A stretch of 36,870 nt of DNA from the NCBI GenBank assembly GCA_021813505.1, contig JAKAKI010000076.1, forward strand, positions 1 to 36,870. Direction: 5' to 3'. Below, piece by piece: positions 1 through 36,870 of the stretch. Both the position numbers and the translations under genes were made by a program. The notes under the pieces are model-generated. The model was not told the origin of the DNA, did not search any database, and was given only the letters and a program-made list of their open reading frames with translations. The DNA is from a bacterium. Lineage in GTDB: Bacteria > Zixibacteria > MSB-5A5 > WJJR01. Every line of letters begins with the position of its first letter. Within the stretch, counting starts at the first letter, position 1.

Positions 1-2
1 AC

Positions 3-1016
3 AACATGTTTGCCGGTACCGCCTATGGACATCCGGATGATGGGCTTCCCGCCAGCGTGAAATCGATCACGCTCGATGATGTGAAGAATTTCTATAAGAC
101 AAACTTCACCGCCGGCAACGTGGTCGTTGGGATCGGCGGCGCGTTCGATCCGGCACTGGTTGCACGCCTGACCACCGCCCTGGGGACACTGCCGCCCGGC
201 GCACCAGCGCCAATGGCAAAGCCCGCTGCCAGGATGCCGGTGGGCAAGGAGGTTGTCATCGTCGATAAGGACGTGAAGTCGACCGCGATCAGTATCGGAT
301 ACCCGATCGACCTCAAGCGCGGCGACCGCGATTACTACGCGCTGTGGATTGCGAATTCGTGGCTGGGTGAACACCGGAACTCGTCGAGCCATCTGTACAA
401 CGTGATTCGCGAGAAGCGCGGGATGAATTACGGCGATTACTCGTACATCGAGTTCTATCCCAACGCGTGGCGGCATCAATTCCCGCCGCCCAATTCACCG
501 TTGCGCCAACAGTTCTTTGAGATCTGGCTGCGCCCGGTCACCAATGATGCCGCGCATTTTGCCCTGAGGGCGGCGCTGCGCGAGTTGCAGAATCTGGTGG
601 ACAAGGGGATGTCGCAGGAGGAATTCAACCTGACGCGGACCTTCGTCAAGAAGTACGTCAAGCATTACGCGCCCACCACCGATCTGCGGCTGGGATACAA
701 GATCGATGACGCCTTCTACGGCATCCCCGATCATCTGAAAACCGCCGAGGAGTTGTTCGACAAGCTGACGCTGGACGACGTGAACAAGGCGATCAAGAAG
801 TACTTGCAGACATCGAATCTGAGAATCGCAATGATCGCGAAAGACGCGGCGACGCTCAAGCAAGCGCTGGCCAGCGATGCGCCCAGCCCGATGACTTACG
901 CGACACCAAAGCCACCGGAAGTGCTGGAGGAGGACAAGGTCATTTCCGTCTATCCTCTCAAGATCAGCGCCGACAAGGTCACGATCGTCCCGGTGGACAG
1001 CACGTTTATGCGGTAA
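3..1016 (+). CDS. M16 (insulinase-like) metallopeptidase, C-terminal part
   Basis: The reading frame is open from the window edge, so the gene begins upstream and about 337 C-terminal residues are visible. The protein resembles the C-terminal half of M16 peptidases such as the processing-peptidase/pitrilysin-like family. It has a short inter-domain stretch (DDVKNFYKTNF) followed by a second M16 fold with the family-typical SSSHLYNVIREKRGMNYGDYS region and a closing LTLDDVNKAIKKYL helix. The zinc-binding HxxEH motif is not in the visible part and should lie upstream if this is an active subunit. M16 proteins of this length in Gram-negatives are usually periplasmic, but the signal peptide would also be outside the window. 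A strong hairpin terminator follows the stop codon. The family call is well supported; whether it is the active or the inactive partner cannot be seen. Confidence 0.85.
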   Translation, partial: NMFAGTAYGHPDDGLPASVKSITLDDVKNFYKTNFTAGNVVVGIGGAFDPALVARLTTALGTLPPGAPAPMAKPAARMPVGKEVVIVDKDVKSTAISIGYPIDLKRGDRDYYALWIANSWLGEHRNSSSHLYNVIREKRGMNYGDYSYIEFYPNAWRHQFPPPNSPLRQQFFEIWLRPVTNDAAHFALRAALRELQNLVDKGMSQEEFNLTRTFVKKYVKHYAPTTDLRLGYKIDDAFYGIPDHLKTAEELFDKLTLDDVNKAIKKYLQTSNLRIAMIAKDAATLKQALASDAPSPMTYATPKPPEVLEEDKVISVYPLKISADKVTIVPVDSTFMR

Positions 1017-1040
1017 GCACTCGACTACAGTAGCTACGCC

Positions 1041-1080
1041 AATCGGCCAGCGGAATCACGCCGCTGGCCGATTTGATTTT
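1041..1080 (+). terminator. Rho-independent terminator of the M16 peptidase gene
   Basis: A perfect 13-bp stem (1041-1053 with 1061-1073) has a 7-nt loop and is followed by TGATTTT. It lies 24 bp after the stop codon. Confidence 0.8.
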
Positions 1081-1095
1081 AGGCTGGTTGGCGGT

Positions 1096-1165
1096 GGGAG
1101 GGCGAGGCTCCTGCCGAGCCATGTTTCCGCGCGGAAAAGAGGCTCGGCAGGAGCCTCGCCCTCCC
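1096..1165. repeat. Palindromic repeat family A, copy 1
   Basis: Two 25-bp arms (1096-1120 and 1141-1165) form a perfect inverted repeat around a 20-nt loop. Each arm also holds a small internal hairpin (GGCTC / GAGCC). The loop contains the palindrome TTTCCGCGCGGAAA. Related copies lie at 24674, 26416 and 33262. This copy and the one at 33262 carry T:A at the variable arm position. Confidence 0.9.
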
Positions 1166-1194
1166 GGCTTTGCGATTGCGAATACACCTCCGAC

Positions 1195-1262
1195 GTCATT
1201 CCCGCGAAAGCGGGAATCCAGAGACACACCGTCGACTGGATTCCCGCTTTCGCGGGAGAGAC
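1195..1262. repeat. Palindromic repeat family B, REPIN-like inverted pair
   Basis: A 27-bp unit beginning GTCATTCCCGCG (1195-1221) is followed after 14 bp by its inverted copy (1236-1262), with two differences. Each unit is itself a hairpin (CCCGC / GCGGG). This repeat type is widespread in bacterial genomes. Further copies are at 12375, 12505 and 12905. Confidence 0.85.
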
Positions 1263-1340
1263 GGAGGGGGTGCGTTGCGCAGAGGGTGAGAGTTCTCTCC
1301 CAGTTCTTTCGCACAGTCGTTCACTTTCACGGCAGACTGC

Positions 1341-1427
1341 CCCCTCTCCCTTTGGGAGAGGGCTGGGGTGAGGGCGTTCCCGCGCGGCTGCGCCCTCACC
1401 CCCGTCCCCAAAAACGGGAGAGGGGGG
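1341..1427. repeat. Inverted repeat family C (CCCTCTCCC / GGTGAGGGCG type)
   Basis: The left arm (about 1341-1376) contains a CCCTCTCCC...GGGAGAGGG hairpin followed by GGGGTGAGGGCG. The right arm (about 1391-1427) is an imperfect inverted copy. Only one copy is seen in this window. It belongs to a style of intergenic repeat common in GC-rich bacteria. Confidence 0.7.
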
Positions 1428-1491
1428 AAGAAATCGCTCGAGCCCATGTCTGCGGTCTGTACTGACGTGCCCGTTTGTGCCCCATTGCGGA

Positions 1492-1512
1492 CAAGGGGCT
1501 TTCAGCCCCTTG
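1492..1512. repeat. Short palindromic repeat family D, copy 1
   Basis: CAAGGGGCT, a 3-nt loop and AGCCCCTTG form a perfect 9-bp hairpin, preceded by GGA. The same hairpin occurs at 26571 and 26914, and a single arm at 26628. Confidence 0.75.
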
Positions 1513-1556
1513 CCGTCGTGTTGCAGCTGAGTGCATCGGAATGATTGCTGCGGACC

Positions 1557-1578
1557 AAAAAGGTGGGCGGAGCCCACC
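1557..1578 (-). terminator. Rho-independent terminator of the oxidoreductase gene
   Basis: On the minus strand GGTGGGC-TCC-GCCCACC is followed directly by TTTTT. The hairpin starts immediately after the TAG stop of the gene ending at 1579. Confidence 0.8.
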
Positions 1579-2223
1579 CTATTTTTGCAGCAGCTTGAAC
1601 GCGTGGCTCCAACTGTTGGTGAGCACCCCGTGGATGACCCAGACCATGCACATCGGTTCGAGATAGCGGCTCGATTCGATGCTGCCGGAATCCACGATTC
1701 CCCAACCGAAGTCGCGGAGAATCTGCCCGACTGTTTTCTTGGCGTCGGCGTCGTTACCGCAGATGAACATGTCGGGCGGCCCGCCGGGGAAATCCGGTTT
1801 GAACATCCAAGCATTGCCGACAGTGTTAAACGCCTTCACAACGTGCGCACCCGGCAGAATTCTCTGGATGCGTTCGCCCAATGAATCGGTGGTGCCGACA
1901 AACAGCTTCGGCGGCATTCCTCCCGAAAAATCGAGCGGGTTGGTTGTGTCGATCACGATTTTGCCTTTGAACGCCGCCGCGCCAACTGACTTGAGGATGT
2001 CCTCAGTCGCGGTTCCCAGAGTGGCCAGCACGACCACATCGCCAAACTGCGCCGCCTCGGCGAAAGTGCCGACCGACGCTTTGGCACCGGTCTCCCTCGC
2101 CCAGGCCACCGCCTTCTCATTGGTCTTGCTGCGCGAACCCATTTTGACGTCGTGGCCAAGCTTCGCAAATCCTGTCCCCAGCGCACGTCCGACGTCCCCT
2201 GTACCCAGTATGCCGACTTTCAT
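1579..2223 (-). CDS. NADPH-dependent F420 reductase-like oxidoreductase
   Basis: A 214-residue protein with an N-terminal Rossmann fold. The nucleotide-binding signature GILGTGDVGRALG is at residues 4-16, followed by GSRS around residue 30, which favours NADP. It matches the COG2085/F420-dependent NADP oxidoreductase family in length and in the DTTNPLDFSGG and VKAFNTVG blocks. The true substrate could be F420 or another small hydride carrier, because many bacterial members are uncharacterised and no F420 biosynthesis gene is visible here. The start is well fixed: GAGGAGG lies 8 bases before the ATG. The gene is a single unit with its own terminator and is divergent from the restriction gene to its right. 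Confidence 0.8.
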   Translation of the reverse strand: MKVGILGTGDVGRALGTGFAKLGHDVKMGSRSKTNEKAVAWARETGAKASVGTFAEAAQFGDVVVLATLGTATEDILKSVGAAAFKGKIVIDTTNPLDFSGGMPPKLFVGTTDSLGERIQRILPGAHVVKAFNTVGNAWMFKPDFPGGPPDMFICGNDADAKKTVGQILRDFGWGIVDSGSIESSRYLEPMCMVWVIHGVLTNSWSHAFKLLQK

Positions 2224-2470
2224 ATGCCAATCCTCCTCGTGAGTCTGTGTGAAACTGACGGAGGGTTAAACCGAGGTGGAGGGCCATCGGTTCCCACGGC
2301 ATGGGACAAGTACGATCGCCCATTCCCGTGCAATGGCTTCTCCTCCGACCGCGCTGTCATGCTACAAGAAATCGCATTAACAGAGCGAAATCACGCTATG
2401 TGCACATGGGCGGCAGTTTGGTATATTGAAACAGCCAAACGGAATTGAACCGACTTCGTACGAGACCGAT

Positions 2471-3238
2471 ATGACAGAAGACAAGCGTAGCCAGGTAGAG
2501 TCATTGATCCGCGCAATCCCGGAATTGACGGCTGGGCAGTTGCATTGGCTCGATCGAATGGTTAGGGTATTCGCCGCAAAACACCATTTCGAATCATTGG
2601 CCTCCAACATGTTCAATCCAGAGACCCTCCAGAACTTTGGGGACGCAATGCGAGTACATCATAGCTTTTCGGCAGAGCCCTTTACGAAAGACAAGTTCGA
2701 GTACGTCCTTGTATCCGTCCTCAAACTCAGCGGGCAGACCGCAGAACTTGCCAAGAAGGGCAACCCTGGACACGATGCGACTATCAATGACCTTCGCGTA
2801 TCGCTAAAGACGCAAGCGGACAGCGGGATTAAGGAAGACGAGATCTGGATGAGCAAATTCATGGAGCTTGGCAAAGGGAAATGGGGAAGCAGAATCCAGG
2901 ATCTTGAAGGTCTGCGAGATCAGTTCCTGGAACATCTCGAGCACTATGAGAGAATTCTGAGTCTTCGAGCATTGGCGAAAGCTCCTGAATGGAAGTACGA
3001 ACTCGTCGAGATTCCCAAAGCGCTGCTACTGATGGCGAGAGAGGGCACGTTGGAGGTGATGAGGAAGAGTACACAGTCTCCAAAACCAGGCTACTGCCAT
3101 GTTTCGGATAAGAAGGGGAATCTGCTCTTCGATCTCTACTTCGATGCGGGGTCTGAACGAAAATTGCAGATAAAGAAGCTGAAGAAGTCTCTCTGTCGCG
3201 TCCACGCCACGTGGGAGTTCATCATCCCATCGGAATGA
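2471..3238 (+). CDS. Probable type II restriction endonuclease
   Basis: A 255-residue protein of no named family that I can recognise. Context and motif point to a restriction enzyme. A candidate PD-(D/E)xK-like core is HDATINDLRVSLKTQ (residues 101-115, D102 and K113), with Ser in place of the usual acidic residue before LK. It is followed by WMSKFMELGKGKW, a block of the sort seen near the active site of several type II enzymes. It converges on, and overlaps by 17 bp, a DNA methyltransferase gene, as expected for an R-M pair. I chose ATG 2471; a TTG at 2426 in the same frame is less likely. No strong ribosome site is visible. The final part (residues about 205-255) is a compact beta-rich segment. 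The endonuclease call is inference from neighbour and motif; the cleavage site is unknown. Confidence 0.5.
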   Translation: MTEDKRSQVESLIRAIPELTAGQLHWLDRMVRVFAAKHHFESLASNMFNPETLQNFGDAMRVHHSFSAEPFTKDKFEYVLVSVLKLSGQTAELAKKGNPGHDATINDLRVSLKTQADSGIKEDEIWMSKFMELGKGKWGSRIQDLEGLRDQFLEHLEHYERILSLRALAKAPEWKYELVEIPKALLLMAREGTLEVMRKSTQSPKPGYCHVSDKKGNLLFDLYFDAGSERKLQIKKLKKSLCRVHATWEFIIPSE

Positions 3239-4103
3239 GCGCCCTCTGAACGGCAGAAGCACGTTTCCGCGCGATCTTGATATACTCGCTGTTCAGTTCG
3301 ATTCCAACGCACCTTCGCCCGAGCTCACCAGCAACAGTGCCTACAGTGCCTGCGCCGTAGAAGGGGTCGAGAACAACGTCACCTGCACGACTTCCCGCTA
3401 GAATGCAGGGACGCACCAGTGCGGGCGGGAAAACCGCAAAATGCGCCTCAGCAAAAGGTTCCGTATTGATCGACCACACCGTTCTCTTATTCTTGAGACC
3501 GTTGCCGTTTGAAGTTCGCTCGCGGATTGCATCCTGATTGAAAGAGTAGCGTTCGGACTTGGAAAAGAGAAAGAGGTATTCGTGCGCGACCGTGAAGCGG
3601 TCCTTTACACTCTCCGGCTGGCAATTAGGTTTGTACCAGATTATGTCGTTCCGTAGATACCACCCGTCTCGCTGACATGCCAGCGCCAGCAGCCACGCCA
3701 CCCCGATCAGATCTTTCTTCTTCAGGCCTGGAGGTGTTGGAGGACGATAAGACATGGCACGACCCCTGTTCTTGTCATCTTCGTCGCGCCACTTCCTGCC
3801 CCCTGACGTGTATGTGTTGCCAATGTTGAGCCAAAATGTCCCGTCGGGACTCAGAACCCTGCGAACCTCCCGGAATACATCTACGAGCGCTTCAAGGTAC
3901 TCATCTAGGCTCGCTTCCGCTCCTATCTGGCCACTGACTTTGTAATCCCTGACCCCCCAGTACGGAGGAGATGTGACAACACACTGAACTGAGCTGTCCG
4001 GTAATCGGCGGATGATCTCCCTAGTGTCTCCATGCAGAATGATCAGCGGATTGTCTTCGGTCGGCCATCCATCCACTTGCCGGTCGGCATTCTGTGATCT
4101 CAT
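3222..4103 (-). CDS. Site-specific DNA methyltransferase, beta class (N4-cytosine or N6-adenine)
   Basis: A 293-residue SAM-dependent DNA amino-methyltransferase. Motif order shows the beta class: the catalytic TSPPYW (residues 44-49) is near the N-terminus and the SAM-binding DPFYGAGT (residues 246-253) is near the C-terminus. An SPPYW form is more common in N4-cytosine enzymes, though N6-adenine is possible. ATG 4103 is preferred because GAGGAG sits just upstream; an in-frame ATG at 4151 lacks such a site. The recognition region between the motifs (roughly residues 95-200, with LRNDIIWYKPN) does not identify a target. It should protect host DNA from the nuclease encoded convergently, with the two stop regions overlapping. 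Confidence 0.9.
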   Translation of the reverse strand: MRSQNADRQVDGWPTEDNPLIILHGDTREIIRRLPDSSVQCVVTSPPYWGVRDYKVSGQIGAEASLDEYLEALVDVFREVRRVLSPDGTFWLNIGNTYTSGGRKWRDEDDKNRGRAMSYRPPTPPGLKKKDLIGVAWLLALACQRDGWYLRNDIIWYKPNCQPESVKDRFTVAHEYLFLFSKSERYSFNQDAIRERTSNGNGLKNKRTVWSINTEPFAEAHFAVFPPALVRPCILAGSRAGDVVLDPFYGAGTVGTVAGELGRRCVGIELNSEYIKIARKRASAVQRALIPMG

Positions 4104-4238
4104 AGAGTGCTCCTCGGGGACTATATTGTCGGGCGGGCTTTGGGCATGCAATCACTTTCTTTTCACGGGGCCGGTTCCGAATTAACCGTTGACGGATCGT
4201 ACCCATTTTTGTCCGTCAGTTCCTGAAAACTCGTGGAT

Positions 4239-7200
4239 TTACGCAATCTCCGGCGCGAGCAACTTGTACATCACCGGTGTGACCAGACGGGTCAGGATGG
4301 TGGAGGTGATCAGGCCGCCGATGATGACCATCGCGAGGGGCGCGTAGAGGGGGGCGCCTTCGAGGACCAGCGGGATCATGCCGCCGATCGCGGTCAGGGT
4401 GGTCAGCAGGATCGGGACAAATCGGATCTCGCCGGCTTCCTGGATCGCGTCGTCGACGCTCTTCCCCTGTTGCCGCAACTGATTCGTGAAGTCGACCAGC
4501 AAAATCGAGTTCTTCACTTCGATTCCCATCAGGGCAATGAAACCGATCATCGCCACGAAGGACAGGGTCTCGCGACCGATCAAAAGCGCCACGATGCCGC
4601 CGATGATGCCCAGCGGGATGACCGAGGCGACAATCAATGTCCCCTTGAACGTCTTGAATTCCAGGATCAGCACCACAAACATTCCGAAGAAAGCGATGAG
4701 AAGGGCCGAACCGAACCCGCCGAAGCTCTCCTGACGGCTTTCGATCTCACCGGCGGCTTGAATCCGGTACCCCTGCGGCAGTTTCATCGCATCGATTTTG
4801 CCCAGCGCCTCTTTGGTCACCCGGTCGACATTGAATCCGGTTTGGACATCGGCCATGACGGTGACCGAACGCACTTGATCATAATGATCGATCTTCGTGG
4901 GGGAGCTTTGGAATTCCTGCGTGGCGACGTGCGCAAGCGGCACATAGCCGGCCGTCATCGATCCGACATAGATCTTGTCCAAAAGATCGAGCGTGGGACG
5001 CTTGTCACGCGGCAGACCGAGCACGATGTCGAATTCGTTGCCGCTTTCCTCGCGGTACTTGCCGACCGCAAGCCCCGCGACACCGAGACGGATCGAGCGC
5101 TGGATATCGACCAGTGGCAGCCCGAGCAGTCCGGCTTTGTCACGGTCGATGGCCAGCCGCAGGTCGGTGCGCGGCGTGGACATTGGATTGGTGAGCGCCA
5201 TCGTGCCTTCGGTGGAGGCAAGGAGTTGCTCCACCTGAGTCGCCAGACTCTTCAGTGTATCCAGATTGTCGCCCAGGATTCTCATAGCGATGGGCGCTTC
5301 CAGCCCCATACCGTTTTCGAATTCTTTAACTTTGATCTTCGCATCCGGATACCGGTCAAAGACGCGGCGCAGACTGTCGAGGTACACCGGCGTGCGATGG
5401 GCGTCGTATTCGTCGATCAAAACAAACAACTCACCAAAATTCGACTTCTCCCCCAGGCTGAGCCGGTTGTAGTACACCTGGGGATTTCCCTTCCCCACAT
5501 TGGTGAAGACGTCCTTGATTCCCGGCTGGCCCAAAAGCGAGGACTCGACAAAGTGCGCGGCCTTGTCGACTTCGGCGACCGAGCTCCCCTCGGGCGCTTC
5601 GATCGACACGATGAACTGCGGAATGCCGGCCTTGGGAAACAGGCTGAACCCAACAACCGGGATTAGCAGCAGGCTCGCCGCAAACAGCGCGGTCGCCAAG
5701 CCGATGGTTTTCCAAGGATGAGCCAGCGACCAATGCAGGATACGGCGGTATGATTTCCGAATCAGCCAGTTGAGTCCCTGCAGTACGCGATTGCCTTCCG
5801 GCTTCTCTTCTTTCTTCAGGATCATGCTGGCGAGAAACGGGATGATCGTCAGCGACACGAGAAGCGAAGCGCCAATCGTGTACAGCACCGATGCCGGCAG
5901 GCTGCGGATGTAGTCGCCGGCGGTACCGGGCAGAAACAAGAGCGGCAGGAAGGCGAACAGCAAAGTCGCTGTGCAGCCGATCACCGCCACGCCGATCTGG
6001 CGCGTGGCTTCGATGGCGGCTTCGCGGCGTGAGTGGCCCTGGCGGATGAAGCGCGAGATGTTCTCGATGACCACGATCGAGTCATCGACCAGGAGACCCA
6101 GGGCCACCACGAAGCCGACAATGCTCAGTTGGTTCAGACTGAAACCGGAGAAGTACAACGCCGCCGTCCCGATCGCCATCGAGAGCGGGATGGAGATCAT
6201 GACGATGATCGACGCGCGCCCTCCCAACGGCAGCAGCGTCAGTATCACCAGGACGATGGCGATGAGAAAATCGGTCTGCAGATGTCCGAGACGGCGGGCG
6301 ACATTGCGCGACTGATCGAATCCGGTGTCGAGTGTGACTCCGGCGGGCAGGTCGCGCTTGAATTCGTCGAACACCTGGTAGATACGGTCGCGGACGGGGA
6401 AAATATTCTGTCCGGCCTGCAGGGTGGCGACAACATAAAGCGCCCGCTTGCCGTTGAACCGCGCTGTGTACGTTTCGTCATCGTGGCCCCATTTGATGTC
6501 GGCGATATCGCGCAGACGGAGAACCGACCCGCCGGCGCTGCCGACAACGGTGGCTCCGATTTGATCCAATGACCGGTAGCGTCCGGAGGTCTCAAGATTG
6601 AACCGGCGCCCGCCGACGTCGACACCACCACCGGAGATGTCGGAATTGTCGCTTTGGATCGCACTCATGACCGCGGTGAGAGGCAGACGCAACGCCGCGA
6701 TTCTTTCCAGATCGAGCGATACCCGCACCTGCGGCATCGGATAACCGACCGCCTCGGCGTTCTTGATGCCGGGCACTTCATCGAGCCGGTCTTTGAGCCG
6801 CTTGGCAGTTTCGTGAAGATCTTTGTAACTGACCGAATCGGAGATGAGCGCGGCCTGTATGATCTTCACATTGGTGGTGCTGAACTTGACAACCTCCAGG
6901 TTCGCCAGTTCCGCCGGCAGCTTGCTGCGGATGGAATTGACCTGGCGAAGAACCGCATCGTGCTTGGTCTCCGCGTTCACTCCGGAGTTGAATTCAATCT
7001 GCACCAGACCAAGCTGGTTTTCGCTGGTGGAGGTGATCTTCTTGATATCTTCCAGTTCCTTCAACGATTTCTCGATGGGGTCGACAATCTGCCGCTCGAT
7101 GTCGTTGGGGCTCCCGCCCGGCAGAACCCCGACCACCATGAACACCGGAATCGGGAACACCGGGTCTTCGGAACGGGGAATGTTGAGGAACGAATTGACA

Positions 7201-7274
7201 CCGAGTCCGATGAGCAGGATGAACAGCACGATCGTGAACCGGTAGTTCTTCACTGAGAATTCTGCGAGTTTCAT
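4239..7274 (-). CDS. RND multidrug-type efflux pump, inner membrane permease
   Basis: A 1011-residue RND transporter, the usual length for the family, with the expected layout of two halves of one plus five transmembrane helices around large periplasmic loops. The N-terminus (SVKNYRFTIVLFILLIGLG) is the first helix. The proton-relay aspartate pair of hydrophobe/drug RND pumps is present as LLVDDSIVVIEN (D397, D398), which separates it from the metal pump at 21580. The second half carries the conserved GIEVKNSILLVDF block. AAGGAG lies 7 bases before the ATG. The gene is the last of a minus-strand set tetR, tolC-like, adaptor, pump, with 42 bp between adaptor stop and pump start. The substrate cannot be read from sequence. 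Confidence 0.92.
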   Translation of the reverse strand: MKLAEFSVKNYRFTIVLFILLIGLGVNSFLNIPRSEDPVFPIPVFMVVGVLPGGSPNDIERQIVDPIEKSLKELEDIKKITSTSENQLGLVQIEFNSGVNAETKHDAVLRQVNSIRSKLPAELANLEVVKFSTTNVKIIQAALISDSVSYKDLHETAKRLKDRLDEVPGIKNAEAVGYPMPQVRVSLDLERIAALRLPLTAVMSAIQSDNSDISGGGVDVGGRRFNLETSGRYRSLDQIGATVVGSAGGSVLRLRDIADIKWGHDDETYTARFNGKRALYVVATLQAGQNIFPVRDRIYQVFDEFKRDLPAGVTLDTGFDQSRNVARRLGHLQTDFLIAIVLVILTLLPLGGRASIIVMISIPLSMAIGTAALYFSGFSLNQLSIVGFVVALGLLVDDSIVVIENISRFIRQGHSRREAAIEATRQIGVAVIGCTATLLFAFLPLLFLPGTAGDYIRSLPASVLYTIGASLLVSLTIIPFLASMILKKEEKPEGNRVLQGLNWLIRKSYRRILHWSLAHPWKTIGLATALFAASLLLIPVVGFSLFPKAGIPQFIVSIEAPEGSSVAEVDKAAHFVESSLLGQPGIKDVFTNVGKGNPQVYYNRLSLGEKSNFGELFVLIDEYDAHRTPVYLDSLRRVFDRYPDAKIKVKEFENGMGLEAPIAMRILGDNLDTLKSLATQVEQLLASTEGTMALTNPMSTPRTDLRLAIDRDKAGLLGLPLVDIQRSIRLGVAGLAVGKYREESGNEFDIVLGLPRDKRPTLDLLDKIYVGSMTAGYVPLAHVATQEFQSSPTKIDHYDQVRSVTVMADVQTGFNVDRVTKEALGKIDAMKLPQGYRIQAAGEIESRQESFGGFGSALLIAFFGMFVVLILEFKTFKGTLIVASVIPLGIIGGIVALLIGRETLSFVAMIGFIALMGIEVKNSILLVDFTNQLRQQGKSVDDAIQEAGEIRFVPILLTTLTAIGGMIPLVLEGAPLYAPLAMVIIGGLITSTILTRLVTPVMYKLLAPEIA

Positions 7275-7316
7275 ATCAATGCTCCTTCTCGGAGTCGGTG
7301 ATCCGGTTTCGTGACC

Positions 7317-8378
7317 TTATTTCACGATCGCAATGGGTGCGCCGTCGGACAGTTTGGTTGCTCCGGCGGTGATGACGGACGTGATATCGCCGAGCCGTTC
7401 GCTGAGACCTGCCTTGCCATCGCGTAGATAGGTGATTGAGACTTGAACGCGGCGGGCGGCGGCGCCATCGGGCGTGGGCGTGAAGACATAGCCGCGTGAG
7501 CCGTCGGCGCCAATCAGCGCCTCGACCGGCACCAGCGTGGACGAAATATCGGACGACGGCACGATCAGGACCTTGCCGATCAGTCCGGTCATCGCCTGGC
7601 GGATTTCAGAATCGAGTCTGATCTCCACTTCATAGGTGCCATTCATCGGATTCGGCGCTGCAGCGATCTCAGAGACACTGCCGTTCAGAGTCTGGCCCGG
7701 AATCGCATCGAGGAGAATCGCGGCCGTGTCGCCGAGGTGGAGACGAACCGCATCACGATCAGCCAGGGCAGTACGAATAACCCAACCCTTGTCGTACGAC
7801 GCCATCACCAGGACCGGGCTTCCCGACGCGACCTGTTCGTGGACATTCGCCAGACGCTTCAACACCCGGCCATCAGAGGTTGCGATGATTTGCGCGTATT
7901 GACGGTTGAACTGCGCGGCGTCCAGTCCCGCCCTGGCAACCTCCCACGCGGTGGTGGCGTTCTGCAGCTGTTCGAGCGTGGCGACGGAATCCGCGAAGAG
8001 GTTCTTGACCCTCTTGAGATCACGATCCGCCTTGTCGAATCCATTGAGCGCCTGAGTGAGCTGAGCGTCGATTTCGGTCAGACTCAGACTGGCGAGCAAC
8101 TGTCCCTTGCGGACTTCCTGGCCCTCATCGACCAGCATCTTGTCCACGATCCCGCCGATCTTGAAAGACAAGTGGAGTTCCTGCTTGGCTTCCATCCGGC
8201 CAACGGCGTGAATCGGAATGCCGGCGTTGGTGCGCTCGACGGGCGCCAGCCGCACATACGTTGGGGACACAGACGGTGTCTTGTTCTCGGCCGCATTCGG
8301 ACCCGAACCGCAACCCGCGAGCATCAGAGTGGCTGCACTGGCGGCGAGCAGCATCAGTTTCGAAAGTGTGTTTTGCAT
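7317..8378 (-). CDS. RND efflux periplasmic adaptor (membrane fusion protein), lipoprotein
   Basis: A 353-residue adaptor that would link the inner-membrane pump to the TolC-like channel. It is a lipoprotein: MLAGC places the lipidated cysteine at residue 23. After it come the split biotinyl-lipoyl domain (FKIGGIVDKMLVDEGQEVRKGQLLASL and the later QIIATSDGRVLKRL), an alpha hairpin between about residues 105 and 155, and the beta-barrel and membrane-proximal regions. AGGAG lies 8 bases before the ATG, and only 12 bp separate it from the tolC-like stop, so the genes are probably co-transcribed and translationally close. Confidence 0.9.
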   Translation of the reverse strand: MQNTLSKLMLLAASAATLMLAGCGSGPNAAENKTPSVSPTYVRLAPVERTNAGIPIHAVGRMEAKQELHLSFKIGGIVDKMLVDEGQEVRKGQLLASLSLTEIDAQLTQALNGFDKADRDLKRVKNLFADSVATLEQLQNATTAWEVARAGLDAAQFNRQYAQIIATSDGRVLKRLANVHEQVASGSPVLVMASYDKGWVIRTALADRDAVRLHLGDTAAILLDAIPGQTLNGSVSEIAAAPNPMNGTYEVEIRLDSEIRQAMTGLIGKVLIVPSSDISSTLVPVEALIGADGSRGYVFTPTPDGAAARRVQVSITYLRDGKAGLSERLGDITSVITAGATKLSDGAPIAIVK

Positions 8379-8390
8379 GGCGTTTCTCCT

Positions 8391-9791
8391 TTAGAGTTCT
8401 CTGGCAACGTTTTCGCTGATGAGCGCGGCAGCGCGCTCGAGTTCGACGTACTTCTGCACAAAGTCATAGGTCGTGATGATCTGATTGAGGCTCGACGACG
8501 TATAGCTTGTGCGCGCGTCGAGGTATTCCAATTGTGTCGCCATCCCCTCGGCAAACCGGCGGGAGACGAGGTCGAATGAGCGCTTCGCACTCGACAACCG
8601 GTCCTGCGCCGTCGCCTGGGCCTGTCGGGCGACGATCGCGGCATCGTAGGCCTGACGGATCTGCAGATTGATCTGCTTTTCCAATTGGTTCTTCTGGAGT
8701 TTCAGACGTTTGGTCGCGAGCGTGGCTTGCTGGCGGCGAGCGTTGTCCTGGCCGCCATTGAAGATACTCCACTGCGCGACGAGCGAAACCATGGTCGTGG
8801 CATCGTGGCGATTGAAACGGTAGTTGTCGCCCTGCACGCCGTAGTCGACAGCGAAGCCAACCGTCGGCATGTAGGCCGATTCATGCAGATCGACTGTGTT
8901 TGCCGCCGCGCGGATGCCGTTGCCGGCCGCTGCGAGTTCATCGCGATGCATCATCCCGCTTCTCAGAGCGCTGTCGGCAGAGGGAAGCGTGACGGCGGCG
9001 ATGACCGAGTCGGGATCGAGGGCGACCGGCGTGTCGAGCGGCCGGTCCAAAAGCAGATTGAAGTACCGGGCGGCATCGTCGCGCTGCCGAGCGGCTTCCG
9101 CCCGTTTCTGCTCGACATCGCTTCTCTCCGCTTTGGCGCGGTATACGACATCGAGTGTGGCCTGCTGGTTGTCCGCCAGCTTCTGGGTCACTCGCAGATT
9201 CTCATCGAGAAGAGCCAGAGTCTGCTCGTAGATTTCCACCACCCGCACTGCCTTGGCATAATTCAGATAGGCTGTCTTGATCCCGGCTACCAGGTCTCGC
9301 GCTTCCATGACCAGCCGGGCGCGTTCAACCGATTCCAGATCACGGCGGATGCGATACCCGTAATAGGCCTGCGGCGCAAAGAGCGGCTGGGTCAGCCGAA
9401 TACCGGACTGCTGTTTGGCCGGCAGCGTGAGCTTCAGGTCGGTCGGGAAGTTGTTCTGGCCCGTGAGCTGGTTCAATGTCGCGTACGCGGGATTGATCAG
9501 CTTCCCGAAGTCCTGGACATTGCCGCTGAGATTCGAGTAGCGCGTGTCGGCCGAGATCGACGGAAGCATTGTTCCAAGCGCCTCGCGGGTCGCGGCCTCA
9601 GCCGTCTGAACATTCAGACGCTCTTGTTTGAGGCCGAGGTTGTGACGGAGCCCTTCGGCAACGTACTCGTCAAGCCGGGAGGACTCTTGGGCCAACGCGG
9701 AGTTGGCGGTGTTGAGCGCCATGGCGACGAACAGGCCGATTCGGCGGGCTCTCGGGCTTATCTTTCGGGTCTTTGAACATTGCATAATCAT
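8391..9791 (-). CDS. TolC-family outer membrane efflux protein
   Basis: A 466-residue outer membrane factor. The N-terminus has a signal-like segment ending near ANSALAQES, then two repeats of the TolC fold rich in long alpha-helical coiled coil (for example AKAERSDVEQKRAEAARQRD and QATLATKRLKLQKNQLEKQ). The length is typical of the family. Its partners are the adaptor and pump that follow. The start is ATG 9791 or the ATG two codons later; neither has a strong ribosome site. A TetR-type operator covers the start region (9790-9805), suggesting local control in addition to read-through from tetR 31 bp upstream. It is the only outer membrane factor in the window and could also serve the metal pump, which has none of its own. 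Confidence 0.9.
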   Translation of the reverse strand: MIMQCSKTRKISPRARRIGLFVAMALNTANSALAQESSRLDEYVAEGLRHNLGLKQERLNVQTAEAATREALGTMLPSISADTRYSNLSGNVQDFGKLINPAYATLNQLTGQNNFPTDLKLTLPAKQQSGIRLTQPLFAPQAYYGYRIRRDLESVERARLVMEARDLVAGIKTAYLNYAKAVRVVEIYEQTLALLDENLRVTQKLADNQQATLDVVYRAKAERSDVEQKRAEAARQRDDAARYFNLLLDRPLDTPVALDPDSVIAAVTLPSADSALRSGMMHRDELAAAGNGIRAAANTVDLHESAYMPTVGFAVDYGVQGDNYRFNRHDATTMVSLVAQWSIFNGGQDNARRQQATLATKRLKLQKNQLEKQINLQIRQAYDAAIVARQAQATAQDRLSSAKRSFDLVSRRFAEGMATQLEYLDARTSYTSSSLNQIITTYDFVQKYVELERAAALISENVAREL

Positions 9792-9805
9792 TGAACACCG
9801 TTCAG
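9790..9805. promoter_or_regulatory. TetR-type operator at the tolC-like start
   Basis: TTGAAC-ACC-GTTCA is the same 6-3-6 palindrome as at 10453, short of one symmetrical base. It lies at the start codon of the tolC-like gene and just after tetR, where bound repressor would block transcription or translation. Confidence 0.6.
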
Positions 9806-9822
9806 GTTAGGGTTAAAAAAAA

Positions 9823-10440
9823 TCACTGACTCTTGCCGACTATCAGATTCCACATGAAGTCGTAGGTCGCTTGCGGCAGTGGCCACTGCGGATCCAAATG
9901 ACTCACGACACACCGTTTCCTGACGAGAAGGGCAGCGATTCCATGAACGAGTGACCAAAAGCCGAACGCCGCGACTCCGGGGTCAGACTTGGGGATGTAC
10001 CCCTGGTCCATGCACTCGGCGACCATTTGCACCAACGCTGTGTGGGCGCGCTCACCGCTCTCCCAGCAGGACATGTCGGTGATGGTGCGCGCGGTGCTGC
10101 GTTCGATGAACATGAGATCGTAATACTCAGGGTTTTCATCGGCGAACTTGAGATACAATTCGCCGGTCTTGTGGAGCCGCTCCATCGGATTCGGTTCGGA
10201 TAATGCCTGGGACAGGTACTCGAAGAACTTCTTGAAACCGCGCAGGTGGATTTCGTAGAGGATCTCGTCTTTGTCTTTGAAGTATGAGTACACCGCGCCG
10301 GGTGTGTATTCGATCTTCTTGGCGATCTTCCGAATCGAGGTGGCTTCGTAACCTTCGGCCAGAAACACCTCGACGGCCGCGTCTACGATTGCCTCGTGTG
10401 TTTCTTCGTGTTCGCGCTGTCTTCTTTCGACCGTACCCAT
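9823..10440 (-). CDS. TetR-family transcriptional regulator of the efflux operon
   Basis: A 205-residue protein with an N-terminal TetR helix-turn-helix: AAVEVFLAEGYEATSIRKIA with the following TPGAVYSYFKDKDEIL (residues about 21-61), the canonical TetR signature. The C-terminal part is a ligand-binding domain of the WHG type (LVHGIAALLV around residues 168-177). GGAG lies 7 bases before the ATG. The gene heads a minus-strand operon with the tolC-like, adaptor and pump genes. Matching palindromes upstream of its own start and of the tolC-like start suggest that it represses itself and the efflux genes until an inducer binds. Confidence 0.9.
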   Translation of the reverse strand: MGTVERRQREHEETHEAIVDAAVEVFLAEGYEATSIRKIAKKIEYTPGAVYSYFKDKDEILYEIHLRGFKKFFEYLSQALSEPNPMERLHKTGELYLKFADENPEYYDLMFIERSTARTITDMSCWESGERAHTALVQMVAECMDQGYIPKSDPGVAAFGFWSLVHGIAALLVRKRCVVSHLDPQWPLPQATYDFMWNLIVGKSQ

Positions 10441-10452
10441 AATCCGCTCCGC

Positions 10453-10469
10453 ATTGAACCGCGTTCAAT
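10453..10469. promoter_or_regulatory. Palindromic operator upstream of tetR
   Basis: ATTGAAC-CGC-GTTCAAT is a perfect 7-3-7 palindrome ending 13 bp before the tetR start codon. The same core recurs imperfectly at 10473-10488 and at 9790-9805, which supports it as the regulator's binding site. Confidence 0.75.
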
Positions 10470-10472
10470 CTA

Positions 10473-10488
10473 CTAAACGGCGTTCAAT
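10473..10488. promoter_or_regulatory. Second, imperfect operator upstream of tetR
   Basis: A perfect GTTCAA half-site at 10482-10487 is paired across 3 bp with CTAAAC, which matches the expected half-site at 4 of 6 positions. It lies about one helical turn pair (some 20 bp) from the perfect operator at 10453. Confidence 0.45.
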
Positions 10489-10607
10489 TGAATTTGTTGC
10501 AGGAAAAGTTGGATAGGAAATGGAATTCTGGCGAGAACTGTGTAATCGACTATAAATCAATATGTTAGACCATTCGTATTCACGCTGGCCTAGCGCGCGG
10601 GTGATTC

Positions 10608-12332
10608 CTACCGACCAGCCCGCGTCCCATGGAGTATGAAGCCATTGTCGCCGACGACATAGACGTCGTTCTCGGTTGGACACCAGATATCTCTAAGCGC
10701 CCAAGGCACGTGGGCAACTGGACCCTCCCACTGAAGTCCGTCAAAATGCCACACCGTCCCATTGGTAGTTACTGCGAAGACATCTTCACGAGATATCCCC
10801 CGGACGCTTTGAAAGGATTCGCGGGACGGGGGGATCCACTTCCATTCGATGCCATTGTAGCGGATGACTCCCCCGCCTGCAACGATGTAGATGTTGCTTG
10901 AGGAGGCCGTCCACCCTCCTGCTATTCCTGCCAATACCTCTGTAGTGATGCGTACCCAGTGCGAACCATCGGAATGAAGAAGCGTTCCCTCGCACCCGGC
11001 CGCGTACATATCGTTCGAAGAGTTTCCCCATATCTTCCGCAGGCACTCCGAAGTGCCGCTGGAATCCATGGTCCACACCGCGCCATCGTAGCGAAGTATT
11101 GTGCCGGAGTCGCCAACAGCGTAGACCGCGTTAGGCGAGCTTCCCCACACTGAATGCAAACCTCGCATCGTCGGGCTCGTCATGGATGCCCAATTCGCAC
11201 CATCAAAGTGAATGATCGCGCCTTCGGCTCCGACTGCAATGACATTCCGATCCGAAGTGCCCCACACCCCGCGCAGCTCCAAATCAACTGGACTATTCAT
11301 CGTCTTCCATCCGGTGCCATCATCACGCAGGATTGCGCCGAATTCGCCGACGGCAAACATGTTGCCGACCGCGTTACCCCATGTTGCATGCAGGTCGTGT
11401 ATGTCCAATCCCTGCATAATTCGCCACGCCACACCATCATATTGGAATGCCCCATCCGAGCCTGCGACAACCGCATTGCTGGGGGATGTCCCCCAGACGA
11501 CGGCATCGGGATCAAATGAGTGAAGGTCCATCCTTGACCACTTCAGCCCATCGAAGTAGTACAGTCCTGCCATCCACTCTCCCTGAATATTGACGAGCGC
11601 CAAGAGGTCACCACTCTGCGTCGTGCTTATTGACAGAAAGTAGTCTATCTCGCTTGGAGTGGAAACGCGGCGCCATTCGTAACCATCGTAGTGAACCAAA
11701 CCGTCACCGGCGGCATACACATTACTTCCAGAGCTGCCGCGGATCATCGAGAATGCTTCTCCCGGACTGGCCTCAAGGTCGAGAATCCAGCGTGTACCAT
11801 TCCAACGCAGGATCTTCCAGTTGGTCGTCACGAAGACATCGGATCCGGGGGCGCACCACACATCGTTAAGCCAGGACCTATCCCCTGCATCCATGATAGT
11901 CCAGCTTAAACCGTCGTAGTGAAACACGAGACCATAGCTGCTCACCGCGAACACATCACTGCCAGACCTTCCCCAAATCGAAACCAGGTCGACCGGCATG
12001 CCGGCGGCCATCAGACGCCAGCTTGTGCCGTCGTAATGCAGGATAGTGCCAGATGCGCCAACCGCGAAGACATCATCATGCGAGGCACCCCAGACTCCTG
12101 CGAGATTGTCATTCACCCCACTCTTCATCCGTCGCCATGAAATGCCATCAAAGTGCGCGATCATCCCATGATCCCCAACCATGAAGACATCCGTCGTGCT
12201 GGCACCCCAGATTGCCCACGGCTCCATCCCACCAGCAACCACCTCCCACATCCACCCTCCCGCTTGTGGCTTCGTAGATTCTTTGGAGCAGGCGGACATC
12301 AGCATGAAGAGAAAGACTACGAGGAGTCTCAA
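10608..12332 (-). CDS. Lipoprotein with 14 WGSS/HYDG repeats, paralogue 1
   Basis: About 574 residues if translation begins at TTG 12332, giving MRLLVVFLFMLMSAC with a lipobox cysteine at residue 15. The rest is 14 imperfect repeats of about 40 residues of the form (A/V)WG-S--DVFAVG-G--I-HYDG--W--M. Such repeats are expected to fold as blades of a beta-propeller. The product should be anchored in the membrane and exposed to the periplasm or surface; its ligand is unknown. The open frame continues upstream to 12635, but that part only translates a palindromic repeat pair (PAFAGMT, VIPAKAGIQ) and is not credible. No good ribosome site is seen at the TTG, so the 5' end may have been damaged by the repeat. 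Repeats 4 to 6 are the most degraded. It is less regular than its paralogue ending at 12989. Confidence 0.75.
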   Translation of the reverse strand: MRLLVVFLFMLMSACSKESTKPQAGGWMWEVVAGGMEPWAIWGASTTDVFMVGDHGMIAHFDGISWRRMKSGVNDNLAGVWGASHDDVFAVGASGTILHYDGTSWRLMAAGMPVDLVSIWGRSGSDVFAVSSYGLVFHYDGLSWTIMDAGDRSWLNDVWCAPGSDVFVTTNWKILRWNGTRWILDLEASPGEAFSMIRGSSGSNVYAAGDGLVHYDGYEWRRVSTPSEIDYFLSISTTQSGDLLALVNIQGEWMAGLYYFDGLKWSRMDLHSFDPDAVVWGTSPSNAVVAGSDGAFQYDGVAWRIMQGLDIHDLHATWGNAVGNMFAVGEFGAILRDDGTGWKTMNSPVDLELRGVWGTSDRNVIAVGAEGAIIHFDGANWASMTSPTMRGLHSVWGSSPNAVYAVGDSGTILRYDGAVWTMDSSGTSECLRKIWGNSSNDMYAAGCEGTLLHSDGSHWVRITTEVLAGIAGGWTASSSNIYIVAGGGVIRYNGIEWKWIPPSRESFQSVRGISREDVFAVTTNGTVWHFDGLQWEGPVAHVPWALRDIWCPTENDVYVVGDNGFILHGTRAGR

Positions 12333-12374
12333 TCCGTCGTGGACGACATACGCGGCCGCGAAGCGCCCCCTGCT

Positions 12375-12443
12375 GTCCTCCCCGCGAAAGCGGGGACCCA
12401 GTGCGGCTGAGTGGCGCTGGATTCCCGCCTTCGCCGGAATGAC
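12375..12443. repeat. Palindromic repeat family B, diverged REPIN-like pair
   Basis: Two family B units face each other (about 12375-12401 and 12417-12443). The left one is diverged (CCCCGCGAAAGCGGGG) and the right one closer to consensus. The pair lies just upstream of the first repeat lipoprotein start. Confidence 0.75.
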
Positions 12444-12504
12444 CTCGGGGGCGGATCTCGTGATTCCCAGCGCAGCCAGTACAGAACTGTGCAACAGCAC
12501 AAAC

Positions 12505-12933
12505 GTCATTCCCGCGAAGGCGGGAATCCAGGGCGCCCTCACAGCACACGGCAGCCCAGGGCAGCGAGACGTCGCCACCTGATCGCGCCTTAAGGCGGAA
12601 CTGCTCACGCGACTTCCTGCCACAGGTCCCTCCACTCGGGATTGGTCCGCTCAATTAGCGTAGGTTTCCAGGCACGATTCCACTTCTTGAGCTGCTTTTC
12701 ACGAACAAACGCGTTTCGCATGTCCACATGCATTTCGAAATATACCAACAAGTGCACTTTATACTTCGAGTTGAAACCTTCAACCGTACGGTTCTTGTGC
12801 TGCCAGACTCGCCCGACCGGGTCACTGGTCACACCAGTGTATAGAGTTCCATTCCGTTTGCTGGCGAGTATGTAGACGGCGGGCTTCTTTTCCATACCTA
12901 CGCTCCCTGGATTCCCGCTTTCTCGGGAATGAC
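12505..12933. mobile_element. Putative GIY-YIG mini-element with terminal inverted repeats
   Basis: A 29-bp family B unit at 12505-12533 and an inverted 29-bp unit at 12905-12933 match at 27 of 29 positions and bound a 429-bp segment whose only gene is the GIY-YIG nuclease (12605-12895). The right repeat ends in AGGGAG, which also serves as the ribosome site of that gene. I saw no target-site duplication. Whether it moves as a unit is inference. Confidence 0.5.
12605..12895 (-). CDS. Small GIY-YIG nuclease-domain protein
   Basis: A 96-residue single-domain protein of the UvrC-like GIY-YIG superfamily. VYI (residues 7-9) and YTG (19-21) form the signature pair. R29, H33 and the metal-binding glutamate E66 (in REKQLKKW) occupy the expected catalytic positions, so it is probably active as a nuclease. 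GGGAG lies 7 bases before the ATG. The gene sits alone between two paralogous lipoprotein genes and is bounded by inverted copies of repeat B. Small stand-alone GIY-YIG proteins of this kind are common in bacteria and mostly uncharacterised; a link to DNA repair or to the repeat itself are both open. Confidence 0.88.
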   Translation of the reverse strand: MEKKPAVYILASKRNGTLYTGVTSDPVGRVWQHKNRTVEGFNSKYKVHLLVYFEMHVDMRNAFVREKQLKKWNRAWKPTLIERTNPEWRDLWQEVA

Positions 12934-12988
12934 AACGGGGACTGCCACGCCAGAATGACCGTGGGTAAAGATCAGTGATCGGATTGCC

Positions 12989-14734
12989 TTACTGAAGCGT
13001 GCCGCGCAGGATCGCTCCGTAGCGGCCCACCGCGAAGACTTCCGTCGCGGAGTTGCTCCAGACCGCGTTGAGGACAAGCAGCGGGGTTGCGTCGCGGCGG
13101 ATTTCGCTCCAGCCGGTTCCGTCGTAGTGCAGAACCAGTCCCGGCCAGCCGGCCGCGAAGACGTTGGTACCGGTCGTTCCCCAAATTCCATAGAGATCGT
13201 CGCTATTATTCTGGCTGTTAACCACGCTCCAGACAATCCCATTATAATGCAGAATCCGGCCGTTTCCAAATTCGGAGCCCACGGAGAAAACGTCGGCGGC
13301 GGAACTGCCCCAGACACTGCGTAGCTCGGCGTTGGCGGCGTTGTTCACCACACTCCATGTCGCGCCATCGTAGTGCAATGTCTTGCCGCCCACGGCCACA
13401 ATGTCGCTGGGAGAACTCCCCCAAATTCCCTTTAGTCCTCCGCCCCAACTGCTGTCGCTGGTGGCCTGCCAGGTCGACCCATCGTAATGAAGAATCGTGC
13501 CCAGGCCGCTGGTCCAGTTGCCGCCGACCGCGTACACATCACTCGCGGAACTCCCCCAAACAGCATTGAGATACAACCCCGGCGGAATATCCATGGCGGT
13601 CCATTGCGTGCCGTTATAGCGGAGAATCGTCCCGTCCCCCACGGCAAAAACATTACTGCCGGTGGAGCCCCAGACACCAAACAACGGCTGCCCCATCCCA
13701 CCCTGTGGATGCCAGGTGCTCCCATCGAAGTGCATAATCGCACCAGAGAGACCCACTGCGAAGATGTCATTGGCGGCGCTCCCCCAAATGCCCCGGAGTT
13801 GCGCACTAATCGTCCATTCCCAAGTTGAACCCTCACGGTGAAGAATCGTCCCACTGCCGGCAACCACGTAGAAATCACCCGCGGAGCTGCCCCAGATTCC
13901 GCTGAACGCGTCTTCGGTGCTTCCACGCGTGGCAACAGTCCAGCCGGAACCGTCATAGTGAAGCACGACGCCGAATCCCTGCCCCGCCCCGCCACCGACC
14001 GCCCAGACATCATTACCCGAACTGCCCCAGACTGAGCGCAGCGCCACCGCCGACGGGTTTTTTGTCAGCGCCCAACTGCTCCCATTGAAATGCGAAATCG
14101 ACTGTTCCCCGACAACGAAGATGTCGCTGGACGATGTCCCCCAAATAGCTGCGCCGCCGCCGCCGACAAACGTGTTCCACTCGACCCCATTGAAGTGCAG
14201 CATCTGGCCACCGCCCACGACGAACACATCGCTTCCCGAGGTCCCCCACACGGCCAGGCCCCCGGTCGGATTGCTGTCCATTGTGCTCCAACTGGTACCG
14301 TCGTAGTGCAGAATCACACTGGGTCCGACCGCGTAGACGTCGGTTGGCGAACTCCCCCAGATCCCCGACAATCCCGCCGTTGTCCCGCTGGGCATCGCGC
14401 TCCAGGCTGTGCCATCGTAGTGGAGAATGACGCCGCCATCCCCCACGGCAAATACACTGCTCCCGGAACTGCCCCATACGGCGCGCAGAAACGCGGAGTT
14501 CCCGCTGTTCATGGCGCGATAGGCCTCGCCATCGTAATGGCCAATTGTGCCGCCCAGTCCCACGAAGAACACGTCGCTTGGCCCGCTCCCCCATACGGCC
14601 TGCGGGGCGAATCCTCCGGCCATAGTCTCCCAATTCCATGTGGGCTGGTCCCCCGTAGATACCGATTTGTGGCTGCACCCCATCAAAAGGGCCGTGAGGA
14701 CCAGACTAATGAGGCGCAGGCGTGGTGAACTCAT
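12989..14734 (-). CDS. Lipoprotein with 14 WGSS/HYDG repeats, paralogue 2
   Basis: A 581-residue protein. The signal peptide ends in ALLMGC (lipid cysteine at residue 20). A short linker is followed by 14 repeats of 35-45 residues with consensus VWGSS-SDVFAVG--G-ILHYDG--W--M; the last repeat ends at ILRG without HYDG. The regular W, G and D spacing suggests beta-propeller blades, and 14 repeats would fit two seven-bladed propellers. GGAGG lies 5 bases before the ATG. It is a paralogue of the gene ending at 10608, with better preserved repeats. No enzymatic motif is visible. A role in surface binding or sensing is possible but not shown. Confidence 0.85.
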   Translation of the reverse strand: MSSPRLRLISLVLTALLMGCSHKSVSTGDQPTWNWETMAGGFAPQAVWGSGPSDVFFVGLGGTIGHYDGEAYRAMNSGNSAFLRAVWGSSGSSVFAVGDGGVILHYDGTAWSAMPSGTTAGLSGIWGSSPTDVYAVGPSVILHYDGTSWSTMDSNPTGGLAVWGTSGSDVFVVGGGQMLHFNGVEWNTFVGGGGAAIWGTSSSDIFVVGEQSISHFNGSSWALTKNPSAVALRSVWGSSGNDVWAVGGGAGQGFGVVLHYDGSGWTVATRGSTEDAFSGIWGSSAGDFYVVAGSGTILHREGSTWEWTISAQLRGIWGSAANDIFAVGLSGAIMHFDGSTWHPQGGMGQPLFGVWGSTGSNVFAVGDGTILRYNGTQWTAMDIPPGLYLNAVWGSSASDVYAVGGNWTSGLGTILHYDGSTWQATSDSSWGGGLKGIWGSSPSDIVAVGGKTLHYDGATWSVVNNAANAELRSVWGSSAADVFSVGSEFGNGRILHYNGIVWSVVNSQNNSDDLYGIWGTTGTNVFAAGWPGLVLHYDGTGWSEIRRDATPLLVLNAVWSNSATEVFAVGRYGAILRGTLQ

Positions 14735-14758
14735 GACGTCCTCCGATTGGGGCAGTGA

Positions 14759-15487
14759 TTATTCTTCGATCGGGGCCAGTACATAGATCACCCATGGGGC
14801 AATGCGTGTCTCATTGACCCACGGGTATGGCTCATCTTCGCGGGCCAATGGGCGGCAGACTTCGATGGATTTGAGCCCCGCGCTTGCATACACGGCGTGA
14901 TAATCCGCATCGCTCCAGACGATGTCCTCGACCGGCCGGGAATCGGCGTGGTCGGTGACGATGATCTTCACCGGGTCGCCGCTTTTCGCCTGGCGATTCT
15001 CCGGATAGTCTTTGCTGGAGAACGACGCCCATTCGTGGATGTAGATTTCGGGAGCCGACACCAGACTGACGATTCGACCATTTGGGTTGAGCAAACTGCG
15101 CAAGTCGCGGAAGATCGCAACTTTTTTGGCCATGGTGGGGATGTTGTCGAAGGTAAAGATCGAGGTGATCAGGTCGAAATGCTGGCCCTTCCATGAGCTG
15201 AAATCATCGTCGGGAATCAGCCGGTAATCGCCCTCCGGATCGGCCTGCCGCGCCAAACGGATCATTTCCTCAGAGATATCCGCGCCGACCGCGTCGAATC
15301 CCAGGTCTTTAAGGAATCGAGTGGATCGTCCTGTCCCACACCCGAAATCCATCGCGCGGCGCCCGTGGGCGTGCTTCCGGTAGATCTCCGGAAGATCACG
15401 GTAGGCGAGATAGTATGTATTGGTGAACCCAAGGCGGGCGTATGCCTCGGCCCGTTGCCCGTCTTCATAACAGTTCTGGTTGTCCAT
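14759..15487 (-). CDS. Class I SAM-dependent methyltransferase
   Basis: A 242-residue protein with a Rossmann-like methyltransferase fold. The SAM-binding motif I is MDFGCGTGRSTRFL (residues 46-59), followed by the acidic strand VGADISEEMI. Motif IV is FDLITSIFTFDNI. The C-terminal part (YHAVYASAGLKSIEVCRPL) resembles small-molecule methyltransferases of the UbiE/type 11 group. I chose ATG 15487 because GGGAGAG lies just upstream; in-frame ATGs at 15499 and 15535 lack this. The substrate is unknown. It is divergent from the beta-barrel gene at 15673 and lies 24 bp upstream of the second repeat lipoprotein, with which it may be co-transcribed. Confidence 0.85.
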   Translation of the reverse strand: MDNQNCYEDGQRAEAYARLGFTNTYYLAYRDLPEIYRKHAHGRRAMDFGCGTGRSTRFLKDLGFDAVGADISEEMIRLARQADPEGDYRLIPDDDFSSWKGQHFDLITSIFTFDNIPTMAKKVAIFRDLRSLLNPNGRIVSLVSAPEIYIHEWASFSSKDYPENRQAKSGDPVKIIVTDHADSRPVEDIVWSDADYHAVYASAGLKSIEVCRPLAREDEPYPWVNETRIAPWVIYVLAPIEE

Positions 15488-15672
15488 GTCCTCTCCCATC
15501 CAACGGCAGGAGGATACCAAATCACGATTGCCCAATCCAGTCGTCAGGGCCGGGCGTAGGTTTCTTCGTCACTCCCCATTGTTCCGTTTACGCGAATTTC
15601 GTATCTTCCCAGAAATTGATTCGCCATTGCCTGCCCATGCAACGACTTGAAACCGGACCAACAGAGGCCATC

Positions 15673-16944
15673 ATGAAGCTCGCGGCAACAATTCTGCCAA
15701 TTGCCCTCCTCCTTGTGTGCAGCCGCTCATTGGCATCGGCCGACCCCATCCCGGTCATGGCCGACTCGCAGGCGGTATTGGGACCGAAGATCTACGTCGA
15801 CTGCAGCAGTTGCGATATGGACTACCTGCGCACGGAGATCGGCTTTGTCAACTTCGTCCGCGACCGAAAACTGGCCGACGTGGACGTGCTGGTCTCAACT
15901 CAGCAAACCGGGAGCGGCGGCACCGAATACACGCTGGATTTTATCGGTATGGGGTGCTACCAGGGGCAGGAAGACACGCTGACGTTCGACGTTCTCGAAG
16001 CGGCATCGGAAGATGCCATCCGCAAGGAGATGGCGCGGACAATCAAACTCGGCGTGCTCCGCTACGCCATGAAATCGCCGCTGGCCGAGCGGATAACGAT
16101 CGGGTACAGCCAGCCAGAGAATCAGGCCAAGCCGGCGGACCCGTGGGATCATTGGGTGTTTGGTATTTCCGGGTACACGTCTTTCAACGGCGAGGAGTCG
16201 TATCGCTACGCCTACTTTTCCGGTGATGTCACGGCGAAGCGGGTCACGGAGGCATCGAAGACAGTCTTTGACCTTTACTGGAGCTACAACGAAAACGTGT
16301 ACAAGTACACGCAGGATTCAGTCAGGATCACCACGTTGAGTTTATCGCGGAGCAAAGGGGGAAACGCGGAACAATACTGGAGCCTCGGTCCGCACTGGTC
16401 CCTGGGGGCCGGGATCTCAGTCTCCGCTTCCAGCTACAACAATCGTGACTTCAAGATCAGTTGCTCTCCGGCTGTCGAGTACGACTTGTTTCCCTACAGC
16501 GAATCCACGCGGCGGCAGTTGCGGTTCCAGTACTTCATTTCGCCAGTCTACACTGATTACGTTGAGGAAACCATCTTCGGGAAAACGCATGAATGGCTTT
16601 TCTCGCAAAGCCTGAGCGCAATTCTCGAGGTCACACAGCCTTGGGGATCAGTGACTTCACAGTTGAGCGGTGCAACGTACCTCCATGATTTCCACAAGAA
16701 CTCGCTGACCTTTTACAACAACCTTTCCCTGAACCTGATCAAGGGGTTGTCTTTGAGCATTCAGGGAAACGTCTCGCGCGTACGCAATTTGCTTTACCTC
16801 CCCAAAGGGGACGCGACCGCGGAAGAGACTTTGCTCCGACAGAGGCAGTTGGCCACGGACTATCAGTATTGGGGCTCGGTCGGGATTACTTACTCGTTTG
16901 GCTCGATCTATAACAACGTGGTCAATCCCCGGTTTGGGGACTGA
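15673..16944 (+). CDS. Exported protein of unknown function, probable outer-membrane beta-barrel
   Basis: A 423-residue protein with a clear signal peptide (MKLAATILPIALLLVCSRSL, cleavage likely after ASA). The N-terminal third is a soluble domain: KIYVDCSSCDMDYLRTEIGFVNFVRDR, then a TGSGGTEYTLDF strand. The remainder has the alternating aromatic pattern of amphipathic beta strands (WSLGPHWSLGAGISVSASSY, WGSVGITYSFGSIYNN), typical of outer-membrane barrels. I do not recognise a named family. ATG 15673 follows GAGG at good spacing. The gene is followed by an unknown lipoprotein on the same strand. The CSSC pair could be a disulphide or metal site. Confidence 0.65.
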   Translation: MKLAATILPIALLLVCSRSLASADPIPVMADSQAVLGPKIYVDCSSCDMDYLRTEIGFVNFVRDRKLADVDVLVSTQQTGSGGTEYTLDFIGMGCYQGQEDTLTFDVLEAASEDAIRKEMARTIKLGVLRYAMKSPLAERITIGYSQPENQAKPADPWDHWVFGISGYTSFNGEESYRYAYFSGDVTAKRVTEASKTVFDLYWSYNENVYKYTQDSVRITTLSLSRSKGGNAEQYWSLGPHWSLGAGISVSASSYNNRDFKISCSPAVEYDLFPYSESTRRQLRFQYFISPVYTDYVEETIFGKTHEWLFSQSLSAILEVTQPWGSVTSQLSGATYLHDFHKNSLTFYNNLSLNLIKGLSLSIQGNVSRVRNLLYLPKGDATAEETLLRQRQLATDYQYWGSVGITYSFGSIYNNVVNPRFGD

Positions 16945-17089
16945 ATTCGTCCGTTCGCACTTCGCCGCACCGCAACGCTGTTGCCGCGCCAAATTCCGGC
17001 CTTTTTTCGTTGTGGCCGGGTGGCCCGTCGCTGATATTGTCGCGCAAGGCTGAGTGCAGAATTTCAGGCAATTCATAATGGAGGTGAAG

Positions 17090-18187
17090 ATGAAGACGAG
17101 ATGGTGGTTTGCCGCAACGCTGGTGCTGGTGGCCGTGGCGCTGGTTGCCGCCGGCTGCAGCAAGAAAGACTCCGGCACGAATGCGCGGACGCTGACGCCG
17201 GAGGAGGAGTTTGCGACATTTGAACAGTACACAGGCGGTATCGACTCCCTTGGAATCAACTCCTTGCCGTTGTTAACCAGCAGCGCCGGGATGAAATTCT
17301 GGGATGGCGTTCAGCCGTGGGACGCGTTGTCCTTGATGGATATCCTGAGCCTCGTCAACTTCGGATTGACCTCTCCCAAACTGGATGGGGTCATTCCGGC
17401 TCCTCTCGGCAAGCGCAGCGTGGAGCAGCGTATGGATCTCAATCGTGTGCTTCCCCTGATTCTGCGTTCTGCGGCGGTGCAGGAGGGAGAATTCACATAC
17501 GACCCGGCCAGCGGATACTGGAAGGCATCACTGGAATTGACAGGGGCTATTGATACTGCGATAACGAGTAAGGGCGAGACCGTTGATATCGCCGCAACCT
17601 TCAATATCAACATGCGCGACTCGGTACGATTCGACAACTCCCAGTCCGGAGTTCCCAGCCAACAACCCACCGAAGCCACAGATCGCACGCGTCATGGTTC
17701 GAAAACATCGGTCGACGTTGCTCTCACGTTAGTGATTGACTCGCTGGGTGTGACGGTGGCGAACGTGAACATTCGGGAATTGCAGCTCAACGGCGGTGGT
17801 TTGAATACGGTCACCGGTATCAATCTCCCGCAAGTTACGGTCAATGGGAACAGCACATTCGGGGTCACTATTGACATGAGCGCGACAGTTCCCGACACGA
17901 TCCCCGGTCACATGACCAATGTGTCGGCCGAGGGATCCACCGGGCTGACGACGGCGGCCCATGCGGTTGAAATGGACAATAGCACCGAACCCTGCCCGAC
18001 CGCCGGCACAGTCACTGCGGCGATGACAGTTGATCTGGCAACAAGACAAGATGGCGAGAACCGGAGCGCCGAAGGCTCATGGGATATGACCATCGATTTC
18101 ACCGGCGGTGGCAATGCGAGTGTCACCGTCGAGTCGGGGACATTTACGAAGACGGCCAGCGGCCAGGTCTGCACGCCGCCTTTGTGA
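17090..18187 (+). CDS. Lipoprotein of unknown function
   Basis: A 365-residue protein. The signal peptide ends in LVAAGC (lipid cysteine at residue 23), followed by KKDSGTNARTLTPEEEF. The body is rich in Thr, Ser and Val with alternating strands (VDVALTLVIDSLGVTVANVNIRE, GGGNASVTVESGTFT), suggesting a beta-rich periplasmic protein. No catalytic motif is visible. The preferred ATG 17090 has GGAGG 5 bases upstream; in-frame starts at 17054 and 17078 are weaker. A strong terminator follows. Two cysteines late in the sequence (PCPT and QVCT) could pair. It may belong with the beta-barrel gene 145 bp upstream. Confidence 0.7.
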   Translation: MKTRWWFAATLVLVAVALVAAGCSKKDSGTNARTLTPEEEFATFEQYTGGIDSLGINSLPLLTSSAGMKFWDGVQPWDALSLMDILSLVNFGLTSPKLDGVIPAPLGKRSVEQRMDLNRVLPLILRSAAVQEGEFTYDPASGYWKASLELTGAIDTAITSKGETVDIAATFNINMRDSVRFDNSQSGVPSQQPTEATDRTRHGSKTSVDVALTLVIDSLGVTVANVNIRELQLNGGGLNTVTGINLPQVTVNGNSTFGVTIDMSATVPDTIPGHMTNVSAEGSTGLTTAAHAVEMDNSTEPCPTAGTVTAAMTVDLATRQDGENRSAEGSWDMTIDFTGGGNASVTVESGTFTKTASGQVCTPPL

Positions 18188-18214
18188 TTCTCAAGTTGAA
18201 CTGAATTCGCTTGA

Positions 18215-18254
18215 AACAACCCCGCTCTGACTCAGACACGGGGTTGTTCTTTTT
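18215..18254 (+). terminator. Rho-independent terminator after the lipoprotein gene
   Basis: A 10-bp stem AACAACCCCG / CGGGGTTGTT with a 14-nt loop is followed by CTTTTT. It overlaps the 3' end of the convergent RND remnant (stop at 18232). Confidence 0.8.
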
Positions 18255-19543
18255 CGGGCACCGGCGTCTCGAGCGTTTGCGCATCGGGTACCAAATCGTG
18301 CTGCTGCCGTGCCTTCTTGGAGGACAAATAGGTGTAGAGAGCCGGAATCACGTAGAGGGTCAATCCCAGGGAGAAGATCAGGCCGCCGATGATAACAATG
18401 CCCATCGGCATGCGGCTCTTGGCGGAGGCGCCGAGCGCCATCGCGATCGGCAGCGCTCCGAAGACAGTGGCGAGGCTGGTCATCAGGATCGGACGGAAAC
18501 GCTGGAGAGCGGCATCGATCACCGCATCTTTGATTGCCAGCCCCTGCTCCCGGCGCTGGTTGGCGAATTCCACAATCAGGATGCCGTTTTTGGTTACGAT
18601 ACCGACGAGCGCAATGATGCCAATCTGGCTGAAGATGTTGAATGTCTGCCCGAACATCCAAAGCGAGATGATCGCCCCGGCCAGCGCCAGCGGCACGGTG
18701 AACATGATCGTCAGCGGATCGCGGAAGCTCTCGAATTGGGCGGATAAAATGAGATACACCAGTGTGAGTGCGAGCAGGAACGCAAAAAGCAGGGTGTTGG
18801 AACTTTCTGTGTATTCCTTCGACGTCCCCGCGAGTGCGGTCGAGAATGATTCATCCAGCACGCTCTTGGCGATCTTGTCCATCTCATCGATGGCACGTCC
18901 CAGTGTATACCCTTTGGCCGCGGAGGCCGAGATCGTCGCCGCCACGTACCGGTTGTAGCGATACAGTTGCGGCGGGCTGCTGCGGTAGGACATGCTCACG
19001 ACATTGTCGAGCTGGATCAATTCGTTGCGAGTGTTGCGGACATAGACCGAGCCGAGATCGACCGGCTCGTCGCGATTGGCGCGATTGGCCTGGGCAATCA
19101 CCTGGTACTGCTTGCCATTGAGATTGAGCGACTTGTCGTACTCTTCCTGGCTGATGCCTTTGATTTCAAACAGCCGCCGTTTCCGCGATTCTTCATCAGA
19201 GGCCAGCTTCTCCTCCAGTGATTTGCGCTTAAGTTGCGCCTGCAATTCGCGGTCGTTGATCTTGAGCATCAGTTCGGACTTGCTGACGCTCTGCCCCTCC
19301 TTGAAGAAAACGCCGGTGACCAGGCCGGAGATTTCGGGACGGAGTTCGACTTCCTTATTGGCCAAAAGAGTTCCGGTCGCAGATTTCTTGTTCCGAAGGG
19401 GTTGTGGGGAAACGACGACAACTTCAACGGGCGAGGCCGCACCCGCGCGCAGAAGGAGTCGATGAGCCATTGTTGCACCCGCCGGCGACACCGATCACAA
19501 GCACAATGGTCGCTCCGGTACAAATTATCCTTGAAATCGTCAT
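18232..19543 (-). pseudogene. Decayed RND efflux locus: adaptor N-terminus fused to pump C-terminus, frameshifted
   Basis: Two lesions are visible. First, the ATG at 19543 (preceded by GAGGGG) encodes a normal lipoprotein signal peptide with GVAGGC (cysteine 23), but this frame stops at 19424. The rest of the adaptor (PVEVVVVSPQPL, then EISGLVTGVFFKEGQSVSKSELML) continues in another frame, so an indel lies near 19440-19465. Second, after the adaptor's alpha hairpin (ISQEEYDKSLNL) the frame runs directly into the late periplasmic part and C-terminal membrane domain of an RND pump (LGSVYVRNTRNELIQLDNVV, then GIIALVGIVTKNGILIVEFANQ). The adaptor's second half and roughly the first 700 residues of the pump are missing. 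The junction is near 19116-19130 and is in frame. It is very probably non-functional. The indel lies in a GC-rich run and could be a sequencing error, but the fusion could not. Confidence 0.8.
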
Positions 19544-19666
19544 GATTACTGTCCCCTCATTCGCAAAAACCCAAGTTACGTCCCGAATTCGCTGCCTGGG
19601 GGAACCATCGGTGGAATTTTGTCATGAAACTCCAAGCTCAAACCCGGCGGTGGGCCGATTTGCGAT

Positions 19667-19695
19667 TTGCCAAAACGCCGGGATGATGGTATAAT
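19667..19695 (+). promoter_or_regulatory. Near-consensus sigma-70-type promoter of the heavy-metal RND operon
   Basis: TTGCCA (19667-19672) and TATAAT (19690-19695) are separated by exactly 17 bp. It lies 31 bp before the Cys-rich protein start. Confidence 0.7.
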
Positions 19696-19726
19696 AGCGT
19701 GTTGTCGCTCGTCCAGTAAAGCAGCC

Positions 19727-20035
19727 ATGACCATGAGAATCTCAGCCAAGCCCCTGTCGCATCGTGATGCTTTTGTGGCATTACTCCTTCTCGCATTGGT
19801 CGCGGGGCAGATACTCACTGGCGCACTGTGTTTGTGCGATGACTGCCACGATCCCGTCTGCACGGATTGGTCCTGCTGTCTTTGCGCCAATCCGCTGGCG
19901 TGCGATTTGGTCGTCTCTACCTGTCCGCGACCGGCCCTGACGCTGATTGGCCTGATCAATCCCTGGCAAGAGGATGGTCTGGCCCCCGATACAGCGTTTG
20001 AATTTGAACGCCCTCCCAAGCCAATTCCTGCGTAA
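19727..20035 (+). CDS. Small Cys-rich exported or membrane protein of the metal efflux locus
   Basis: A 102-residue protein with one hydrophobic segment (AFVALLLLALVAGQIL, about residues 15-30) followed by nine cysteines between residues 35 and 66 (LCLCDDC, SCCLC). It ends in a Pro-rich tail (RPPKPIPA). I do not recognise a named family. Position just after a strong promoter and upstream of a CusB/CzcB-like adaptor suggests a metal-related role, perhaps periplasmic metal binding or sensing; this is inference from context and cysteine content. ATG 19727 is chosen; another ATG follows two codons later and neither has a strong ribosome site. It could also be a degraded outer-membrane component, but I see no evidence for that. 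Confidence 0.6.
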   Translation: MTMRISAKPLSHRDAFVALLLLALVAGQILTGALCLCDDCHDPVCTDWSCCLCANPLACDLVVSTCPRPALTLIGLINPWQEDGLAPDTAFEFERPPKPIPA

Positions 20036-20173
20036 CATGTGACCGTCTCCCGACGGTCAGTCGCTCGGCAACATTAAGATACCTGCCTGTGGGAAGGCAG
20101 TTCATCGGATTTCGATGCACTGCGCAACCGGCAGATTTGTGAACTCGAATGCGGGCGTCCGCAGGAGGAAGTA

Positions 20174-21565
20174 ATGAACTCATACTGTAATTGGCCGAAC
20201 GCGTGGTTACGCTTCCACGCGAGAATCCGGCGATTTCGTTTGCCGCTCCTCGCGCTCTCTGTGGGGATTGGATTGCTTTGCCTGGCGCTGGTCTCCTGCA
20301 AGCAATCTGCCGGCAGCAAGACTGAGACTCCGGAGTCGGCCACCAATGCCGAATTGACGCATGGTGAGGCGGCGGAGCATGCCGAAGAACCGGAGGTCTC
20401 CGACTTGGATCGCCCCGTCGAAGAGTTGTTCGCCGAGGAATGCAGCCATCGCATCAAGGTGTCAGAATGCGACGAATGCCGCTATGAGATCGGAGTCGTC
20501 AAGGCTTCCGACAAGCTCTTCCAGGACGGACTGCTCCGCACGGAGACAGCCTCACGCGCACGCGTCGAAATCCCGCTTTCGCTCACAGGAGAGGTGCAAT
20601 TCGACGAACGCAAAGTTGCGCATGTGAGCTCTCAGGCCGAAGGCGTCGTGCGCGGGGTTTTCGTGATGCTGGGAGAGAAAGTCCGGAAGAACCAGCCCTT
20701 GTTCGAGATTGAAAGCATCGAAATCGGCGAGACCGAGGGTGCCTGCCTCGAGGCCAACACCGTCTTGCGCCTGGCAAAGAGTAATTTCGAACGCGAAGCA
20801 GAACTTCACCGAAGAGGGCTCCTGTCCGAACAGGAGTATCAACACTCCCAACAAGAACTCGAGACAGCGGAGATTCGCGCGGAAACCGCACTCGGGAAGC
20901 TGACACGTCTGGGCATGACATTGTCGGACGCACAATCGCTCAGCCCGGCGACGGCTCGCGGTCGCCTGGTGTTGCGCGCACCGATGGATGGCACCGTCCT
21001 GCTTCTGAATGCCGTTTCCGGCCGGGCGGCAAGATTCGAAGAGTCGCTGGCGACCATCGGGGATAATGAAACGGTGTGGGTGTGGGCAAGTTTGTACGAG
21101 CGCGATCTGGCCGCAATCGCACAGCATTCGCCGCGCAGCAACCTGTCGGCGGCCATCACCGTGAAGGCTTACCCCAACGACCACTTCCGCGGCAAGGCCG
21201 AATTCGTCAGCCTGGCAATGGAAGAGGCCACACGAACCGTCAAATTGCGCATCGACGTCGAAAATCCCGGCCGCAAGCTGCTCGCGGGAATGTTTGCGAA
21301 CGTCGAGTTATTCCTCCCCGGGAATGACGAGGCGCTCGTGCTCCCCGCCAGCGCGGTGCTGGAAGACGGGGGCCGGTCGTTCATCTTCATCCACCATCAA
21401 GGCGAGTTCTATGTGCGCCGCCCGGTTACCGTGGGCCGCTCCTGGGGCAGCCGGACGGAAGTGCTGGCGGGGCTGGCGGGTGGTGAGACGGTTGTCGCCG
21501 ATGGTGCCTTTCTACTCAAATCCGACGTCCTGCGCTCGAAAATGGGTGCGGGCTGCGCCGACTGA
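20174..21565 (+). CDS. Heavy-metal RND efflux periplasmic adaptor (CusB/CzcB family), lipoprotein
   Basis: A 463-residue adaptor. The lipobox LVSC puts the lipid cysteine at residue 42 after an unusually long, positively charged N-terminus. A CzcB-type metal-binding stretch follows with C90, H92, C99 and C102 (SECDECRYEIGVVK). Next come the lipoyl half (VSSQAEGVVRGVFVMLGEKVRKNQPLFEIES), an alpha hairpin, the second lipoyl half (RLVLRAPMDGTVLLLNAV) and barrel domains ending VVADGAFLLKSDVLRSKMG. AGGAGG lies 5 bases before the ATG. The pump gene begins 14 bp after the stop. Confidence 0.9.
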   Translation: MNSYCNWPNAWLRFHARIRRFRLPLLALSVGIGLLCLALVSCKQSAGSKTETPESATNAELTHGEAAEHAEEPEVSDLDRPVEELFAEECSHRIKVSECDECRYEIGVVKASDKLFQDGLLRTETASRARVEIPLSLTGEVQFDERKVAHVSSQAEGVVRGVFVMLGEKVRKNQPLFEIESIEIGETEGACLEANTVLRLAKSNFEREAELHRRGLLSEQEYQHSQQELETAEIRAETALGKLTRLGMTLSDAQSLSPATARGRLVLRAPMDGTVLLLNAVSGRAARFEESLATIGDNETVWVWASLYERDLAAIAQHSPRSNLSAAITVKAYPNDHFRGKAEFVSLAMEEATRTVKLRIDVENPGRKLLAGMFANVELFLPGNDEALVLPASAVLEDGGRSFIFIHHQGEFYVRRPVTVGRSWGSRTEVLAGLAGGETVVADGAFLLKSDVLRSKMGAGCAD

Positions 21566-21579
21566 CCGGGGGGCATTGG

Positions 21580-24500
21580 ATGGGATTCACTACGTTTTTG
21601 CTCAACAATAGATTTCTCGTCCTGCTGGCCACCGCCGTGCTGATCTTCGTTGGCATTCTGGCGTGGATTCGCCTGCCCATCGATGCTTTTCCAGACGTCA
21701 CCAATACACAAGTGATGATCCTCAGCAAGGCGCCGGGCCTTGCCGCAGTCGACGTTGAGCAGCGCGTGAGCTACCCGATCGAGCAGGTGATGCGGGGGCT
21801 TCCCAAGGTGACGCAGGTTCGGTCGATCTCCAAAGCCGGGCTCTCCCAGGTCGTGATCATCTTCGAGGACGGGGTGGAGACCTACTGGACACGGCAGGTC
21901 GTGTTCGAGCGCCTCGCCATGGCCAGAGAGGATCTCCCGCCCGGTGTCGAACCAGAGCTGGGACCGAACAGCACCGGGCTGGGCGAGATCTTCCAGTACA
22001 CGCTGGAAGGGGATGGGCAGGATGCCATGGAGTTGCGAACGATCCAGGACTGGATCGTCGCGCCGTTGCTCAAGCCGATCCCCGGCGTCAACGAGGTCAA
22101 CAGCTTCGGCGGGTACTTGAAGCAATATCAGATCGTGCTCGCACCCGACAAGCTGCTCAAGTACGGCCTCACCTCCGCCGAGGTTGTCGAAGCGGTTGAA
22201 CGCAGCAACGCCAACGCCGGCGGCGGGGTGATCGTGCGCGGTTGGGAGCAGGTCTATCTGCGCGGCGTGGGACTTCTCGCCGACATCCCCGATATCGAAC
22301 GGATCGTGCTCAAGTCGGCCGATGGCGCACCGGTCTATCTGCGTGACGTGGCGGACGTGGCCATCGGCGCCGAGCCGCGCCAGGGAGCGGTGACGCGTGA
22401 CGGCAAAGGCGAGGTTGTCGCGGGCATGATCATCATGCTCAAAGGTGAGAACTCCAAGGACGTAGTCACGCGAGTCAAGGAAGCCGTCGGCAAGATCCAA
22501 AACACGGTGCCCCCCGGCGTGCGCATCAACGTGTTCTATGATCGTATTTCCCTCATCGAGGCGTGCATCCAGACGGTCATGAACGCCCTGCTCGAAGGCG
22601 GGATCTTTGTCATCCTGGTCCTCTTCCTCTTTCTGGGAGAGTTGCGCACCGCACTGATCGTCGTCATCTCATTGCCGCTGACGTTCCTCGCAACATTCAT
22701 CGTGATGGGACGCGTCGATCTCTCCGCCAATCTCATGAGTCTCGGCGGACTGGCCTTCTCGGTCGGCATGGTTGTGGATGCCTCGATCGTCGTGGTTGAG
22801 AATGTCCGCCGTCACTTTGCCCACCGCCACGATCATCGGCAGAAGCGGAGCATTGTCGCAGAGGCCGTCGCGGAGGTGGCGAAACCGGTAGGCTTCTCGG
22901 TGCTCATCATTGCCATCGTCCTCGTCCCGCTCTTCACGCTCGCCGGGATTGAGGGGAAGATGTTCGCGCCGCTGGCGTGGACGATGATCATCGCGATGCT
23001 CGCCTCACTGGTGGTCGCACTCGTGATCGTGCCGGTCTTTGCGGAGGGACTGCTGAAACAGGGACCGGAGCGCGGATTCCGGTTTGTCGCACGGATTCGC
23101 CGGGGCTACACGACCTTGCTCGGCCGCGCCTTGCGGCATCCGCTGGTCACGACGGCGATCGCGGCGGGGTCCTTGATCTTTGCGGCGGTGCTGGTGCCGT
23201 TCATCGGTACCGAGTTTATGCCACCGCTTGATGAGGGATCCATTGCCGTGAACGTCGTCCGTCTGCCGAACGCGTCGCTGGAGGGCTCGGTCAAGGTCGC
23301 GGAGTTCATGGAGAAACGGTTGCTGGCATTTCCGGAAGTGCAGACTGTCGTCAGCAAGACCGGGCGGGCGGAGATATCCGAAGATCCGATGGGACCGGAG
23401 CAGACGGACTTGTTCATCATGTTGAAGCCGCGCAACGACTGGGGGAGCGGACGCAACAAAGGCGAGCTGGTCGAGGCGATTCAGGGTGAGTTGTCCCAGA
23501 TCCCCGGCCTGCGGTTTTCGTTCTCGCAACCGATCGCGCTCCGGGTCAATGAGCTCATCTCTGGCGTGAAAAGCGATCTGGCCATCAAGATCTTTGGACC
23601 CGACCTCGAACTGCTGAAGAGCTTCGCGGACCGGGCCGCCGCTTCGATGCAAAGCGTCCGCGGGGCACGCGACACCAAAGTCGAGCAGGTCTCGGGCATG
23701 AGCCAACTCGACGTGGTCATCGATCGCGAGGCGGCGGCGCGGCACGGCATCAGCATCGCCACGGTCAACGATGCCATCGAGACAGCGATCGCCGGCAAGC
23801 AAGCTACAACATTGATCGAACAGGAACGCCGCTTCGCCGTGGTGGTTCGATTCCCCGAGGCAGCACGCAGCGACATTCCCGCAATCAATGGACTGCTGAT
23901 CCCTGCGCCTGGTGGGGCACGTGTCCCGTTGGGGTCAATCGCCAAACTAGCCATGGTCGAAGCGCCCGCCCAGATCAGCCGCGAGAACGGCATGCGCCGG
24001 GTTGTGGTTGAGGCGAATGTGCGCGGCCGGGATCTCGGCGGTTTTGTTGAGGATGTGCAGGCCAAGATCGGACCGCTCGTGAAGGAGCTTCCTCCCGGCT
24101 ATTATGTCGAGTACGGCGGCCAATTCGAAAATCAGCAGCGTGCGATGCGGCAGTTGGCGATTGTCGTACCGATCGCGCTGCTCCTCATCATGGTTTTGTT
24201 GTACATGGCGCTCGGCTCCATCGGCCGTTCCCTGCTGGTATTGCTCAATCTGCCGTTCGCTCTCGTGGGCGGCGTGATTGCCGTCGTGATTTTCCGCATG
24301 CCGCTCTCGGTGTCGGCAGCGGTCGCGTTCATTGTGCTGCTGGGTATCGCTGTGCAAAACGGCGTCGTGTTGATCTCGTTCTTCCGGCAATTGCGGGAGC
24401 GGGGTGAGAGTGTTTCGGACACGGTCATGAAAGGGTGCGACGTTCGCTTTCGGCCACTGCTGATGACGGCACTCACGAGTTTTATTGGCCATCTGCCCAT

Positions 24501-24651
24501 GCTCTATGCCACCGGTTCGGGCGCCGACATCCAGAAACCGCTCGCGGTCGTCGTGATGGGAGGCCTGATCACCAGCACGCTTCTGACTCTGATCGTCCTC
24601 CCGGTGCTGTATGGTTGGATCGAGGGGCGGCGGGTCGAAGCCGAAGCGTGA
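21580..24651 (+). CDS. Heavy-metal RND efflux pump (CusA/CzcA family)
   Basis: A 1023-residue HME-RND permease, normal length for the family, with the typical start LLNNRFLVLLATAVLIFVGI and the LPIDAFPDVTNTQVMI block. In helix 4 the sequence is SVGMVVDASIVVVENV: D400 and E407 match the D and E of the CzcA motif, but the first aspartate of CzcA (six residues earlier) is Ser. This resembles CusA-like monovalent pumps more than CzcA, so copper or silver is a reasonable guess. A His-rich loop (HFAHRHDHRQ, residues 412-421) follows. No outer-membrane partner is encoded next to it. Confidence 0.92.
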   Translation: MGFTTFLLNNRFLVLLATAVLIFVGILAWIRLPIDAFPDVTNTQVMILSKAPGLAAVDVEQRVSYPIEQVMRGLPKVTQVRSISKAGLSQVVIIFEDGVETYWTRQVVFERLAMAREDLPPGVEPELGPNSTGLGEIFQYTLEGDGQDAMELRTIQDWIVAPLLKPIPGVNEVNSFGGYLKQYQIVLAPDKLLKYGLTSAEVVEAVERSNANAGGGVIVRGWEQVYLRGVGLLADIPDIERIVLKSADGAPVYLRDVADVAIGAEPRQGAVTRDGKGEVVAGMIIMLKGENSKDVVTRVKEAVGKIQNTVPPGVRINVFYDRISLIEACIQTVMNALLEGGIFVILVLFLFLGELRTALIVVISLPLTFLATFIVMGRVDLSANLMSLGGLAFSVGMVVDASIVVVENVRRHFAHRHDHRQKRSIVAEAVAEVAKPVGFSVLIIAIVLVPLFTLAGIEGKMFAPLAWTMIIAMLASLVVALVIVPVFAEGLLKQGPERGFRFVARIRRGYTTLLGRALRHPLVTTAIAAGSLIFAAVLVPFIGTEFMPPLDEGSIAVNVVRLPNASLEGSVKVAEFMEKRLLAFPEVQTVVSKTGRAEISEDPMGPEQTDLFIMLKPRNDWGSGRNKGELVEAIQGELSQIPGLRFSFSQPIALRVNELISGVKSDLAIKIFGPDLELLKSFADRAAASMQSVRGARDTKVEQVSGMSQLDVVIDREAAARHGISIATVNDAIETAIAGKQATTLIEQERRFAVVVRFPEAARSDIPAINGLLIPAPGGARVPLGSIAKLAMVEAPAQISRENGMRRVVVEANVRGRDLGGFVEDVQAKIGPLVKELPPGYYVEYGGQFENQQRAMRQLAIVVPIALLLIMVLLYMALGSIGRSLLVLLNLPFALVGGVIAVVIFRMPLSVSAAVAFIVLLGIAVQNGVVLISFFRQLRERGESVSDTVMKGCDVRFRPLLMTALTSFIGHLPMLYATGSGADIQKPLAVVVMGGLITSTLLTLIVLPVLYGWIEGRRVEAEA

Positions 24652-24673
24652 GATAGAAAGTCGTCGATTTGGA

Positions 24674-24762
24674 GGGAGGGCGAGGCTCCCGCCGAGCCAT
24701 GCTACCGCGCGCGAGTCTGTTGTGCGCGCGGAACCAAGGCTCGGCGGGAGCCTCGCCCTCCC
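24674..24762. repeat. Palindromic repeat family A, copy 2
   Basis: 25-bp arms at 24674-24698 and 24738-24762 are perfectly complementary around a 39-nt loop. The variable position is C:G here instead of T:A as in the copy at 1096. Confidence 0.9.
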
Positions 24763-24837
24763 ACCCACCTTCGAATCAGCGGGAAACCGACGCGGACATG
24801 CGCTACGATTTTCCAAGGATTCTGCGGACTTTCTCCG

Positions 24838-24843
24838 TATAAT
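24838..24843 (+). promoter_or_regulatory. Candidate -10 element of the helicase promoter
   Basis: A perfect TATAAT lies 123 bp before the helicase start. The -35 region is poor, so an activator or another sigma factor might be needed. Confidence 0.35.
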
Positions 24844-24965
24844 CTTGAACGTTTCACCGTCGGCGACTTACCGTCGGCGTCACCAGATTGACAGCACCAA
24901 GCTGAACGTGCATTCGATGATCGAATCACCTGTCGGCGGGGGTTGCCAGATAGGAAGATTTGAGC

Positions 24966-26369
24966 ATGACCAAGTTCTCTGCATTTGCATTAAACCGTGA
25001 ACTGCTACAAGCCGTAGCCGACATGGGCTTTACCACTCCCACTCCGATTCAGAAAGATGCAATCGGACCGGCGCTCGAAGGGCGGGACATTCTTGCATGC
25101 GCCATGACCGGCTCCGGCAAGACCGCGGCCTTCGTGCTGCCCATTCTCAACGGCCTGATGGGGAGGAAACGCGGCACCACGCGCGCTTTGATCCTCACAC
25201 CGACACGCGAATTGGCGGCCCAGATCGCTGAGCATCTTGCGGCCATGGCCGCGCACACGACGCTCAGAGGCGCTGCCGTTTATGGCGGCGTCGGCATGAA
25301 ACCGCAGGAGGACGCCTTTCGCCGTGGCGTCGATGTGATTGTCGCCACCCCGGGCCGTCTGCTCGATCATTTCCAGTACCCGTACGCCAAACTGGCGGGA
25401 TTGGAAATCCTCGTTCTGGATGAGGCCGACCGGATGCTGGACATGGGCTTTTTGCCCGATGTTCGCCGGGTGTTGGAGCATCTGCCTCCACCCAAACAGA
25501 CGCTGTTCTTTTCCGCGACACTGCCGCCGCCCATCGTGGAGTTGTCCCGGGAAATGCTGCGCAATCCGGTCGCGATCAACATCGATCGCAAGTCCGAGCC
25601 GGCCGTCGGGATCACTCAGGCAATCTACCCGACACGCAAAGATCTGAAGACGGCACTGCTTTTGGAATTGCTGCGGCGCGGATCGATCAAAAGCGCGCTG
25701 GTTTTTACCCGCACCAAACACCGGGCGAATCGGTTGGCACAGTTTCTCCAGAAGAAGGGCGTGGCGTGCGAACGAATCCACGGCAATCGCAGCCAGAATC
25801 AACGCACCGAAGCGCTCGATGGGTTCCGGAGCGGACGCTTCCAGGTTTTGGTGGCGACTGATATCGCCGCGCGCGGACTCGACGTCGAAGCGCTCTCGCA
25901 TGTCGTCAATTTCGATGTGCCGGAGATGGCCGACAGCTACATCCACCGGGTGGGACGGACCGCGCGTGCCGACGCGGTTGGCGATGCGTACACGTTCGTT
26001 TCGCCCGAAGAGGAAAAGGATTTTCGCGAAATCGAGAAGGCACTGGGTAAACGACTGCCACGCCTGACTCTCGACGGATTCGACTACAACGCCAAGGCGC
26101 CGGAGAAGCTCGAAATCCCGATCGGCGAGCGAATCGCCGCAATCAAGGCGCACCGCGCCCTGGCGCGCAGCAATGCCGAACGGAAAGCGGCTCTCAGTTC
26201 CCGTGGCCAATCGGAACCGTCAGGCCGCTCCCGACCCAAACCGAGACCAAGCACAAGGCCAAGGCCCAAGGCCGAATCCGCCACGTCCGCACCAAAGCCG
26301 AAGGAAACCGGCAGCGGCTTCGGACGTCGCACGCGCGCCGGTGCGAAGCCATCAAGACGGCGGCGGTAG
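24966..26369 (+). CDS. DEAD-box ATP-dependent RNA helicase (RhlE-like)
   Basis: A 467-residue protein with all core motifs in order: Q motif (GFTTPTPIQ, 21-29), Walker A GSGKT (49-53), PTRELAAQ (79-86), DEAD (152-155), SAT (183-185) and HRVGRTAR (327-334). After the helicase core comes a basic, low-complexity tail rich in Arg, Lys, Pro and Ser, which usually contacts RNA. It most resembles the RhlE subgroup, which acts in ribosome assembly and RNA decay. ATG 24966 follows AGGAAG; a TTG two codons earlier is unlikely. It is a single gene flanked by repeats. Confidence 0.93.
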   Translation: MTKFSAFALNRELLQAVADMGFTTPTPIQKDAIGPALEGRDILACAMTGSGKTAAFVLPILNGLMGRKRGTTRALILTPTRELAAQIAEHLAAMAAHTTLRGAAVYGGVGMKPQEDAFRRGVDVIVATPGRLLDHFQYPYAKLAGLEILVLDEADRMLDMGFLPDVRRVLEHLPPPKQTLFFSATLPPPIVELSREMLRNPVAINIDRKSEPAVGITQAIYPTRKDLKTALLLELLRRGSIKSALVFTRTKHRANRLAQFLQKKGVACERIHGNRSQNQRTEALDGFRSGRFQVLVATDIAARGLDVEALSHVVNFDVPEMADSYIHRVGRTARADAVGDAYTFVSPEEEKDFREIEKALGKRLPRLTLDGFDYNAKAPEKLEIPIGERIAAIKAHRALARSNAERKAALSSRGQSEPSGRSRPKPRPSTRPRPKAESATSAPKPKETGSGFGRRTRAGAKPSRRRR

Positions 26370-26415
26370 GGTGAAAAAGGCTACATCCGCGTAACGCGGA
26401 ATCGGACGGTCCACT

Positions 26416-26500
26416 GGGAGGGCGAGGCTCCCGCCGAGCCTCTTCGCGGGAGAGATTTGTTCGGCTTCGACAAGAGGCTCGGCGGGAGCCTCGCCCTCCC
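26416..26500. repeat. Palindromic repeat family A, copy 3
   Basis: 25-bp arms at 26416-26440 and 26476-26500 are perfectly complementary around a 35-nt loop. It carries the C:G version of the variable pair, like the copy at 24674. Confidence 0.9.
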
Positions 26501-26570
26501 TCCCAAATCGCCGCAGGAGAAATCACATCCTCTTGTGGCAATCTCTATTCTCCAGTTGGAGTTCGTAGGG

Positions 26571-26591
26571 CAAGGGGCTGAAAGCCCCTTG
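26571..26591. repeat. Short palindromic repeat family D, copy 2
   Basis: CAAGGGGCT, a GAA loop and AGCCCCTTG form a 9-bp hairpin. An unpaired third arm, CAAGGGGCT, follows at 26628-26636. Confidence 0.7.
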
Positions 26592-26674
26592 CCCTCAACA
26601 TCTCGGGGCACCCATCCGAATTGTGGACAAGGGGCTGAAGGGCGTTCTCAAGAAGTCCTCTGAAAAGCAGCAGC

Positions 26675-26829
26675 AGTTGTGTAAGGGGGAGCTTGCTTCG
26701 GCGCAAAGGGCCGCGCCTCGCAACGACATCACATTGGTCATCGGAAACGAGAAAGCGTAATTGTCGTTGCGAGGAACGTCTCCGCCGAAGGCGGAGGGAG
26801 CGACGAAGCAACCTCCCCCTTACGCAACT
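26675..26829. repeat. Large imperfect inverted repeat, family E
   Basis: The outer arms read AGTTGTGTAAGGGGGA (left) and TCCCCCTTACGCAACT (right); the inner arms are CTCGCAACGACA and TGTCGTTGCGAG. The centre is short and unpaired. The GTCGTTGCGAGGA...CGACGAAGCAA core is a known style of widespread bacterial intergenic repeat. Confidence 0.7.
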
Positions 26830-26913
26830 ACCGCGACGTTGGCGACGAGTTCTTCAACAGGCCATGAAAGCCGCTTGCCCTGCTGTGAATCGCCGACCCT
26901 CCCAAATCGCGGA

Positions 26914-26934
26914 CAAGGGGCTTTTAGCCCCTTG
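26914..26934. repeat. Short palindromic repeat family D, copy 4
   Basis: CAAGGGGCT, a TTT loop and AGCCCCTTG form a 9-bp hairpin about 105 bp before the DUF486 gene. Confidence 0.7.
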
Positions 26935-27039
26935 GAGTCGCGTGTGCGTACTTGATATTTCGACTCCACTTTTGAATTTTCTCCCCACGCCCGTGGGTAC
27001 CGATCCGTCTGCCAACTCAACCGGAGATTCGATCACCCT

Positions 27040-27384
27040 ATGAAGACCATCATTCTACTCACCTTGTCCAACATCTTCATGACCTTCGCCTGGTATGGAC
27101 ATCTCAAGACGCTGAGCGGCCGCCCGATTATGGTGGCGATTCTGGCGAGCTGGGGCATCGCCTTTTTCGAATACACCCTGATGGTCCCGGCCAACCGTTA
27201 CGGTTACGGCCAGTTCACCCTGCCGCAACTCAAGGTGATGCAGGAGATCATCACGATGGTGATCTTCGCGATCTTCGTCTACACCTACATGAAGCAGGAA
27301 CTGAAGCTCGATTTCCTCTGGGCGGGGCTCTGCCTCGTCGGCGCGGCGTATTTCATGTTCCGGGGGGGCGTGGCGGTGAGGTGA
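27040..27384 (+). CDS. DUF486 / DMT-superfamily small membrane protein
   Basis: A 114-residue integral membrane protein with four predicted helices (TIILLTLSNIFMTFAWYGHL, ILASWGIAFFEYTLMVP, ITMVIFAIFVYTYM, FLWAGLCLVGAAYFMFRGG). It matches the DUF486/COG3169 family, distantly related to small multidrug transporters; the function is unknown. ATG 27040 is the natural start, though no strong ribosome site is close. The 3' two-thirds of this gene is repeated, broken, at 29343-29608, with the toxin-antitoxin pair between. Confidence 0.88.
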   Translation: MKTIILLTLSNIFMTFAWYGHLKTLSGRPIMVAILASWGIAFFEYTLMVPANRYGYGQFTLPQLKVMQEIITMVIFAIFVYTYMKQELKLDFLWAGLCLVGAAYFMFRGGVAVR

Positions 27385-27461
27385 GGGCGCCTCGTCTGAA
27401 GGCATGTGCGCGGACGAGTCGGGATAGGAGTGGAAGCGTCCGCGGTTTTGTTGTTTCATCG

Positions 27462-28484
27462 TCAGGGATCGGCGATCAATTTGAACTCGCGGCCAAAATC
27501 CGCTATCACGAGGAGTATTTCTTCAAATTCTGGCGGCTCTTCAAATATCATCTCTCTCATACCATTGTAGTCACTCTTCCATGATGACATCTGACCTGTA
27601 GCCGGAATCAGTCGGAGCTTGCCAGGTTCGAGCGATTCCTGCGATCCCGTTTTCCGAAAGAACACCTTGCGATGAGCTATCACCCTGTGGAATAACTGAA
27701 GGTCAGCAGCGGCTTTCGCCGCTACTCCAGCTTTGATCAGACACCAGAGGTCGTAGTAGTGTCGTGCCAAACGCGGTCTTGGAGTCACTTCACTGACTCG
27801 ACAGTTCTGCTCATGTAGCAGTGATGTCTTCTCCCAAAACGTGCGTTCAGGAGTGACCGTTCTTGCCTCAAAGTGTGCATTCCCCAAGATGTCCGATAAA
27901 GCTTGATACAGATACGGTTCAATTCGCGGGCTCTTCACTGGCTCGGTGTCAGATCGGGCACCCAACTCAATCCGCACCACTGGCAAAACGTAGGGGCTTG
28001 ACTGAACGGCACTCGGATAGTGGAAGAGCAGGGTTTGTCTATCCCCATCGTCCGGATCAACTTCAATCCGCCACATGTACCCATCCAGCGCATCGTTTGC
28101 TCGTTGGCGAAATTCGGGTTCGAGCGATTCGCGGATCTTCGTCTGGCAGGCGCTGCGAAGATTCATCAATCGCCGTTCGCGTTCATGGGATCCTATCCCC
28201 GGCTGGTCCGGAGCCTGGTCACCACAGAATCCCAGGAAGTCGCGTGAAAGCACAATATCGATATCCTCGGACAATCGCTTGATCAGGCCCCACCCCTTCG
28301 AGAGTGAAGTCCCGCCTTTGAAAGTCAGGTGTTGGCCCGTATTAGGCAGCGCGAAGAGTTCTCGCAGTGTCCAGCAGACCCAGAAATCCTTCTCAATGCT
28401 GTTTGGTGGTAGGCCGAGGACTTCTCCGGCCTGCTGACAATAGTCCCGTTTGTCGGATTGTCTGAGCGCGATGTATCGGTCCAT
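27462..28484 (-). CDS. AbiEii/AbiGii-family nucleotidyltransferase toxin
   Basis: A 340-residue protein of the AbiEii (type IV toxin / MenT-like) family. The nucleotidyltransferase signature is present: KGGTSLSKGW (residues 56-65) followed by LSEDIDIVL with metal-binding D74 and D76. Known relatives modify tRNA or other targets with nucleotides and block growth or phage infection. A ribosome site (GAAGGG) lies within the end of the upstream antitoxin gene, and only 3 bp separate the two, so translation is probably coupled. Length and motif spacing are normal; no disabling change is visible. Confidence 0.88.
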   Translation of the reverse strand: MDRYIALRQSDKRDYCQQAGEVLGLPPNSIEKDFWVCWTLRELFALPNTGQHLTFKGGTSLSKGWGLIKRLSEDIDIVLSRDFLGFCGDQAPDQPGIGSHERERRLMNLRSACQTKIRESLEPEFRQRANDALDGYMWRIEVDPDDGDRQTLLFHYPSAVQSSPYVLPVVRIELGARSDTEPVKSPRIEPYLYQALSDILGNAHFEARTVTPERTFWEKTSLLHEQNCRVSEVTPRPRLARHYYDLWCLIKAGVAAKAAADLQLFHRVIAHRKVFFRKTGSQESLEPGKLRLIPATGQMSSWKSDYNGMREMIFEEPPEFEEILLVIADFGREFKLIADP

Positions 28485-28487
28485 CTG

Positions 28488-29108
28488 TCAGCCCTTCTGT
28501 GCACTGGCCACAATTCGAATCACATCCGCGACCCAGGCCGGAGCGTATGCAGCATCCTTCAGCAATTGATGTTTGTCTTCTTTCCTGAGCTTGCGGCGCA
28601 ACCGGGAAATGACCGTGTCGTCAACGTGCGTGCGACCGATGTACCGCAACGCCTGAATCACCAGGCCGCTGATCTTTCCTGCAGTGGCCATGTTCTTTGG
28701 CGTCGTGTGCTTCAGTATGATGCTTTGCCTCCCCAGCCGGACATTCCGCGTCAGCCCATCGGTCAGGAGCACCGCTCTCATCGGTACCTGATCGGAGAGC
28801 CCGAGCAGGTTTGCGGCGTACGCCCCGGATGGCTGAATTCTGCTGGCGTCTCGGCCCGCAAGCGCACGCGCAATTGTGTCTGTTGTGGGAGTCAAGTGCC
28901 CAAGCTTTCGATGCTTGCGTGGGTAATCGTAGAGGCCTCGCGCCAATTTTCGAATGGTGCCCAACTTCGCGTGCCGCGAAAGCGCCTGGTCTACTGCATC
29001 CCGGCTCCCTAGATCCAGGAAGTCGCTCGGCGTGAAGACACAGCCACGTCCCTTGGCCCTTATCCGGTCAACAATCTTCTTATCAATGGATTGCGCGTGT
29101 TTGCCCAT
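28488..29108 (-). CDS. AbiEi-like (DUF6088) antitoxin
   Basis: A 206-residue protein of the DUF6088 type. The N-terminal half has a winged helix-turn-helix (VFTPSDFLDLGSRDAVDQALSRHAKLGTIRKLARGLYDYP) as in AbiEi antitoxins, which bind their own promoter. The C-terminal part is the AbiEi-like domain (RIQPSGAYAANLLGLSDQVP). It precedes the AbiEii-like toxin on the same strand, the usual order for this type IV-like module. A 28-bp palindrome about 70 bp upstream could be its operator. Confidence 0.87.
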   Translation of the reverse strand: MGKHAQSIDKKIVDRIRAKGRGCVFTPSDFLDLGSRDAVDQALSRHAKLGTIRKLARGLYDYPRKHRKLGHLTPTTDTIARALAGRDASRIQPSGAYAANLLGLSDQVPMRAVLLTDGLTRNVRLGRQSIILKHTTPKNMATAGKISGLVIQALRYIGRTHVDDTVISRLRRKLRKEDKHQLLKDAAYAPAWVADVIRIVASAQKG

Positions 29109-29125
29109 ATTGTCTTCGCCAGATA

Positions 29126-29155
29126 ATCATACCTTTCTCATTCTCGTTTAGCCAA
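29126..29155 (-). promoter_or_regulatory. Candidate promoter of the toxin-antitoxin operon
   Basis: On the minus strand TTGGCT (29155-29150) and TATGAT (29131-29126) are spaced by 18 bp, 17 bp before the antitoxin start. It matches the consensus moderately. Confidence 0.35.
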
Positions 29156-29174
29156 ACAAACCTATTCTATTTTC

Positions 29175-29202
29175 GTCAGAAAAACATACGTGTTTTTCTG
29201 AC
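29175..29202. promoter_or_regulatory. AT-rich perfect palindrome upstream of the antitoxin gene
   Basis: Arms GTCAGAAAAACA and TGTTTTTCTGAC pair perfectly over 12 bp around TACG. It lies upstream of the antitoxin promoter and is far more AT-rich than its surroundings. An antitoxin operator is the likeliest role; a terminator is the alternative. Confidence 0.5.
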
Positions 29203-29342
29203 AAAAGATCCAGCAAGTATTTATGCGTCAGTAAGGATATCGGACAGATTCTCACCTTGGCCTTGCACCGGGCAGCCGACTGGACAGAAGACATATCTCG
29301 CTGAACTACAGTGCGTTAAGGAAACGGTGACCGTATAGCCTG

Positions 29343-29608
29343 ATCCTGGCGAGCTGGGGCATCGCCTTTTTCGAATACACCCTGATGGTCCCGGCCAACC
29401 CGCCGCGGCGGGCTACGGCCAGTTCACCCTGCCACAGCTCAAGGTGATGCAGGAGATCATCACAATGGTGATCATCACAATGGTGATCTTCGCGATCTTC
29501 ATCTACACCTACATGAAGCAGGAACCAAAGCTCGATTTCCTCTGGGCAGGCCTCTGCCTCGTCGGCGCGGCGTATTTTATGTTCCGGGGGGGCGTGGCGG
29601 TGAGGTGA
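29343..29608 (+). pseudogene. Truncated, frameshifted second copy of the DUF486 gene
   Basis: The sequence from CTGGCGAGCTGGGG to the GTGAGGTGA stop repeats the last two-thirds of the gene at 27040. By hand alignment I count nine substitutions, mostly synonymous. There is also a replaced segment five bases longer after GGCCAAC (near 29400), which shifts the frame, and a 15-bp tandem duplication at 29456-29485. The 5' end and start codon are missing. Confidence 0.88.
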
Positions 29609-29643
29609 GATGAAGGGCGACTTGGCAGTGAGGTTCCGTGCCG

Positions 29644-30414
29644 TTACCGCTGGCACTGCGCGGCATGTCTCGCCAAGAGGAGCGGATCTGGTTGAAAGTG
29701 CTTTGGAAGCAGAAGCGTTTTCCCCTCGAAGCTTTGCAGCCAGTCAACGGTTTGCCGAGACTGCGCACTTTTCTTGCCGAGCTCAGTCGATAGTCGTATC
29801 ACGAATTGTTCATCGATCCACATCAGATGTCGATCGAACGCGCGATCATGTAGTGCATTCAGACAAAGGCCATTGCGGGGATTCAAACGGTTGCTCGGAT
29901 CCTCAGTCCATGGAATCACGTGACTTGCGATCAATAATGGGCGAATGGCGAGTCCTGTCACGCAACAGCGATAACCGTACGCAGACAACACTCGATCTCG
30001 AAAGAGACTCTGATTCACTCTCACGCGAACGAGTGCTTCCCGCTCACGGCCGGAATTCGGCAAGTCTCGAGTCTCGATACCGGACAAGGCCTCAACACTC
30101 GTTCCAAGACGGTCAGCCATTAGGCGCTGACTCTCAAAGACCAGATCCTCTGGCCGTTCAACGAATTCACGCCAAACTTCTTCATCGCCACGGGCACCAT
30201 GCGAGAGTCCCTTGACCCCGCGCCTCTGAAGGGCTGGGTCGAGTCGGGCAAAATTGGCAAGCTTCAGCGCAACCGACCCAACTGTTCGCCCAAGCAATCT
30301 GGCAAGTTCCACGAGCTCCGGATTGCGGGAGTTGATCGTCCCAAATGGGATGCGAGAGTACAAATTGAACGCAATTATGAGTTCATCGCGGGACCAGTTT
30401 CTTCTTTCTGACAT
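29644..30414 (-). CDS. HNH endonuclease, putative restriction-type
   Basis: A 256-residue protein. The N-terminal half (NWSRDELIIAFNLYSRIPFGTINSRNPE, then LKLANFARLDP and RGVKGLSHG) is a conserved domain found with HNH nucleases. The HNH core is ASHVIPW with H165, then NPRNGLCLNALHDRAFDR with N181 and H189, all present. The family is annotated as predicted restriction endonucleases, but no cognate methyltransferase lies beside it. It converges on the broken DUF486 copy. ATG 30414 has no clear ribosome site. Confidence 0.85.
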   Translation of the reverse strand: MSERRNWSRDELIIAFNLYSRIPFGTINSRNPELVELARLLGRTVGSVALKLANFARLDPALQRRGVKGLSHGARGDEEVWREFVERPEDLVFESQRLMADRLGTSVEALSGIETRDLPNSGREREALVRVRVNQSLFRDRVLSAYGYRCCVTGLAIRPLLIASHVIPWTEDPSNRLNPRNGLCLNALHDRAFDRHLMWIDEQFVIRLSTELGKKSAQSRQTVDWLQSFEGKTLLLPKHFQPDPLLLARHAAQCQR

Positions 30415-30704
30415 GATGTTGTGTTTTGCTAGGAATGCAACTGTGTCCAGGACCGCTCAAGACAGGTTAGGTCCATCGGTCAGTTTGGCGATCCCGTAAC
30501 TCAATAATCGATGTCACACCTGTGGCTACAACCTCAAAATCGTGCACCGGGCGCGATGTCTTACTGAAGGGCGTTGCCGAACTACACGGTTGCCACCCGT
30601 CGCGCTCAGGGGACAACATCATGTCAAATCACTCAGGTTGACTTGCATCACGCACCAAGATGTTATTCCCTCGCGACCGAATTACCATCGCCCGTCGCGT
30701 GAAT

Positions 30705-31328
30705 ATGCTCATCCTCCTCCTAGGCAACCCCACCGACCGCTACCGCGAGACACGCCACAATCTTGGCTGGTGGGTCGGGGATATTCTGGCTGAGCGGGCC
30801 AAGGTTGGGTTCAAACCGGGTAAGGGGGATTTCCTCATGGCCGAGGGACGGGTGGCCGGGCAGGTCGTGCGTATGGTCAAGCCGACGACCTACATGAATC
30901 TTTCCGGGGTGGCGGTGGACCAGTATGCCGGTCTGTTTGGGCTGGAACCTGCTGAACTGATTGTGGTTGCGGATGATATCGATCTGGTGCTGGGGCAGAT
31001 ACGGATCCGGGAACGGGGGTCATCCGGGGGGCATAACGGGCTGGCTTCGGTGATCGAACATCTTGGGACCGAAGAGTTTGTCCGTTTGCGTTGCGGGGTG
31101 GGGCCGGTGCCCGAAGGTGTTGACCCCGCCGAGTTTGTGCTTGACCCATTCGGGCCGGACGAGTTAATTGTTGCCCGGCAAATGGCGATGACCGCCGCCG
31201 ACGCAGTGGCCATGATTGTGGCACGTGGGCCGGTCGCCGCCGCAAACGTATATAACCGCAAACCCCCCGCGCCTGAAATGCCGCCAGACGGCAAAGCGGG
31301 CGCCCAACGACCAGGGGAGGGTGAATGA
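30705..31328 (+). CDS. pth: Peptidyl-tRNA hydrolase
   Basis: A 207-residue enzyme that releases peptides from stalled peptidyl-tRNA. The N-terminus MLILLLGNPTDRYRETRHNLGWW carries the family's N and catalytic H (here in TRHNLGWW). KPTTYMNLSG, ADDIDL and GSSGGHNGL are the other conserved blocks. I chose ATG 30705 because it aligns with family starts; an in-frame ATG at 30660 would add 15 untypical residues. The stop overlaps the rpsF start (ATGA). The C-terminal tail is longer than usual. Confidence 0.93.
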   Translation: MLILLLGNPTDRYRETRHNLGWWVGDILAERAKVGFKPGKGDFLMAEGRVAGQVVRMVKPTTYMNLSGVAVDQYAGLFGLEPAELIVVADDIDLVLGQIRIRERGSSGGHNGLASVIEHLGTEEFVRLRCGVGPVPEGVDPAEFVLDPFGPDELIVARQMAMTAADAVAMIVARGPVAAANVYNRKPPAPEMPPDGKAGAQRPGEGE

Positions 31329-31771
31329 CGCTCTACGAAACAACCTACATTATGGATCCTCAGCTCCAGGATGAGGGCTGGGAAAAATCCATCACCAAGT
31401 ACTCCGACATCATCAACGCCAACGGCCGGATCAAACGCCTCGAACGCTGGGGCCTGCGCCGGATGGCGTACATGATCAAGAAGCAGACCCACGGTTTCTA
31501 CGTGCACATCGTCCACGAATCATCGGGATCGGTACCGCGCGATCTCGAACGGCAGTTCCGTCTCGACGAAACCTGCCTGCGCTACATGACCGTGCTGGCC
31601 GACAACCCGCAGTATCTCGAAGAGATGGACAAGGCCAAGGCGGCCCGTCCGGCGACGCTCGATGAGGGCCTTGCCGCCGCCGGTACGGCTGTGGCCGCTC
31701 CGCCCCTGGCGGCGCCCGAAGCCGGCGCCGGATTGCCGGGCGCCGGGACCGAACCGGCAGCGGGTGTGTAG
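31325..31771 (+). CDS. rpsF: 30S ribosomal protein S6
   Basis: A 148-residue protein. The first 95 residues are S6 (LYETTYIMDPQL, KRLERWGLRRMAYMIKKQTHGFYVHI, RYMTVLADNP). The tail after residue 100 is rich in Ala, Gly and Pro, which is an extension on the usual length. It overlaps the end of pth by four bases, and rpsR follows. Confidence 0.95.
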   Translation: MTLYETTYIMDPQLQDEGWEKSITKYSDIINANGRIKRLERWGLRRMAYMIKKQTHGFYVHIVHESSGSVPRDLERQFRLDETCLRYMTVLADNPQYLEEMDKAKAARPATLDEGLAAAGTAVAAPPLAAPEAGAGLPGAGTEPAAGV

Positions 31772-31825
31772 TCAGGATTATTCGAGGACAAACTCAACAA
31801 CTGAGAATCTGGAGGTTTGGACCAT

Positions 31826-32149
31826 ATGAGACGAGGCAAAGAAGGCAGCCGTGGTGAGAGAGATCGTGACCGTGACCGCGACCGTGACCGCGACCAGGAA
31901 GGCGGTCGTGGGGATCGCCGTGGTGGCGGCGGTGGCCAAAGGCGCGGCCGCCGGTTCACCGAACTGAAGCTTTGGGAAATCGACTATCGCAACGAGCGCC
32001 TGCTGCGCAAGTTCATTTCGGACCGCGGCAAGATTTTGCCGCGCCGGATCACCGGTGTCTCGGCGTTCTACCAGCGATGTGTGACACGTGCCGTCAAACG
32101 CGCCCGCCATCTGGCGTTGCTCCCGTTCGTGGCGGAGACCTATAAGTAG
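31826..32149 (+). CDS. rpsR: 30S ribosomal protein S18
   Basis: A 107-residue protein. Residues from about 43 on are typical S18 ([53 protein letters not shown]). The N-terminus has an unusual extension with six RD dipeptides in a row (residues 12-23) and a Gly/Arg-rich stretch. GGAGG lies 10 bases before ATG 31826. No ssb gene lies between rpsF and rpsR, unlike in many bacteria. Confidence 0.93.
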
Positions 32150-32188
32150 GCCGATGCGGGCAACCGTATCCATTCCCTGGGTATTGCG

Positions 32189-32638
32189 ATGAAAATCATA
32201 CTGAAAGACGACATCGAACAGTTGGGCAAGTGCGGCGAAGTGGTCAGCGTCAAGGACGGCTTCGCCCGGAACTACCTGATCCCGCGCAACATGGCGATTC
32301 CCGCCACCGACGGCAATCTGCGGTCGATCGGCGTGGTCAATACGCAAAAGCGTCTGCGCGACAACAAGCGTCTGCGCGATGCCGAAAAGCTGCGCAATGC
32401 GATCGAGAAAGTCTCCTGCACCGCCGAAGTACAGGTGGGAGAGGAAGACCGGGTGTTTGGTTCGGTCACGGCCGCCCAGATCGCCGAATTGCTCGAACAG
32501 CAGGGATTCGTGGTCGACCGCCGCGACATCCAGCTCGATGAGCCGATCAAGGCATTGGGCGTGTATACCGTGGGCATCAAGCTCGAGCGCGACGTGATCG
32601 CCAAATTGAAAGTCTGGGTCGTGAAGAAGACCGAATAG
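32189..32638 (+). CDS. rplI: 50S ribosomal protein L9
   Basis: A 149-residue protein with the L9 N-domain (MKIILKDDIEQLGKCGEVVSVKDGFARNYLIPRNMA), the long connecting helix and the C-domain (VFGSVTAAQIAELLEQQGFVVDRRDIQL). The length is normal. It is in a run with rpsF, rpsR and the following BFN gene. Confidence 0.96.
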   Translation: MKIILKDDIEQLGKCGEVVSVKDGFARNYLIPRNMAIPATDGNLRSIGVVNTQKRLRDNKRLRDAEKLRNAIEKVSCTAEVQVGEEDRVFGSVTAAQIAELLEQQGFVVDRRDIQLDEPIKALGVYTVGIKLERDVIAKLKVWVVKKTE

Positions 32639-32649
32639 GCGGTTTAGCC

Positions 32650-33138
32650 ATGATGGTCAAAGCCAAGATCAACGGTCTGGCGCTGGACGTTACCTCCAAC
32701 TCGCCGGTCGTTGTTCTCGCCCCCGAGGACGGGGATCTGGTTCTCCCGATCTGGATCGGCCATTTCGAGGCATGGGCCATCGCGATGGAGCTGTCGGGCG
32801 TCACCTCCAAACGCCCGCTGACCCACGATCTTCTGTCCGGGATCATCACCCAGCTCGGCGGCACGGTGGACAAAATCGAAGTCACCGAACTCAAGGATCA
32901 GACGTTCTTCGCCAAGATCCATGTCTCCTGCGACGGCAAGTCGCTGGAGATCGATGCGCGCCCGTCCGATTCGATCGCGCTGGCGCTGAAGTCCAAGGCG
33001 CCGATCTTCGTGAATGACGCTTTGTTCCAGAAACGTCCTGAAGGCTCCGCCGAAAACCAGGAGCCGTACGATCCCGAGGCCCTGAAAGAACGTCTCCGCA
33101 ATCTCAATCCCGAAGATTTCGGCAAGTATTCGCTGTAG
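32650..33138 (+). CDS. Bifunctional nuclease (BFN/DUF151) domain protein
   Basis: A 162-residue protein of the DUF151/bifunctional nuclease family: VVVLAPEDGDLVLPIWIGHFEAWAIAMEL, HDLLSGIITQLGG and the signature IDARPSDSIALALKSKAPIFV. Some relatives have nuclease activity, but the family's role in bacteria is not settled. It starts 12 bp after rplI and is probably co-transcribed. The stop codon lies in a 10-bp hairpin. A short tail follows the domain. Confidence 0.87.
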   Translation: MMVKAKINGLALDVTSNSPVVVLAPEDGDLVLPIWIGHFEAWAIAMELSGVTSKRPLTHDLLSGIITQLGGTVDKIEVTELKDQTFFAKIHVSCDGKSLEIDARPSDSIALALKSKAPIFVNDALFQKRPEGSAENQEPYDPEALKERLRNLNPEDFGKYSL

Positions 33139-33159
33139 GGTGCGTGCTTCACGCACCCT
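33137..33159. terminator. Hairpin overlapping the BFN stop codon
   Basis: AGGGTGCGTG and CACGCACCCT pair perfectly over 10 bp with a CTT loop. No T tract follows, so it is either a weak terminator or one more palindromic repeat. Confidence 0.45.
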
Positions 33160-33261
33160 GCGGATGCGACTCGTTGCATGATTGAATCCTACCAGGGATC
33201 TTGCGAACTTGCCTGCATGGGCTCGCCTGTGGCTGCATTGCGAGTCTCTGCATTCCGGTGT

Positions 33262-33331
33262 GGGAGGGCGAGGCTCCTGCCGAGCCTTCTGCCTGCGCGG
33301 ACAAGAGGCTCGGCAGGAGCCTCGCCTTCCC
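33262..33331. repeat. Palindromic repeat family A, copy 4
   Basis: 25-bp arms at 33262-33286 and 33307-33331 have one mismatch around a 20-nt loop. It carries the T:A version of the variable pair, like the copy at 1096. Confidence 0.88.
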
Positions 33332-33430
33332 AGGCACCTCGCTCTCTGCTACCATTGGACTTGCCTAACCGTCCAACCGATTCCACAATACCAACCAGGT
33401 TGCCCAGCCGTTGTCGTGAAGGGAGACATT

Positions 33431-33667
33431 GTGACTGATCAGGCATCTCGTTCGCCCTATGCACTGCGCGTGGTCATTGATGGCAAGGAGCGGATGGTGA
33501 CGCACGAGGAGCTGGCGCTCTCCAACAATCTGGCGCAAGAAGCGCTGGTGCGTCTGCTCGTGAAGAAAAAGCTGATTGATCCCAAGGAGTTGCTCGAGGA
33601 AATCAATGCCGTGAAGACCGAGCGCTATCGTGTTGAGCCACCGCCGGCGGGCAAACCGGGCGCCTGA
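33431..33667 (+). CDS. Small conserved-looking hypothetical protein
   Basis: A 78-residue protein beginning at GTG 33431, with GGGAG 5 bases upstream. The in-frame extension back to 33182 only translates repeat A4. The sequence is amphipathic and charged: SPYALRVVIDGKERMVTHEELALSN, then a helix VRLLVKKKLIDPKELLEEINAVK. No known motif was recognised. It precedes two further unknown genes on the same strand. Confidence 0.55.
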   Translation: MTDQASRSPYALRVVIDGKERMVTHEELALSNNLAQEALVRLLVKKKLIDPKELLEEINAVKTERYRVEPPPAGKPGA

Positions 33668-33698
33668 TGCGGAAGTCTGACACATCTCGCGCAAACCT

Positions 33699-34202
33699 AT
33701 GACGAATCAGACGACAGAACCGCAGACGGGATCAACTCCCGCAAACGCTACGCCCAGCGATCCTGGGGAGGTGCTCCTCAAGTGGCGCTCCCACCCATTG
33801 GCGCAGGGCGGGAAGCGGCTCTGGATTGTCGTGGCGGCGTTGGTGGTCTTTCCGGTTGGCCTGACGTTGCTCTATGGCCCCTTCTTTGGGCTGTTGGCGC
33901 TGATCATCCTCGGCGGATCGATGGCGCCGTATTTTCTCCCCACCGACTACACATTCTACGCCGGCGGCGTCGAGTCGCGGTTTATCGGCGTGAACCGCCG
34001 CTTCACTTGGGAGCAATTCCGCAGTTTCTACCGGGATCGCAACGGCGTTCTCCTCTCCCCTTTTCCGCAACCGTCGCGCCTGGAGAATTTCCGGGGCATT
34101 TACCTGCGCTTCGGCACCAGCGCGGAGGAGGTCATGCGGATCGTCGCGGAGCGTGTGAAGCGTGCGGCAGACAGCCCGGTAACCGGGAGTGCGGGCACAT
34201 GA
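33699..34202 (+). CDS. Membrane protein of unknown function
   Basis: A 167-residue protein. After a Thr/Pro-rich N-terminus it has two adjacent hydrophobic segments (LWIVVAALVVFPVGLTLLYG and FFGLLALIILGGSMAPYFL, about residues 41-80). A cytoplasmic or periplasmic beta-rich domain follows (YTFYAGGVESRFIGVNRRFTWEQFRSFYRDRNGVLLSPF), resembling the PH-like layout of small membrane-anchored proteins. The stop overlaps the next start by four bases (ATGA), so the two genes are likely coupled. I do not recognise a named family. Confidence 0.65.
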   Translation: MTNQTTEPQTGSTPANATPSDPGEVLLKWRSHPLAQGGKRLWIVVAALVVFPVGLTLLYGPFFGLLALIILGGSMAPYFLPTDYTFYAGGVESRFIGVNRRFTWEQFRSFYRDRNGVLLSPFPQPSRLENFRGIYLRFGTSAEEVMRIVAERVKRAADSPVTGSAGT

Positions 34203-34639
34203 GCTTTCGTCGCTGGTTTGAGTCACGCCCGGCGGCGCTCTCGACGGAAGAGCCGCTGACAGAGGTCGAAGCGGGGATTGTCGAGAAGATCGCCGCCAAG
34301 GTTGTGTCGCTCAAAATGACAGTTCCGGCGATTCTCTTCCTCGAGTCGGTCAAACCGCTCAATTTCATCGGCGCGCAGGCGCTGGTCTTCTTCGAACCGT
34401 TCGTACAGACGCTCTTCAACTTCAAGGAGTATGACACTTTTCGCCTGATGATGGAGCGTCGCGAGAATGTGGAACGATTGTTGCTGAAGATCGAGGAACT
34501 CGACGCAAAGTTGCTGGCCGAGGAGAAGGCGGCGCGCAAAGCCCGCCGCGAGACCGCCCGTCAAAACCGGTGGAAGTGGTTTCGCAAGAGCGAGCGGCCA
34601 CCAACACCGGACAGCCAGCCGCCCACCAGCACCAAGTGA
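34199..34639 (+). CDS. Hypothetical protein coupled to the membrane protein
   Basis: A 146-residue protein. Residues 21-100 hold a helical region with a hydrophobic core (KMTVPAILFLESVKPLNFIGAQALVFFEPFVQTLF), then a charged coiled-coil-like tail (MMERRENVERLLLKIEELDAKLLAEEKAARKARRETA) and a Pro/Ser end. The central part resembles a membrane-associated domain. The start overlaps the upstream stop by four bases. No family recognised. Confidence 0.6.
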   Translation: MSFRRWFESRPAALSTEEPLTEVEAGIVEKIAAKVVSLKMTVPAILFLESVKPLNFIGAQALVFFEPFVQTLFNFKEYDTFRLMMERRENVERLLLKIEELDAKLLAEEKAARKARRETARQNRWKWFRKSERPPTPDSQPPTSTK

Positions 34640-34772
34640 GTCGGAGTCGCGGCATTTGCCGCTGTTCAGAATTCTGGCCAAATCGTCAATAAGTGTTGAT
34701 TTGCGGTGAAAGGCCCCTATATTGGCGCCCCGTCCGAGGAACTGTCCGCGGCTGTGTCTGAAGGAGGCATCG

Positions 34773-35321
34773 GTGATTGTTGCCAAAGAGATTTTTCTGA
34801 CCAAAGGCGTTGGGCGCCACAAAGAGCGTCTGTCGAGTTTTGAGCTGGCCCTCCGCGACGCCGGGATCGCGCATTTCAATCTCGTCACCGTATCGTCGAT
34901 CTTTCCACCGCACTGCAAACTGATCTCGCGTACGGCGGGACTCAAGAAGATGACACCGGGTCAGGTGGCGTTTGTGGTGATGAGCCGCAACGAGACCAAT
35001 GAACCCTCGCGACTGATTTCGGCCGCGGTCGGTCTGGCGATTCCCAAGGATTCCACCCAGGTGGGTTATCTGACCGAGCACCACGATTACGGCATGACCG
35101 AAAAGCGCGCCGGGGATTACTCGGAAGATTTGGGCGCCAGCATGCTCGCCACCTCGCTGGGGCTGGAACTTGATCTCGACAAGAGCTGGGACGAGAACAA
35201 GGAAGAGTGGAAGATTTCCGGGAAGATCTACCGCACGTGCAACATCACCCAATCGGCCGTCGGTGACAAGAATGGTCTGTGGACGACCGTGGTAGCCGCG
35301 GCGGCGATGATTACTGAGTAA
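34773..35321 (+). CDS. Pyruvoyl-dependent arginine decarboxylase
   Basis: A 182-residue proenzyme that would make agmatine from arginine for polyamine synthesis. The self-cleavage site is LVTVSSIFPP: the chain should break between S41 and S42, and S42 becomes the pyruvoyl group. Other family blocks are present, including FVVMSRNETNEP and TEHHDYGMTEKRAGDYSEDLG. GTG 34773 is chosen because AAGGAGG lies 5 bases upstream; an in-frame start at 34722 would add 17 untypical residues. A strong terminator follows. Confidence 0.9.
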   Translation: MIVAKEIFLTKGVGRHKERLSSFELALRDAGIAHFNLVTVSSIFPPHCKLISRTAGLKKMTPGQVAFVVMSRNETNEPSRLISAAVGLAIPKDSTQVGYLTEHHDYGMTEKRAGDYSEDLGASMLATSLGLELDLDKSWDENKEEWKISGKIYRTCNITQSAVGDKNGLWTTVVAAAAMITE

Positions 35322-35346
35322 TTCCAAAAGACAGGCTCGTGACATC

Positions 35347-35383
35347 AGTAGGCCGGACGGCGACGTCCGGCCTACTTCGTTTT
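35347..35383 (+). terminator. Rho-independent terminator of the decarboxylase gene
   Basis: A perfect 13-bp stem (35347-35359 with 35364-35376) with a 4-nt loop is followed by TCGTTTT. Confidence 0.75.
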
Positions 35384-35609
35384 GGGGAGATGCACATCGA
35401 GTCCCGATCTGTTTGGCGCAGGGTTTGAGGCGAGGGAGGGCGATCCGCCGCAACTCCGCCCTGTTCCGACACGTAGGTGATGAGGAGCCAGGTGCAATCG
35501 AGGTAACGGCAACTGTGCGGGAGCGCTCCGGGACTACCTGTCGTTTGTCGCTTGTTCAATTGCCATGGACGCTGTCATTCCGTATCCTGAACGCCAGAGG
35601 ATCGACCTG

Positions 35610-36870
35610 ATGATCGGCCGGACATTCCTGCATTATCGCATCGACAAGCAACTGGCCGCGGGTGGCATGGGAGAGGTCTATCTCGCCACCGACACAAAGC
35701 TCGATCGCCGGGTGGCGCTCAAACTCCTGCCCGATTCTGTGTCGGCGAACCCTGATGCCCGGGAACGGCTGATCCGCGAGGCCAAAGCGGCATCGAAATT
35801 GAATCACCCCAACATCCTGACCATCTATGCGGAGGAAGAGGCCAACGGCCAGGATTTGATTGTCATGGAGTATGTGCCGGGCGTGACGCTCAAGGAGCTG
35901 ATCGAACGGGGCGAGGTGGGGCTCAGCGATGCGATCGAAATCGCCCTGCAAATCGCCGAGGGACTGCGTGCCGCCCACGAGGGCGACGTCATTCATCGCG
36001 ACATCAAACCCGCCAATATCGTGCTCACCCCCGAAGGCCGGGTCAAGATCATGGACTTTGGGCTGGCCACCTGGCGGGGGACGAAGGAACAGCGCGACAA
36101 GAGCACCGTGTCGGGGACCATTGCCTACGCCTCTCCCGAACAGGTTCAGGCACACGATCTCGATCACCGCACCGACATCTGGTCTTTTGGCGTTCTGCTC
36201 TACGAGATGCTCGCGGGGCATCGGCCATTCGAGGAGGAGCATTTCACGGCGTTGGTATACTCCATCGTCCGGGAGACTCCACCACCACTAGCGCATTTTC
36301 GACCGGATATCCCGGCGGAACTCCAGCAGGTGACCGACCGGTGTCTGGCCAAAAACCCAGACGGCCGTTACCAGACCGCCGTGGATTTGATCGCGGATCT
36401 GAAGCGGGCGCGCAAGGCGCTCGAATCCGCCGGCGTCGCCGCGGCGCACCTGCCGGGTGAACGGCGCCCATCGATCGCGGTCCTGCCGTTTGCCAATCTC
36501 AGCGCCGATGCCGAGCAGGAGTATTTCTGCGAGGGGGTCGCGGAGGACATCATCAACGCGCTGACCCGCGTTCAAGGATTGCACGTGGCGTCGCGGACCT
36601 CGGCATTCGCCTTCAAGGGGCATGCCGAGGATATCCGCAGCATCGGCCAGAAGCTGAACGTCGAGACACTTCTGGAAGGAAGCGTACGCAAGGCCGGCAA
36701 CAAGATCCGGATCTCCGCGCAGTTGATCAATGTCTCCGATGGCTACCACCTCTGGTCCGACCGGTTCGATCGTGACATGGAAGACGTGTTCACGATCCAG
36801 GACGAAATCGCCGCCAGCATCACGCGGGCGTTGCAGGTGATTCTGAGCGAGGACGAGAAGCGGGCGATTG
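35610..36870 (+). CDS. Serine/threonine protein kinase with C-terminal TolB-like region, cut by window end
   Basis: The first 420 residues are visible and the frame is open at the edge. The N-terminal kinase domain starts MIGRTFLHYRIDKQLAAGGMG: Gly loop G18-V23, ATP-binding K38 in VALKLL, catalytic HRDIKPAN (129-136), DFG (149-151), SPEQ in place of APE (175-178) and D189 in TDIWSFG, so it should be active. From about residue 288 a TolB/adenylate-cyclase-associated region follows (SIAVLPFANLSADAEQEYF, then LEGSVRKAGNKIRISAQL and GYHLWSDRFDR). TPR repeats usually follow in such proteins but would lie beyond the window. No transmembrane segment is seen so far. AGAGG lies about 9 bases before the ATG. 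Confidence 0.9.
   Translation, partial: MIGRTFLHYRIDKQLAAGGMGEVYLATDTKLDRRVALKLLPDSVSANPDARERLIREAKAASKLNHPNILTIYAEEEANGQDLIVMEYVPGVTLKELIERGEVGLSDAIEIALQIAEGLRAAHEGDVIHRDIKPANIVLTPEGRVKIMDFGLATWRGTKEQRDKSTVSGTIAYASPEQVQAHDLDHRTDIWSFGVLLYEMLAGHRPFEEEHFTALVYSIVRETPPPLAHFRPDIPAELQQVTDRCLAKNPDGRYQTAVDLIADLKRARKALESAGVAAAHLPGERRPSIAVLPFANLSADAEQEYFCEGVAEDIINALTRVQGLHVASRTSAFAFKGHAEDIRSIGQKLNVETLLEGSVRKAGNKIRISAQLINVSDGYHLWSDRFDRDMEDVFTIQDEIAASITRALQVILSEDEKRAI

Follow-up and report, generated by a model that had tools for sequence, protein, structure and literature searches.

The window (the whole 36,870-nucleotide stretch of DNA that we analyzed) contains a pair of AbiE genes between an intact DUF486 gene and a second copy of that gene's 3' end. 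The features of this locus are:

27040 to 27384, plus strand: intact DUF486 gene (DMT_6, 114 amino acids; PF04342, 6.1e-44), the regenerated or undamaged target gene
27138 to 27386, plus strand: left copy of the direct repeat, comprising the last 247 bp of DUF486 and 2 bp more
27462 to 28484, minus strand: abiEii, predicted nucleotidyltransferase toxin, 340 amino acids (PF08843, 6.7e-37; PADLOC AbiEii, 1.9e-95)
28488 to 29108, minus strand: abiEi, predicted DUF6088 antitoxin/repressor, 206 amino acids (PF19570, 3.4e-53; PADLOC AbiEi, 1.2e-73)
29170 to 29206, no strand: inverted repeat GTCAGAAAAAC...GTTTTTCTGAC upstream of abiEi (z of -5.5)
29342 to about 29609, plus strand: right copy of the direct repeat, a displaced and decayed DUF486 3' end without a start
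29399 to 29412, plus strand: replaced block in the right copy, with a net gain of 5 bp, a frameshift, and the palindrome CCCGCCGCGGCGGG
29455 to 29484, plus strand: 15-bp tandem duplication within the displaced copy (GATCATCACAATGGT, twice)
29644 to 30414, minus strand: HNH_2 endonuclease-like gene (PF13391, 8.5e-11), collinear with L013:8026-8793 of G001, a genome from the same genus

By gene content, order, and spacing, the pair is a type IV AbiE toxin-antitoxin system. abiEi lies directly upstream of abiEii on the same strand, with a 3-bp gap, and the translation of abiEii carries the motif GGTSLSK...SEDIDI. The inverted repeat is probably the operator for AbiEi, and a comparable inverted repeat also precedes abiEi at a nuoN locus (L181). 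The window thus resembles other type IV AbiE systems in its pair of genes, their order and spacing, and the upstream inverted repeat, but its AbiEi belongs to the DUF6088 subfamily and its setting is a duplicated gene end. Given their family membership, we predict that the two proteins function as toxin and antitoxin. Between the DUF486 copies we found only abiEii and abiEi, and no integrase or recombinase belonging to the module, just as the initial annotation had it.

The two DUF486 copies are in direct orientation and match each other with E ~1e-93. The inner edge of the repeat is sharp, with identity starting at GAT (27138/29342), and the outer edge is flush with the stop codon of DUF486, as identity is gone 1-2 bp beyond the TGA. 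The initial annotation had described this repeat around the pair, along with a far copy that lacks a start and has a five-base frameshifting change and a 15-bp tandem duplication, and all of these are present. It began the feature too far to the right (the DUF486 gene starts at 27040).

The initial annotation also proposed looking in related genomes for a DUF486 locus that is uninterrupted and lacks the pair, and G001 has one. The gene order in G001 is DEAD helicase, a single DUF486, an HNH gene, and pth, with no AbiE. Both flanks of the insertion align to G001, and the right-hand DUF486 fragment and the HNH gene are collinear with the DUF486-HNH junction there. (In both genomes, the HNH gene is the downstream neighbor of DUF486, tail to tail.) The intact DUF486 protein of the window is 97% identical to the single copy in G001. 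The AbiE pair at DUF486 is an insertion.

The AbiE unit is of horizontal origin. Its AbiEi is 62-65% identical to AbiEi from another class and at most 39% identical to those from its own phylum. A precise loss in G001 is the alternative to a gain in the window's lineage, but a gain is simpler because AbiE was found neither in G001 nor in the other members of the family that we searched, and because AbiEi is closest to proteins from another class. In searches of plasmids and phages, the matches to AbiEii were distant (about 41% identity at best among the matches listed).

The HNH_2 gene has a dS of 1.26 relative to the HNH gene at the same place in G001, versus 0.22-0.24 for DUF486 and pth. This contrast is a sign of separate recombination and implies that imports touched the interval. 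Homologs of the HNH gene elsewhere in the phylum are solitary and lie beside unrelated genes (ispH-like, recA-like), with no flanking repeats. Because of the dS contrast and the unrelated neighbors of its homologs, the HNH_2 gene seems to be a solo endonuclease gene that is mobile. The DEAD helicase gene (24960-26369) has a dS of 0.65 to G001, which is above its neighbors, so it may be a separate recombination tract. A dispersed family of REP/MITE-like intergenic inverted repeats (GGGAGGGCGAGGCTCCCGCC...) occurs at 1067-1165, 24671-24765, 26415-26511, and 33261-33331, and is also present in G001. We did not see DUF486 adjoining pth outside of the genus.

We then compared the two DUF486 ends. 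Outside of the 5-bp block, they differ by 11 substitutions rather than the nine counted in the initial annotation, and 9 of the 11 are at third codon positions. (With the block included, an aligner places 10 of 14 differences at third positions, P = 0.004 versus 1/3, but the alignment of the block is arbitrary.) In a three-way alignment with G001, 2 differences are private to the intact copy, 13 to the displaced copy, and 9 to G001, and all three sequences differ at 3 sites. Five of the displaced copy's 13 private differences are in the replaced block, and another is at the edge of the repeat. Of the three sequences, the displaced copy stands apart. Its differences tend to be at third positions, the pattern of a gene that was functional during its divergence, although the numbers are small. 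Judging from these alignments, we favor two gene-like alleles at the window's gene ends. This agrees with the earlier claim that the copies diverged as coding sequence, and the nuoN repeat at L181 is a stronger example, in which third positions account for 17 of the 25 differences (P = 0.0004).

The initial annotation further suggested a polarity, in which the end of the intact gene was imported and the displaced end is native. The data lean against this. Relative to G001, the 3' part of the intact copy has 13 differences in ~247 positions and the 5' part has about 5 in 98, which are similar rates, while the displaced copy is farther away, with about 20 differences plus the 5-bp block. A caveat is that a comparison of three sequences has no root, and part of the displaced copy's distance could be due to its decay. 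Among 80 DUF486 loci found in a scan of genome contigs, none was closer than 72% identity. At L181, nuoN alleles from four related genomes did not discriminate which copy is foreign.

A survey of other loci suggests that in distant bacteria, too, AbiE pairs lie at gene ends with duplicated tails, and that the genes involved are different ones. We considered 89 other DUF6088/AbiEi loci and searched for direct repeats across the module (E < 1e-5 and spacing < 3.5 kb). With the window and a single contig-end artefact set aside, such a repeat is present at 15 of 88 AbiEi loci, versus 1 of 345 centers in unrelated contigs (P = 2e-10). A fairer control uses centers in the same contigs, and 6 of 131 of these have a direct repeat (P = 0.0024), so AbiE neighborhoods are repeat-rich in general. 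The six strict single-module cases alone show no excess over the same-contig control (P = 0.34). Seven surveyed loci, classified by eye, have the anatomy of the window, with a gene end on the near side and a displaced copy on the far side:

L181: 3' end of nuoN, 140-bp repeat ending at the stop codon; AbiE pair alone
L291: queH, 38-bp repeat ending at the stop codon
L171: 3' end of a brnA-like gene, 40-bp repeat; at 4703-6361, AbiEi (DUF6088) with a Fic partner replacing AbiEii
L125: 3' end of a tRNA or tRNA-like gene, 53-bp repeat
L174: Eco57I-type restriction-modification methylase gene, 98-bp repeat that extends 2 bp beyond the stop codon; 4.8-kb block
L251: hypothetical gene, 291-bp repeat
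L246: rne terminator, 54-bp repeat

The nuoN locus is the best repeat of the window's pattern. The third-position bias is absent in L251 (5/18) and is not significant in L174. In the window, L181, L291, L125, and L251, the block contains little beyond the AbiE pair. Repeat ends match stop codons in six protein-gene cases, and in the clear ones no more than 5 bp separates the two. Near the interior end, the repeat has 56 identical bp in the window and 25 in L181, with no core common to different targets. No integrase was seen at the window or at the seven matching loci, and in a motif scan of 90 loci just two had a tyrosine-recombinase-like ORF nearby, both of them loci that lack a gene-end repeat (although the scan missed at least the integrase at L276). 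In an AbiEi tree of 90 proteins, nine separate changes are needed to account for the nine loci with duplications (the seven above, the window, and L179). L179 (6017-6622) is another arrangement, with an AbiEi that lacks AbiEii between 300-bp duplicated 5' ends of a gene for an iron-sulfur protein; this AbiEi adjoins a restriction-modification gene.

Several other candidates for target duplications were rejected. The repeats at L165, L249, L279, and L284 are low-complexity or dispersed, the repeat at L269 is the 3' end of AbiEii, and the repeat at L290 is an overlap of contig ends. The repeats at L257, L276, and L294 are ambiguous and were not accepted. L290 (G978:C159) is a 3171-bp contig with 130-bp identical ends and an AbiE pair, in which we saw no replication gene; it could be a circular molecule that carries AbiE, or else an element with a perfect repeat on each side. 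At L276 (6281-7762), the AbiE pair adjoins both a phage-type integrase (PF00589) and a small ORF that is helix-turn-helix-like. In G301, a relative for the nuoN case, a 32-bp displaced nuoN tail lies 37 bp past the nuoN stop codon, with no AbiE between (L305), and could be an excision scar.

The best explanation for the window, to which we assign a probability of roughly one half, is a target-regenerating insertion at the 3' end of DUF486 by a toxin-antitoxin unit of ~2.2 kb that has no integrase. This type IV AbiE unit would have entered the lineage once the sister species had split off, and its insertion would have regenerated the target. Two homologous 3' ends, one incoming and one resident, would have landed on opposite sides of the unit, so the left gene would remain whole and the spare right end, beside its old HNH neighbor, would have decayed. 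Strand exchange would most likely have been the work of a site-specific recombinase that came from elsewhere or was later lost. The unit may then have been retained by addiction, with AbiEi repressing its own operon via the upstream inverted repeat and neutralizing AbiEii.

Any mechanism must leave the gene complete on one side, with a spare tail on the other, and must account for repeats that are flush with stop codons, varied targets, and the lack of an internal recombinase. Target regeneration accounts for all of this, but it requires a recombinase that acts in trans or was lost. In its favor are the empty site in G001, the far relatives of AbiEi, the recurrence at other genes, and the third-position bias in the window and L181; also, the tRNA case and the flushness with stop codons agree with known target-regenerating integration. 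Against it are the lack of a recombinase in the unit and of a conserved core between targets, and that, of the two copies, it is the intact one that is nearer to the sister species. The repeat-rich neighborhoods on the same contigs, the missing or insignificant bias in L251 and L174, and the classification by eye also count against it. Finally, none of 88 other DUF486 loci has a duplicated 3' end, so DUF486 is not a known hotspot and no integrase is known to use it.

Among the closest parallels is e14, a prophage with its own recombinase, in icd of E. coli. Both e14 and the window have an intact gene with a regenerated 3' end, a displaced end on the opposite side (icdC in E. coli) in direct orientation, and scattered SNPs, but the window's unit is just a toxin-antitoxin pair and has no integrase of its own. 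(In icdA/icdC, there are 12 SNPs and an 11-bp direct repeat; PMC4759930.) Similarly, the Islander islands in tRNA and tmRNA genes (PMC4383910) have a regenerated target and a displaced fragment that mark the ends of the island, and they use a tyrosine integrase. The AbiE pair at the tRNA-like 3' end in L125 resembles these islands, whereas the window has no visible integrase, its target is a protein gene, and we found no tRNA at the locus.

Such islands suggest another origin for the pair, as what is left of an island that was once larger and had an integrase. Regeneration of 3' ends is typical of classic islands, the AbiE pair in L276 adjoins a phage-type integrase, and AbiE stabilizes ICEs in Streptococcus suis (PMC11062541). 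But at least four unrelated loci (the window, L181, L291, and L125) keep only the pair, of ~2 kb, and both ends, which is not likely to result from random decay, so we consider this origin very improbable.

Restriction-modification units are also proposed to insert with long target duplications (Nobusato 2000 and Furuta 2010, as cited in PMC3874152). If the AbiE pair inserted in this way, then ~250 bp would have been copied and one copy would have decayed. The gross anatomy is alike: an addictive module without a mobility gene is flanked by target repeats on the ~100-bp scale, and the length of the repeats is variable (PMC3874152). However, a fresh target copy would have ends that are unrelated to gene boundaries. 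The repeats instead end at stop codons, as seen in the six protein-gene cases, and the window's copies look like diverged alleles rather than a fresh duplication; third-position-biased differences, as in the window and L181, are unexpected from the decay of a dead copy. This makes long target duplication improbable.

A serious rival, although we think it somewhat unlikely, is one-sided homologous recombination after DNA uptake. Here a relative would already have had AbiE downstream of its own DUF486, and after uptake of its DNA a homologous joint at the resident DUF486 at one end, with an illegitimate joint inside the gene at the other, would lead to a partial duplication. The repeats would be flush with stop codons without any integrase, because coding sequence is conserved and intergenic sequence is not. 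The varied targets, the third-position differences, and the duplicated 5' ends in L179 would also be accounted for, and the HNH gene's dS (1.26 versus 0.22-0.24) shows imports in this interval. On the other hand, the 38-53-bp repeats (queH, brnA, tRNA) are short for this process and usual for attachment sites, and the first arrival of AbiE at each gene end is left unexplained. In the minimal mobile elements of Neisseria, variable genes are swapped between conserved neighbors without a recombinase, but these rely on homologous flanks on both sides and are not known to leave a partial gene duplication.

Returning to target regeneration, a broader proposal is that AbiE pairs of the DUF6088 type are themselves mobile, as self-contained units of ~2 kb. 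They would have repeatedly inserted at the 3' ends of unrelated genes, each with a replacement copy of that gene's tail, and a recombination activity in trans would move them. We offer this tentatively, as an unlikely generalization.

Chromosomal toxin-antitoxin pairs that lack mobility genes must somehow get into new genomes, and how they do so matters here for an anti-phage system that is found across phyla. If these pairs are units that have no integrase but bring gene ends with them or trap them, then the duplicated tails would be datable scars of their arrival. The tails would show exactly where the pairs inserted and which empty sites to seek, and they would make the route by which the pairs spread testable.
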